Below the pieces are notes generated by a model. That model was not told where the DNA came from. It saw only the letters and a list, made by a program, of their open reading frames with translations, and made no database searches. DNA of 50,225 nucleotides from an uncultured Mucilaginibacter sp. (lineage in GTDB: Bacteria; Bacteroidota; Bacteroidia; Sphingobacteriales; Sphingobacteriaceae), in NCBI GenBank assembly GCA_903863845.1, contig CAIPDP010000012.1, positions 1 to 50,225 on the forward strand, in the 5' to 3' direction. Below, piece by piece: positions 1 to 50,225 of the stretch. Positions within the stretch are counted from its first letter, which is position 1; each line of letters begins with the position of its first letter. A program made the position numbers and the translations under genes.

Positions 1-37
1 TTGATATTCATTATTCGGTGTTCGATATTCTTTTTAA

Positions 38-99
38 CTTAATCAACCACTCACTTAATCAACCACTCACTTAATCAACCACTCACTTAATCAACCACT
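38..99. repeat. 16-bp tandem repeat
   Basis: The unit CTTAATCAACCACTCA occurs about 3.9 times in direct tandem, the last copy being truncated. It lies just upstream of the GNAT gene. It resembles the reverse complement of the 15-bp tandem family at 43381-43515, so both probably belong to one repeat family. The first 30 bases of the window (TGATATTCATTATTCGGTG) resemble another dispersed repeat seen again near 48820-48897. Confidence 0.9.
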
Positions 100-130
100 T
101 TTTCTCCCCTTTTATTTTTAGTTTTAGGCC

Positions 131-577
131 ATGAATTACACCAGTATTTTTAAGGCTTTTGCCGACCTAACGGTTAACGAATTATACGACCTGCTTCGTT
201 TGAGAAGTGAGGTGTTTGTTGTTGAACAAAATTGTGTCTTTTTGGATATGGATAACAAAGACCAGATTTGTCATCATTTGTTGCTTTATGCTGATGATGT
301 TCTGCTTGCTTATGCAAGGGTGTTGCCTCCGGGTTTACATTATGCCGAAGCTTCTATAGGGCGTGTAATTACCAGCCTTGCGGCTCGGGGAACCGGTACC
401 GGTAAGGAATTAATGGAATTGGCGATTAGTGCCACAAAGAAATTATATCCTGATCAACCCTTACGGATCGGAGCTCAGCTTTATGCCTTAAAGTTTTATG
501 AGCGGTTTGGATTCCTGCGTGATGGTGAAATTTATGATGAAGATGGCATTGACCACGTTGAAATGATACTTTCTTAA
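131..577 (+). CDS. GNAT family N-acetyltransferase (ElaA-like)
   Basis: A 148-residue protein of the GNAT fold that transfers an acetyl group from acetyl-CoA to an unidentified amine; cytoplasmic, no signal peptide. The N-terminal LRLRSEVFVVEQNC segment followed by YARVLPPG is typical of the ElaA subgroup. The acetyl-CoA pyrophosphate loop is visible as RGTGTGKELME, about residues 88-98. The length matches single-domain ElaA proteins. The ATG at 131 follows an AT-rich leader and a tandem repeat. It stands alone, convergent with queD. The fold is sure; the substrate is unknown. Confidence 0.88.
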   Translation: MNYTSIFKAFADLTVNELYDLLRLRSEVFVVEQNCVFLDMDNKDQICHHLLLYADDVLLAYARVLPPGLHYAEASIGRVITSLAARGTGTGKELMELAISATKKLYPDQPLRIGAQLYALKFYERFGFLRDGEIYDEDGIDHVEMILS

Positions 578-700
578 TTTTTGAAATTATCTGGCAATAT
601 ATTTTACGTGGCTTGTCAAACAAAACGGCCCATTGTTGCCTGTTTAACAACTGATCTAAATAAATAACTAGTATTATAATGATTTGGCAGGTACCGGCGC

Positions 701-1054
701 TCAACCCTCAAAAATAACTCCCGAAGTAGTTGTTTCATTAAGTTCTATTTTTTTCAGTCCGGGAAGTTGCGGTTTTAATTGGTACCAAAGCCATTCAGCT
801 AAAATTTCGCTTGTAGGGTTCTCTAACCCGGGAATATCATTTAAACAATGATGATCCAGCTTGTCCATTAACGGTTTAACGTAGGTTTTCAAATCGCCAA
901 AGTCAATTACCCAACCTTCTGGTTGTTTTAGTTCCCCTTCCACAAAAATTGTTAGGGTATAGGTATGGCCATGCATGTTTTTACACTTATGCCCTTCAGG
1001 CACGAAAGGCAAGTAATGTGCCGAATCAAAAATGAATTTTTTGTAAATGATCAT
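701..1054 (-). CDS. queD: 6-carboxytetrahydropterin synthase QueD
   Basis: A 117-residue 6-pyruvoyl-tetrahydropterin synthase family enzyme. QueD converts dihydroneopterin triphosphate to 6-carboxytetrahydropterin, the first dedicated step towards preQ0 and queuosine. The zinc histidines appear in FDSAHYL and in MHGHTY, with the catalytic cysteine just before (HKCKNMHGH). The C-terminal ELNETTTSGVIFEG carries the conserved Glu of the pterin-binding site. I chose the ATG at 1054 (MIIYKKF); an in-frame TTG three codons upstream is possible. Other que genes are not adjacent. Length is typical of the short bacterial QueD group. Confidence 0.93.
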   Translation of the reverse strand: MIIYKKFIFDSAHYLPFVPEGHKCKNMHGHTYTLTIFVEGELKQPEGWVIDFGDLKTYVKPLMDKLDHHCLNDIPGLENPTSEILAEWLWYQLKPQLPGLKKIELNETTTSGVIFEG

Positions 1055-1172
1055 AAAACGCAAAGATGCGTCAAAAAATGGAATACCGGAATAACTGGGA
1101 TTGATTTAATTGTATAAGTTGTCCAGATAGTTAGCTGGATTGTTGTATGAGTTAGATAGGTTGAACGAGTAA

Positions 1173-2726
1173 TTAGAGTACTTTATATAAAATCCAATTA
1201 TCGGTTTCATAAACTTTTTGCAGGTTTAAGTTGCTGTCAGATTTATGAATGGCGGGCAGGTATTTGTTATTAAGTTGGGTATAGCCAGTCAAAGGATTCC
1301 GGTCGGTAGCGATCAGGATGTAATTTACATAATGCTCAGGAGCCTCGCTTGCGCTAAGGTAAGTTTCCTGGTAGGGCAGGGTGAGGCGCTGTATGTGATT
1401 TGTAAATGCAATCACAGGGTAAGCAACCGCATCATCCATCATGATCTGCTGATCATTAGGCAGGGTATTCAGAAAAGACGCCATTTCTTCGTTTTCTACC
1501 TGGGTATTGTTTGGTGAAGAATGGATCAATGTTGTAATAAACTCCCGTTCCTCATCAATAAATGAATTTTTTAGGAAAAAGAAACCCGCAATTAATTGGA
1601 CGATCACAGTTGCGGTCAGCAATGTTTTCATCATTCGCTGGTTCTCGTGCCGATGCCCCCGGAATACGATACACAACAATGAAAGAATCAGGAAAATGAG
1701 GAAATATTCCTGAGCGAGAAATATCTTGTCGTATTTGATCTGCAAAAATTCAACAAATCCAAATGGAGCAGCAATGGTCAATATCTGGTATGTATTATGC
1801 CTGAACAGGTAAATGGCGATCAGGATCATTGGGCAATAAAGCGCAATGCTGGCCGTAACCAGAGGTGATATTTGTGAAGATTGATAATGAGCAAAACTCG
1901 TCGCTTGTTCAAAACCAAGTCGATCGGCCAGAACTGTCCAGGTCGCATATGGACTATCGAGGAAATAGTCAAGGTCATTTGCGTGTGTCAGATTCAGCAT
2001 TTTAAATATTGCGATCGATGCCAGGGGCAGCAGGAAAATAATGATATAGATCGCAAAAGTTTTATTGATCAGCTTACGTCTTAGCGCCGGGGTATTAAAA
2101 CTTTGAACCAGCCTGAACACAGTTTCAGTTTCACTCAGGTTCATACTTTGTGTCGCTATAAATAGCACAAGCGGTATAAAAAACAGGGTTAGCCAGATGA
2201 ACTTATAGTCGCAAAATACAAGTACTACCAGGAAAATACTGGCTATTGAAACGTGGAAGGTTGTGTTTGATTTATAATACCTGAGGATATGGTAAAAAAA
2301 CTGGAACAAACAAATTAGTACCAGGTATATAGACTTCCCCGAACAAGCAGTATATAATAGTCCCGGATGCAAGGCAAACAATACCAACAGGATGAGCAAA
2401 TAATAGTCATCATGGCTACGCTTTGTTAGCGTCCGTGCCATGATAAAAAACAAAATGGCTGTTCCGATTGCTGATGCAAAGACAGGGCCTAAAAGAAAGT
2501 TCTTATAGGAGAATATTGTCGAACCATAAAAAGGCAGAATCGGCGAAGTTAGTCCCATTACTTTCAGCCTATTGCCAATGCCTTCAAACAAGATCTTATT
2601 TTTTTCAGCGTAAAAAAGCGACTCCAGGTTATGGTAACCGAGATTATGAAGATATATACCTAAAAACAGGTAGTATACCGCTAAAAGCAGCGTCAGGATA
2701 ATGAGATATAGTGTACGCTTATGCAT
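1173..2726 (-). CDS. polytopic membrane protein of the exopolysaccharide locus (GT-C-like)
   Basis: A 517-residue integral membrane protein with an N-terminal membrane segment, roughly ten further hydrophobic helices, and a soluble C-terminal domain of about 130 residues. This layout resembles GT-C glycosyltransferases (ArnT/PMT-like), but I do not see a clear acidic catalytic motif in the first loop, so the activity is inferred only. Its ATG overlaps the stop codon of the upstream GT2 gene (TAATG arrangement at 2724-2728), implying translational coupling, so it probably acts with the synthase, for example in modifying or moving the polymer. It is the last gene of the four-gene cluster that begins with the histidine kinase. 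Confidence 0.7.
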   Translation of the reverse strand: MHKRTLYLIILTLLLAVYYLFLGIYLHNLGYHNLESLFYAEKNKILFEGIGNRLKVMGLTSPILPFYGSTIFSYKNFLLGPVFASAIGTAILFFIMARTLTKRSHDDYYLLILLVLFALHPGLLYTACSGKSIYLVLICLFQFFYHILRYYKSNTTFHVSIASIFLVVLVFCDYKFIWLTLFFIPLVLFIATQSMNLSETETVFRLVQSFNTPALRRKLINKTFAIYIIIFLLPLASIAIFKMLNLTHANDLDYFLDSPYATWTVLADRLGFEQATSFAHYQSSQISPLVTASIALYCPMILIAIYLFRHNTYQILTIAAPFGFVEFLQIKYDKIFLAQEYFLIFLILSLLCIVFRGHRHENQRMMKTLLTATVIVQLIAGFFFLKNSFIDEEREFITTLIHSSPNNTQVENEEMASFLNTLPNDQQIMMDDAVAYPVIAFTNHIQRLTLPYQETYLSASEAPEHYVNYILIATDRNPLTGYTQLNNKYLPAIHKSDSNLNLQKVYETDNWILYKVL

Positions 2727-4570
2727 TACTTGATCACATTGGTTGCACTATTTACCTTGCTCAATCCATGATTGGTTTTTTCCCAGTAGAATGGTTTTAC
2801 TATCAATTGGTAAAGCCCCATATAAGCGGCTGCCGAATGCAGTAACCAGTAAATAGGATTGGCAATAGCAAATAAAATCAGTTCGTAAAAACGACGTTTA
2901 AACACCGCCATCATATTTACATAAATCATCAGGATATTACCAACCATCAGGTTAAAAATGGAAACGAATAATACCCAATCAGGAAAAAGCAGTTTGATCG
3001 ATGATATATCAAAAATAACGTAGATTAGGAAGACAATGAGTAAAATAGGGTAAAACAAAAAGGTGATGGGGGTTGCTCCAACAAAGAAGTTAAATCCCAG
3101 GAAACCCCGAATACCAATTTTTTTAATGAGTCTTACCGGGTTGCGCATGTGTACCAGGTAGGTTTGCATATAACCCTTTATCCAGCGTGAACGCTGGCGT
3201 ATCCAGTTGATCGGCTCGTTATTGGCTTCTTCGTAGGTAGTGGAGTTAACCAGCGCAACCTTATAGCCTTTTGCATAAGCACGTACACCCAGGTCAGCAT
3301 CCTCCGTAACGTTAAAAGGATCCCAGGCGCCCAATTCTAACAATGCGTCCAGTTTAAAGTGGTTACTTGTGCCACCAAGTGGTATCGGAATATCCAAAGT
3401 ATCCAGTCCTGGTAACATATAATCAAACCAAAAGGAATATTCGAGGGTGAACATCCGGGTCAAAAAATTCTCGTTTCTGTTAAAGTAGTTGAGCGCACTT
3501 TGAACACAAATATATTGTTCGGGCAGTTTGTTGAACAGGGTAACAACTTTTTTAAGCTGATCGGTATCCGGAACATCTTCGGCATCATAAATGGTCAGGT
3601 ATTTACCCCTTGCAAAATATAAACCATAGTTACAGGCTTTGGGCTTGGTTTTAGGTTGATGGTAAGGTACGATCACTACATCAAATACACCCGGGAAATC
3701 AAGGTTCCGTACGGCATTCAGGGTTTTATCATCACCCTCTTCGATCAGCAGCTTAACATCAAGTTTTTCGCGGGGATAGTCGATACTTTGAAGGTTCCAG
3801 ATCAGTTTTTTTATTAGTTTATCCTCTTTATAAACCGGCAACAGTATCGTATAAACTGGCATCTGATCGTTGTGTGCATGTGCCAGTTCGTGTTTGGTAA
3901 CAGCCTGATACAATTCAAAACGTGAACCTACAAGCGCAAGAAAAAGTTTAAAGATAATTGCTACCAGAAAAAACACACTCATGATGATATTTACGATCAC
4001 CATTACAGCTTTAAAGTGAAGAACAGCCCCTACGGCGAAAAGCGCCAGTAGCAGGAAGAATATGATCAGCTGAGGATTAGTAAAAGTAGTTAAAGCGGAG
4101 CTATTTGGGTCCTTATTGAGTAAGTCAAATACAGCCGATTTAACATATTCTCCGCCGAGCAGGATATGACTTAAACGCGTGATCTCCAGGTCGTCAGCTA
4201 CGACGATCTCGGCATCCAGGTTATACGTCATTTTTACGAAATCAACAAACAGCCTGTCGGATGGATCGGCCATTAATGTTACCACTTTGCCGTTTTCAAT
4301 CCGCAACGGCAAAGCCATATGTGCATCGGCAAAAATTAAAGTAATATGTTTCAGAACATCAACATCAAATGCTTCGTCGCGCACCGGTTGAAACTCGTAA
4401 CCTGCATTATTGAGTGAACGACCATAATTTTTTCGGGAAATATAACCCTGGCCAAGTGCTACCTTGATGAACGATTGTTCGGTAGCAATTGCAAGAGCTT
4501 CAATTTTTTCCCGGTCGGTTCTCGCCAGGAAACCATCTCTTACCAAAAGCTCAGGAACCGAAATTGTCAT
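2726..4570 (-). CDS. GT2 polysaccharide synthase with N-terminal MshEN-like domain
   Basis: A 614-residue membrane glycosyltransferase. Residues 1 to about 150 resemble the GspE/MshE N-terminal (MshEN) fold (SFIKVALGQGYISRKN). Two membrane helices follow at about 165-215, then a family 2 catalytic domain with DAED (the DxD-type site), TEDADLG and the RQRSRWIKGY (QxxRW) signature of processive synthases, then about four C-terminal helices. The family polymerises NDP-sugars and extrudes the chain. The combination of GT2 and MshEN is known from NfrB-type proteins. MshEN domains often bind c-di-GMP; here the motif looks degenerate, so binding is uncertain. It lies downstream of the BcsB-like gene, which supports a cellulose-synthase-like complex. 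Confidence 0.85.
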   Translation of the reverse strand: MTISVPELLVRDGFLARTDREKIEALAIATEQSFIKVALGQGYISRKNYGRSLNNAGYEFQPVRDEAFDVDVLKHITLIFADAHMALPLRIENGKVVTLMADPSDRLFVDFVKMTYNLDAEIVVADDLEITRLSHILLGGEYVKSAVFDLLNKDPNSSALTTFTNPQLIIFFLLLALFAVGAVLHFKAVMVIVNIIMSVFFLVAIIFKLFLALVGSRFELYQAVTKHELAHAHNDQMPVYTILLPVYKEDKLIKKLIWNLQSIDYPREKLDVKLLIEEGDDKTLNAVRNLDFPGVFDVVIVPYHQPKTKPKACNYGLYFARGKYLTIYDAEDVPDTDQLKKVVTLFNKLPEQYICVQSALNYFNRNENFLTRMFTLEYSFWFDYMLPGLDTLDIPIPLGGTSNHFKLDALLELGAWDPFNVTEDADLGVRAYAKGYKVALVNSTTYEEANNEPINWIRQRSRWIKGYMQTYLVHMRNPVRLIKKIGIRGFLGFNFFVGATPITFLFYPILLIVFLIYVIFDISSIKLLFPDWVLFVSIFNLMVGNILMIYVNMMAVFKRRFYELILFAIANPIYWLLHSAAAYMGLYQLIVKPFYWEKTNHGLSKVNSATNVIK

Positions 4571-4657
4571 TTGTGTTATTTAAGATCCCCGGCCAAAAAT
4601 TTATCCTGGAAAGCTGTAGGATATTGATCGCGGACAAAGTGATTTAATTTTATTTAA

Positions 4658-4693
4658 CCCTTTCCTGCCGGCCTTCCGGATAACAGGGAAGGG
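4658..4693. other. intercistronic hairpin between BcsB-like and GT2 genes
   Basis: CCCTTTCCTG (4658-4667) and CAGGGAAGGG (4684-4693) form a 10-bp stem with one mismatch around a loop that contains CCGG pairs. It lies in the 140-bp gap inside an apparent operon and is not followed by a clean T-run on the minus strand. It could be an mRNA-processing or stability hairpin, or a weak attenuator. Confidence 0.45.
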
Positions 4694-4710
4694 TATTCTT
4701 CAGCCGTCAA

Positions 4711-6771
4711 TTAATCATTAAATAATTCCTGCGATTTTTGCACCCTCGAACGTACAAAAAGGAATGACATCAGGATCAGGACCAATATACCTAAAAGGAT
4801 GTACAGGTTATATTGCTCCCAAAACTCAGTCAGCTTGCTTTTTGAATCGAAATAATCGACGCTTTCACTCGACTTGTTAATGTTAAACAGGTATTTGTTG
4901 CCATTAACATCAGAGATGCACATATTGCTCGACAGTGTCGATAATTGCTCAGTAATAGACCTGGATGCTGCAAGAAATGCATCAGCTTGCTGACTGCCTG
5001 TTGCCGTGATGACTAAAACAGCGTTATTACTGCGGCCGTAAAAGATCTGTGCCAGGCCGTTGCTCACTGAATCAGAAAGCCTGTACACTTCCTTGTTGTT
5101 TTCGTTATTCAATATCCTGAATTTCTTATCGAACTGGATAGGTGCATCAGGTAAACTGGCCTGCGACAACAATTGGTCGTGGGGAGATAATAATGCTACT
5201 ATATTATATTTCTTCAGTTCCGGCGCATGTACATCGTCCGAATAAACAAACTGAGGGAAGTTATTGGCATTGATGTTATTGTTAAGCTCATAAATGATCT
5301 CGCCCATTGCGGCAGCTGCGTATTTAGCATATTCTTTGCTTACCACAACAAGTGTAGTGCCGGTATTGAAAGCTTCGGGATATTGATAAAAACTTAGGTC
5401 GTTGGTGATAAATGGATTTTTAGATTCCAGGTACGACTTATCGACATCAATTTCTGCAAAGAAATTAGTGAAGGAATTGATACAATTACCGCTGCTTGGG
5501 TAAATACGGAACTCGGCTTCAACCGTATTATATTTATGATGCTGGTAACGGTTGATGCTAACAGAAGTATTTAATTTGCCGGTTGCATCCAATCGTTCGC
5601 TACTGATGAGCATGCCGTTAAGGTATACGTTAAAATAACCACGGTCGCCTGGCGTAAGACTGCTGTAATTAGCCACAAAATGAAGTTCAACTTCTTTTGG
5701 AGTGAAACTAAAGTCGCTGTTTTTAAAGCTGTACACGTTAGTCAGCGAGCCTATGCCCGACATGAAGTTAGGTGCACCACCAATTTGACGCAGCGTTAAT
5801 CGTGTACGGTTTTCGTCGACAGTTTTGAAGAAATTGTTTTCTGCGTTTTGAATCAGCAGGTATTCGCCGAATGACGAGTTCAGAATATTTAAATTTCCCA
5901 GCGCTGTAATTGTCTTTTCATAACCTACATCATCGCCACCGGTCACGTATAGAATTTCACTTGGAACAGTTTGATCGCCAGCTTTTGATTTGCTGCCTGA
6001 GGCTAAAGTGTTGTCAACCACTAATTTTTTCTTCAGGAAAAGTAAGCCCTGACCCGAAGCCGGTGTAACGGTAATAGAAGTTCTTTCATTATCCTGCAAG
6101 CTGCTCCATTTGCCTACTTTAATATAGTTGTGAACGGTGTCGGGTAACAAATCTTCCTGGTAAACTTTGATATCTTTATTTAGGGTCTTTTTTAACCTCG
6201 CATATGCCCAGGCAACTGCTTTTAGATCGTGAAGCGAAGGATTTACAGGATAAACAATAGCTCTTTTTGATTCGAAACAATTACTGATATTAACATTGTT
6301 AAAGAAGTTTGTATTTGTCTTGATCAGCGAAAGGTACGAGTAGTCTTTCACTTTAACCCACATTGCAGGATTGTCAAGATCCTTACATTTATCATCAGAA
6401 ACGGTTAGCAGTGTTTTTACCTGTATCTTCAGGAATTTGTCAGCCGGAAGGTCCTCGGGTGAAAGGTTGATCGTTATTTTTTCAACAGTGTCTTTGCTTA
6501 AGCGAGCACTATAGGCAGGTCGCTCGTTGATCACGATGTTAACGAACGAATGGTCTTTGATCAATGCCTGCGAAGGTTCTATATAAAGAACCAGTTTACT
6601 CCCCTTCATTTCAACAAGTGGACTGATCTTCAGGTAAAATGAGCTGGCGCCAATCATACCATAGATCGGTTCGTCGTCGTGTCCCATCGCTTTGAACGAT
6701 ACAATGCTTTGCGCTAATGATGCGGTGCTCAGCAATAATGCAAGGGCAAAAACGCTAAAAAATTTATTCAT
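4711..6771 (-). CDS. BcsB-like periplasmic subunit of a polysaccharide synthase
   Basis: A 686-residue protein with an N-terminal signal peptide (FSVFALALLLSTASLAQ), a long periplasmic region and a single C-terminal membrane anchor (LYILLGILVLILMSFLFV) followed by a short basic tail. This is the topology of BcsB, the inner-membrane-anchored guide subunit next to cellulose synthase. The repeated carbohydrate-binding/flavodoxin-like pattern (ELHFVANYSSLTPGDRGYF, VYLNGMLISSERL) is consistent with that family. It starts 12 bp after the histidine kinase stop and precedes the GT2 synthase. The polymer itself cannot be told from sequence, and no BcsC, BcsZ or PilZ-domain BcsA is visible here. Confidence 0.8.
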   Translation of the reverse strand: MNKFFSVFALALLLSTASLAQSIVSFKAMGHDDEPIYGMIGASSFYLKISPLVEMKGSKLVLYIEPSQALIKDHSFVNIVINERPAYSARLSKDTVEKITINLSPEDLPADKFLKIQVKTLLTVSDDKCKDLDNPAMWVKVKDYSYLSLIKTNTNFFNNVNISNCFESKRAIVYPVNPSLHDLKAVAWAYARLKKTLNKDIKVYQEDLLPDTVHNYIKVGKWSSLQDNERTSITVTPASGQGLLFLKKKLVVDNTLASGSKSKAGDQTVPSEILYVTGGDDVGYEKTITALGNLNILNSSFGEYLLIQNAENNFFKTVDENRTRLTLRQIGGAPNFMSGIGSLTNVYSFKNSDFSFTPKEVELHFVANYSSLTPGDRGYFNVYLNGMLISSERLDATGKLNTSVSINRYQHHKYNTVEAEFRIYPSSGNCINSFTNFFAEIDVDKSYLESKNPFITNDLSFYQYPEAFNTGTTLVVVSKEYAKYAAAAMGEIIYELNNNINANNFPQFVYSDDVHAPELKKYNIVALLSPHDQLLSQASLPDAPIQFDKKFRILNNENNKEVYRLSDSVSNGLAQIFYGRSNNAVLVITATGSQQADAFLAASRSITEQLSTLSSNMCISDVNGNKYLFNINKSSESVDYFDSKSKLTEFWEQYNLYILLGILVLILMSFLFVRSRVQKSQELFND

Positions 6772-6783
6772 CGGGTCTTTTTA

Positions 6784-8130
6784 TTAATTGATCACGTTAA
6801 ATTCTACTCTAAAATAATTGCCATGGTCGTCACTACGATAAGTGAGCTCTCCGCCCATTTCCTGGGTCATAAGTTTGGCTATTGATAAGCCCAAACCAAG
6901 GCGGCTTTCGACGTTGGCATTGGCATCATTCAGGGTTTTAAGTTTATTAAACATCATATCAAGCTCATCCTGGCCTATAGCAATACCCTCGTCTTTGATC
7001 TCAAATACAAAACGCTGGCGCTGAAGGCTGGTTATTACATTGATGCTGTTATTGGTCTGCGAAAATTTGATAATATTGGAAAGCAAATTTTGGAATATCT
7101 GTCCGGTAAATACCCTGTCGAGTTTTACATTGAGTGGCAGTTTCAGTATGTTATCTATCAGGTGAATGTTTTTCATCTGGGCGGTTTCAACCAGTCCCCT
7201 GAAAACATGTAACACTTCCTGGTTGATGTCAAATACTTCCATGTTGAACTTTAATTCCGCTGATTCGATCTCACGAACATCCATTAATTTGCTCAACATA
7301 TACTGTATCTTTTCGGCCGACTCGCCAATATAACCTACAAACTCTTTTTGGTCGCCACTCAATCGTTCTTCTTCATCTTTCAGCATGTTATTACTCATGA
7401 TGATAGAACCAACCAGGTTTTTCAGGTCGTGACCGGCAATATTTATAAAGCTGTTCTTTTGCTCATCCAGTTTTCGAAGGCGTTCGTATTGCAGATCAAT
7501 AATGTGGTTTTTTTCGCTTATATCCCTGTTTTGCGCTTTTAATTGCTCATTTGATTTTTCGATCACTATTTGCTGGTGTACTTCGCGACTGATCACTTTG
7601 TGTCTTGCGTTAGGGATAAGGCATGAAATGATCAGTATAACAAAGAAATATTCTCCACCGTTGGTAATGAATGAATCGATGCTTGATTCGCTAAACAGGT
7701 TAAAAAAGACAGCGAGCATCAATAGTGCTAAAAGGCCTTGAAGAATAGAGTTTACCGCTTCCCAAAACACCTGCATATTAAAAAATATGACCACAGAAGC
7801 GTAAAGGAGGAAATAAATATTCAGAACCCCGGGGTTTACCAGGGTGCATAAAAGCGCTGAGGTAGCTGAAAGTAAGAAGAATGCGATATGTAAAAGTATG
7901 CGATGGTTATACTGTTTTCCATGCATCCAGGTATATAAAATGTACAGTATTAAGGTAATGATGATACGCACAATGAAGAACTGCATGGCAATATCTTTGG
8001 CGTAAATGAAATCAGGTATGCTGAACAACCAGTAAAGCAGTATGATTGTCCAGATGATATTATTGGTTTGAAACCAGGCTTTTTTGGTTATTTCCCTGGA
8101 AAATTCTTCTTTATTAATTTGGACGAGCAT
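6784..8130 (-). CDS. membrane-bound sensor histidine kinase
   Basis: A 448-residue kinase. About six hydrophobic segments fill residues 20-175 and act as a membrane sensor without a large extracytoplasmic loop. A coiled-coil linker (about 180-225) leads to the HisKA box FINIAGHDLKNL, with the phospho-accepting His near residue 233, then the N box (QNLLSNIIKFS), the G1 region (DEGIAIG, where the usual second Gly is Ala) and the G2 box (LGLGLSIAKLM). The start is ambiguous: I use the ATG at 8130; an in-frame start at 8223 would add a hydrophobic 31-residue stretch. No response regulator is adjacent. It precedes the BcsB-like gene by 12 bp, suggesting control of polymer synthesis. Confidence 0.88.
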   Translation of the reverse strand: MLVQINKEEFSREITKKAWFQTNNIIWTIILLYWLFSIPDFIYAKDIAMQFFIVRIIITLILYILYTWMHGKQYNHRILLHIAFFLLSATSALLCTLVNPGVLNIYFLLYASVVIFFNMQVFWEAVNSILQGLLALLMLAVFFNLFSESSIDSFITNGGEYFFVILIISCLIPNARHKVISREVHQQIVIEKSNEQLKAQNRDISEKNHIIDLQYERLRKLDEQKNSFINIAGHDLKNLVGSIIMSNNMLKDEEERLSGDQKEFVGYIGESAEKIQYMLSKLMDVREIESAELKFNMEVFDINQEVLHVFRGLVETAQMKNIHLIDNILKLPLNVKLDRVFTGQIFQNLLSNIIKFSQTNNSINVITSLQRQRFVFEIKDEGIAIGQDELDMMFNKLKTLNDANANVESRLGLGLSIAKLMTQEMGGELTYRSDDHGNYFRVEFNVIN

Positions 8131-8829
8131 CAGCGAATTTTTCTTAAATATAAAAAGGATTAAACCGGTCGTTAATTTTAGCGTGAATAAAGTAAAAATA
8201 AATGAAAAAACGCTGCATACCAACCAGCTTTATTAACACTTATAGAATAACTATCATGTTTTTTAAGTTTTGATCATCTGTAACCGGGCGTCATTCACCG
8301 AATTTCGTATGGTCATAGTTGCATAACATGCGTTGTTGATGATCATATTTTATATTCATGGGTTATATTTCCTGATGATCAAAACTATATTTGAAAAAAA
8401 TATTGTCAGGAAATGATTTTAAACGTTATTTCCAAATAAACCTTTGCTTTACTCCTGGTGCCTGGCAATTTGTCATCTGCCTTTTTAATTGCTTAACCTT
8501 TCGTCTAAAAAACTCGACCTGCCTTGGTAAAAGTAAATTTGCGCTGATTATACGGTTTCAACAGGTCGTTTTGTTGCAGTTTGAACTTATTTCGATGAAA
8601 AAATGTAAATGTTAGTCGTCAATTAGTGATAAAATACTAAGCCGAATTACATCCCAGCATACCCATTTTTGCAAGCCATCGATTTTTTTTGACCAACAGC
8701 CAGGATGATAGTTTGTGAGGCACCTAATAATACTTTTTAATAAATAAAACAGTATATTTTTTATCAGGTATGGACAGTATTGAGGATATCCGGAGCGGAT
8801 GTAAAAAACATTCAAAATGAAACGGAAAA

Positions 8830-8845
8830 AGTGATGGAAATCACT
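8830..8845. promoter_or_regulatory. possible operator, AGTGAT-n4-ATCACT
   Basis: AGTGAT and ATCACT form a perfect 6-bp inverted repeat with a 4-bp spacer, ending at the -33 region of the desaturase promoter. Its position would suit a repressor, perhaps lipid responsive. No regulator gene is adjacent. Confidence 0.35.
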
Positions 8846-8877
8846 TGTATATAACTGATATTAAATCGCTACCTTTG
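8845..8877 (+). promoter_or_regulatory. Bacteroidota-type promoter of the desaturase
   Basis: TACCTTTG at 8870-8877 matches the -7 consensus TANNTTTG of the Bacteroidota housekeeping sigma factor. A TTG at 8845-8847 sits 22 bp upstream, close to the usual 19-21 spacing. Transcription would start about 10 nt before the ATG at 8894. Confidence 0.6.
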
Positions 8878-8893
8878 CCACCCAATTGATGTT

Positions 8894-9874
8894 ATGAAAT
8901 TTTTCGAAGAGAAGAGACGTGAGGTAATGACGCATATTGAAAAATATATGCTGGAGAAGATGGGCGAATTCCTTAAGCCGATAGATACTATTTGGCAGCC
9001 TTCTGATTTACTGCCTGATTCAACCAGGGAGTCTTTCTTTACTGAGATAAAAGAGTTGCAGGAAAGTTCCGCTGGTCTTTCTTACGACCTGATCGCTGTG
9101 TTGATCGGTGACACCATTACTGAGGAAGCATTACCAACCTATGAGTCGTGGTTAACCATGGTTGAAGGTGTTTCGCGCGACGAAGAAGGTGGCTGGATGA
9201 AGTGGACCCGTCACTGGACCGCCGAGGAGAACCGCCACGGCGATCTGCTCAATAAGTACCTGTATCTTTCTGGTAGGGTAAACATGCGGATGATGGAAGT
9301 GTCAACACAATACCTGATTGCCGATGGTTTTGATATTGGCACAGGTGCCGATCCCTATCGTAACTTTATTTATACCTCCTTCCAGGAGATGGCTACCAAT
9401 ATCTCTCACCGCCGCGTTGCAACACAAGCTAAACAATATGGCGATGTGTTACTCTCGAAAATGTGTGGTGTGATTGCAGCTGACGAAGCGCGCCATGCCA
9501 AGGCGTATAAATATTTTATCAGCAAGGTGTTCGAGATCGATCCGAACGAAGCCATGATCGCTTTCGAAGATATGATGCGTAAAAAGATCGTGATGCCTGC
9601 GCACTTCCTGCGTGAAGTTGGCTTGCGTGTGGGTCAAACCTTTGGTCATTTTACTGATGCAGCTCAGCGCCTGGGTATTTATACCGCGATGGACTATGTC
9701 GACATCATGAAAGAATTGATAGAAGAATGGCATATTGAAAGTGCGATCGACCTGAATGAAGCAGGGGAAAAAGCCCGCGACTATATCACTAATCTTCCTT
9801 CACGTTTGATCCGAGTTGCCGAGCGTATGAAAAATCCAATGCTTGAATATAAGTTCAGCTGGATCAACGGTTAA
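8894..9874 (+). CDS. acyl-ACP desaturase (fatty acid desaturase type 2)
   Basis: A 326-residue soluble di-iron desaturase that introduces a double bond into a saturated acyl chain carried by ACP. Both iron-binding EXXH-type motifs are present: EENRH at about residues 110-114 and DEARH at about 197-201. Other family blocks (WTRHWTAEENRHG, SFQEMATNISHRR) are well conserved. Length is close to the plant stearoyl-ACP desaturase core. The gene is monocistronic with a short leader, a clear promoter and a possible operator. Its likely role is membrane fluidity control. Confidence 0.95.
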   Translation: MKFFEEKRREVMTHIEKYMLEKMGEFLKPIDTIWQPSDLLPDSTRESFFTEIKELQESSAGLSYDLIAVLIGDTITEEALPTYESWLTMVEGVSRDEEGGWMKWTRHWTAEENRHGDLLNKYLYLSGRVNMRMMEVSTQYLIADGFDIGTGADPYRNFIYTSFQEMATNISHRRVATQAKQYGDVLLSKMCGVIAADEARHAKAYKYFISKVFEIDPNEAMIAFEDMMRKKIVMPAHFLREVGLRVGQTFGHFTDAAQRLGIYTAMDYVDIMKELIEEWHIESAIDLNEAGEKARDYITNLPSRLIRVAERMKNPMLEYKFSWING

Positions 9875-9965
9875 TTGTTGGGTCATTAGGTCATTCGCTG
9901 CGCGTCATTTGACATTTGTCATTGGCAATGGTTGTTGGGTGATTGCTTTTCAGTTAATTTATTCT

Positions 9966-10013
9966 TCCGGACTTCCGGACTCCCGATAGCTATCGGGACG
10001 CGGACTTTCGGAC
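9966..10013. repeat. intergenic palindromic repeat before yitT
   Basis: Contains the palindrome CCCGATAGCTATCGGG inside a run of GGACTTCCGGACT-like short direct repeats. It overlaps the 5' extension of the open frame that would start at the TTG at 9932, which argues that the true yitT start lies downstream. Confidence 0.7.
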
Positions 10014-10033
10014 TAAAAAAGGTATATTTAGGC

Positions 10034-10891
10034 GTGAAATCTAAAAACGGAATAGTAAACTTTTTGCTGGTCGTTTTGGGGATATTTTCGGCAGGGCTTG
10101 GTTTTAAAGGATTCCTGGTGCCTGGTCACTTCATCAATGGCGGGGTTACCGGTATATCGATGCTATTGGCTGAAACTACCCGAGTCCCGCTTTCCATTGT
10201 AATCTTCCTCATCAATCTTCCCTTTATTTACCTGGCTTACCGCAGATTGGGAGTTCAATTTGCAATTCGAAGCGCCCTTGCTATTGCGGGCCTTTCCCTA
10301 TGTCTGGCGCTGGTAGCTTTTCCCGAAATTACGCATGATAAGTCTTTGACGGCGGTTTTCGGAGGATTTTTTATTGGTGTCGGTATTGGACTTACTATCC
10401 GGAGTGGCGCCGTTTTGGATGGAACTGAAATAGCAGCGTTGCTGGTAAGTAAAAAGATGCAATTATTTAAAGTGAGTGATGTGATCCTGGTGCTCAACGT
10501 TGTTATATTTTCTTTCGCAGTATTCTTTTTAGGGACCGAATCTGCACTGTATTCAATACTTACTTATATATCGGCTTCAAAGACAGTAGATTTTATTTTA
10601 AACGGTATCGAACAATATACCAGTATTACAGTAGTATCATCAAAAGGGGAAGCCATTCGGAAAGCCATCACAGATATGGGTCGGGGTGTAACGGTTTATG
10701 AAGGGAAAAAGGGCTATGGTAAAGATGGTCATATCAACGATATCAGGGATATTATATTTACCGTTGCCACCCGCCTGGAAATACCATCGCTGAAAGCAAA
10801 AATTCTGGATATTGATCCATCGGCTTTTATCGTCCAACAAAGTATTGATGATACAACCGGTGGACTATTGAAAAGGAAAGAACATCATTGA
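10034..10891 (+). CDS. YitT family membrane protein
   Basis: A 285-residue protein with five to six N-terminal membrane helices (FLLVVLGIFSAGLGFKGFLV through AVFFLGTESALYSILTYI) and a C-terminal cytoplasmic DUF2179 domain (TVVSSKGEAIRKAI, GYGKDGHINDIRDIIFTVAT). This is the YitT/DUF161-DUF2179 architecture; the family is widespread but has no settled biochemical role. The conserved GHFINGGVTGISMLLA follows the first helix. I chose the GTG at 10034, because the upstream extension to 9932 runs through a palindromic repeat and adds non-hydrophobic residues. The aldo/keto reductase starts 20 bp downstream, probably in the same transcript. Confidence 0.88.
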   Translation: MKSKNGIVNFLLVVLGIFSAGLGFKGFLVPGHFINGGVTGISMLLAETTRVPLSIVIFLINLPFIYLAYRRLGVQFAIRSALAIAGLSLCLALVAFPEITHDKSLTAVFGGFFIGVGIGLTIRSGAVLDGTEIAALLVSKKMQLFKVSDVILVLNVVIFSFAVFFLGTESALYSILTYISASKTVDFILNGIEQYTSITVVSSKGEAIRKAITDMGRGVTVYEGKKGYGKDGHINDIRDIIFTVATRLEIPSLKAKILDIDPSAFIVQQSIDDTTGGLLKRKEHH

Positions 10892-10911
10892 TAAATAAAG
10901 TAATCAGATAA

Positions 10912-11934
10912 ATGAACTACAAATTACTCGGCCGATCAGGGCTTAAAGTTTCAGAATTGAGTTTGGGTACCATGGGTTTTGGCACCGAAGCCGGATGGGG
11001 TGCTGAAAAGGTAACCAGCTTTGATATCATAGACGCTTATGCGGCGGCAGGGGGAAACTTTCTGGATACTGCTAATATTTATAAGCTCGGTACGAGCGAG
11101 AAGATCATTGGTGAATACCTGGCCAATCATGACCGCGACCATTTTGTTGTTGCTACCAAGTATACATTGAAAGATAACGCGACCAATATAAATGCTTCTG
11201 GAAATAACCGTAAGAATATGATGCGCAGTGTGGAAGAAAGCCTGAAGCGCCTGGGTACCGGTTATATTGATCTGCTCTACCTGCATATATGGGATGATCT
11301 GACGCCAATTGACGAAGTACTGCGGGGGCTCGATGACCTGGTGCGGCAGGGAAAAGTAAATTATATCGCTATCAGTGATACTCCGGCATGGGTTGTAGCC
11401 AAAGGGAACACGCTTGCCGAATTGATGGGTTGGAGCCAGTTTATTGCCCTGCAGGTTGAATACAGTTTAATATCCAGGACGCCTGAACGCGAACTTATCC
11501 CGATGGCGAAGCATTTTGGTTTAACAGTAACGCCATGGGCACCTCTTGGCGGTGGTGTGCTTACAGGTAAATACCAGCGTGGCGAACAGGGCCGTATCAA
11601 AGCTGAAAGCAAACGGCGAAACGATAAAGCAGTTGAGATCACCCGGACCGTTATTGAAATAGCAGATGAATTGGGTGTTTCACCAGGTAATGTGGCATTA
11701 AGATGGACGATGCAACAGGGTTTTCATAGTATTCCTATCGTTGGTGCTACCACGCTCAGCCAATTGAAAGACAATTTGAAAGCAGTCGATATCACATTAA
11801 GCGCTGAATACCTTAAAAAACTTAACGATGTAAGCGCAATTGAATTGGGTTTCCCCGGTGAATTCTTCAGAGAAGAAGGCGTTAAGACCAATGTTTACGG
11901 TGGTTTTTATGACCGGATCGAAAAGAGGGCTTAG
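10912..11934 (+). CDS. aldo/keto reductase
   Basis: A 340-residue NADPH-dependent oxidoreductase with the AKR (beta/alpha)8 fold. N-terminal MNYKLLGRSGLKVSELSLG is typical. The catalytic tetrad can be followed: Asp in FLDTANIYKLG with Tyr, Lys in VATKY, His in LLYLHIWD. The cofactor region near the C-terminus (IPIVGATTLSQLKDNL) matches the AKR phosphate-binding segment. It resembles the AKR11/YajO-like group, but the substrate is unknown. It follows yitT by 20 bp. Confidence 0.93.
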   Translation: MNYKLLGRSGLKVSELSLGTMGFGTEAGWGAEKVTSFDIIDAYAAAGGNFLDTANIYKLGTSEKIIGEYLANHDRDHFVVATKYTLKDNATNINASGNNRKNMMRSVEESLKRLGTGYIDLLYLHIWDDLTPIDEVLRGLDDLVRQGKVNYIAISDTPAWVVAKGNTLAELMGWSQFIALQVEYSLISRTPERELIPMAKHFGLTVTPWAPLGGGVLTGKYQRGEQGRIKAESKRRNDKAVEITRTVIEIADELGVSPGNVALRWTMQQGFHSIPIVGATTLSQLKDNLKAVDITLSAEYLKKLNDVSAIELGFPGEFFREEGVKTNVYGGFYDRIEKRA

Positions 11935-12256
11935 CATTGAATGGAATGTGGAGTGCGTTAAATCCGGAGTTCGGAATGCCGATTTCGAAATGAATTTAAT
12001 GCGTAATGTTGATTGCGAAGTTTACTTGTTGCTTTGGCGATGACGTCAAGTGATGTGGCAACGCAAGCTTAACTTATCCTGAACTACGAACCGTGGTTCA
12101 GTAAGAAGAATGAGTATAAATAAATTCATTACCGTTGGCTTAAGCCAAGGGAACAAATATTAGCCACCACCGGCTGAAGCTAAAATTTCGCAAATAATCA
12201 ATTGATATTATTTTCCTTGGGGAATAATTGTAGTTTTAGTTGATCAACTCAAAATT
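11935..12256. other. repeat-rich intergenic region
   Basis: No gene seen. It contains degenerate GGAGTTCGGAATGCC-type short repeats, a CTGAAC...GTTCAG inverted pair near 12080-12102, a perfect 14-bp palindrome TTGGCTTAAGCCAA (12135-12148), and a following ACCGGCTGAAGC motif of the kind often dispersed in Sphingobacteriaceae genomes. Confidence 0.6.
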
Positions 12257-13813
12257 ATGTCGCAATTAAAAATCTCCGCTTTGCTGATCGCTTTCCTGGC
12301 GATACTGTCAACTTCCTCACAGGCTCAATTAGCGCCTGCTGAAATTGATGCTTTGGTTGAAAAAACGCTCAAAACATTCGAAGTTCCGGGTATTGCAGTG
12401 GCGATTGTAAAGGATGGGAAAATTGTGTTCGAAAAAGGTTATGGTGTTCGCTCACTGGCAAGGGGTGGTAAGGTTGATGAAAATACGCTATTCGGCATCG
12501 CATCTAATAGCAAGGCCTTTACTACAGCTGCTATCGGCATTTTGTGCGACGAAGGAAAACTACACCTCGATGATAAAGTAACCGACTACATTCCCGAATT
12601 TAAATTATACGATCCCTGGGTAACTTCAGAGTTTACTATACGCGACCTTCTTTGCCACCGTAGCGGCCTTGGCCTGGGTGCTGGCGATCTGGTGGATTTT
12701 CCCGATTCAACTGATTTTACTTTGGCTGACGCTATCCATAACCTCCGCTATTTTAAGCCGGTTACCAGTTTCAGGAGCACTTTTGCTTATGATAACCAGT
12801 TGTACAAAGTGGCAGGCGAGGTCATCGCAAGGGTTTCGGGCACGAGTTGGGAGGATTTTATTGAAAGCCGTATTATGAAGCCGCTGGCGATGACCAATAG
12901 CAAAGCTGCTTTCCAGCGTATTAGCGGGAATGCCAATTATGTAGATGCACATGCCCCGGTTGACGGCACAGTAAAAACCATACCGCGGTTTTTTAGTACC
13001 AGCAGCGATGCAGCCGGCGGGATATATTCGAGTGTGGCCGAGTTGAGTAAATGGGTTATCACGCAAATGGATAATGGTAAATATAGCGATGGCAAGCAGT
13101 TGTTCAGCGAAGCTATTCACCGCGAAATGTGGGCGCCGCAAACTATTTTGCCTGTTGGTGCACCCGGCTCTTACAACGTGCATTTTGGGGCATACGGCTT
13201 AGGTTGGTTCCTTAACGATGCCAAAGGCTATAAAGAGGTGAGCCATACAGGTGGAATTGACGGCATGGTAACTAAAGTAGACCTGATACCTGAACTTAAG
13301 CTGGGAATCATCGTACTCACAAATCAACAATCGGGTGCTGCCTTTAGTGCTATTGTTAACCAGATCAAAGACAGCTATCTGGGCATTAGTGGTAACGACT
13401 GGGTGAAGAAATATTCGGATATGGAAAACGCGGCTAAAGGCAATGCCGACAATGTTACCGCTGCCGTATGGAAACAGGTTGAGAACCGCCAAAAGGAATC
13501 AGTAAAAGCTGATCTTAGTTCTTATACCGGCACTTACCATGATAACTGGTTTGGTGATGTTGTGATCAGCCAGAAAGATGGGAAACTTTGGTTTACAGCC
13601 AAACGCTCGCCAAAATTGTTTGGTGAGGTATTGCCCTATAAAGCCAACACACTCGTTATCAAATGGACCATCAGGAGTATGGATGCTGATGCATTTGCTA
13701 CGTTTAGTTTAGACGAGGAAGGCAAACCTACCGGGTTAAAAATGAAACCGATCTCGCCGGCAACGGATTTTAGCTATGATTTCCAGGACCTGGATTTTGT
13801 GCGGCTGAAGTAA
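12257..13813 (+). CDS. secreted serine hydrolase, beta-lactamase/class C family
   Basis: A 518-residue exported protein: signal peptide at 1-23 (ISALLIAFLAILSTSSQAQ), then the penicillin-binding/class C beta-lactamase domain. The three active-site motifs are intact: SNSK (S83-K86), YDN (YxN) and HTGG (HxG in the KTG position). A C-terminal domain of about 100 residues (SYTGTYHDNWFGDVVISQKDGK) resembles DUF3471. Such proteins act as D-Ala peptidases, esterases or amidases in the periplasm; the exact substrate is unknown. It is monocistronic between repeat-containing gaps. Confidence 0.9.
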   Translation: MSQLKISALLIAFLAILSTSSQAQLAPAEIDALVEKTLKTFEVPGIAVAIVKDGKIVFEKGYGVRSLARGGKVDENTLFGIASNSKAFTTAAIGILCDEGKLHLDDKVTDYIPEFKLYDPWVTSEFTIRDLLCHRSGLGLGAGDLVDFPDSTDFTLADAIHNLRYFKPVTSFRSTFAYDNQLYKVAGEVIARVSGTSWEDFIESRIMKPLAMTNSKAAFQRISGNANYVDAHAPVDGTVKTIPRFFSTSSDAAGGIYSSVAELSKWVITQMDNGKYSDGKQLFSEAIHREMWAPQTILPVGAPGSYNVHFGAYGLGWFLNDAKGYKEVSHTGGIDGMVTKVDLIPELKLGIIVLTNQQSGAAFSAIVNQIKDSYLGISGNDWVKKYSDMENAAKGNADNVTAAVWKQVENRQKESVKADLSSYTGTYHDNWFGDVVISQKDGKLWFTAKRSPKLFGEVLPYKANTLVIKWTIRSMDADAFATFSLDEEGKPTGLKMKPISPATDFSYDFQDLDFVRLK

Positions 13814-14028
13814 TTTCGGGTAAAGGGTTATATGCACAACTCTTAAAAACTATGTTATGATAACCGGAGGCTGTGATTTGATATTGTTTTTTAGCCACAC
13901 TTTGTTTCGAAGCGAGGTAGCCATCAAAAATCTGTAGGAAAAGAAATTAGAATTCCATTAGTTTTTAGCTACGAAAAAAACATTTTATTCCTTGCATCGT
14001 TAAATTTAAACGATAAACCAGGTTTACT

Positions 14029-14619
14029 ATGTTCAAAATCTCCTACTTCAAGCCAGTGTTATTGCTTTTACTATTTGCTATGGCTGGCTTACGGGTTTTT
14101 GCTGCCCCTGAGATTGATAGTACCTTTAGGGATTATGTGATAACAACAAGCGGCGACACAATAAAGGGAAAAGTTTTGACCTTGCATGCTGCTTCTGTAA
14201 AAATCGATCCGCTTACCGACGTGCACCCCATTGTTTATAATTACGGCGAGGTAAAAGAAGTTTGTCGGAATGGGATCAGTTATGGACCGGTAGTATCGAT
14301 GATTGGTTACCACAAGCACATTTTTGCTGAACGTGTACAAAAAGGCGCTATCAATTTATTTAAATACACCATCCACCAAAGGTATGGTAAACTGGTTTCC
14401 TATTACGCCGGTAAAACGAACGCTTTGCCAGTTGAAGTAAAAACAAACGGTGATTGGCCAAGGGGATTTCGCTCTAAAGAAGCAAGAAAAAATAACCTGT
14501 TGGCATTGATCGCTGATGACGATCAATTGACCCGGGAGCTAAGTGCTAAATTAGATTATAGTTTTGATGAATTGACCGACCTGGTTATCCGATACAATAA
14601 CCGTCACTCAAAAAATTAA
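14029..14619 (+). CDS. secreted protein of unknown function
   Basis: A 196-residue protein with a signal peptide (YFKPVLLLLLFAMAGLRVFAAP). The mature part begins with DYVITTSGDTIKGKV, a motif common in Bacteroidota secreted proteins of unknown role, and is predicted to be mainly beta-rich followed by a helical C-terminus (LLALIADDDQLTRELSAKL). No catalytic motif is evident. It is convergent with the DUF4846 gene and their stop codons overlap (14616-14619), so the two messages would be complementary at their ends. Confidence 0.75.
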   Translation: MFKISYFKPVLLLLLFAMAGLRVFAAPEIDSTFRDYVITTSGDTIKGKVLTLHAASVKIDPLTDVHPIVYNYGEVKEVCRNGISYGPVVSMIGYHKHIFAERVQKGAINLFKYTIHQRYGKLVSYYAGKTNALPVEVKTNGDWPRGFRSKEARKNNLLALIADDDQLTRELSAKLDYSFDELTDLVIRYNNRHSKN

Positions 14620-15383
14620 TCGAATTTCCGCAGATAGGCTGGTTTTATTAACGCTCCATACCATATACTGGGTATCTTATCCATACTGAACCAATAATAG
14701 CCCGGTGCATTTTGCAGTACCTGAATGTTTTGAGCCGGCATAAAACTTTGCGCCAGCAAGAATTGCTTTTGATGCTGTGAATTCTCAACTACCTCCATTA
14801 CTATAAAACAATGACCGGGCGAGCCACCATGAATAAATACATCACCGGCTTTTAGTTCCGTTGGATCGCTAACCGGCTTCAATTCCTTTTCAAGCGACAA
14901 AGTGCCAGCATAGGCAAATACCAGTTGCATATAATTCATAAAAGTATTGTAACCATAATCTTTTTTCGCCTTTAATACCCAATGATCATTGCTGTAACGA
15001 TAGCCCTCAGCATAATGTATATAATCGCATTTAAAGCCACTTTCGAAATGAAAAGCGATCTCACCGTACCGCTGCTGATGCCAAAGGTATTCACCCCGCA
15101 ACCGCATAACCGCGTCGGCACATTGCTGAAGGTCTTCATGTCCTATGCTTATATCTACAACAGCGGCTGTTTCGGCGTCGGTTGCGGCAATAGCGCCTCT
15201 GTAGGTTAAAGTATGCGTGCCGGTAGGTTTGAGCGGCAGACTTTGAAGATAGGCCCCAAAACTGCCCGGCTGTACCGCAATCTGTTGATAGCCTTCAGGT
15301 ATTTTAAAGCGGGTTAATACGTTGTCGGGCGCAAGTGATGAGGTGATGAACAAGACAGTAAAGAAGACGATCGCGATTTTCAT
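14616..15383 (-). CDS. DUF4846 domain-containing secreted protein
   Basis: A 255-residue protein with a short signal peptide (MKIAIVFFTVLFITSSLA). The family signatures are clear: CADAVMRLRGEYLW, YNTFMNYMQLVFAYAGT, AGDVFIHGGSPGHCFIVM and LLAQSFMPAQNIQVL. DUF4846 is found mostly in Bacteroidota and has no assigned function; the conserved G-H-C and the NlpC-like layout hint at a hydrolase-like fold, but this is only inference. Start chosen at the ATG at 15383, because the eight residues upstream break the signal peptide. Confidence 0.88.
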   Translation of the reverse strand: MKIAIVFFTVLFITSSLAPDNVLTRFKIPEGYQQIAVQPGSFGAYLQSLPLKPTGTHTLTYRGAIAATDAETAAVVDISIGHEDLQQCADAVMRLRGEYLWHQQRYGEIAFHFESGFKCDYIHYAEGYRYSNDHWVLKAKKDYGYNTFMNYMQLVFAYAGTLSLEKELKPVSDPTELKAGDVFIHGGSPGHCFIVMEVVENSQHQKQFLLAQSFMPAQNIQVLQNAPGYYWFSMDKIPSIWYGALIKPAYLRKFD

Positions 15384-15413
15384 TTCTAATAACTTTTTGT
15401 AAATCAAAAATCC

Positions 15414-15566
15414 ATGTCATTCGAACGATCTGCAGGATTGGTGATGGTGGGGCGAGGAGAAAACCTAAACACCATACTTCCCGCACCTGCATAGCCTACA
15501 TGCATCGAGGCGAAGTTTTCTCCTCGCACCTTGCGCGCTACCCAAAGCTGCTCGTTCGAAATGACA
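15414..15566. repeat. MITE-like inverted-repeat element, 153 bp
   Basis: Terminal inverted repeats ATGTCATTCGAACGA (15414-15428) and TCGTTCGAAATGACAT (15551-15566) enclose a second perfect 13-bp inverted pair, GCGAGGAGAAAAC (15452-15464) and GTTTTCTCCTCGC (15515-15527). It has no coding capacity and fills the gap between the DUF4846 and M15 genes. The terminal sequence is of the GTCATTTCGAACGA type that I recall as dispersed in Sphingobacteriaceae and related genomes. Confidence 0.75.
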
Positions 15567-15637
15567 TTGGTTTAAAATTATCTAACGCCTGCAATAATTA
15601 CCATCCAATTCACGCCCTGCACAGACCGCCCTCCCCA

Positions 15638-16441
15638 TTAAAAAACCAACTCGGGCCTGTACTCAAAATGCATGGTATCATAATGGTACCATTTACCACC
15701 CCAGATAAACCCATTTTGTTCAAAAATATCAATGATCAATTGCGGTATCCTGTTTTTATGGGTAATCAGGGCATCTTCATTGCTGCATTTGCAGTTCCAT
15801 TGCCAATAATCCGAATAAGAAGTATTGATATCGATTGTCATCCCGTAGCTGTGCATGCTATGCCTGTTGGTTCCGGCTATATTTCGCCAGGTAAAGGTGC
15901 CGCCGATATCCGTTAAATATTTTTTTAATTCAGGGTGTTCGTCAAGCTCATTTGAAATCCGGATCAGCTTTTTGTCAATACTGTTGACTGTAGTTACCGT
16001 AATTTTTTGCCCCACCAGCTTAGGGCACCAGTTAATTTCTGTCAGGTGCTTTTTTACCTCGCTTTCGTTGGATCCATAAACCTTTTTGAAAAAATCTTCA
16101 TTTCGTATCCTGCCCGGATCGAAATTTCGGGCTGGCGGATTTACTAAAGCGCCGCTTTGATAATGCTGGCTAAACATATCCTTGAGGTCGGGTTTATCCA
16201 ATAACGTTTGAAAAGACTGATTCTTTATACCATCGTCCCATATTAATTTGCTGTGATCTTTAAATATGAGGTAGTTGTTGGCAAAGCCAGCTATGGCATC
16301 CGGATAATATTTGATAAGTTTTTGGGCGTTGGGGGGGATGGTATCGGTGGATTTGCTTTTAAACGAAGTTTCGAGTTTACGGAAAGGAGTAATTGCAATC
16401 GTGCAGATAATCGATATGAAACAAATGAATGACTTTATCAT
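15638..16441 (-). CDS. M15 family D-Ala-D-Ala carboxypeptidase-like protein
   Basis: A 267-residue exported metallopeptidase of the M15 (VanY/M15C) type. Zinc and catalytic motifs are visible: RHSMHSYGMTIDIN (the SxHxxGxAxD-type block) and WYHYDTMHFEYRPEL (the ExxxWxxxHFE-type block). N-terminal IKSFICFISIICTIAI is a signal peptide. The family cuts peptidoglycan stem peptides or endolysin-type cross-links. An alternative ATG at 16456 would lie 4 bp after the YcxB-like stop codon, so coupling with that gene is likely. Confidence 0.85.
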   Translation of the reverse strand: MIKSFICFISIICTIAITPFRKLETSFKSKSTDTIPPNAQKLIKYYPDAIAGFANNYLIFKDHSKLIWDDGIKNQSFQTLLDKPDLKDMFSQHYQSGALVNPPARNFDPGRIRNEDFFKKVYGSNESEVKKHLTEINWCPKLVGQKITVTTVNSIDKKLIRISNELDEHPELKKYLTDIGGTFTWRNIAGTNRHSMHSYGMTIDINTSYSDYWQWNCKCSNEDALITHKNRIPQLIIDIFEQNGFIWGGKWYHYDTMHFEYRPELVF

Positions 16442-16460
16442 AATTGCATTCCCCATACCG

Positions 16461-17015
16461 TCAGATGCCTTTTCCGCTACCGATGGTTTTTGTTAATAGA
16501 TTGATCAATTGGATATAAGTTGCTTCGTCAATTTGCGATTTCTGGATAATGATAGTATTTCCAACAATGCTTGAACTCGTCAAAATAATAGCATCTTTAA
16601 AAATATAAAAAGGCTGGAAAAGTGTCCATTGCATTTTAGTTGACCTTTGGGCATCTTCAAATGATATTGATTGCCCGTTCAATGTGAGAACTGTAACGTT
16701 GCCCGTTTTTTTTTGCGCTATAGCTAGTAATTCGGCGGCTTTGAAGAATTTTAGTTTGTTTTTGTAGATACTAATCCAGGGTATTAAAATATTGTAAAAG
16801 ATTAAAAACAAGGCTATACCAAAAAATGATGGGGGATAGTATTTTATATCTCCTAAGACCAGTGTAATCAGAAATAGAAACAATATGATGCTGATTGTAC
16901 CATGAAAAAAGATATAGTTACTATAGTTTTTCTTAAAATCTATTTGCCATTTGATTTTTTGTCTCTCCAGGTAACTATCCCGATCAAAAGGAAGATTTAT
17001 TACTATATCCTGCAT
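16461..17015 (-). CDS. YcxB-like membrane protein
   Basis: A 184-residue protein with two N-terminal membrane helices (GTISIILFLFLITLVLG; FFGIALFLIFYNILIPW) and a C-terminal YcxB-like domain with the expected pattern VTVLTLNGQSISFEDAQ, MQWTLFQPFYIFKDAIIL and IIIQKSQID. The fold is PH-like and the family has no known function. It immediately precedes the M15 peptidase gene, so the pair may be co-transcribed. Confidence 0.75.
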   Translation of the reverse strand: MQDIVINLPFDRDSYLERQKIKWQIDFKKNYSNYIFFHGTISIILFLFLITLVLGDIKYYPPSFFGIALFLIFYNILIPWISIYKNKLKFFKAAELLAIAQKKTGNVTVLTLNGQSISFEDAQRSTKMQWTLFQPFYIFKDAIILTSSSIVGNTIIIQKSQIDEATYIQLINLLTKTIGSGKGI

Positions 17016-17157
17016 ATTTAAGGCTTTCGGTTTGGCTTAATTTTACGTAGCAATTAAAACTACGTAAGTTTTCAAAACATAACAAATGTGATTTTTATCC
17101 TATTTAATCCGAATTTCAATTAATCAGCGACATCAAATGCATCAAACACATCAGCGG

Positions 17158-20100
17158 TCACATGTTCCTCCTATACTGCCCGCCTACCTCATACAAAGCA
17201 TGCGTGATCTGCCCCAGTGAGCAGTATTTACACACCTCCATCAGTGTTTCAAAAATATTTTCACCGGCGATCGCGGTATGTTGTAACTTTTCAAGCAATG
17301 CAGATGCTTTATCTTCATTCCTGCTTTGAAATGCTGCCAGGGCTGTAATCTGGAATTGCTTTTCTTCTTCAGTAGCCCGAATGACTTCTGACGGGGTAAT
17401 GGTTGGCGAGCCTTTTTTATTAAGGAAAGTGTTTACCCCTACTATAGGGAACTCGCCGGTATGTTTCAGTGTCTCGTAGTAAAGCGACTCCTCCTGTATT
17501 TTGCCACGCTGATACATGGTTTCCATGGCACCCAGAACGCCTCCACGATCGTTAATGCGTTTGAATTCAGCTAAAACTGCATTCTCTACCAGGTCGGTTA
17601 GTTCTTCAATGATGAAAGCGCCCTGTATCGGGTTCTCATTTTTAGCCAGACCAAGTTCCCGGTTGATGATCAATTGTATCGCCATGGCCCTGCGAACAGA
17701 TTCCTCTGTAGGTGTGGTGATCGCCTCGTCATAAGCATTGGTATGAAGCGAGTTGCAATTATCATAAATTGCATACAAAGCCTGCAGCGTAGTGCGGATA
17801 TCGTTAAAATCAATTTCTTGTGCATGTAATGAGCGCCCGCTGGTTTGGATATGGTATTTTAGTTTTTGCGAACGGTCGTTTCCTTTGTATTTATTTTTGA
17901 TGGCTTTGGCCCATACTCTGCGCGCAACGCGACCGATCACCGAATATTCCGGATCGAGGCCATTGGAGAAGAAGAATGACAGGTTAGGTGCAAAATCGTC
18001 AATGTGCATGCCCCGGCTCAGGTAATACTCCACATAGGTAAATCCATTTGACAGTGTAAATGCGAGCTGCGAAATAGGATTAGCCCCCGCCTCGGCAATA
18101 TGATAGCCCGAAATGGATACCGAATAAAAGTTACGTACTTTTTGGTCGATGAAATACTGCTGAACATCACCCATCATCCGTAAGGCAAATTCCGTCGAGA
18201 AGATACAGGTGTTTTGCGCCTGGTCCTCTTTCAATATATCGGCCTGCACAGTACCGCGGACTGTAGAAAGTGCATGAGCTTTTATTTTTTCGTAAACATC
18301 AGCAGGTAAAACCTGGTCGCCGGTAAGACCGAGTAGAAGGAGACCTAAGCCGTTGTTGCCTTTAGGTAGCGACGCCTCACCTAAATCCTCTCCAAAGGAG
18401 AGGACTTTTTCTCCCTTCTCCTTTGGTAGTATGGCCTCACCTAAATCCTCTCCAAAGGAGAGGACTTTTTCTCCCCTCTCCTTTGGAGAGGGGCTGGGGG
18501 TGAGGCTGGATTTCCTGGAATTGACAAAATCCGGCTGTTTGTCAAGTCTTTCCTTTATTGCCTGAATTACTTTTTGGGGATTATTTATTACTTCCTCATT
18601 TGTAAAACGGATCACGTCAAACCCCTCATTGTTCAGTACTATTGTTCTAATCGTATCTTCCTCTGTAGTTAATTGATGATAACCACCATCAACTTCGATA
18701 ACAAGGGCTTTGGGTATACAAACAAAGTCTGCTATGTAGCCATCAATAGCATGTTGTCGCCTGATTTTATAGCCTGTTTGGCTGTTTCTCAGTAACTGCC
18801 ATAAAATATTTTCAGCTTCAGTAGGATTTTGCCTATTTGCAACAGCATTATCTTTAAGTGTTTTCCAAATCTTAGTGTCTGCCGTTTGATAGGCGTAAGG
18901 GCGGGGTTTCCGGTCCGGGGCCTCACCTAAATCCTCTCCAAAGGAGAGGACTTCAACTCCCTCTCCTTTGGAGAGGGTCGGGTTGAGGCGATAAAAAGGC
19001 CGTTCCAACCCCTTATCATCATATACCTCTTTAAACTTCGCCTCCACTAAATGCTCTAAATGATGCTCTTTGATGTATTTCTCGCATTGCTGGTCGATGG
19101 CAGCATTCATGAAATAGCCAAGCAACATGGGTGCCGGACCATTGATGGTCATGGATACTGAAGTTGAGGGACTGCATAGATCAAATCCCGAATAAAGCTT
19201 TTTGGCATCATCAAGGGTAGCGATACTAACGCCTGAGTTACCGATCTTACCATAAATATCAGGCCGGGTATGCGGGTCCTCGCCATAAAGCGTAACCGAA
19301 TCAAATGCCGTTGATAAACGGTGTGCAGGTTGACCCAGTGATACGTAGTGGAAACGTTTGTTAGTGCGCTCAGGTCCCCCTTCGCCGGCAAACATTCGGG
19401 TTGGGTCCTCGCCTTCACGTTTGATCGGGAATACCCCCGCCGCGTACGGAAATTCTCCCGGCAAATTTTCGGTCAGCAGCCAGCGCAGGATATCTCCCCA
19501 GGCTTCATACTTTGGCAGCGAGATCTTGGGTATCTTTAATTGCGACAGCGAAGTATAAAAGAGCGGCTGTTTGATTTCTTTATCACGAACTTTATAGATA
19601 AAGTTTTCTGCTTTATAGGTTTTTACTGTATCCGGCCATTCAGCTAAAAGTCGTTTGCATTCGGGATGCAGGTGTGCTTCCAGGTGTTTGTAAATATCCT
19701 TGAGCGCCAGTTCGGCGGATTTATCCTTTGAAGTCCGTTCAATTAAGACTTCAATTGTTCCCTGTATCTGGTACAGTTGCTGTGCAATTTTGCACTGCTC
19801 ATTTACCCATTCGTCGTAGGTTTTACTGCTTTCAACAATTTCGGCCAGGTACCTTATCCTGTCAGGGGGGATGATGAATTGTTTTTCAGATTCGCCGGAA
19901 TGTATATTGCGTGCACCTGCTGCACCCTCATAAAAATCAACACCCGTTTTTGCATTGATGGTTTTCATCAATGCCTCAAACAAGGTATTCATCCCGGGGT
20001 CGTTGAATTGTGATGCCATCGTGCCGAAAACCGGCAGGTCTTCGTCCCTGGCCTCAAATAACTGGTGATTGCGCTTATATTGCTTGCGTACATCGCGGAT

Positions 20101-21141
20101 AGCATCTAAAGCACCACGTTTGTCAAATTTGTTCAAGGCAACGATATCGGCAAAGTCAAGCATGTCTATCTTTTCCAGCTGGGTTGCTGCTCCAAACTCG
20201 GGCGTCATTACGTAGAGTGAAACATCGCAATAATCTGTGATCATCGTATCGGATTGCCCGATCCCTGATGTCTCCACGATCACCAGGTCGAAACCTGCTG
20301 CCTTACAAATGTCTATCGATTCCTGCACGTATTTTGATAAGGCAAGATTAGCCTGACGGGTAGCAAGCGACCTCATGTACACCCGAGGGCTGTTGATCGC
20401 ATTCATCCGGATGCGGTCGCCGAGCAGGGCACCGCCTGTTTTGCGTTTGGATGGGTCGACCGAGATGATCGCTATTGTTTTATTAGTTTCTTTTAAAAAT
20501 CGTCGTACCAATTCATCAACAAGCGATGATTTGCCTGCGCCTCCGGTACCGGTTATCCCCAATACCGGCGCCTTACCAAAATCCTTTCCTTTGGAGAATG
20601 CCGGGGTAAGGCGATCATTCTCAGCTAAAGTGATCAAAGTTCCAATCGCTTTAGGATCTTTATCTGCCAAATGCTTTAGTTCGCCATTGAGTTGTGTCAC
20701 CGTCGCAAAATCGCACAACTGCATCATCTCATTGATCATGCCCTGCAGCCCCATCCGCCGACCATCATCCGGCGAATAGAGGCGGGTAATGCCATAATCC
20801 TGTAATTCTTTGATCTCCAGTGGCAATATGACACCACCGCCTCCCCCAAATATTTTGATATGACCAGCGCCCTTTTCGGCCAGCAAATCGTGCATATATT
20901 TAAAATATTCAATATGGCCACCCTGGTAAGAGGTTAGTGCGATACCCTGCACATCTTCCTGAATGGCGCAATTGACCACCTCTTCAACCGAACGGTTATG
21001 CCCGAGGTGTATCACTTCGGCACCCGAGGATTGTAGGATACGCCGCATGATATTAATGGTAGCATCATGCCCGTCGAACAGCGAAGCTGCTGTAACAAAG
21101 CGGATCTTGTTTTTAGCCTGGTAGGGAGCGATGGTTTCCAT
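17158..21141 (-). CDS. icmF: fused isobutyryl-CoA mutase IcmF carrying an in-frame nuclease insert
   Basis: A 1327-residue B12-dependent acyl-CoA mutase fused to its own GTPase chaperone. Order: B12-binding domain (about 1-150, with [12 protein letters not shown]), MeaI-type G domain (P-loop [12 protein letters not shown] at about 194-205), linker, then the substrate TIM barrel ([18 protein letters not shown]; later [15 protein letters not shown]). RFHYVS suggests isobutyryl-CoA to n-butyryl-CoA isomerisation rather than methylmalonyl-CoA. IcmF proteins are usually about 1090-1125 residues; the excess is a roughly 205-residue DUF559 insert (about 719-923) in a loop of the barrel, with no frame break. 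A second repeat relic codes for about residues 177-191. Everything beyond the insert is well conserved, so the enzyme is probably active. Confidence 0.92.
18374..18433. repeat. palindromic unit A (truncated), icmF insert
   Basis: Starts with GCCTCACCTAAATCC, contains CTCTCCAAAGGAGAG, but stops after CTCCTTTGGTAG and lacks the GGTGAGGC end. It is directly followed by unit B, giving a 60-bp tandem step. Its end (CCTTTGGTAGTATG) resembles the host sequence on its outer side (CCTTTAGGTAGCGAC), which could reflect target choice or a recombination join. Confidence 0.85.
18434..18506. repeat. palindromic unit B (complete), icmF insert
   Basis: A 73-bp unit with terminal inverted repeats GCCTCACC (18434-18441) and GGTGAGGC (18499-18506) and two internal palindromes, CTCTCCAAAGGAGAG and CTCTCCTTTGGAGAG. 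It is open in one frame on each strand; on the minus strand it reads [20 protein letters not shown]. Confidence 0.9.
18920..18989. repeat. palindromic unit C (complete), icmF insert
   Basis: A 70-bp unit on the N-terminal side of the nuclease: GCCTCACC (18920-18927) and GGTTGAGGC (18981-18989) as slightly diverged ends, with the same two internal palindromes. In the icmF frame it reads [19 protein letters not shown]. It has the same orientation as unit B. Confidence 0.9.
20569..20613. repeat. 45-bp relic of the same palindromic family inside icmF
   Basis: Perfect 9-bp terminal inverted repeats CGCCTTACC (20569-20577) and GGTAAGGCG (20605-20613) enclose AAATCCTTTCCTTTGGAGA, matching the core of the units at 18.4-19.0 kb. 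The length is a multiple of three. It encodes about residues 177-191 ([15 protein letters not shown]), which resembles the [11 protein letters not shown]...SFGEDLGEA reading of the full unit. It lies in the variable linker just before the P-loop of the G domain. Confidence 0.7.
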
Positions 21142-21157
21142 TGGAGGGATTTTACCA

Positions 21158-21196
21158 CAAAACTAAGCAAAATGTTCTGTTGCTATGCCTGCATAG
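21158..21196 (-). promoter_or_regulatory. icmF promoter with inverted repeat
   Basis: On the minus strand TAGTTTTG (21165-21158) fits the TANNTTTG -7 consensus, 17 bp before the icmF ATG. A CTATGC-CT-GCATAG inverted repeat (21183-21196) covers the expected -33 region and could be an operator, for instance for a regulator of acyl-CoA metabolism. Confidence 0.42.
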
Positions 21197-21261
21197 TTTT
21201 AGGTAATCGCCTGCAACGAAAATTGGTATCCGGGGGTATGCTATTGTTAAAACAATTTGAC

Positions 21262-21606
21262 TTACAAAGATGCTCCCGGCGGCAGTTTAAGCGGGTCGGT
21301 CGTTTGTGGCAGGATATAAGCCCGATCGATAGCTTCGGTGATTACCAGATAATAGTCTTTGGGTTGATTCTGATCATTAACGGGTTTGTTGTTGATAACA
21401 GCTTGTGCGGCCGCGCCGGCATCGCTGTAAATACTGCCCAATGCTGCTGTGGAAGTACGATCATATTCTCCGGGGGGTAGGTCGTGCCAAACGCCGCAAT
21501 AATTGATGACCTGGTAAAATTCGCGGTCGCGCATTTCCTGGTGTAAAAGGTCATAGTCGGAACTGTCGGGGTTAACTAATTCAAGCCTTGTTGTGTAGGT
21601 TGCCAT
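21262..21606 (-). CDS. GhoS/DUF2622-like protein
   Basis: A 114-residue cytoplasmic protein, start at ATG 21606 (MATYTTRLELVNPDSSDYDL); the longer frame upstream looks non-coding. The opening beta strand (YTTRLELV), SDYDLLHQEMRDREFYQVI and the LPPGEYDR block fit the DUF2622 family, which includes GhoS, the antitoxin RNase of the type V GhoT/GhoS system. Assignment is from memory of the family pattern. No small hydrophobic GhoT-like toxin is visible next to it, so a toxin-antitoxin role is not supported here; many DUF2622 members have unknown roles. Confidence 0.6.
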   Translation of the reverse strand: MATYTTRLELVNPDSSDYDLLHQEMRDREFYQVINYCGVWHDLPPGEYDRTSTAALGSIYSDAGAAAQAVINNKPVNDQNQPKDYYLVITEAIDRAYILPQTTDPLKLPPGASL

Positions 21607-21748
21607 TGTTTTGATTGATTTGATGAGTATCCAAAGGTGTATAGAATATATGAACATCGAGTCGGTGTTATCACTGAATTTGTTGCGTAAAAACACGTTA
21701 GCATGATAAGGATGGGGCTGGTTTAGCGTCGGTCTGAGCGTAAATGCC

Positions 21749-21756
21749 TATCTTTA
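21749..21756 (+). promoter_or_regulatory. possible -7 element for the radical SAM gene
   Basis: TATCTTTA resembles TANNTTTG and lies 58 bp upstream of the GTG start at 21814. A TTTA at about 23 bp upstream may be the -33 partner. Weak evidence. Confidence 0.3.
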
Positions 21757-21813
21757 CACCCGAAATCGGTGAAATCATTTTTGGAATATCGGTGAATTCA
21801 AAAAATCAAATCT

Positions 21814-22755
21814 GTGGAATCACTCTTGCAACAGGGAATAAAAGGCTACAATAATTACGGGGCATGGCTGCGCGAAAAATACAAAGGCGAGCGCGTGTTC
21901 AAGGTTATCGTAGATGGCGGATTTACCTGTCCGAACCGGGATGGATCCAAAGGTTATGGCGGCTGTACCTATTGCAATGTTGATTCTTTTACACCAAGCG
22001 TATCACGAAACGAGCCTAATCTGCGCGAACAGGTTATTCAAGGTATGGAGCGTGCTGTAAAAGGCAATAAAGCAGATAAATTCATCATTTACTTTCAGCC
22101 CAATACCAATACTTATGCACCCGCGCATTACCTTAAAATGCTGTATGATGAGGCGCTTAGTATCAATACCGAAAATATTGTCGGCCTTTCTGTTGGCACA
22201 CGTCCGGATTGTATCGATGCTGAAAAAATAGCCCTGCTCGAAAGTTACACCGACCGTTTTGATGTCGACCTGGAAATGGGTATGGAATCGATCTATAACG
22301 AAACGCTGGGGCAGATTAACCGCGGCTGTACACATGACGACCTGGTGAATACACTTGGCCTATTAAAAAATAGCAAGCTTGATGTTTGTGTGCATACCAT
22401 ATTTGGTTTTCCCTGGGAAACGAAGGAAATGATGCTGCAATATGCTGCCGAGATCAACCGCTTTCCGCAAATCAAATTTGTTAAATTCCATCACCTGCAC
22501 ATCGTTGAGGGTTCAGTAATGGGTGTTAAATATAAACGCGAACCTTTTAAACTGTTTACTTTGCCCGAATATGCCAATTTTCTTTGTGAATTTCTACCCC
22601 TCGTACGCCCCGATGTTGTGATCCAGCGCCTATTCGGACTCTCAGATATGGACCTGCTCATTGCACCCAATTGGGGATTGAAAAAATCCGAGATACAGCA
22701 CTTTATTGATAAGACGATTGCGGATAGGGGTGTGATACAGGGCTCGGCCCTTTGA
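21814..22755 (+). CDS. TIGR01212 family radical SAM protein (YhcC-like)
   Basis: A 313-residue radical SAM enzyme. The cluster-binding cysteines are C39, C51 and C54 in CPNRDGSKGYGGCTYC, the long-spaced variant typical of the YhcC/TIGR01212 group. YFQPNTNTYAP, GLSVGTRPDCID and DLEMGMESIYNETLGQINRG are further family blocks. Members are found in most bacteria; their reaction is not firmly established, with a role in tRNA or translation-related modification suggested. The start is a GTG at 21814; no ATG is available before the conserved region. It stands alone, with a 164-bp gap before the acyltransferase operon. Confidence 0.92.
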   Translation: MESLLQQGIKGYNNYGAWLREKYKGERVFKVIVDGGFTCPNRDGSKGYGGCTYCNVDSFTPSVSRNEPNLREQVIQGMERAVKGNKADKFIIYFQPNTNTYAPAHYLKMLYDEALSINTENIVGLSVGTRPDCIDAEKIALLESYTDRFDVDLEMGMESIYNETLGQINRGCTHDDLVNTLGLLKNSKLDVCVHTIFGFPWETKEMMLQYAAEINRFPQIKFVKFHHLHIVEGSVMGVKYKREPFKLFTLPEYANFLCEFLPLVRPDVVIQRLFGLSDMDLLIAPNWGLKKSEIQHFIDKTIADRGVIQGSAL

Positions 22756-22919
22756 TCAAAATTTCCAACGCTTCGTTCATCTTTTTTTATCAAATTTAAT
22801 CGCCACCCGCCCCGCACAATCCACCTCGCTTTAAGATAATTTATTTATTATTGTTTAAAATTCTCCTGAAATCAAACCAAAAGGTAAAAGGGACGTAAAA
22901 CGCGATAAAGCAATAAATT

Positions 22920-24125
22920 TTGTCACAGCGAGCGCAGCAAAATTATATACCCGCACTTACAGGTGTCCGCGCATTAGCAGCCTACCTGGTATTCATTTCA
23001 CATTATGAATATACATTCGACAAAAGTTTCCCGCATTTTATCCAGCGTTTTTTCTTTGAATTTCACATCGGCGTAACCATTTTTTTTGTGTTATCCGGAT
23101 TTTTGATCGCTTTCAGGTATTACGATAATTTTCAGCTGACCAAAGACTGGTTCAAACAATACCTCAAAAACCGGGTAGCCCGCATTTATCCTATGTATTT
23201 TCTGATAACTGCAGGGGCATTCATTACCTATTTTTTTACCCGTGACCCTTCAGTTATTCAAGGTTTTCCGAGCGCTATAGGCTTGTTCTTTATGCATATC
23301 ACTTTTGTGCGGGGCTTTTTCTATAACCTGGTTTTTACAGGCGTTGCGCAAGGCTGGTCGCTTACTGTTGAAGAGTGTTTTTACTTTTCGGCACCGATCA
23401 TTTTTTATATCATACATCGCTATGGCAAATATTACCTGCAGATACTTTCTATTACCGGCTTTGGCTTTTTAATGGTATTGCTGTTTCGCAATGTCGACTG
23501 GTATGGCTTTTTTGGGAATTTTACCTTTATGATGCTGTATACCTTTTTCGGGCGATGCTTCGAGTTCTTTGTTGGTATCAAACTGGCATTGATGATCAGG
23601 CAGCAGGGATTTCATCGCAATAATAAATTGAAGTTTACCTATATCGGCTTTTTCCTCATTTTCTTTTGTATTTGGCTGATGTCGCTGTTGCCGGTTCCGC
23701 AGGGATGGACAGCCGGATTGCACAATCCATTGGGCATTATCGTTAATAATTACCTTCTTTCTATTTCGATCGCGACTTTCTTTTACGGCCTCATTACAGA
23801 ATCGACGGGTATGAAGAAAGTTTTAGCAACGCCATTTGTTGAATTGTTAGGTAAAAGCTCCTACATTTTTTACCTTATTCATCTTGGGTATATTTATGGA
23901 TTTATTTATAAAGCAACCAACTGGTTGAACGATAAAACATTTACTTTGTATGACAAATGGAATGTCGACTGGCACTCGCCCTTTGAGTACGAATGGCTGA
24001 ACATTATATACTCATTTATACTATTGAATGTGGTGTCTGTAATTTTATTTAAATTTATTGAGGAACCTTTTAATCTTTTTATCCGTAAATCGGATTTCCT
24101 GATAAAGGCTAAACAAAAGCAATAA
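22920..24125 (+). CDS. acyltransferase 3 family protein (OafA/YrhL-like)
   Basis: A 401-residue integral membrane O-acyltransferase with about ten membrane helices. The family hallmarks are at the N-terminus: IPALTGVRALAAYLVFISHYE (helix 1 with the catalytic-type His), then FHIGVTIFFVLSGFLIAFRY and NRVARIYPMYFL. Such proteins acylate surface sugars or lipids using acyl-CoA. The start is unusual: TTG at 22920, because an in-frame TAA lies at 22914-22916, only ATT at 22917 comes between, and the next Met is deep in the protein. It is followed 6 bp later by an acetyl-esterase gene. Confidence 0.9.
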   Translation: MSQRAQQNYIPALTGVRALAAYLVFISHYEYTFDKSFPHFIQRFFFEFHIGVTIFFVLSGFLIAFRYYDNFQLTKDWFKQYLKNRVARIYPMYFLITAGAFITYFFTRDPSVIQGFPSAIGLFFMHITFVRGFFYNLVFTGVAQGWSLTVEECFYFSAPIIFYIIHRYGKYYLQILSITGFGFLMVLLFRNVDWYGFFGNFTFMMLYTFFGRCFEFFVGIKLALMIRQQGFHRNNKLKFTYIGFFLIFFCIWLMSLLPVPQGWTAGLHNPLGIIVNNYLLSISIATFFYGLITESTGMKKVLATPFVELLGKSSYIFYLIHLGYIYGFIYKATNWLNDKTFTLYDKWNVDWHSPFEYEWLNIIYSFILLNVVSVILFKFIEEPFNLFIRKSDFLIKAKQKQ

Positions 24126-24131
24126 ACTGGC

Positions 24132-25472
24132 ATGCTCAAATTATCAAAATATAGCACCAACAAATACCCTTGCCGGGTGCTTATGTTGATGTTAATTTTA
24201 CCATTAATGTCGGCCTCATTGGCTCGGGCTCAGGCAACAAAGCCGGCTGCAACTGAAAGTGACGTTAGTACAGAAGTTGTGGCCCACGACGGCGATGCAA
24301 TTTTTAGCAGTCATGCATCTTTTACTTTCTCAGTAAAAAACAGGTTGGATGCTGAACAATCGGGTACCGTTAGTTACCTTGTAACTACTGAAAAAGGCGA
24401 GCGGGTAGCAGAAAAGCGGGTCAATGTAAACATCGGAGCCTACGCTAATAAGGATGTCGACTTTGATGTTCCGGCGCTTGCTCCGGGTTTTTATAAGATC
24501 AATTTCATGATCAATGTGTCTGATTATGACGATACCTCCATCCGTGCATTCGGTATCAGACCGAAAGAGATTCAATCGCAATATGCGCGCCCTGCCGATT
24601 TTGATGATTTTTGGCAAAAGGCTAAGGACGACCTGGCAAAAGTGAAACCCAATTTTAAATTGACTCCGGTACCGAAAAAAAGTACTACCGACAGGAATGT
24701 TTTTGAGATTCAAATGCAGTCGCTGGATAATTATACGATCAAAGGCTGGTTAACCGTACCTAAAACTAAAAACCCTCACCGAAAGTTTGCAGTATTGCTG
24801 GGTTTGCCCGGTTATCAGGTAGATCTCGATCCTATTGTCGGTTCAGACGATGACCTTGCAATTATAACATTAAATACCCGTGGGCAAGGTACAAGTCGCG
24901 GCCCGATTGATACCCGTCGCGATGAATTTATATCTTATAAACTCGAAGATAAAGAACGGTATGTAATGCGCGGTGTGATCATGGATTGCGTGCGTGCCAT
25001 TGATTTTGTGTACTCACAGCCAAATCTGATCCACGACAATATCCTTGTTTCCGGAGGCAGCATGGGCGGTTACCTTGCGCTGGCAGTTGCCGGGTTGGAC
25101 AAGCGCGTTAACCTCTGTTCGGCTCAGAATCCAATTTTATGCGATATCCGTGGTTTGGTCAATGAGGTCGACTGGCCAATTACCAGTATAAAAAAATATG
25201 TCGCTACCCAGCCTGGTTTAACGTTGGATAAGGCGCTGAGTAACCTTGACTATTACGATGGGAAAAACTTTGCACAAAATATCAATTGTTCAACCCTGAT
25301 CGGTATTGGTCTGCTTGATCCGTTTGCACCGCCAAATAACGAATATGCCACATTTAACCTGATACCCGGTAAAAAGAAGATAATGGTGTTTAAGAACCTT
25401 GGACATGAGATTAGTGGTAAATATAAAGAATGGGAAGGTCGCTGGATGCGTGATACTTTTGCACTATTTTAA
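24132..25472 (+). CDS. secreted acetyl xylan esterase-type alpha/beta hydrolase
   Basis: A 446-residue exported hydrolase: signal peptide to about residue 35, an N-terminal beta-sandwich (about 40-135, FSVKNRLDAEQSGTVSYLV), and an AXE1 domain. The nucleophile elbow GGSMGG carries Ser at about residue 310; the triad is completed by Asp in GIGLLDPFAPP and His in NLGHEISGKY. AXE1 enzymes remove acetyl groups from xylan and other sugars. The position directly after an O-acyltransferase and before an outer-membrane barrel suggests a role in glycan acetyl turnover, but this is inference. Confidence 0.9.
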   Translation: MLKLSKYSTNKYPCRVLMLMLILPLMSASLARAQATKPAATESDVSTEVVAHDGDAIFSSHASFTFSVKNRLDAEQSGTVSYLVTTEKGERVAEKRVNVNIGAYANKDVDFDVPALAPGFYKINFMINVSDYDDTSIRAFGIRPKEIQSQYARPADFDDFWQKAKDDLAKVKPNFKLTPVPKKSTTDRNVFEIQMQSLDNYTIKGWLTVPKTKNPHRKFAVLLGLPGYQVDLDPIVGSDDDLAIITLNTRGQGTSRGPIDTRRDEFISYKLEDKERYVMRGVIMDCVRAIDFVYSQPNLIHDNILVSGGSMGGYLALAVAGLDKRVNLCSAQNPILCDIRGLVNEVDWPITSIKKYVATQPGLTLDKALSNLDYYDGKNFAQNINCSTLIGIGLLDPFAPPNNEYATFNLIPGKKKIMVFKNLGHEISGKYKEWEGRWMRDTFALF

Positions 25473-25481
25473 AGGACGATC

Positions 25482-26330
25482 ATGAAGTTTAGAAAAGCAA
25501 ATCTTAAATACCTGATCGCTGTTACCGGCCTTTTGTTCTCACTGCATCAAAAATCTTACGCAGATGGTTTTCCATTGCGTCCCGGACGTTTGCTGCTGAA
25601 TCCTTCAGTTACTTACTTTTTTGCCAACAAAGGATGGGATTCAGTACGTATGCTCAGACCATTTCCGGCAAACGGTCAGTTTACTTCAACCACCTTTACG
25701 CTTTCTGCCGAATATGGCATAAGTCGCCGTTGGAGCGTGGTGGCCATGTTGCCCTATGTTACCAATACCTATCAGCAAACAGGTTACAGCAGTAGCACCC
25801 GTGGCTTGACCGACCTTGAAACCGGTATCCGGTATTACCTGGCCAATATCAATTACATCTATTATTTTATGTTGCAGGGTACAGTAATTACCCCGATGTA
25901 TGTAAATAACCCGGGTTTAGGCTACGGTCTTACAGGCGCAGAATTAAAACTTTCTTTTGCCGGTAGCGGCCACCTGTTTGGAGCTAATGATTATTTCACG
26001 ATCGAAGATGGCATCCGTCAGTATTTTGGTACACAGGGCCCCTGGCAGGACCGCTATAGCGCCACTTTTGGCTTGTCATTAGATCATAAATTTCAAAACC
26101 AGATTTCTGTATCATTCGGCGGCTTTTACTCGGTCAGTGATTTTAAAAAATTCAATGTTAACCCCGCACTTGATAAGAATTTTGCGTTTAATCAGGTATC
26201 GTTAAGTTATGGACACTCCTTCAGTAAGGAGTTCTCGGTATTTGTTAGCGCAGGTACATTTGTTAGCGGACGCAATACCGGCGATGGCTCAAACGTGTCA
26301 CTATCTTTGATACTAAGGCCGTTTAAATAA
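25482..26330 (+). CDS. outer-membrane beta-barrel protein (putative transporter family)
   Basis: A 282-residue protein with a signal peptide (LKYLIAVTGLLFSLHQKSYA) and alternating amphipathic strands throughout (SAEYGISRRWSVVAMLPYV; FGLSLDHKFQNQISVSFGG), ending in the aromatic SLSLILRPFK. It resembles the MetA-pathway/transporter barrel families of Proteobacteria and Bacteroidota. Function is unknown. It starts 9 bp after the esterase gene and ends 14 bp before the TPR gene, so it is operonic. Confidence 0.75.
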   Translation: MKFRKANLKYLIAVTGLLFSLHQKSYADGFPLRPGRLLLNPSVTYFFANKGWDSVRMLRPFPANGQFTSTTFTLSAEYGISRRWSVVAMLPYVTNTYQQTGYSSSTRGLTDLETGIRYYLANINYIYYFMLQGTVITPMYVNNPGLGYGLTGAELKLSFAGSGHLFGANDYFTIEDGIRQYFGTQGPWQDRYSATFGLSLDHKFQNQISVSFGGFYSVSDFKKFNVNPALDKNFAFNQVSLSYGHSFSKEFSVFVSAGTFVSGRNTGDGSNVSLSLILRPFK

Positions 26331-26344
26331 TGGGCAGATAAGCT

Positions 26345-28372
26345 ATGAACAGGATATTAATATTATTTTTCATTTTACCTTTTTTTTGCGCTGCGCAGTC
26401 TGCCGATAGCTATATACAAAGCGGCAACAATAAAGCTAATAAAAAGGACTATCGCGGTGCGATAATCGATTTTACCCGGGCTATCGAGATCGATGGGACT
26501 AAGTCAAAGGCTTATTTTTATCGCGGCAATGCCTATACTAATATCCAGGAAAATACAGAGGCCATAAAAGATTATACCAAAACCATCGAGCTCGACCCTA
26601 AAAATACTAACGCTTATTTTTATCGTGCCGATGCCTACAATGCCATCAAAGCATATCCAAACGCTATAGCCGATTTTAACCAGGCTATTTCAATGAACCC
26701 GCATAATGCCGACATGTATCACTATAGGGCTAACGCAAAGTCAAATTCAGGTGATTATACAGGCGCATTGGCGGATTTTAACAGCGCGTTAAAGATCACG
26801 CCCAACGATCCCCAATTATATGAATACCGTGGTGTGACAAAGAGTAATTTGAATGATTATAAAGGGGCAATTGACGATTACGACGTAGCAGTTCGCCTTG
26901 ATCCAAATAACGCCGATCTCATCTACTATCGTGCCAATGCAAAAGAAAGTCTTGGCGACAATAAAGGCGCCATCGCTGATTTTACCCGTGCTATCAGTCT
27001 TAACCCCGGCAATGTTGAAGCAATTTTTTACAGAGGTAATGCCGAAGTAAATATTGGACTTTATCCGGCTGCTATTGCCGATTATAAGCGGACAGTTGAA
27101 CTGGCTCCCAAAACACACAATGCCTACAAATACCTGGCTCAGGCATTAGGGCATGAAAAAGACAGGGCAGCTGCATTGGCCTATTTTGGTGAGAAAATTA
27201 AAAAGGATTCCACCAATGCGGCTTTTTACCTGTACGATGGGATTGTAAGAAGCAACCAGGACGATAAACCCGGGGCACTGGTCGATTTTGACCGGTCGAT
27301 CGAGTTGGATAATAAGAGTTCAGATGCCTTTCAGAATCGCTCGGATGCTAAAACGGGCCTTAAAAGATATACGGAAGCAAAAGATGACGCGAACCAGTCT
27401 ATTAAGTTGGATGCTGCCAATAGCTATGCTTACATTTCACTTGCTCGCGCTAAATATGGCTTGCTGGATACCGCCGGAGCTATAAAGGAACTGGATAAGG
27501 CTGTCAGCATCAATATTAAAAATGACTATGCCTATGCTATACGCGGTGATATCAGGCTTGAACAGCATAAATATGATGACGCGTTGGCTGATTACGAAAA
27601 ATCGGTACAATATGCTCCGGGAAATGCCGGTTACTATTTGCGCAGGTTAACAGCCCGGATCCAGACCGGCGACAGGAAAGGTGCACTGGCCGACTATAAC
27701 AAATTGATGGACATGGATGCCGACGATGTAGCACTTTACCTGAAGCTTGGCCGGACATTGATTGATGGGAGGTTTTACAGTGAGGCACTGGTGTTGTTTA
27801 ACAAGATGATCGGTAAAGATGCAGGCAACGCACGTTATTACCTGTACCGTGGCATTTCCAAACAAAATCTGGGCAATGTTAACGAGGCGATAGCTGATTA
27901 TGATAAAGCCATTGATATTTTACCAAACCTGGTTGAGGCTTTTGACAACCGTGGAAATGCCAAATTTTCACGGGGTGATATTGAAGGTGCGTTAAAGGAT
28001 ATCAATATGGCCATTACCATTAAAGAGGATGATGATCAGGCCTATTTCTTCAGGGCCAATATCCGGATGGTACAGAAAAACTACCAGGGCGCAATTGACG
28101 ACTACAATTCAAGCCTCTATATCAGCCTGGAAAATATCAAAGTTTATGCTTTTCGTGGTTATGCCGAAAGTTTTTTACCCGAATATACCGCCCAATACAA
28201 AGCTGATTTCGGCGAGGCGCTGAAACTGCAACCTAAAAACGATTTTGTTTATTACCTGCGGGGACTGGCCAAGCTCAATCAAAAAGATAATTCAGCCTGT
28301 GCCGACCTGAATAAGGCTGTTGAATTAGGATCGATGGAAGCAAAGGATGCGGTAAAGAAGTATTGCCGGTAA
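26345..28372 (+). CDS. large secreted TPR repeat protein
   Basis: A 675-residue protein with a signal peptide (ILILFFILPFFCAAQ), most probably periplasmic. Apart from this it consists of about 18-19 tandem 34-residue TPR units with the consensus A..YY.RGNAK...GDY.GAIADFN.AI.L.P.NA. The last unit is the Bacteroidota-type DNSACADLNKAVELGSMEA followed by VKKYC. Such solenoids scaffold protein complexes; the partner is unknown. Last gene of the four-gene operon. Confidence 0.9.
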   Translation: MNRILILFFILPFFCAAQSADSYIQSGNNKANKKDYRGAIIDFTRAIEIDGTKSKAYFYRGNAYTNIQENTEAIKDYTKTIELDPKNTNAYFYRADAYNAIKAYPNAIADFNQAISMNPHNADMYHYRANAKSNSGDYTGALADFNSALKITPNDPQLYEYRGVTKSNLNDYKGAIDDYDVAVRLDPNNADLIYYRANAKESLGDNKGAIADFTRAISLNPGNVEAIFYRGNAEVNIGLYPAAIADYKRTVELAPKTHNAYKYLAQALGHEKDRAAALAYFGEKIKKDSTNAAFYLYDGIVRSNQDDKPGALVDFDRSIELDNKSSDAFQNRSDAKTGLKRYTEAKDDANQSIKLDAANSYAYISLARAKYGLLDTAGAIKELDKAVSINIKNDYAYAIRGDIRLEQHKYDDALADYEKSVQYAPGNAGYYLRRLTARIQTGDRKGALADYNKLMDMDADDVALYLKLGRTLIDGRFYSEALVLFNKMIGKDAGNARYYLYRGISKQNLGNVNEAIADYDKAIDILPNLVEAFDNRGNAKFSRGDIEGALKDINMAITIKEDDDQAYFFRANIRMVQKNYQGAIDDYNSSLYISLENIKVYAFRGYAESFLPEYTAQYKADFGEALKLQPKNDFVYYLRGLAKLNQKDNSACADLNKAVELGSMEAKDAVKKYCR

Positions 28373-28393
28373 GATATACTGCAATAAAAAGCC

Positions 28394-28753
28394 TCAGTAC
28401 GCCTGTATCAATATTTCCGCAGGAATATGTAAAACAGCGTTCAGTTTGCGAATCATTGCTAAACTCAGTTTTCTTTTGCCAGACAATATCTCTGATTTTC
28501 GTGAACGAAAGCCAAGAATATCGCCCAATTCCTTTTCGGAAATACCCATTTGAACAAGCCGGAATTTTATGGCGTCAATCGGATTTGGCGAGGAGACAGG
28601 GTAATGTGCTTTTTCATAAGTGCTTACAAGTATGCTCAATACTTCCAACTCATCGGATGCCGCAGACCCTTCAATGATATCACCTTGCATCAGTTCATAA
28701 ACACGGGCAAGGCTAGATTGATATTCTTCCTCGTTCTTAATGGGTTTTAACAT
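28394..28753 (-). CDS. higA: HigA-type antitoxin / XRE-family regulator
   Basis: A 119-residue protein of the HigA (COG5499) type: an N-terminal acidic helix bundle (KNEEEYQSSLARVYELM) and a C-terminal HTH (GISEKELGDILGFRSRKSEILSGKRKL). The family neutralises the HigB mRNA interferase and represses its own operon. Here the toxin gene upstream is reduced to its 3' end (28737-28814), so the antitoxin stands alone. It may protect against other HigB toxins or have been kept as a regulator. Confidence 0.88.
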   Translation of the reverse strand: MLKPIKNEEEYQSSLARVYELMQGDIIEGSAASDELEVLSILVSTYEKAHYPVSSPNPIDAIKFRLVQMGISEKELGDILGFRSRKSEILSGKRKLSLAMIRKLNAVLHIPAEILIQAY

Positions 28754-28814
28754 AACTTATAATTTTAGCATCAATGTTATCATATTGTTTATGAGTGCCA
28801 CCCACCACCAATCT
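28737..28814 (-). pseudogene. 3' remnant of a HigB toxin gene
   Basis: Reading on the minus strand from 28814 gives RLVVGGTHKQYDNIDAKII and then SYVKTH, followed by a TAA at 28737-28739. This matches the C-terminal signature of HigB toxins (FxGTHxEYDKIDAKTI type). A stop codon precedes it at 28815-28817, and the SRPBCC gene ends 11 bp further, so the roughly 75 N-terminal codons are missing. The remnant overlaps the higA start by 17 bp, the normal higBA arrangement. Confidence 0.72.
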
Positions 28815-28827
28815 TTAGAAACCAGCA

Positions 28828-29289
28828 TTAACCAAATATCTCCTTTATCGCCTTCTCTCTAAACGCAAACACCTGCTTTAATTTATTCTTTACGATCAGG
28901 CTATTGGCTATACTGCCAATAAAACTCCAGCCAATGGCATAGTTTACGATATCGGTCATTTGCACGCCACCTTCAACGGCTTTGAAATGGTGCTGGTGAT
29001 GCCACAGAGCATAAGGTCCGAAACGCTGCTCATCAACAAAATATTGACCTTCTTTTACCTGGGTGATCTCGGTCATCCAGTTCATTTTGATACCGAGCAA
29101 AGGGTATACGTTATAGGTAATGATCATGCCCGAATAAACCTTTGCGCCAGGAGTGAAATTGGAAGTAACCACGAAATTCATATCGGGTGGAGTGATCTTT
29201 GATAAGTTCAGCGGCGAACTGAAGAAATCCCAGGCGCTCTCAAGCGAAGCGGGAATGAAAGTTTCAAATTGTAATGCGTAGGTTTTCAT
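28828..29289 (-). CDS. SRPBCC family protein (START-like)
   Basis: A 153-residue single-domain protein with the START/Bet v1-like pattern: QFETFIPASLESAWDFFSSP, MNFVVTSNFTPGAKVYSGM, YFVDEQRFGPYALWHHQHHF, and a final amphipathic helix (LKQVFAFREKAIKEIFG). The fold binds hydrophobic ligands; the ligand is unknown. Start at ATG 29289 (MKTYALQ): the upstream extension to 29370 is a repeat-like sequence. Confidence 0.85.
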   Translation of the reverse strand: MKTYALQFETFIPASLESAWDFFSSPLNLSKITPPDMNFVVTSNFTPGAKVYSGMIITYNVYPLLGIKMNWMTEITQVKEGQYFVDEQRFGPYALWHHQHHFKAVEGGVQMTDIVNYAIGWSFIGSIANSLIVKNKLKQVFAFREKAIKEIFG

Positions 29290-29374
29290 GGACGGCTTTT
29301 TATCTGCCGCGAAGATAGATAGTCTACAGTCCGGAGTCGTAAGCCGAAAGTCACATTTGGCAAGGTGCAATCAC

Positions 29375-29848
29375 TTACTGCACGATCTTATTAGCGCAGT
29401 ACGAACTGGCGAATGCCTCAGGTTTTGCTTTAAATACGAAGCCCATGCTCAAAATATAACCCATCGCTTCGTGCAATGCCTGGTTAGATTTAAACATCGG
29501 ATTGGTATTGATATCGGCATGCACTTCCAGGTCAACATCATAAAGGTCGAGCAAATCGCACAACTTGTAGGCAATGTCGATCGATTTTTGAACTTCGGTC
29601 AGCATGCGTTCCTTGATGCTCATTTTTTGGCCGGTACGTTCCTGGTGGATGTACATAAAACCACCCCTTTTTTCGCGCAGGAAAACGATCACTGTAGCAA
29701 AATCAGTTACGTTACCTTTAACTTGTGAATCGGTACCGATGCACACTTTGAGTTTGTTGCCCAGTAAACTTTCTCTTTCGATGGCTCTTTCCACCTCTTC
29801 AATGATTGGCGAACTGATGATTTCGCCGCTAAATTTTCTCCAGGTCAT
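29375..29848 (-). CDS. YkuK family RNase H-like protein (DUF458)
   Basis: A 157-residue protein with the DUF458/YkuK pattern: MTWRKFSGEIISSPIIEEVE, VCIGTDSQVKGN (first acidic strand), FATVIVFLREKRGG, and LEVHADINTNPMFKSN. These resemble RNase H-like fold proteins but nuclease activity has not been shown for the family as far as I know. The length is typical. It is transcribed towards the SRPBCC gene with an 85-bp gap. Confidence 0.88.
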   Translation of the reverse strand: MTWRKFSGEIISSPIIEEVERAIERESLLGNKLKVCIGTDSQVKGNVTDFATVIVFLREKRGGFMYIHQERTGQKMSIKERMLTEVQKSIDIAYKLCDLLDLYDVDLEVHADINTNPMFKSNQALHEAMGYILSMGFVFKAKPEAFASSYCANKIVQ

Positions 29849-30053
29849 AAAATTGTTTTTAGTAAATTTTAACTGACCTGTTTTTCAGGTCTATAAAAAT
29901 AAGCGATAAGCTTTCATATCCAGATAACGCCTGTATGATTTATTTGTTAACAGTTGGGTCATTATTAACAGGTTATAGATCAAATATACATTATATTAGC
30001 AATGCAATACCCCGACATTCACAACACTCTCAATATTTGAAAAAAAAGATCTT

Positions 30054-32093
30054 ATGAAATTAAATAAATGGGTATTGCTGGCCATTTCGGTTACAGCTTT
30101 TACAGCCTGCAAACACAAAGACGCTGCTACTGAAGTAGAAAAGCGAACCGTTTTTTTTGATAAAAGCGGTATGGACACAACCCTCAAACCCGGCGACGAT
30201 TTTGCTTTGTACGCTAACGGTGCCTGGTTCAAAAAGACAAAGATACCGGCATCTGAAAGTGGATGGGGATCGTTTTATACACTTTCGGATGATAACATCA
30301 AACAAGTGCATAGCATCCTTGAAGATGTTTCGTCAAAGAGTAATGATGCAGGCAGTTTAGAGCAAAAGGTGGGCGATCTGTACAAAAGTGGCATGGATAC
30401 CGCAACGCTTGAAAAATTGGGTTATGATCCCATTAAGCCATTGCTGGCGAAAGTGAGCGCTTTAAAAGACTATAAAGAGCTGGTAAAACTTGCTGCCGAT
30501 GGTTTTAAAACCGGAGACGGATTTTTGTTGGGGTTTTATGTTTCGCCAGATGATCGTATCAGTGCCAAAAACGTTGCACATTTTGATCAAACCGGTCTAT
30601 CATTGCCGGATAAAGATTATTATACCAAAACTGATAGTGCTACAGTTAAGATAAGGGCTGCTTTTGTTAAATATATTGCGCAGTTATTCAGCTTTACCGG
30701 GGTAGATGCTGCGTCGGCGTCGAAAAAGGCTGAAGGTATCCTGAAACTGGAGACAGAGATCGCTAAATCGCACCTGGCACCGGTTGAATTGCGTGACCCG
30801 GTAAAGAACTATCATAAACTAACCTTTGCTGATTTTCAAAAGCAAATACCCGACATCGACTTGAAAGACGCCTTTGATCGTATGCAATTGAAGACCGATA
30901 CGGTATTGGTTGGTCAGCCAGTTTATTATATTGCTTTAGATAGCCTTCTGAAAAGTCAGCCTATTGATGTTTGGAAAGATAAAGCTGCGTTTGGTGTAAT
31001 TGATGGCGCTTCCGGGTCATTAAGTAAAAAATTCAGGGATGCTAATTTTGATTTCTATAGCAAGGCATTATATGGCCAAAAAGAACAAAAGGAGCGCTGG
31101 AAAACTTTGGCCTATACGGTAGATGGTTCGCTGGGCGAATTGTTGGGCCAGCTTTATGTAGCTAAATATTTTCCGCCTGATGCAAAGGAACGGATGCTTG
31201 CTCTCGTTAATAACCTGCAAAGTGTGTACAAAGATCGCATCGAAAAGCTGGATTGGATGAGTCCGGATACCAAAAAACAAGCCATAGCTAAGCTCGCAGC
31301 ATTTACAAAAAAGATCGGGTACCCTGATAAATGGAAAGCGTATGATGATGTTCATATCGCAAAAGATTCATTTTTTAATAATCTGCAATCCGTTGCAATT
31401 CACAATTATAAGCGATCGATTTCAAAGGTTAACCAACCGGTCGACCGCAGCGAATGGGGGATGACACCACCAACCGTTAATGCCTATTACAATGCTACTT
31501 TTAATGAGATCGTATTCCCGGCAGGTATATTGCAATATCCATTCTTTGACAAAGATGCTGACGACGCGATCAATTATGGCGCAATTGGCGCCGTTATCGG
31601 CCACGAAATGACCCACGGTTTCGACGACCAGGGTCGCCAGTATGATAAAGATGGTAACCTTAAAGATTGGTGGACCGAAGAAGATGCTGATAAATTTAAA
31701 AAACGCGTTCAGGTTATGATAGACCAATACAATCAATATACCCTATTGGGGCTACATGTGAATGGAAGTTTGACTCAGGGTGAAAATCTGGCTGATATTG
31801 GCGGTATAACCATAGCCTACCAGGCATTCAAGAATACACCGGAAGGAAAGAGTGATACCAGAATTGATGGGTTTACACCCGATCAGCGCTTCTTTTTGTC
31901 ATTTGCACAGGTATGGCGGGTAAAAAACAGCGATGAAACTATGCGCGTACGTCTTAATACTGACCCGCATTCGCCGGAAGTCTTTCGGGTTGATGGTCCG
32001 GTCTCCAATATTGAAGCATTTTATAAAGCCTTTAATATAAAACCAGGCGACAAAATGTACCGTGCCGAAAAAGATAGAGTTAAGGTGTGGTAG
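30054..32093 (+). CDS. M13 family metallopeptidase (PepO/neprilysin-like lipoprotein)
   Basis: A 679-residue zinc endopeptidase. A lipobox (ISVTAFTAC, Cys at 19) marks it as a lipoprotein. The gluzincin motif HEMTH lies at residues 517-521 in VIGHEMTHGFDDQGRQ, and the third zinc ligand Glu in GENLADIGG. NAYYNATFNEIVFPAGILQ is the substrate-binding block. M13 enzymes cut peptides of up to about 40 residues; here the likely place is the cell envelope. Monocistronic. Confidence 0.95.
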   Translation: MKLNKWVLLAISVTAFTACKHKDAATEVEKRTVFFDKSGMDTTLKPGDDFALYANGAWFKKTKIPASESGWGSFYTLSDDNIKQVHSILEDVSSKSNDAGSLEQKVGDLYKSGMDTATLEKLGYDPIKPLLAKVSALKDYKELVKLAADGFKTGDGFLLGFYVSPDDRISAKNVAHFDQTGLSLPDKDYYTKTDSATVKIRAAFVKYIAQLFSFTGVDAASASKKAEGILKLETEIAKSHLAPVELRDPVKNYHKLTFADFQKQIPDIDLKDAFDRMQLKTDTVLVGQPVYYIALDSLLKSQPIDVWKDKAAFGVIDGASGSLSKKFRDANFDFYSKALYGQKEQKERWKTLAYTVDGSLGELLGQLYVAKYFPPDAKERMLALVNNLQSVYKDRIEKLDWMSPDTKKQAIAKLAAFTKKIGYPDKWKAYDDVHIAKDSFFNNLQSVAIHNYKRSISKVNQPVDRSEWGMTPPTVNAYYNATFNEIVFPAGILQYPFFDKDADDAINYGAIGAVIGHEMTHGFDDQGRQYDKDGNLKDWWTEEDADKFKKRVQVMIDQYNQYTLLGLHVNGSLTQGENLADIGGITIAYQAFKNTPEGKSDTRIDGFTPDQRFFLSFAQVWRVKNSDETMRVRLNTDPHSPEVFRVDGPVSNIEAFYKAFNIKPGDKMYRAEKDRVKVW

Positions 32094-32159
32094 TTGCCTA
32101 GGGTGATGGAAAAATAGTTGTTACCCTTTTGTCGCGCTGTACTGCTTTCAGGCACCTGT

Positions 32160-32609
32160 TTAGTTCGAAGCCAGTGTTAAAGTTGAGTTTTGACTGTTAC
32201 CTGCAGATTTTAAGTAAACAACGCTGAAGCATTTATCTTTTTCTTTCGGAGGAACCACTGTGATATTTGTTTCCTCATTTTCGGAAGTCCAGGTAGAATT
32301 GTCCAATGGCTTGAAGGTTGAATTCAACCGGTTTATTATATTATCAAGCTCTTTATTGTAGTAAGTCACTACATAAGAAATGCAATTACCATTGCTGTCG
32401 AAATAAAAAGTGTAATCGCCGACGCCCCTCGACTTAAGAAAGCGTAATCCGCTTACGTTGTCGGCTGTTTTAAAATCTTTGGCCGAAGCGTAGGGGATAT
32501 TTTTGTTAAAATAAGCCCGGATTTCTTTCTCTTTACCACCGAGAGGAAATTGTGCAAAAGCTGATACAGAGCAAGTTGCCAATAATAACAATACGATTAA
32601 ATGTTTCAT
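32160..32609 (-). CDS. small secreted protein of unknown function
   Basis: A 149-residue protein with a signal peptide (KHLIVLLLLATCSVSAFAQ). The mature part is rich in Asn, Lys and Tyr (DYTFYFDSNGNCISYVVTYY). I do not recognise a family. The start is taken at ATG 32609; an upstream start at 32618 adds only three residues. It is convergent with the M13 peptidase gene. Confidence 0.65.
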   Translation of the reverse strand: MKHLIVLLLLATCSVSAFAQFPLGGKEKEIRAYFNKNIPYASAKDFKTADNVSGLRFLKSRGVGDYTFYFDSNGNCISYVVTYYNKELDNIINRLNSTFKPLDNSTWTSENEETNITVVPPKEKDKCFSVVYLKSAGNSQNSTLTLASN

Positions 32610-32827
32610 GCAAAGCAAATTGCAAGGATTGAACCATCAATTTGCTTAAGCTTTAATTAACGTTTATAAACAATTGATTTTAAGCAGTTGAATATTAAAT
32701 ATTAATTAAGTCACGGAGAAAACCTGCCAACCAGCGCTGGAAATTAATACCACACTGTGAGGTAATACTTTCCACAATTTGCAGCTGTAGACCAGGATCA
32801 AAAGAAGTAAAATTTGAATCAACTTAC

Positions 32828-34513
32828 CTAAACGATCTTGCTATTAACGATGGCAAGTATCTCAGTCTCACTGTCAATAGCCATTTGTTGCAGTGCACTA
32901 CCTTCGTTCAATACTTTTTCAACAAAAGCTTTATCATTGAATCCACTCGCATTGATCTTTACGTTCAGAAAAGCACCGATCACTGCGGTTCGTGCACAAA
33001 GGGCCGCAACGCCTGCATCGGTTACGGAATTGGGGTTGCCTGTATCTGCCATTGCTTTGATCACTTCCATGCTCTGATAGGCTAGTTTCATCACATTAAA
33101 TGGCACTTCGATAGCGAATTTGGTAGCCGATTGTATGGCAGCAGTTCGTGCCACTTTTTCTTCCTCGCTGCCTTTAGGTAATGCAAAAGCTTCCATTATC
33201 CGGTTAAAAGCAATAGTGTCTTTATCTACCAGCTTCAATAGCTCGTTCTTGTAATGTTCGCCTTTTTCTGCCCAGTCGCTGAACTCCTCCCAGCGCTCAT
33301 CCCAGCCTTTTTTATGCGATGAAAGGTTTGCTACCATTGTAGCCAATGAAGCTCCCAGTACGCCCGTATAGGCCGAGATGGAGCCTCCACCGGGTGCCGG
33401 GCTCTCACTCGCTGTTTCGTCAGCAAAATCAGAAAGGCTCAGCGATACCAGTTTACTATTAGCTTTATCCAATAGCAGGCATTCTATAATTCGTTCCTCA
33501 GGCTTGAACGGCCCTAGTTCATCCAGACCCATCGATTTAATTGCAATTCGCAACAATTCCTTTTCGCTGACGCCAGCCGAACGCTGTTGTTTCGCAAGGA
33601 AATATTTGCCCGCATCCAGTAGTGATTTTAAAGGAATTAGCCCCACCAGTTCGCTGCCTGTTACGCGTATACCACGCGCATCGGCTTTTTTGCATACTTC
33701 ATCAAACGCTTTATGTAATGGAGTTACTTCGATATTGGTAAGATTCATCGAAATCTGAGCTATGCCATATTCCTCGATATACCAACCAATAGCTTTAACT
33801 GATTTAAGTGTGCCTGGGATAGTCCGCGGTTTCCCGGATTCATCAGTGATGATCCTGCCATTGATCGGGTCTCCCTCGCGTAATACGCGGCCTGCTTCGC
33901 GCACATCAAAGGCAATAGAATTTGCCCGGCGCACAGAGGTGGTATTGAGGTTCACATTATAGGCGATCAGGAAATCCCTAGCGCCAATGACAGTGCCACC
34001 GCGTTTAGCATCAAACTCATTAGGCCCGTAGTCAGGCGACCATTCCGGGTGTTTGATCTTCTTGAAAAAGCCCTCATATTCGCCGGCACGAATCACCGAC
34101 AAGTTATTCCGGTTTTTATTTGGCTGTGCATATTCATATAAATAAACAGGGATCAGCAACTCTTTACCAACACGTTCAGCTAAAGCCCTGGCGAAATCCG
34201 CCACCTCTTCCATGCTGATATTACTGATCGGGATCAGGGGGCAAACGTCTGTTGCACCCATACGCGGATGTTCACCGGTATGTTTGCTCATATTGATCAG
34301 TTCACCGGCCTTACTTATCGCGCGGTACGCCGCTTCGATCACCAGTTCTGGTTCGCCAACAAATGTCACTACCGTACGGTTGGTAGCTTTTCCGGGATCA
34401 ACATTCAGCAGTCTTACACCTTCAACGGTTTCAATTGCATCGGTGATCTGTTTGATGATCGACAGATCGCGACCTTCGCTGAAATTGGGTACGCATTCAA
34501 TTAGTCTTTTCAT
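32828..34513 (-). CDS. ftcD: glutamate formimidoyltransferase / formimidoyl-THF cyclodeaminase
   Basis: A 561-residue bifunctional enzyme, last step of the histidine pathway here. Residues 1 to about 300 are the formiminotransferase (MKRLIECVPNFSEGRD, HTGEHPRMGATDVCPLIPI), and about 355-555 the cyclodeaminase (DFADETASESPAPGGGSISA, NLSSHKKGWDERWEE). It moves the formimino group from formiminoglutamate to tetrahydrofolate, releasing glutamate, then converts the folate to methenyl-THF and ammonia. Its presence explains why no hutG-type hydrolase appears. It is the last gene of the hut operon, 55 bp after hutI. Confidence 0.95.
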   Translation of the reverse strand: MKRLIECVPNFSEGRDLSIIKQITDAIETVEGVRLLNVDPGKATNRTVVTFVGEPELVIEAAYRAISKAGELINMSKHTGEHPRMGATDVCPLIPISNISMEEVADFARALAERVGKELLIPVYLYEYAQPNKNRNNLSVIRAGEYEGFFKKIKHPEWSPDYGPNEFDAKRGGTVIGARDFLIAYNVNLNTTSVRRANSIAFDVREAGRVLREGDPINGRIITDESGKPRTIPGTLKSVKAIGWYIEEYGIAQISMNLTNIEVTPLHKAFDEVCKKADARGIRVTGSELVGLIPLKSLLDAGKYFLAKQQRSAGVSEKELLRIAIKSMGLDELGPFKPEERIIECLLLDKANSKLVSLSLSDFADETASESPAPGGGSISAYTGVLGASLATMVANLSSHKKGWDERWEEFSDWAEKGEHYKNELLKLVDKDTIAFNRIMEAFALPKGSEEEKVARTAAIQSATKFAIEVPFNVMKLAYQSMEVIKAMADTGNPNSVTDAGVAALCARTAVIGAFLNVKINASGFNDKAFVEKVLNEGSALQQMAIDSETEILAIVNSKIV

Positions 34514-34568
34514 TTTTTTTAGGCATTAGGCTTTAGGCATTGGTCATTAGGCATTAGTAATTGGTCAT
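34514..34568. repeat. short TTAGGCATT-type repeats between hutI and ftcD
   Basis: About five degenerate copies of a TTAGGCATTRGGC-like unit plus GGTCATTCACTC. Low-complexity intercistronic repeat; I see no promoter in it. Similar GGTCATT-type sequence follows the desaturase gene at 9884-9930. Confidence 0.6.
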
Positions 34569-35807
34569 TCACTCATTCACTCCAATCTCTCCTCGCTTCC
34601 AAACTTTAGCGGGTTTTAATTTACCCTGGTTGTATAATATTTCGCGATGATCCGCACAGGGATAGGCCTGCATATCTGCAAGTTTACCGGGTTCCAGTAA
34701 GCCTCGGTCATTCAAATTTAAAGCTTTTGCTGCGCGATAGCTAAGTGCGGCGAAAGTTTCGGCTGTACTCAATTTTTCGAAAGCACTTACTATTGCAGCC
34801 TGCGTTAACAGATCACCCATCGGTGCCGATCCGGGGTTCCAGTCGCTGGCTATAGCCATGCTAGCTCCTGCATCCAATAATTTTCGGGCAGGTGCAAAAC
34901 CAATACCCAGGCCCAGGGATGCGCCGGGGAGTACAACGGCGACTGTGTCCGATGCTGCCAATTGTTTAATTTCAATATCGGTACTCGCTTCCAGGTGATC
35001 GGCTGACAGGGCCCCCAATTCAACTGCAATCCGACTGCCACCTGTTGTAAACTGATCGGCATGAACCACAAGGTCGAAGCTCATTTGTTTAGCCGCACGC
35101 AGGTAGTTTGTAGCTTCTGTTGGGTTAAAAGCACTCTCTTCTATAAAAATATCAACTCTGCCGGACAGATTTTTAGCCTTAATTTTTGGCAGAACATCAA
35201 TAAGCAGGTATTCCAGGTAAGCCCGGGATGTGCCATCAAAGTCACGCGGTACGATATGCGCGCCAAGACAGGTGGGCACGAGGTCTGCTTTAGATATTGT
35301 CCCTGCTATTTTAATGGCATGTAGTTGTTTTAACTCCTGTTCCAGATTTAATCCGTAGCCACTTTTGATCTCGATGGTAGTAACTCCTTCCCGCAGGTGC
35401 TGGTTGGCGCGTTGTGTAATAAGCTCAGCAAGTTTGGTCTCCGTTGCCTTGCGTGTTTGGGTAACCGAATCCCAGATACCTCCACCGGCTCTAGCGATAT
35501 CCATGTAGCTTTTGCCGGATATTCGCAGGGCATAGTCTTTGGCACGCGAGCCGGCAAAACAAATGTGGGTATGGCAGTCTACAAAACCAGGTAGCAGTAC
35601 GTGGTCTCCGGAGATCCCGGCTATAATTGCTGAGGGATTTGCCTTTCTTAACATTTCAAAATTGCCAACATCGACAATGCGGCCATCTTTAGTCAATACA
35701 CCACCCTGGCTAATGATCAGCATCTGATCGTCAGTTATTGCTCCTTTGAATGGTAAGCCAGCCAAAGGCAGAATTTGGGTGAATGGACCGGTTAATATCT
35801 GAACCAT
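34569..35807 (-). CDS. hutI: imidazolonepropionase
   Basis: A 412-residue amidohydrolase that hydrolyses imidazolonepropionate to formiminoglutamate. The metal-binding motif FVDCHTHICFAGSR, the HADQFT strand, the SADHLE block and SDWNPGSAPMGDL are all in place. The length matches HutI (about 410). Between hutU (57 bp upstream) and ftcD (55 bp downstream). Confidence 0.97.
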   Translation of the reverse strand: MVQILTGPFTQILPLAGLPFKGAITDDQMLIISQGGVLTKDGRIVDVGNFEMLRKANPSAIIAGISGDHVLLPGFVDCHTHICFAGSRAKDYALRISGKSYMDIARAGGGIWDSVTQTRKATETKLAELITQRANQHLREGVTTIEIKSGYGLNLEQELKQLHAIKIAGTISKADLVPTCLGAHIVPRDFDGTSRAYLEYLLIDVLPKIKAKNLSGRVDIFIEESAFNPTEATNYLRAAKQMSFDLVVHADQFTTGGSRIAVELGALSADHLEASTDIEIKQLAASDTVAVVLPGASLGLGIGFAPARKLLDAGASMAIASDWNPGSAPMGDLLTQAAIVSAFEKLSTAETFAALSYRAAKALNLNDRGLLEPGKLADMQAYPCADHREILYNQGKLKPAKVWKRGEIGVNE

Positions 35808-35864
35808 GTTTCGTTGTATTGTAGTATTTCACTGGTGCCAGTTGTTTAAACTGGGCTTTGTGAT

Positions 35865-37535
35865 TTAAATTTTTAGACCAAATTTTTCAGCTGTTTCTTC
35901 TGCAATTTCATAACCTGCATCCATGTGTCTGAAAATACCCATCGCCGGGTCGTTATATAGAACACGATGCAGACAGTCAGCCGCCCGTTCAGTACCATCG
36001 GCTACCACTACCATGCCGGCATGTTGCGAATAGCCCATACCTACACCTCCTCCATGGTGGAATGATACCCAGGTTGCACCTCCGGAAGTATTCGACATGA
36101 GGTTAAGCAAGGTCCAGTCGGATACTGCATCCGAACCATCCTTCATCGATTCCGTCTCGCGGTTTGGCGATGCAACCGAACCGCAATCGAGGTGATCGCG
36201 ACCAATTACAATTGGTGCTTTTACCTTACCGGTGCGTACCAATTCATTGAATATCAAACCTGCCTTTTCGCGTTCGCCCATTCCAAGCCAGCAAATTCGT
36301 GCAGGTAGCCCCTGGAAAGCAATTTGTTTTTGTGCTTTCTCGAGCCAGTTGATCAGGTGTTTATTTTCGGGAAAAGCTTCGATCAGGGCGCGATCGGTTG
36401 TATAAATATCTTCGGGATCCCCGGATAGTGCTACCCAGCGGAAAGGTCCTTTTCCCTCGCAAAATAATGGACGGATATAAGCTGGCGTAAATCCTGGAAA
36501 ATCGAAAGCATTTGGTTCACCTCCTTGTCGTGCAAATTCGCGAATATTATTACCGTAGTCAAAAGTGATAGCGCCAAGTTTTTGCAGTTCAAGCATTAAT
36601 CCCACATGTCGCGCCATGCTTTTCAGTGAAAGCTCTTTGTATTTCGAAGGGTCACTTTTGCGTAAAGCAGCAGCGTGTTCTAAGCTTATTCCGTTGGGCA
36701 CATAACCGTTGATGGGGTCATGGGCCGATGTTTGGTCGGTAAGCACATCTGGTACAAAGCCGTCTTTGATCAGGTGTTCCAGCATATCTCCTGCATCACT
36801 GACCAGGCCGACCGATAATTCTTCGCCATTTTGCATGGCTTCCTTTACCCATGCAATGGCCTCCTCATAGGAGTAGGTCATCCGGTCAATATATTTGGTA
36901 TCAACACGTTTTTGTATGCGCGTGGCATCCACATCGGCACCTAAAAATACGGCACCGGCCATGGTTGCTGCAAGAGGCTGTGCTCCACCCATTCCTCCAA
37001 GACCGGCGCTTACAACAAGCTTGCCTTTCAGGTCGTTGTTAAAATGCTGGCGTCCGCATTCAACAAAGGTCTCGTAGGTGCCTTGCAGGATGCCCTGCGA
37101 GCCGATATAGATCCAACTACCGGCTGTCATCTGTCCGTACATCATTAGTCCACGGGAACGTAATTCGTTAAAATGTTCCCAGGTTGCCCAGGCAGGTACC
37201 AGGTTACTGTTTGCCAGTAATACCCTTGGTGCCTGAGGGTGACTGCGGATAATGCCTACTGGTTTGCCAGACTGTACCAACAGCGAATGATCTTCATCCA
37301 GTTCCAATAGCAGCTCGATGATTTTGCGCAAAGCTGCAGGGTTGCGGGCCGCTTGCCCGATACCACCATATACCACAAGTTCAGCCGGATTTTCGGCAAC
37401 TTCGTCGTCAAGGTTATTGAGTAACATACGTAAAGGGGCCTCGGTGGGCCAGCTTTTGGCATGTAATTGGGTGCCGCGTGGTGCCCTGTAAATAGGGTGG
37501 GCAGCGTAAGTTTTAATAAATTCCGAACTCGTCAT
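35865..37535 (-). CDS. hutU: urocanate hydratase
   Basis: A 556-residue NAD+-dependent enzyme that hydrates urocanate to imidazolonepropionate. Signatures include [35 protein letters not shown] and [20 protein letters not shown], the last containing the conserved catalytic-region Cys. Length as expected. Its start lies inside the end of hutH (23-bp overlap), indicating translational coupling. Confidence 0.98.
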
Positions 37536-39075
37536 TATTATCCAGTTTAATATTGTTTTTGATGGCCGCTTCTTCGGCTATTTGCAATAATTCACCATCT
37601 TTTACCAATTGATGCAAGGCTTTGATATCGTCGGCAAATAGCCTGTCTTCTTTAATAAATGGCACGTATTGTCTAATGTAGTTATGACAGGCCTCCAATA
37701 TCGGTGTCGATTTTAATGGACGTCTGAAATCCATCGCTTGTGTCGCATATAGCAACTCGATGGCTTGTATATATTCAAGGTTATCTAATACCTGGTGCAA
37801 CTTACGCCCGCTGATGGAGCCCATCGATACGTGATCTTCCTGCCCCAGTGAAGTTGGAACACTATCAGCACTGGCAGGGAAACATAATGTTTTATTTTCA
37901 GTCACCAAAGCGGCGGTAGTATATTGAGGTATCATCAGGCCAGAATTTAGTCCGGCGTGTTCAGTAAGTAATTTTGGTAAGCCATAGCGACCCTCGCTCA
38001 TCAGGTAACAGCGGCGGTCGGCTATATTGCCTAATTCAGCAGCTGCAACGGTAGCATAATCGAGCGGGATGGCGAGAGGTTGTCCATGAAAATTACCTCC
38101 ACTGATGGTGTCGTCAGCATCAAAAATAATAGGGTTGTCGGTTACTGAATTTAGCTCGATCTCGGTCATTTCCTTCAGGTGCAACCAGGCATTTCGCGAA
38201 GCACCATGTACCTGGGGCATGCAGCGCAGCGAATAAGGGTCCTGCACCCTGTCGCAATCCAGGTGCGAATTCAATATTTCCGAATTGTTGAGCAATTGGT
38301 ACAAGCGATTAGCCACTAACTGACTTCCCTTGTAAGGCCTAATCCGGTGCAACCTTGGGTCAAATGGTCGGGCCGAACCCATCAATCCTTCCAATGACAT
38401 GGCCCCGGCCAGATCAGCGAGCTGCAAGGCTTTGTTCATGCGTTCTACAGCTTTCACCGCGAACGAAAGAATAAATTGGGTACCGTTAATCAGTGCCAGT
38501 CCTTCTTTGGGCCCCAGCTTAATTGGCTTTAGTTTATGCGTCTTCAGCATTTCCGCTGCGGATATTGTTTTGCTATTCTCTTCCACCTCGCCTAAACCTA
38601 TCAGCGGTAAAAACAGATGCGCCAGCGGGGCCAGGTCGCCTGATGCACCAACCGAACCTTTCTCGGGTACTACCGGGATGATATCATGATCGATATGCCA
38701 GATGATGCGCTCCAATGTAGCCAGTGGGATACCCGAATAACCTTGGGCCAGTGCATGGACCTTGGTAATGAGCATCAGTTTGGCGATCTCTTTTGGGATA
38801 GGTTTACCTACGCCTACGCTATGGCTTTTTAATAAATTTTCCTGAAGCGTACTGGTGTCCGATTCAGATATATGCGTATCGCAAAGTGGTCCGAATCCGG
38901 TATTGATACCGTAAACGGGGATCTCATGTGCGACAATGTCTTTTACAGCCTGCCATGAGGAAATAATTCCGGTTTTCGCGTTTTCGCTGATCGTACCTTT
39001 AATTTTACCTGCTGCGATATCGAGGCAGAGGCCGATAGAAAGGTAGTCAGTTCCGTAGTTAAAGGTTTTGCTCAT
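37513..39075 (-). CDS. hutH: histidine ammonia-lyase
   Basis: A 520-residue MIO-dependent lyase that converts L-histidine to urocanate and ammonia. The autocatalytic Ala-Ser-Gly triad is A144-S145-G146 in [15 protein letters not shown]. The active-site [10 protein letters not shown] and the [12 protein letters not shown] region are also conserved. It overlaps marR by 17 bp and hutU by 23 bp. Confidence 0.97.
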
Positions 39076-39565
39076 ATTTCGCCTCCTCTAATTTTTCGCT
39101 GATTTTTTCCGAAAGGCTTAATGCTCTGAAAGATTTCTCCACTGCCGTAATTGCTGCCAGCAGATGCTCGCTTTCAGTGTCGCTATGAACGAGGTCTTCC
39201 ATGGTTTGCCTGATTGCTTCCCAAACTGGCATGATCTGTTCCAGCAAAGCACGTCCTGATTTGGTTAATTGCACCAATTGTAACCGGCCATCGGTGCTGC
39301 TGGTGGTTGTCTTCAATAATTTTTTGTTCTTTAAGTTGGTAACCAGTTGACTTGCAGCTGGATGCGAAACACCTGTAGTGTCGCTCAACTCTTTGATAGA
39401 AATAGACTCGTTTTTTGACAGCAGGTAAAAAACAGGGAACCAACTGGCATCAAATGGAATGCCTGCAGATTGGTAAGTTTTGTTGATCTCGGATAAAAAT
39501 GCCTCGCTCAGGCGGCGCATTCGGCTACCCAAAACCAGGTAGCCCAGCTCCTCATAAAAATTCAT
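39059..39565 (-). CDS. MarR family transcriptional regulator of the hut operon
   Basis: A 168-residue winged-helix regulator: helix-turn-helix at about residues 50-75 (SIKELSDTTGVSHPAASQLV), wing with the DGRLQLVQLTKSG motif at about 90-105, and dimerisation helices at both ends. It is the first gene of the hut operon and overlaps hutH, so it probably senses urocanate or histidine and represses the operon, although no direct evidence for the ligand is in the sequence. An inverted repeat in its own promoter is the likely binding site. Confidence 0.9.
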   Translation of the reverse strand: MNFYEELGYLVLGSRMRRLSEAFLSEINKTYQSAGIPFDASWFPVFYLLSKNESISIKELSDTTGVSHPAASQLVTNLKNKKLLKTTTSSTDGRLQLVQLTKSGRALLEQIMPVWEAIRQTMEDLVHSDTESEHLLAAITAVEKSFRALSLSEKISEKLEEAKYEQNL

Positions 39566-39568
39566 GAT

Positions 39569-39603
39569 GCAATTTATATAAGTGCTTATACAATTGCAAA
39601 TTT
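39569..39603 (-). promoter_or_regulatory. putative hut operon promoter
   Basis: On the minus strand a TTTG is followed by about 20 bp and TAAATTGC, close to the TTTG-n19-21-TANNTTTG Bacteroidota pattern, ending near the marR start. The spacer contains the TATAAG/CTTATA inverted repeat. Confidence 0.45.
39577..39590. promoter_or_regulatory. putative MarR operator TATAAG-TG-CTTATA
   Basis: A 6-2-6 inverted repeat 12 bp upstream of the marR ATG. It lies between the proposed -33 and -7 elements, so bound repressor would block polymerase. Autoregulation and hut operon control are the simplest reading. Confidence 0.6.
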
Positions 39604-39641
39604 TATATGGAAAAATGTTTTATTATCGGAGTGTTGCTTGC

Positions 39642-40145
39642 TTAATTAACAACAATTGAAGCCAAAAGATCGTCTTTCCCTTTTGGGCTTTGATTTTCAG
39701 GTACCAAAGCTGTTATGCTGTATAAATTGCTGCCGATGATAAAAAGTAACATATACACTTTCGCATTGGTACGGGTATAGGTGCCTTCAAGGGTATAACT
39801 GGTGTGGTTATGCCATATGCCTAATTTTACATCGCCCATCGCAAAGCCGGGCATCGCACCAACCAGGTTATCTCTGAAAACCTTAATATACTCGGGGGTT
39901 GTTGCGATGGAGGCCAGCTTGGCAGAATCTGTACCATCTGTTTTTATCAGGTCAACAAGCCCAACTACATAGGCCAGGTGATTGCTATCCGTAGCCATTA
40001 CATTAGTTGCATCGATCTGCTGGGGCTGTGAAGGCAACATTAGCGAGACACGGTTATCGATCTTGTAATTGATCGGGCTATTCTGACCGAAGGCTATACT
40101 TGCGGTAAGGATGCATGCAATTAGCAGCAGGCAGGATTTTTTCAT
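39642..40145 (-). CDS. secreted protein of unknown function
   Basis: A 167-residue protein with a signal peptide (KSCLLLIACILTASIAFGQ). The mature region (NRVSLMLPSQPQQIDATNV) has the look of a single mixed alpha/beta domain with no catalytic motif that I recognise. Start taken at ATG 40145. A TACATTTG (40177-40170 on the minus strand) 25 bp upstream is a good -7 element. Confidence 0.7.
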   Translation of the reverse strand: MKKSCLLLIACILTASIAFGQNSPINYKIDNRVSLMLPSQPQQIDATNVMATDSNHLAYVVGLVDLIKTDGTDSAKLASIATTPEYIKVFRDNLVGAMPGFAMGDVKLGIWHNHTSYTLEGTYTRTNAKVYMLLFIIGSNLYSITALVPENQSPKGKDDLLASIVVN

Positions 40146-40169
40146 GGTTTGATGTGTAAAGCGGTTTAC

Positions 40170-40177
40170 CAAATGTA
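40170..40177 (-). promoter_or_regulatory. -7 element TACATTTG
   Basis: Exact match to TANNTTTG, 25 bp upstream of the ATG at 40145. The -33 half is not obvious. Confidence 0.45.
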
Positions 40178-40250
40178 GGGAATTAAAATGGGAAATTTTG
40201 ATTGATAAATTGGGTTATTAAGAGACCTTATTGGGTTTACAAACTCTATT

Positions 40251-41228
40251 TCAAACCTCCCCCTCAAACCGTAACCCCATCTGTTTCCTCGCCTCATCCA
40301 GCATGCCCATCATTCCCCTTGAAAGATCGTGCGTAATGATAGGACTTTCAGTTTGCCCGTTTCGTATAAGCTCACAAAAATGCGAGAGCTCGTAATTGAG
40401 GCCTCCTGCGGTGTATGGTTCATCGAGTTCGACAATTCGTCCATCCAAATAGTTGATGGTTGCCTTGGCAGGGTTCCACCAATTTTGATGAATAGTGATA
40501 TAACCTGATGGTCCGGATATCAATGCGTCTCCTTTCCCATGCAGGTCGAAACCACAATAGAGTTGGGCATAACCATTATCATGCAGGGTTTGAAAGATAG
40601 AAAACATATCCACCTCCTTGCCGCTGAATCGCCCCATTGCTTGCAGGTTAGTCATCGGCCCCAGCCAATCTAAAGCGAGGAATGCCTCGTACGGAGCGAT
40701 CTGCATAATGGCCCCACCTGCTAACTGATAACTAAAATTAGGATGATCGTGCGACAGATCGGCTACGGCTGAACCTGCCCTGACATAACCGGCAGCACCT
40801 ATCGGGTCAGTTTTTAAATGGGCTTTTAGCTTTTGGTATAAGGGGTAGAAGGGTGGTTTCATACCCTCCATAAATAGTAAATAATTTGCTTTCGATAAGG
40901 CTAAAACGTCGTCCAGTTGCGCGAGGTTTACAGTAGCTGGTTTTTCACATAGCACATGCTTGCCAGCCCTTAGTGCAGCAATGCTGTAATGGGCATGGCT
41001 GTCTGGCAATGTTGCAATATAAACCGCGTCAACATCACTTTGCAGTAATTCGTCGAGGCTTGAACAGGCTTTACCGCCATATTTGCCAATGAATTCTGCG
41101 ACGCTTTCTGCCCGGCGTGACCAGGCTGCGGTAAGCTCTGCACCGTCGACAACTGCCAGCCCCTGCATGAAGCGGTGACTGATTCGGCCACAGCCGATGA
41201 GACCTATTTTTAGTTGTTTATTGTCCAT
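40251..41228 (-). CDS. Gfo/Idh/MocA family oxidoreductase
   Basis: A 325-residue NAD(P)-dependent dehydrogenase. The Rossmann motif GLIGCGRISHRF is at the N-terminus, then AVYIATLPDSHAHYSIAAL and the characteristic AGKHVLCEKPATVN with the catalytic Lys. The C-terminal domain ends normally. It acts on a sugar or cyclitol, unidentified. Start at ATG 41228 (MDNKQLKIGLIGCG); the longer frame runs into a repeat. Confidence 0.92.
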   Translation of the reverse strand: MDNKQLKIGLIGCGRISHRFMQGLAVVDGAELTAAWSRRAESVAEFIGKYGGKACSSLDELLQSDVDAVYIATLPDSHAHYSIAALRAGKHVLCEKPATVNLAQLDDVLALSKANYLLFMEGMKPPFYPLYQKLKAHLKTDPIGAAGYVRAGSAVADLSHDHPNFSYQLAGGAIMQIAPYEAFLALDWLGPMTNLQAMGRFSGKEVDMFSIFQTLHDNGYAQLYCGFDLHGKGDALISGPSGYITIHQNWWNPAKATINYLDGRIVELDEPYTAGGLNYELSHFCELIRNGQTESPIITHDLSRGMMGMLDEARKQMGLRFEGEV

Positions 41229-41297
41229 AGTCGATCGACCATAGTAATTTTCGTAATTAATAATCACCATGGACCATCGACCATGGGCTATCGGCTA
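41222..41297. repeat. CCATAGTCGATCGACCATAG-type intergenic repeats
   Basis: Short direct and inverted copies (CATAGTCGATCGACCATAG and CCATGGACCATCGACCATGG) fill the gap between two minus-strand genes. The second is a 6-bp inverted pair CCATGG...CCATGG. Typical dispersed intergenic repeat of this genome. Confidence 0.65.
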
Positions 41298-41299
41298 AC

Positions 41300-42367
41300 C
41301 TACTGGTACTGTATATAAATAGGGGACGGCTTATTCTTTAGCACTTCCTGTGGCGTCAACATGTGATGCGGTGCTTTCTTCAGGTCGTTTTTATAGAATA
41401 ATTTAAAGCCGGTAAACTGTACGGGTTCGTTGTGGATAAAATAGCGCCATGTGCCTTCTTTCAGATCTGGCTCGCCCCATCCGTCCATATTCATTACCAA
41501 TTGAACTTCGGGGTGCAGTTTGATGCTCTTATAGTTAGTCAGCATTTTTTTGGTAAAGCGGTGCACGATGAGGATCTTGGGAGGCAGGTGGTGCTTGTGT
41601 ACCACGTCGGCCAGGAATGCCGATACATAATTAACATCCGTAGCATCATAGGTACCGATCTTCTTGCCGGGATGGGTTCCATCTTTCATCGAAAATTCCG
41701 GGTCCATACCAAAATGAACTTGTGGCATTTCAAGGTATTTTTCTAACAAAGGCAGTTCGGCACGAATATTACTTAAAGCAACCTGCACGTCAAGGAAGAC
41801 AATGGCATGCGATCTTTTAGCTAATGATAAAACAGTATCGATCTGTTTGAATGGCATGCGGTAACGGAATTTTCCATCCTTACCGGGATCGCCCTGCGCA
41901 ACAACTGCAATATAATGGAGGGCGGGTTGCACCGGAGTTGTCGGGTCGGCTTTTTCCCAATTTTTAACTTCGCCTTTCAATTTGGCAAGCATTTCTTTTG
42001 GGGGTAATTCCCCCAAAATACCCATACGTTTTGAATATAAATTCCCGTAATAGGCTACAACCCGTTTATAGGGCAATATAGCACCGGCAAGTGGGTATGG
42101 TGTATTTTTTACTGGCCAAAGTCCGGTAGTATCACCGTGCGACAGTTTCTTCATTAACGAATCATACTGTTTATGGTCGATAGGCTGGTAGCTTACCGGG
42201 GCCGCTGCAACGGTGTCTTCGGCTGTTTTAGCACCGGAATCTGATGCAGGTTTGGCGGCGATTGTTTTAGCAGGTTTTGAAGAATTGTTGTTGCTTCCAC
42301 AGCTATTAAAAAAAGTTAGCGAAGCTACAATTAAAAGCGAGTTTAATGCGATTTGTTTTAATTTCAT
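41300..42367 (-). CDS. large lipoprotein of unknown function
   Basis: A 355-residue lipoprotein: signal peptide with lipobox (LIVASLTFFNSC, Cys about residue 22), a low-complexity Ala/Lys/Pro linker (about 25-65), then a domain that opens with RVVAYYGNLYSKRMGILGEL and continues with alternating strand/helix segments (HAIVFLDVQVALSNIRAELP, VHFGMDPEFSM, KILIVHRFTKKML). This suggests a TIM-barrel of glycosidase or hydrolase type, but I cannot name a family. The start is ATG 42367; ATG 42385 is also possible. The longer frame to 42577 overlaps the methyltransferase gene and is not credible. Confidence 0.75.
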   Translation of the reverse strand: MKLKQIALNSLLIVASLTFFNSCGSNNNSSKPAKTIAAKPASDSGAKTAEDTVAAAPVSYQPIDHKQYDSLMKKLSHGDTTGLWPVKNTPYPLAGAILPYKRVVAYYGNLYSKRMGILGELPPKEMLAKLKGEVKNWEKADPTTPVQPALHYIAVVAQGDPGKDGKFRYRMPFKQIDTVLSLAKRSHAIVFLDVQVALSNIRAELPLLEKYLEMPQVHFGMDPEFSMKDGTHPGKKIGTYDATDVNYVSAFLADVVHKHHLPPKILIVHRFTKKMLTNYKSIKLHPEVQLVMNMDGWGEPDLKEGTWRYFIHNEPVQFTGFKLFYKNDLKKAPHHMLTPQEVLKNKPSPIYIQYQ

Positions 42368-42500
42368 TCGGTTTGATTTCTTCATTAAAGGAGAGCTGCA
42401 AAATAACACCAATTCCCCTGTCAGTATGCTGAAAGTTATCAACAGTAGGTTGAGCAAATTTATCCGTCTGCCACATCTTGTCAGGTAGCTAACCCGAAAG

Positions 42501-43382
42501 TTACACCTTATAAAACTTACCAAATACCCCCAATGGCAATTTAACGCCGGAGGTAGCCTGTAAATAAAGTTCGCCAATCTCGAGATTTTGATGGGCAGGG
42601 TAGGCGGTTTTTAGCAGATTTTCGACGATGACCGACGAGAAGCCAAGCGAGTAAGCATTCAGGATAAGGAAATGTTCAGTTGGTTCGAGCAGTTGAACTA
42701 CTTCCTGTAGCAGCTCGTTGATCTGGTCTTCCAGCTTCCATTTTTCGCCGTTTGGACCATGACCGTAGGCGGGCGGATCGAGGATGATACCATTGTATTT
42801 TTTGCCGCGTTTCACCTCGCGCTTTACAAATTTAAGCGCATCTTCCACCACCCAGCGAATGTTTTGCAATCCTGAAAGATCCTGGTTCTCGCTGGCCCAG
42901 GTTACTACCTGCTTGATCGAGTCGACATGCGTTGTATCCGCACCTGCTGCCTGTGCTGCAAGCGATGCGCCTCCGGTATATGCAAAAAGATTAAGGACCT
43001 TTGGTTGCGGCGTTTTGAATTTTTTGATGATCTGTGACGAATAATCCCAATTGACCGCCTGCTCGGGGAAAATTCCGACATGCTTAAAGGACGTTAACGC
43101 CAATCGGAATTTAATTGCGATCTCCGGGTTTTTGTACTCAATATGCCAACGGTCGGGCAGGTTATTGTTCTTTTTGACCCATTCACCTGAAGTGGCTGAC
43201 CGTCCTTTGAACCGGATATGATGTAATTTTTGCCATTCAGATTGAATCAACTGCTTTGCCCATACTGCTTGCGGTTCGGGCCGGATGAGAATTAAATCAC
43301 CAAATCGCTCCAATTTTTCAAAGTCCCCGCAATCTATCAGTTCGTAGTCTTTCCAGTGTTTAGCAGTAAGGAGTTGGATCAT
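42501..43382 (-). CDS. class I SAM-dependent rRNA methyltransferase (RlmI-like)
   Basis: A 293-residue methyltransferase. SAM-binding motif I is VLNLFAYTGGASLAAQAAG and the catalytic-type motif IV is ILDPPAYGHGP. These match the RlmI/RlmL-C-like group (m5C or m2G on 23S rRNA), but it is shorter than E. coli RlmI and shows no N-terminal PUA domain, so the target base is uncertain. Cytoplasmic. Confidence 0.9.
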   Translation of the reverse strand: MIQLLTAKHWKDYELIDCGDFEKLERFGDLILIRPEPQAVWAKQLIQSEWQKLHHIRFKGRSATSGEWVKKNNNLPDRWHIEYKNPEIAIKFRLALTSFKHVGIFPEQAVNWDYSSQIIKKFKTPQPKVLNLFAYTGGASLAAQAAGADTTHVDSIKQVVTWASENQDLSGLQNIRWVVEDALKFVKREVKRGKKYNGIILDPPAYGHGPNGEKWKLEDQINELLQEVVQLLEPTEHFLILNAYSLGFSSVIVENLLKTAYPAHQNLEIGELYLQATSGVKLPLGVFGKFYKV

Positions 43383-43515
43383 TGGTTAGCTGGTGATTAG
43401 TTAATTAGTGATTGGTTAACTGGTGATTGGTTAATTAGTGATTAGTTAATTAGTGATTGGTTAACTGGTGATTGGTTAATTAGTGATTAGTTAATTAGTG
43501 ATTGGTTGATTAAGC
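43381..43515. repeat. 15-bp tandem repeat with 45-bp higher-order unit
   Basis: Nine adjoining 15-bp units of the form ATTRGTTAAYTRGTG, the first and last diverged. Three subtypes follow in the fixed order ATTGGTTAACTGGTG, ATTGGTTAATTAGTG, ATTAGTTAATTAGTG, repeated twice (43411-43500), so the array grew partly by 45-bp steps. Related copies occur at 46984-47040 and, reversed, at 47090-47165. Confidence 0.92.
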
Positions 43516-43631
43516 AGCAAATATAAATAAATCCAAACCTAAAAATTCTGATACCAAACAGCCGATGCCCTTTACCAATTCAACCACCCCTAAAAATCCT
43601 GATACCTGATAACGGATACCCGATTAACCAA

Positions 43632-44384
43632 TCACAACTTCTCCCTCGCCGCTTTCATAAAAGGGCTTGCAAATACAAATTCATTTAATTGCTGGTTATC
43701 GGTATGGGTAATTTCCTTGTTAGAACCTTCCCACCATTTTTGACCATCGTGCAGGAATATGATATGATCGCCTATGCCCATCACCGAGTTCATGTCATGG
43801 GTAACAACGACTGTTGTTGTGTTGTATTCCTGAGTCAGATCACTGATCAGATGATCGATCAAAATGGAGGTCAGTGGGTCGAGGCCGGAATTGGGTTCGT
43901 CAACAAACAAATATTTAGGCTGCATCGAAATGGCGCGGGCAATGCCTACACGCTTTTTCATACCACCTGATAATTCCGAGGGATGAAGTTTGCCTTTGCC
44001 TTCCAGATTTACTCTTTTCAGACAAAAATTAGCCCGGTCCTGTTTTTCGCTTTTGCTCATATCCGTAAATAGGTTCAGCGGAAACATGATATTCTCTTCC
44101 ACACTCATTGAGTCGAAAAGAGCAGAGTTTTGAAACAGCATACCGATCTCTTTGCGAATGGGAACCCTTTCGCGAAAGTGCATATTGGTGAAGTTCTCGC
44201 CATCAAAAAAAACATCTCCTTTGGTAGGTTCATGTAACCCAACAATGCATTTTAGCAAAGTAGTTTTCCCTGATCCAGAACCACCAATGATGAGGTTGTT
44301 TTTGCCCGGCTTAAATTCGGCGCTGATTCCTTTAAGTACCTCATTTTCGCCAAAAGTTTTAACAATGTCTTTCGTTTCGATCAT
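43632..44384 (-). CDS. mlaF: ABC transporter ATP-binding protein (MlaF-like)
   Basis: A 250-residue ATPase: Walker A GGSGSGKTTLLK, signature LSGGMKKRVGIARA, Walker B KYLFVDEPNSGLDP, H-loop VVTHDM. The sequence is of the MlaF/Ttg2A group, which powers retrograde or anterograde phospholipid movement between the membranes. Start at ATG 44384, giving a 4-bp overlap (ATGA type) with mlaE. The predicted longer frame lies inside mlaE. Confidence 0.93.
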   Translation of the reverse strand: MIETKDIVKTFGENEVLKGISAEFKPGKNNLIIGGSGSGKTTLLKCIVGLHEPTKGDVFFDGENFTNMHFRERVPIRKEIGMLFQNSALFDSMSVEENIMFPLNLFTDMSKSEKQDRANFCLKRVNLEGKGKLHPSELSGGMKKRVGIARAISMQPKYLFVDEPNSGLDPLTSILIDHLISDLTQEYNTTTVVVTHDMNSVMGIGDHIIFLHDGQKWWEGSNKEITHTDNQQLNEFVFASPFMKAAREKL

Positions 44385-45112
44385 AACAGTACACGGGAAA
44401 TAACCAGGTCGGCAAATAAAATCATGATACAACTGTATACTACGCCACGGGTAGCTGCCTGGCCGACTTCGAGGGCACCACCTGCGGTATAAAAGCCCTG
44501 GTAGGCACAAATTGAATTGATCAGAAAGCCAAACACGATCGATTTGACCGCACAAACCGTTACGATCAGCGGGTTAAATCCATCGGTAAGACCTGATAAG
44601 TAATCGGCTGTGGAAACTTCTTTAGACGCCGCACAGGCAAGGTAACCACCACTCAGTCCTAATATGACGGATACCACCACCAGTACCGGGATCATTGTTA
44701 TTCCTGATATGATCTTGGGCGCGATTAGGAAGCCGGGTGCATTGACACCCATGATCTCGAGCGCATCAATCTGTTCGGTGACGCGCATAGTACCTATTTG
44801 TGATGCAATACTTGATCCGATCCTCCCTGCCAGCACCAACGCACAGATAGTTGGGCTGAACTCGAGAATGGTTGAATCCCGGGTAATGCCGCCAACGACT
44901 GTTTTTGGAATGAAATCGCTTACTAACTGAAAGGCAGTTTGTATGGTGGCAACAGCACCGATGAATAATGATATGATGACGATGATGCCTAATGACCCTA
45001 TACCTTCGGAAACCATTTCGCGCATCACCTCGGCCCAATAAACGCTGAATTTCTCAGGTTTTCTGAAACTTAATCGTAATAAAAGCAGGTATCGTCCTAA
45101 ACTATGAAACAT
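44381..45112 (-). CDS. mlaE: ABC transporter permease (MlaE-like)
   Basis: A 243-residue membrane permease of the MlaE/DUF140 family. The hallmark blocks VGGITRDSTILEFSPTICAL, LVLAGRIGSSIASQIGTMRV and EQIDALEIMGVNAPGFLIAP are conserved, with about five membrane helices. Partner of the overlapping mlaF. No MlaD (MCE) gene follows in this window; instead repeats and the methyltransferase. Confidence 0.94.
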   Translation of the reverse strand: MFHSLGRYLLLLRLSFRKPEKFSVYWAEVMREMVSEGIGSLGIIVIISLFIGAVATIQTAFQLVSDFIPKTVVGGITRDSTILEFSPTICALVLAGRIGSSIASQIGTMRVTEQIDALEIMGVNAPGFLIAPKIISGITMIPVLVVVSVILGLSGGYLACAASKEVSTADYLSGLTDGFNPLIVTVCAVKSIVFGFLINSICAYQGFYTAGGALEVGQAATRGVVYSCIMILFADLVISRVLL

Positions 45113-45270
45113 TCAATGTGCGTAATAGGGCTAAAAATACTGTTTTTGCCGTTACTTTTTTCAGACCGGCTGATCAAAAATAAATAGTGCAGTAGCATTG
45201 TCCCTTTAAATAACGTAATTGCAGGAAATGTTTTATCTCATTATTTAAACCTGCCTTTAATCTGCAAACT

Positions 45271-45837
45271 ATGAAATATTTACTTTTACCACTTTTTTTC
45301 TTGTGCTTTAGCCTTGTTGCTTCGTCTCAATCCCGAAATAACTTGTCTGTTGTTTACGGTGTGAATGCAAATCTTGTAGATATACACGGAGCAATCGGTG
45401 ATTTTGGCTACATTGCCGAGGATGGTAAATCGATCGGTATTAATTATACCCGTATTTTCACTCATGTCTTTTCGTTTGAGACCGGCTTGGTTTATTCCAC
45501 CAATAATATCAGGTTATCAACAATTCAGGGTCCGCGGGGTGATATCTATTATGATGGAGTAGTTAAAATGATTTCGGTGCCGCTTTATGCCCGGTTTACC
45601 TTTTTCAAGTATTTGTTTGCTCAGGGTGGGTTTATATTAGACCACCAAACCAACTATGCACAATATGGCGTAGTTAATGACCAGTCGGGGATAGGGTTTG
45701 AAATGGGATTTGGCGGTAAATGCAATTTCGGACCAATATCAATTTTTATCAACCCATACTTTTGCAGGCACGCACTTAATGGTCGAAATAATTTAATTGA
45801 AGCGGGGGCCAAAACCGGGATTGGCTACAATTTTTAG
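45271..45837 (+). CDS. outer-membrane beta-barrel protein (porin-like family)
   Basis: A 188-residue protein with a signal peptide (KYLLLPLFFLCFSLVASSQ). Repeating aromatic strands (SIGINYTRIFTHVFSFETGL; VKMISVPLYARFTFFKYLF) ending in GAKTGIGYNF are typical of the eight-stranded barrels common in Bacteroidota (outer membrane protein beta-barrel domain). Function unknown. Confidence 0.8.
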   Translation: MKYLLLPLFFLCFSLVASSQSRNNLSVVYGVNANLVDIHGAIGDFGYIAEDGKSIGINYTRIFTHVFSFETGLVYSTNNIRLSTIQGPRGDIYYDGVVKMISVPLYARFTFFKYLFAQGGFILDHQTNYAQYGVVNDQSGIGFEMGFGGKCNFGPISIFINPYFCRHALNGRNNLIEAGAKTGIGYNF

Positions 45838-45876
45838 AAAAAAAATACCGGACTTGTTCAATCCAGTATTTTTTTA
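45837..45876. terminator. bidirectional Rho-independent-like terminator
   Basis: A-run plus ATACCGGA, loop CTTGTTCAA, TCCAGTAT and a T-run form a stem with one mismatch and poly-A/poly-T flanks. It follows the plus-strand barrel gene and would also serve minus-strand transcription from the right. Confidence 0.7.
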
Positions 45877-45977
45877 CCCCTTACGATCACTACAGCGATG
45901 ATCAAGATGATCGGCGTAAGGGTAATTACAGTTCCTACAATTGCCATCGGGTCCATGCTGCTCAGTTTTAGTTTCAT
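45858..45977 (-). CDS. possible small membrane peptide
   Basis: A 39-residue frame starting MKLKLSSMDPMAIVG, with one strongly hydrophobic segment (IVGTVITLTPIILIIAVVIV) and a basic tail (RGKKILD). It stops inside the terminator stem. The hydrophobic helix with a positive end resembles real one-helix peptides, but composition alone cannot prove it; an upstream start at 46061 would give 67 residues. Confidence 0.35.
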   Translation of the reverse strand: MKLKLSSMDPMAIVGTVITLTPIILIIAVVIVRGKKILD

Positions 45978-46217
45978 TAATGTTGCAGCAATAAGCGTAC
46001 CTTTTTTTAAAAGCTTATAAAACAGCCCATAATCGCAATTATCGAAAGTGTTTGCGGCCACAAACGGGATTTGATGGGGATTATGTTCTACGTATAGCCA
46101 TTTTCGGGGAAGCCTTTGTCCTGAAATTCAATTCAAAATTTTATCTGTTGGTGCAACCATTCACCGTCAAATTACCCTGTTTTACCGAGAAATAGTTTAG
46201 TCTTCCCCAAATCCTTG

Positions 46218-46247
46218 TTGGCGGTATTTAAATAGCCATTAGATTTG
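46218..46247 (+). promoter_or_regulatory. promoter of the SDR gene
   Basis: TTG (46218-46220), a 19-bp spacer and TAGATTTG (46240-46247) match the Bacteroidota -33/-7 pattern well. The ATG at 46271 is 23 bp downstream. Confidence 0.6.
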
Positions 46248-46270
46248 TATTGTTAAAACACCAATTGTAA

Positions 46271-46975
46271 ATGAAAAATGTATTGATCACAGCTGCTACC
46301 AAGGGAATAGGCCGGGCAATCGCCACAGCATTTGCAAGAGAGGGAGTAAATCTGGCGATATGCTCGAGGAGCGCTGCTGAACTTCAAAACTTCAGCCAGG
46401 AGCTACTCGCGATATATCCTGCTATAAAAGTTGTGGTACAGGCGATCGATGGTAGTGATAAAACACAATTGTTGGATTTTGCAAAAAATGCTGAAAATGA
46501 ACTTGGTTTTATTGATACAGTTGTCAACAACCTGGGCATGTTCGATATGGTTAGTATCCTTGATGAAACAGATGATGCCTTTAACAAACAATGGCAAACT
46601 AACCTAATGCCTGCCTATCAGCTCTACAAGCATTTTGGAAAAAAAATGCAGCAGGAGCGACAGGGACACTTTTTTAATATTTGCTCTGTAGCTGCACTTG
46701 AACCGATCGCCGCAGCAGGCACTTATAGCATTACGAAGATAGCCTTGCTTGGTCTTACCAGGGTGATGAAGCTTGAAATGCAGGCCTACGACGTGAAAGT
46801 TACAGCGGTAATACCCGGCTCAACGCTTACCAATTCATGGGAAGGTACGACGATCAGTCCCGATAAGTTTGTTTTGCCGGAAGATGTAGCCTCGGCAGTT
46901 TTAAATATCAGAAAGATGAGTGTTGGCGCTAACGTCGACGAAATAATTATAAGGCCCGTTGGTGGACAGGTTTAG
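46271..46975 (+). CDS. short-chain dehydrogenase/reductase
   Basis: A 234-residue classical SDR. Cofactor motif ITAATKGIGRAIA (TGxxxGxG-type, with Ala replacing the first Gly), NNLGMF in the NNAG position, catalytic Ser in FFNICSVAALEP and YSITK as YxxxK. Length is typical. Substrate unknown; it resembles 3-oxoacyl-ACP reductase-like members. Monocistronic with its own promoter. Confidence 0.92.
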   Translation: MKNVLITAATKGIGRAIATAFAREGVNLAICSRSAAELQNFSQELLAIYPAIKVVVQAIDGSDKTQLLDFAKNAENELGFIDTVVNNLGMFDMVSILDETDDAFNKQWQTNLMPAYQLYKHFGKKMQQERQGHFFNICSVAALEPIAAAGTYSITKIALLGLTRVMKLEMQAYDVKVTAVIPGSTLTNSWEGTTISPDKFVLPEDVASAVLNIRKMSVGANVDEIIIRPVGGQV

Positions 46976-46983
46976 TAGAGGGG

Positions 46984-47165
46984 TGATTGGTTAACCGGGT
47001 ATCAGTTAATTAGTGATTAGTTAACTTGTGATCAGGTAATTACAAAACAGATATCTAATAGGCATTAAATTATAAATACAAACTCACCAGTTAACTGATT
47101 AACAAGTCACTAATTAACAAATCACTAATCACAAGTTAACTAACGAACAGATCACTAATAAACAA
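46984..47165. repeat. GTTAATTAGTGATT-type repeats in inverted orientation
   Basis: Copies of GGTTAA...AGTTAATTAGTGATTAGTTAAC (46984-47040) on the plus strand and CACTAATTAACAAATCACTAATC type (47090-47165) in the opposite sense flank a short unique stretch. This is the same family as the tandem array at 43381. The SDR-pspC gap is made almost wholly of these. Confidence 0.75.
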
Positions 47166-47176
47166 ATAATAAAATA

Positions 47177-47794
47177 ATGGAAAAGCGATTATATAGAAAC
47201 GAATACCGGAAGAAACTGGCCGGTGTTTGCGCAGGCCTCTCGGAATACATGGGTATCGATGTGGCATTTGTCCGCCTGTTTTTTGTGCTGGCATGTATAC
47301 TGCATGGTGGCGGCTTATTGATCTACATAGTATTGTGGATCGCGCTGCCAAAAAAGCCCTTCCCTTTTATAGATCCAACAGTTGATTATACTGTTCCGCC
47401 CGGGGCACCAGGTGACGCAGCATCGGCTAACACGGGTTCTATGAACTTTGGTAGTCCGGCATATCAAGCTGGCCAGTTCGGGACTTCTGCTGGGTTCGAT
47501 CAAAATTTCGGAACTAAACCAGGCGGTGCTTCGCTTACAGCAATCATCATTGGCGTAGTGCTCATCCTCATAGGCGGTTCGATCTTATTGAATAACCTCA
47601 ATATCATTCCTGATTGGGATATCCAACACCTTTGGCCTTTAATCCCGATCACTGTGGGCCTTATCCTGATGCTTTCGGGTAATGGTAAAAAGAATATACC
47701 AGAGGCTCAATGGCAGCAAACTGCCAGTGCTAAATCGGATGAACCGGCTCCCGAGGCTACCCAGGCCGGGGATAATGAAGAACCTAAGGCTTAA
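47177..47794 (+). CDS. PspC domain membrane protein
   Basis: A 205-residue protein. Residues 1-62 form a PspC domain (RLYRNEYRKKLAGVCAGLSE, MGIDVAFVRLFFVLACILHG), followed by a Gly/Ala/Pro-rich linker and a C-terminal pair of membrane helices (AIIIGVVLILIGGSILL; LWPLIPITVGLILML) like those of LiaF-type proteins. PspC proteins respond to envelope stress in other bacteria. It starts 23 bp before the LiaF-like gene, so they are co-transcribed. Confidence 0.88.
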   Translation: MEKRLYRNEYRKKLAGVCAGLSEYMGIDVAFVRLFFVLACILHGGGLLIYIVLWIALPKKPFPFIDPTVDYTVPPGAPGDAASANTGSMNFGSPAYQAGQFGTSAGFDQNFGTKPGGASLTAIIIGVVLILIGGSILLNNLNIIPDWDIQHLWPLIPITVGLILMLSGNGKKNIPEAQWQQTASAKSDEPAPEATQAGDNEEPKA

Positions 47795-47816
47795 ATTGTT
47801 ATAAAAAAGAAAGATC

Positions 47817-48788
47817 ATGAAAAACGATAAATTGGTACCAGGCATGATCCTGGTGATCATTGGAGCCATATTTCTGCTCTATAATTTTGGCTACCTCGAC
47901 TTCCATTGGGAAAACTTTGCTACACTCTGGCCACTGTTCATTGTGATGGTAGGAGTAAACCTTTTATTAGCGCACAATCATTCGGCATGGTCCTCTATCC
48001 TCAAAATATCAGTAGTCGTAGGTGGTTTTGCAATTATCCTGTTCGGTAATTTCGATGGGCATGTGCGCTGGTGGCCGCATTCAAACTACAGTTTCAATTC
48101 AGATTCCGACGATGATGATGATGACAGTGGCAATAATCATGCAAAAATCACAAATGTTTCGGGCAAAGGTGAGTTTAATGAGCCATTTAAAGCAAGTGTA
48201 AAAATTGCAAGGATCAATATTAGCGGTGGTGCGGCAACTTACAGGCTTTCAGATACCACTAACCAGCTTTTTAAAGCTGATACCCGCGATTTCAAGGGTC
48301 AGTATGAGTTTCTTACCCGTCAGGAAGATTCAGTTTATGTAATGGATTTCAAGATGAAAAACAATCATATCGGCGGCTGGGGTAATAATAATAACTCAAA
48401 TAGTGTGTATATGAGTCTGAACACCCGCCCTGAATGGGAAATGACCATTAACGCTGGGGCCACAGACCTCAATTTCGATCTGTCTAAATACAAAATCCGT
48501 TCTGTAGATCTGAATGGTGGAGCAGGTAGCTTTGTTTTGAAGACAGGCGAACCACTGGCAACAACTAATATCGAGATATCTGCCGGGGCAGCCGATGTGA
48601 CAGTGAACATTCCGAAAGACGCCGCCTGCCAGATCGAGTCTGATACCGGTTTGTCATCAAATACTTTTGATGGTTTTACCAAAGGCGACGATGGACATTA
48701 CGAAACTTCAGGTTTCGACGCGGCAAAGAACAAACTGTATATCCATATCAGCGGAGCTGTTTCTGATTTTAAAGTACACAAGTATTGA
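47817..48788 (+). CDS. LiaF-like / DUF5668 membrane protein with toast-rack C-terminus
   Basis: A 323-residue protein: N-terminal membrane segments (MILVIIGAIFLLYNFGYLD; NFATLWPLFIVMVGVNLLLA), an acidic linker (SDSDDDDDDSGNNH), and a beta-solenoid domain with repeated rungs (ARINISGGAATYRL, MTINAGATDLNFDLSK, VDLNGGAGSFVLKTG, IEISAGAADVTVNIP) typical of LiaF/DUF2154 toast-rack proteins. With the adjacent pspC gene it may form an envelope-stress module. No LiaRS-like two-component pair is nearby. Confidence 0.88.
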   Translation: MKNDKLVPGMILVIIGAIFLLYNFGYLDFHWENFATLWPLFIVMVGVNLLLAHNHSAWSSILKISVVVGGFAIILFGNFDGHVRWWPHSNYSFNSDSDDDDDDSGNNHAKITNVSGKGEFNEPFKASVKIARINISGGAATYRLSDTTNQLFKADTRDFKGQYEFLTRQEDSVYVMDFKMKNNHIGGWGNNNNSNSVYMSLNTRPEWEMTINAGATDLNFDLSKYKIRSVDLNGGAGSFVLKTGEPLATTNIEISAGAADVTVNIPKDAACQIESDTGLSSNTFDGFTKGDDGHYETSGFDAAKNKLYIHISGAVSDFKVHKY

Positions 48789-48904
48789 TGTTTTGGTTGG
48801 AACGTTCTGTGTTCCGGATTTTAATATCGAATAATGAATATAGAATGTTTAATAACGATTGAATCGTTTGCATTTGGTATTCATTGTTCGATATTTACGC
48901 AATT

Positions 48905-49510
48905 ATGAGTGAATACTTCCTCGTTATTAATGGTAAGCCTGCCGGTCCGTTTAACATCGATCAGTTAAAAAACATGCGGCTAAAACCCGATGATTTTTTG
49001 AAAACCGCGGCAATGTCTGATTATAAAGAGGCGCATGAAATAGCCGAGTTGCGTTCCCTTTTTAATTTTCAACAAAGAATAACTACTCCCCAATATTTTG
49101 CCGGGCTCGATCAGCGGCTTACAGCTGCACTGCTTGATCTGCTCATCGTATCGGGCATTTATATTATACCAGCTTTTGTTGCTGTTATGCTGATCGACGA
49201 TCATGAGGTCCGCATGGCAATTGCATTAAGCCTTTTGGTATTGATACCGCTAACTAATTTTATCTATCATGTGGTGCGCGAAGGCTCCGCCAGGCAGGCC
49301 ACCTACGGCAAGCAAATACTCAGAATAAAAGTCAGTGATATTGAGGGCGGTCCGATAGGACTAAGTCAGGCATTTGGTCGGAATTTAGCCAAGATCATTG
49401 CTGTTTTAACGCTTGGCCTGGGTTTGTTACTTTCGTTTTTTAACAGGAAGCAACAATGCCTGCACGATATTATCGCCGGGACACTGGTGGTGAAAGAACG
49501 TTTGTTTTGA
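48905..49510 (+). CDS. GYF-like plus RDD family membrane protein
   Basis: A 201-residue protein. Residues 1-50 form a GYF_2 domain (YFLVINGKPAGPFNIDQLKN; DDFLKTAAMSDYKEAHEI). From about 60 on lies an RDD domain with the arginine-aspartate signature (DQRLTAALLDLLIV) and three helices, ending GTLVVKERLF. RDD proteins are often transporters or sodium/proton exchangers, but this is not settled for this architecture. Start at ATG 48905, since the upstream TTG at 48884 lies in a repeat. Confidence 0.88.
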   Translation: MSEYFLVINGKPAGPFNIDQLKNMRLKPDDFLKTAAMSDYKEAHEIAELRSLFNFQQRITTPQYFAGLDQRLTAALLDLLIVSGIYIIPAFVAVMLIDDHEVRMAIALSLLVLIPLTNFIYHVVREGSARQATYGKQILRIKVSDIEGGPIGLSQAFGRNLAKIIAVLTLGLGLLLSFFNRKQQCLHDIIAGTLVVKERLF

Positions 49511-49588
49511 TTTTGATTGAAACGTTGGAATGTTGTTCTGAGAGCAATTGGGACGTTGGCAGGTTGGACTGGCTTATCTTTTTTAAAT

Positions 49589-50050
49589 TTATTGTGCGGT
49601 CATTTCTTCAAAATATTCATACACCTCGTCGAACATTTCGCGGTCTTTACCTTTGATCCATCGTTGACGGATCACTACTTCAGAACCATATTCAGTTTCA
49701 TGTTTTAATTTAATGATGATACGGGACGAATTTCGACCTATCTCATGATCCAGATCTTTAACATAGCTCCATTCGATCACAATATTGCGGGTATAATCGA
49801 TAATGCCTTGTTCATTGAGTTCGAGGGCGATCTTGCCCTGTAACGCAGGTGTTAATCTTTTGATCAAAACAAAGCCTAACAATCCAAGAAAAACCAGGTC
49901 GGCAAATACGATGAGGCCGACTGCGAGGTTGTTGTGAACCAATAATGCATCGCGCAGGTTAAAATAGGTAATGCTAAAAAATACCAGCGGTAAAGCTATT
50001 CCCAACAGGGCAGAGGCAAGGCTATAGGGGTAGCGGAGTGGCGTGGGCAT
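49589..50050 (-). CDS. membrane protein with PH-like domain (STM3941-like)
   Basis: A 153-residue protein with two N-terminal membrane helices (ASALLGIALPLVFFSITYF; LAVGLIVFADLVFLGLLGFVL) and a C-terminal beta-rich domain (ALELNEQGIIDYTRNIVIEW, YVKDLDHEIGRNSSRIIIKL) like bacterial PH domains of the STM3941 type. Function unknown. Start at ATG 50050. Confidence 0.72.
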   Translation of the reverse strand: MPTPLRYPYSLASALLGIALPLVFFSITYFNLRDALLVHNNLAVGLIVFADLVFLGLLGFVLIKRLTPALQGKIALELNEQGIIDYTRNIVIEWSYVKDLDHEIGRNSSRIIIKLKHETEYGSEVVIRQRWIKGKDREMFDEVYEYFEEMTAQ

Positions 50051-50117
50051 GGTTAATTTGTTTTTTCGAAAATAGTTATTAAAAGTAAGCTTCCAATGAA
50101 TAACAAATTAGCGCATA

Positions 50118-50150
50118 AGATTTGCGAAGTTTTTAAAACTTCGCAAATCT
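50118..50150. repeat. 16-bp perfect hairpin
   Basis: Arms AGATTTGCGAAGTTTT and AAAACTTCGCAAATCT are exact complements around one T. It lies upstream of the PH-like gene and near dispersed CATTCCAACATTTCAACC-type repeats (50170-50200). It could be a palindromic repeat or, on its minus-strand reading, a terminator; the T-run is inside the stem. Confidence 0.75.
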
Positions 50151-50225
50151 GCTACCCAATAACTTTACAACATTCCAACATTTCAACCTTCCAACTCTAC
50201 ACCAAATCCTTAATTTTGTAAAAAA

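Follow-up and report, generated by a model that had tools for sequence, protein, structure and literature searches.

The icmF gene of an uncultured Mucilaginibacter sp. contains a DUF559 nuclease nested in the open frame of a fused isobutyryl-CoA mutase, and such nested nucleases are widespread in Bacteroidota. The best reading of the insert, and in our judgement a probable one, is a selfish homing-type nuclease that would ride unspliced in its host as a translated passenger. A mobile nuclease carried as a passenger domain had been proposed in the first-pass annotation of this DNA, and this reading is supported because the same nuclease lineage is found in frame in many unrelated proteins. The sequence comparisons set out below make it very likely that the element is selfish and, over evolutionary time, mobile. 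The features of the locus, which lies in the 50,225-nucleotide stretch of DNA analysed as a whole (the window), are listed in Table 1.

Table 1. Positions of the icmF frame, its insert and the associated palindromes in the window; active-site assignments are predictions.
Feature	Position	Strand	Basis or detail
icmF, fused isobutyryl-CoA mutase, host frame of 1327 aa	17158..21141	-	ORF, Pfam, homologue of solved IcmF 4xc6
In-frame insert, ~205 codons, residues 719-923	18373..18987	-	absent from empty-site homologues
DUF559 (EDxHD/Vsr-like) nuclease domain	18544..18861	-	PF04480 and AF2 model of residues 738-880
Predicted active-site residues, as a block	18655..18813	-	conservation in nested clade; coordinates computed from translation
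E777	18811..18813	-	predicted active site
D805	18727..18729	-	predicted active site
E816	18694..18696	-	predicted active site
D818	18688..18690	-	predicted active site
H822	18676..18678	-	predicted active site
D829	18655..18657	-	predicted active site
Palindrome pair, nuclease 5' side (coding strand)	18908..18990		stems 18933-18949, 18960-18976
Palindrome cluster, nuclease 3' side (coding strand)	18374..18506		stems 18387-18403, 18447-18463, 18475-18491

The icmF gene had been described as one uninterrupted frame in which a full DUF559 domain sits within foreign residues, and both points are confirmed. The profile PF04480 matches the window DNA (E 2.7e-32) and residues 761-866 of the IcmF protein (E 6.3e-31), with the B12-binding and MeaB domains on one side and MM_CoA_mutase on the other, and comparison with empty-site homologues delimits the insert. 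When IcmF is aligned to the solved structure 4xc6, the insert occupies the gap left between chain residues 724 and 733. No Hint domain is present among the six Pfam hits on IcmF (E up to 0.001), so the insert is not an intein, and it is in frame throughout, so it is not borne on an intron; the initial annotation had said as much. The translation of the insert contains neither methionine nor stop, as also noted earlier. Lack of methionine is no general rule, being seen in 47 of 96 internal nested domains vs 13 of 56 others. Likewise, insertion just 5' of a highly conserved motif was rejected as a rule: the conservation percentile of the motif 3' of the insertion is 90 for LeuRS site A, 98 for LeuRS site B, 89 for HisF and 85 for the helicase, but 26 for IcmF, where nearly the whole protein is conserved.

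Alleles with and without the nuclease occur among close relatives. When the C-terminal 398 aa of IcmF were used to search 201 genomes of the family, 108 matched at E up to 1e-100. Of 35 genomes in the window's genus, 23 have icmF: 14 sites are occupied, one (G192) holds a repeat-only insert, and eight are empty, seven by site sequence (G121, G180, G062, G186, G189, G072 and G177, reading RPxY..LPxGNNG or GNSG) and one (G095) by length only. The frames are 1284-1409 aa long in 14 genomes and 1136-1197 aa in nine; outside the genus, none of the 85 icmF frames reaches 1200 aa, three of them (468-994 aa) looking cut. Empty sites occur even in IcmF relatives with 90-92% identity across the C-terminal 398 aa, and one relative holds palindromes alone. 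The first-pass annotation had named a domain fixed at this place in all close relatives as the finding that would speak against mobility; empty-site homologues exist instead. It had also raised an assembly artefact, and an assembly or annotation error can be given a negligible probability, since the long frame recurs in 14 of the 23 genomes, including one-contig assemblies. On a weak icmF gene tree of 25 rows, occupancy is scattered and needs at least seven changes, a number as low as that being reached in 104 of 500 shuffles.

The nuclease nested in IcmF is related to the homing endonuclease I-Bth0305I (3r3p). By profile, the nearest solved structures are 3hrl (E 3.9e-30) and 3r3p (E 1.4e-5), and an AF2 model of IcmF residues 738-880 (pLDDT 88) has the same two nearest by fold, with target TM values of 0.87 for 3hrl and 0.80 for 3r3p (fold E 5.8e-4). 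Vsr was rejected as the nearest structure (rank 12 in the fold search, E 0.2), and an AF2 prediction of a 451-aa IcmF fragment from six sequences was set aside (pLDDT 47). PMC9403480 places a DUF559 gene in the EDxHD homing endonuclease family, citing Taylor 2011, and the icmF insert shares with 3r3p a homologous catalytic domain with conserved acidic and histidine residues. Among 46 copies of the nested clade, E777, D805, E816, D818, D829 and R845 are invariant, and H822 is histidine in 45. The earlier statement that the acidic residues are intact thus stands for E777, D805, E816 and D818; E775, listed with them, is variable (TEAE or TDAE in relatives). By analogy with the fold family, the conserved acidic and histidine residues would be catalytic. 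The nuclease is under purifying selection, as judged from dN/dS values of 0.04-0.15 in 18 of 20 pairs (dS was infinite in the other two; some members recur in more than one pair, and several dS values approach saturation).

A search for DUF559 domains nested in unrelated proteins, proposed in the first-pass annotation, turned up many Bacteroidota hosts. PF04480 matched 126 of the 201 family genomes, and among the matches listed at least 43 rows, from at least 39 genomes, lie in frames of 500 aa or more. Short DUF559 frames of about 120-190 aa are widespread in the family as well. The best 80 loci among the matches listed for a query built from nested copies, a choice biased toward nested copies, include 60 in frames above 200 aa (among these L245, which has no recognisable host); their record titles are all from Bacteroidota save one Ignavibacteria MAG, with a short frame. 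Internal copies are found in IcmF, LeuRS (at two sites), IleRS, MetRS, MetH, UvrA, RecG, RecJ, a ligase-associated DEXH helicase, acetyl-CoA synthetase (Acs), adenine deaminase, a DegT aminotransferase, CoA-transferase III, a type ISP methylase, GH31 and TruB (in its C-terminal part). N-terminal fusions involve HisF, HisH, guanylate kinase, IspF (YgbB), alpha-2-macroglobulin and a peptide-transporter binding protein, the last identified by reading alone. In-frame nesting was confirmed by Pfam or NCBIfam in 23 proteins, the window's own and 22 fetched ones (Pfam on 20, NCBIfam on 10, eight being common to both sets). The curated NCBIfam cut-off was passed by LeuRS (two proteins), IleRS, MetRS, RecG, RecJ, the DEXH helicase, Acs, UvrA and TruB. 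Judged by this, the hosts still resemble functional enzymes. In a survey of LeuRS across the phylum, 113 of 148 genomes matched, 37 rows belonging to the same class and 76 to other classes; 10 of the 37 same-class frames are at least 1059 aa long, and all 76 from other classes are at most 988 aa. Two of the ten long frames (G013 and G035) were examined, and both contain a nuclease.

The nested clade (support 98/91) has no free-standing copy among its 46 rows, which are found in LeuRS (23), IcmF (14), TruB (3), the helicase (3), MetH (2) and the methylase (1). The HisF and HisH fusions and two transporter fusions fall outside it, among free-standing copies. Copies cluster by host (12 changes vs 43.9 when shuffled), so most inheritance is vertical or bound to a site. 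This clustering, together with purifying selection, is what would be expected if the nuclease had been domesticated as a vertically inherited domain that adds a new function, such as DNA binding or regulation, to the host enzyme. Domestication is nevertheless very unlikely given the many unrelated hosts, the empty and repeat-only alleles among close relatives, the divergences of nuclease and host that disagree in both directions (see below), and a LeuRS with two nucleases (L070).

That palindromic repeats flank the icmF nuclease, as first annotated, was borne out: five copies of CCTCTCCnnnGGAGAGG, with tails such as TTTAGGTGAGGC, lie in the flanks of the insert and form inverted pairs at both nuclease ends. 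CCTCTCCnnnGGAGAGG occurs 17 times in the 3.98-Mb genome, including these five, and a reversed control pattern not once. Of 91 internal nested copies, 60 have a perfect 7-bp C/T-rich stem within 200 nt on each side (72 have one on the left and 71 on the right), compared with 2 of 180 control host windows; in the other 31 it was undetected on one or both sides. Left-right inverted repeats exceeded the shuffled maximum at 24 of 30 DUF559 loci (one of 31 was dropped for short flanks), and an inverted-repeat score above 12 was reached at 44 of the best 80 loci vs 0 of 80 shuffled. All three phases of the reading frame are represented among the stems, in unequal numbers (phases 0/1/2: left 5/35/32, right 14/52/5), so no single peptide is kept. 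Five palindrome consensus strings are stop-free in three to six of the six frames, a property that would allow them to enter coding DNA in several frames.

Palindromes of types A, B and C were counted in the 201 genomes; these genome-wide counts cover the three types, and the flanks of HisF-type copies read CCCCCTnnAGGGGG. Type A is present in 73 genomes, and the window's genome has 17 copies of A and none of B or C. Five or more further type A copies are found in 18 of 24 genomes with a nested nuclease flanked by strict A stems vs 24 of 177 others, and within the genus in 16 of 16 vs 7 of 19; the 24 carrier genomes were judged by hand, and the statistics ignore kinship. Four genomes with C-flanked LeuRS nucleases have 30 (G133), 56 (G128), 35 (G138) and 33 (G102) type C copies, counted on both strands with the flanks included (G133, G128 and G138 are close relatives). 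Only one of the 197 other genomes reaches 30 (G162, 38), followed by G123 (12), G199 (11) and G026 (8), the rest having at most seven. Six relatives in genus g18 with A-like LeuRS stems (strict A or CCTTCTCC/GGAGAAGG) have 0-1 copies of type C and 4-38 of type A. Type B is highest in G136 (40), G111 (34) and G121 (23); G111 and G136 carry nested copies flanked on at least one side by B-type stems, and no B-flanked nested copy was found among the loci examined in G121. Repeat type thus tends to match the type of the resident nuclease, with exceptions.

The exceptions are genomes rich in repeats. A recheck of fifteen genomes covered 33 DUF559 matches, 30 with a scanned locus and three without, and found strict A stems around only two copies, that in IcmF of G162 and that in the helicase of G136. 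Among the loci examined, no matching nuclease was found in eleven genomes rich in type A (G192, 71; G014, 64; G026, 26; G089, 25; G177, 19; G199, 18; G002, 17; G062, 16; G034, 12; G103, 12; G082, 10) or in two rich in type C (G162, 38; G123, 12), two of them, G199 and G123, lacking any DUF559 match. The notion that every repeat-rich genome has a matching nuclease is thereby refuted, so a matched nuclease predicts matched repeats and not the reverse. The unmatched repeats may be relics after nuclease loss or may have another mover.

Such a mover is known from REPIN/RAYT systems, in which short GC-rich palindromes are dispersed as inverted pairs and an associated gene has palindromes at its ends. 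The resemblance to the present elements lies in the dispersed palindromes, some in inverted pairs, and in an enzyme gene bounded by palindromes. The enzymes differ, a Y1 transposase there and a DUF559 nuclease here, with copies inside reading frames. It could be argued that a RAYT transposase moves the palindromes as ordinary REPs and that DUF559 is mere cargo between two repeats: Y1 genes are common in the genus (91 of 100 genomes, with five matches in the window's genome), flanking inverted repeats of their own exceed the control maximum at 13 of 29 RAYT loci, and eleven type-A-rich genomes lack a matching DUF559 among the loci examined. However, palindromes flank RAYT genes in REPIN/RAYT systems, and the type A palindrome was found at none of 45 RAYT loci (0 of 30 and 0 of 15, in stretches of 1.6-3.4 kb), which led to RAYT being rejected as its mover, compared with left-right inverted repeats at 24 of 30 DUF559 loci. 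G111 and G171, moreover, have palindromes and no Y1 match, and the repeat type is associated with the nuclease type. Transport by RAYT therefore appears unlikely. Plasmids and phages were rejected as carriers (tblastn, 38 plasmid and two phage records, all below 60% identity; IMG/VR, 16 relatives, the best at 47%). PHROG gave four weak matches (E 1e-6 to 1e-3), and a known RNA was rejected as well, since among 17 matches to Rfam (E up to 1, the best 4.8e-6) none reached the gathering score of its family.

The histories of element and host were compared most closely at LeuRS site A, where 41 copies were reduced to 37 rows by dropping two duplicates and two copies with short hosts (15 Sphingobacteriales, 8 Bacteroidales, 6 Flavobacteriales, 5 Cytophagales and 3 unplaced). 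The host tree groups the eight rows of genus g18 with a support of 83, which is not strong. The nuclease data reject this grouping (AU p 0.004) and the host data reject the nuclease grouping (p 3e-84), with the tested groupings named after seeing the trees and the nuclease alignment being short. Two of the eight rows have nucleases with other palindromes that are closest to copies from other genera; different nuclease lineages thus appear to occupy one LeuRS site within one genus.

Among 16 disjoint same-site pairs with a host synonymous divergence (pS) below 0.65, divergence of the nuclease is below that of the host in seven and above it in nine, so recent transfer is clear in some pairs only, and a uniformly younger nuclease was refuted as a rule. 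Ten pairs picked by the analyst all gave p < 0.05 (Fisher, uncorrected). Nuclease pS is lower than host pS in L195/L202 (0.09 vs 0.63, p 2e-18), the icmF pair L039/L050 (0.03 vs 0.22, p 2e-5), L064/L073 (0.27 vs 0.58), the RecJ pair L192/L194 (0.30 vs 0.63), L047/L063 (0.19 vs 0.37) and L069/L048 (0.28 vs 0.47), and higher in L073/L078 (0.46 vs 0.18, p 1e-5), L024/L027, L070/L033 and L055/L044. Weaker codon selection might also account for higher divergence of the nuclease, but hardly for markedly lower divergence, because other pairs show no slow nuclease.

In L195/L202, the zone of low pS is centred on the nuclease and fades across some 80 host codons on the 3' side: per 20 codons, pS is 0.67, 0.32 and 0.13 ahead of the nuclease, 0-0.26 within it, and 0.26, 0.20, 0.31, 0.43, 0.52 and 0.65 beyond. 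No comparable dip was present in four control pairs. A stricter test compared 40 host codons on each side with the rest of the host and gave a mixed picture of the co-conversion of flanks expected of a homing endonuclease. In L195/L202 the 3' side is lowered (0.25 vs 0.63; 5' side 0.70), in L064/L073 both sides are (0.40 and 0.39 vs 0.63), and in L039/L050 the 5' side is (0.05 vs 0.23). In L047/L063 and the RecJ pair the flanks lie above the rest of the host, the similarity being confined to the element. The element stays mostly at fixed sites, with some replacement. The element-only exchange in RecJ would also fit homologous or repeat-repeat recombination as the force that moves the cassette, with the flanking repeats acting as recombination ends and the nuclease idle in spread, kept for defence or repair, for example; the many short-frame DUF559 genes of the family agree with a role of this kind. 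This is improbable in view of a nested clade tied to fixed sites in conserved genes and a nuclease related to a homing endonuclease, and PADLOC returned no match to a defence model.

The best explanation of the sequence patterns would be homing, with a link between nuclease and repeats. The element would consist of a homing-type DUF559 (EDxHD-like) gene between REP-like palindromes, two inverted palindromes forming a REPIN-like unit, and it sits in frame in a loop of a conserved protein. The host protein would then be made with the nuclease as a passenger, which would make use of the expression signals of the host gene and of the value of the host protein to the cell, probably with no splicing at the protein level. 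The nuclease would cut an empty allele at or beside its site, and repair from the occupied copy would install the element, sometimes with flanking host sequence and sometimes alone; rarely, the element would found a new site. Loss of the nuclease would leave repeat-only scars, and repeats would persist or spread as short non-autonomous copies, a spread in which the nuclease may have a part.

Homing endonucleases, too, have occupied and empty alleles of one site, as at icmF (14 occupied and eight empty of 23). They sit in introns or inteins or as free genes, whereas the IcmF nuclease lies in one host frame and has no Hint domain. According to PMC3943268, they live in introns or inteins or are free-standing, and enter highly conserved genes via self-splicing partners. 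Inteins with a homing endonuclease likewise place an in-frame nuclease in a conserved protein, but IcmF has no Hint domain. A literature search by title and opening of the abstract, with most subscription journals outside its coverage, found no description of nested DUF559, so the combination is taken as new: a homing-type nuclease that comes with coding palindromes, and for which no sign of splicing is seen, looks like an undescribed protein-embedded selfish element. Whether this amounts to a separate class, of permanent unspliced passenger nucleases in essential proteins that would cut empty alleles and drive coding palindromes as non-autonomous derivatives, is more doubtful, and we suggest it tentatively. 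As it stands, across a phylum, tRNA synthetases, repair enzymes and B12 enzymes harbour relatives of a homing endonuclease, with no splicing element seen. If active, the element would be a gene drive disguised as a protein domain and would account for odd extra domains in housekeeping enzymes. The occupied and empty alleles in related soil bacteria make the homing reading directly testable.

We know of no mover of in-frame palindromic elements, for which the nuclease, if active, would be a candidate enzyme. Palindromic DNA in frame in unrelated genes is shared with the Rickettsia palindromic elements (RPEs), a likeness drawn from descriptions. PMC10969869, citing Ogata 2000 and 2002, describes RPEs as in-frame palindromic elements in many unrelated genes; they are about 150 bp long, and the accessible text mentions no nuclease or mobilising enzyme, whereas the palindromes of Bacteroidota, a different phylum, flank a nuclease gene. 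Repeat-only copies without an enzyme also exist here beside the nuclease-bearing elements. At LeuRS site B, the window's genome (L010) has repeats alone, inserted in frame, at a place occupied by a nuclease in other genomes, and the 30 sequences classified there comprise eight with a nuclease, three repeat-only, 17 short and two other. An in-frame palindrome was also seen in L015, a protein read as AlaRS.

DUF559 nucleases sit in frame at two positions of LeuRS, sites A and B, in various Bacteroidota, and in one compared genome, G176, both are occupied within a single frame of 1240 aa. In the window's own genome, site B holds an in-frame insert that is repeat-only, i.e., palindromes without a nuclease, and a protein read as AlaRS likewise contains an in-frame palindrome. 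A tandem trio of palindromes, spaced 84 bp apart, shares one open frame with a putative NADH dehydrogenase ferredoxin-like subunit.

In many genomes, the N-terminus of HisF carries an in-frame DUF559 fusion, and the fused copies are close relatives of free-standing DUF559; among the matches listed, two fused copies (G091 and G126) have an internal stop.

Genomes G199 and G123 each gave zero DUF559 matches despite abundant palindromes of type A, the kind flanking the icmF nuclease, or of type C, another family. At 13 loci of RAYT genes (Y1 transposases linked to REP palindromes) in Mucilaginibacter, namely L131, L145, L134, and 10 others, strong inverted repeats of their own are present and the type A palindrome is absent.

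The short DUF559/Vsr-like match on C53 of the window's genome adjoins a gene read as a DNA methylase, and is possibly a shortened vsr.

Loci with DUF559 matches or in-frame palindromes (G000, the window's own genome; C, contig)
Locus	Position	Feature
L070	G176:C58:153500-164000	LeuRS, two nucleases
L010	G000:C44:1-2185	LeuRS, site B
L015	G000:C174	palindrome in putative AlaRS
L016, L017	G000:C200, about 14798-14982	palindrome trio
L002	G000:C53, 1501-1647	DUF559/Vsr-like match
L035, L036, L038, L041, L048, L056-L058, L069, L088-L090, L092, L093		DUF559-HisF fusion
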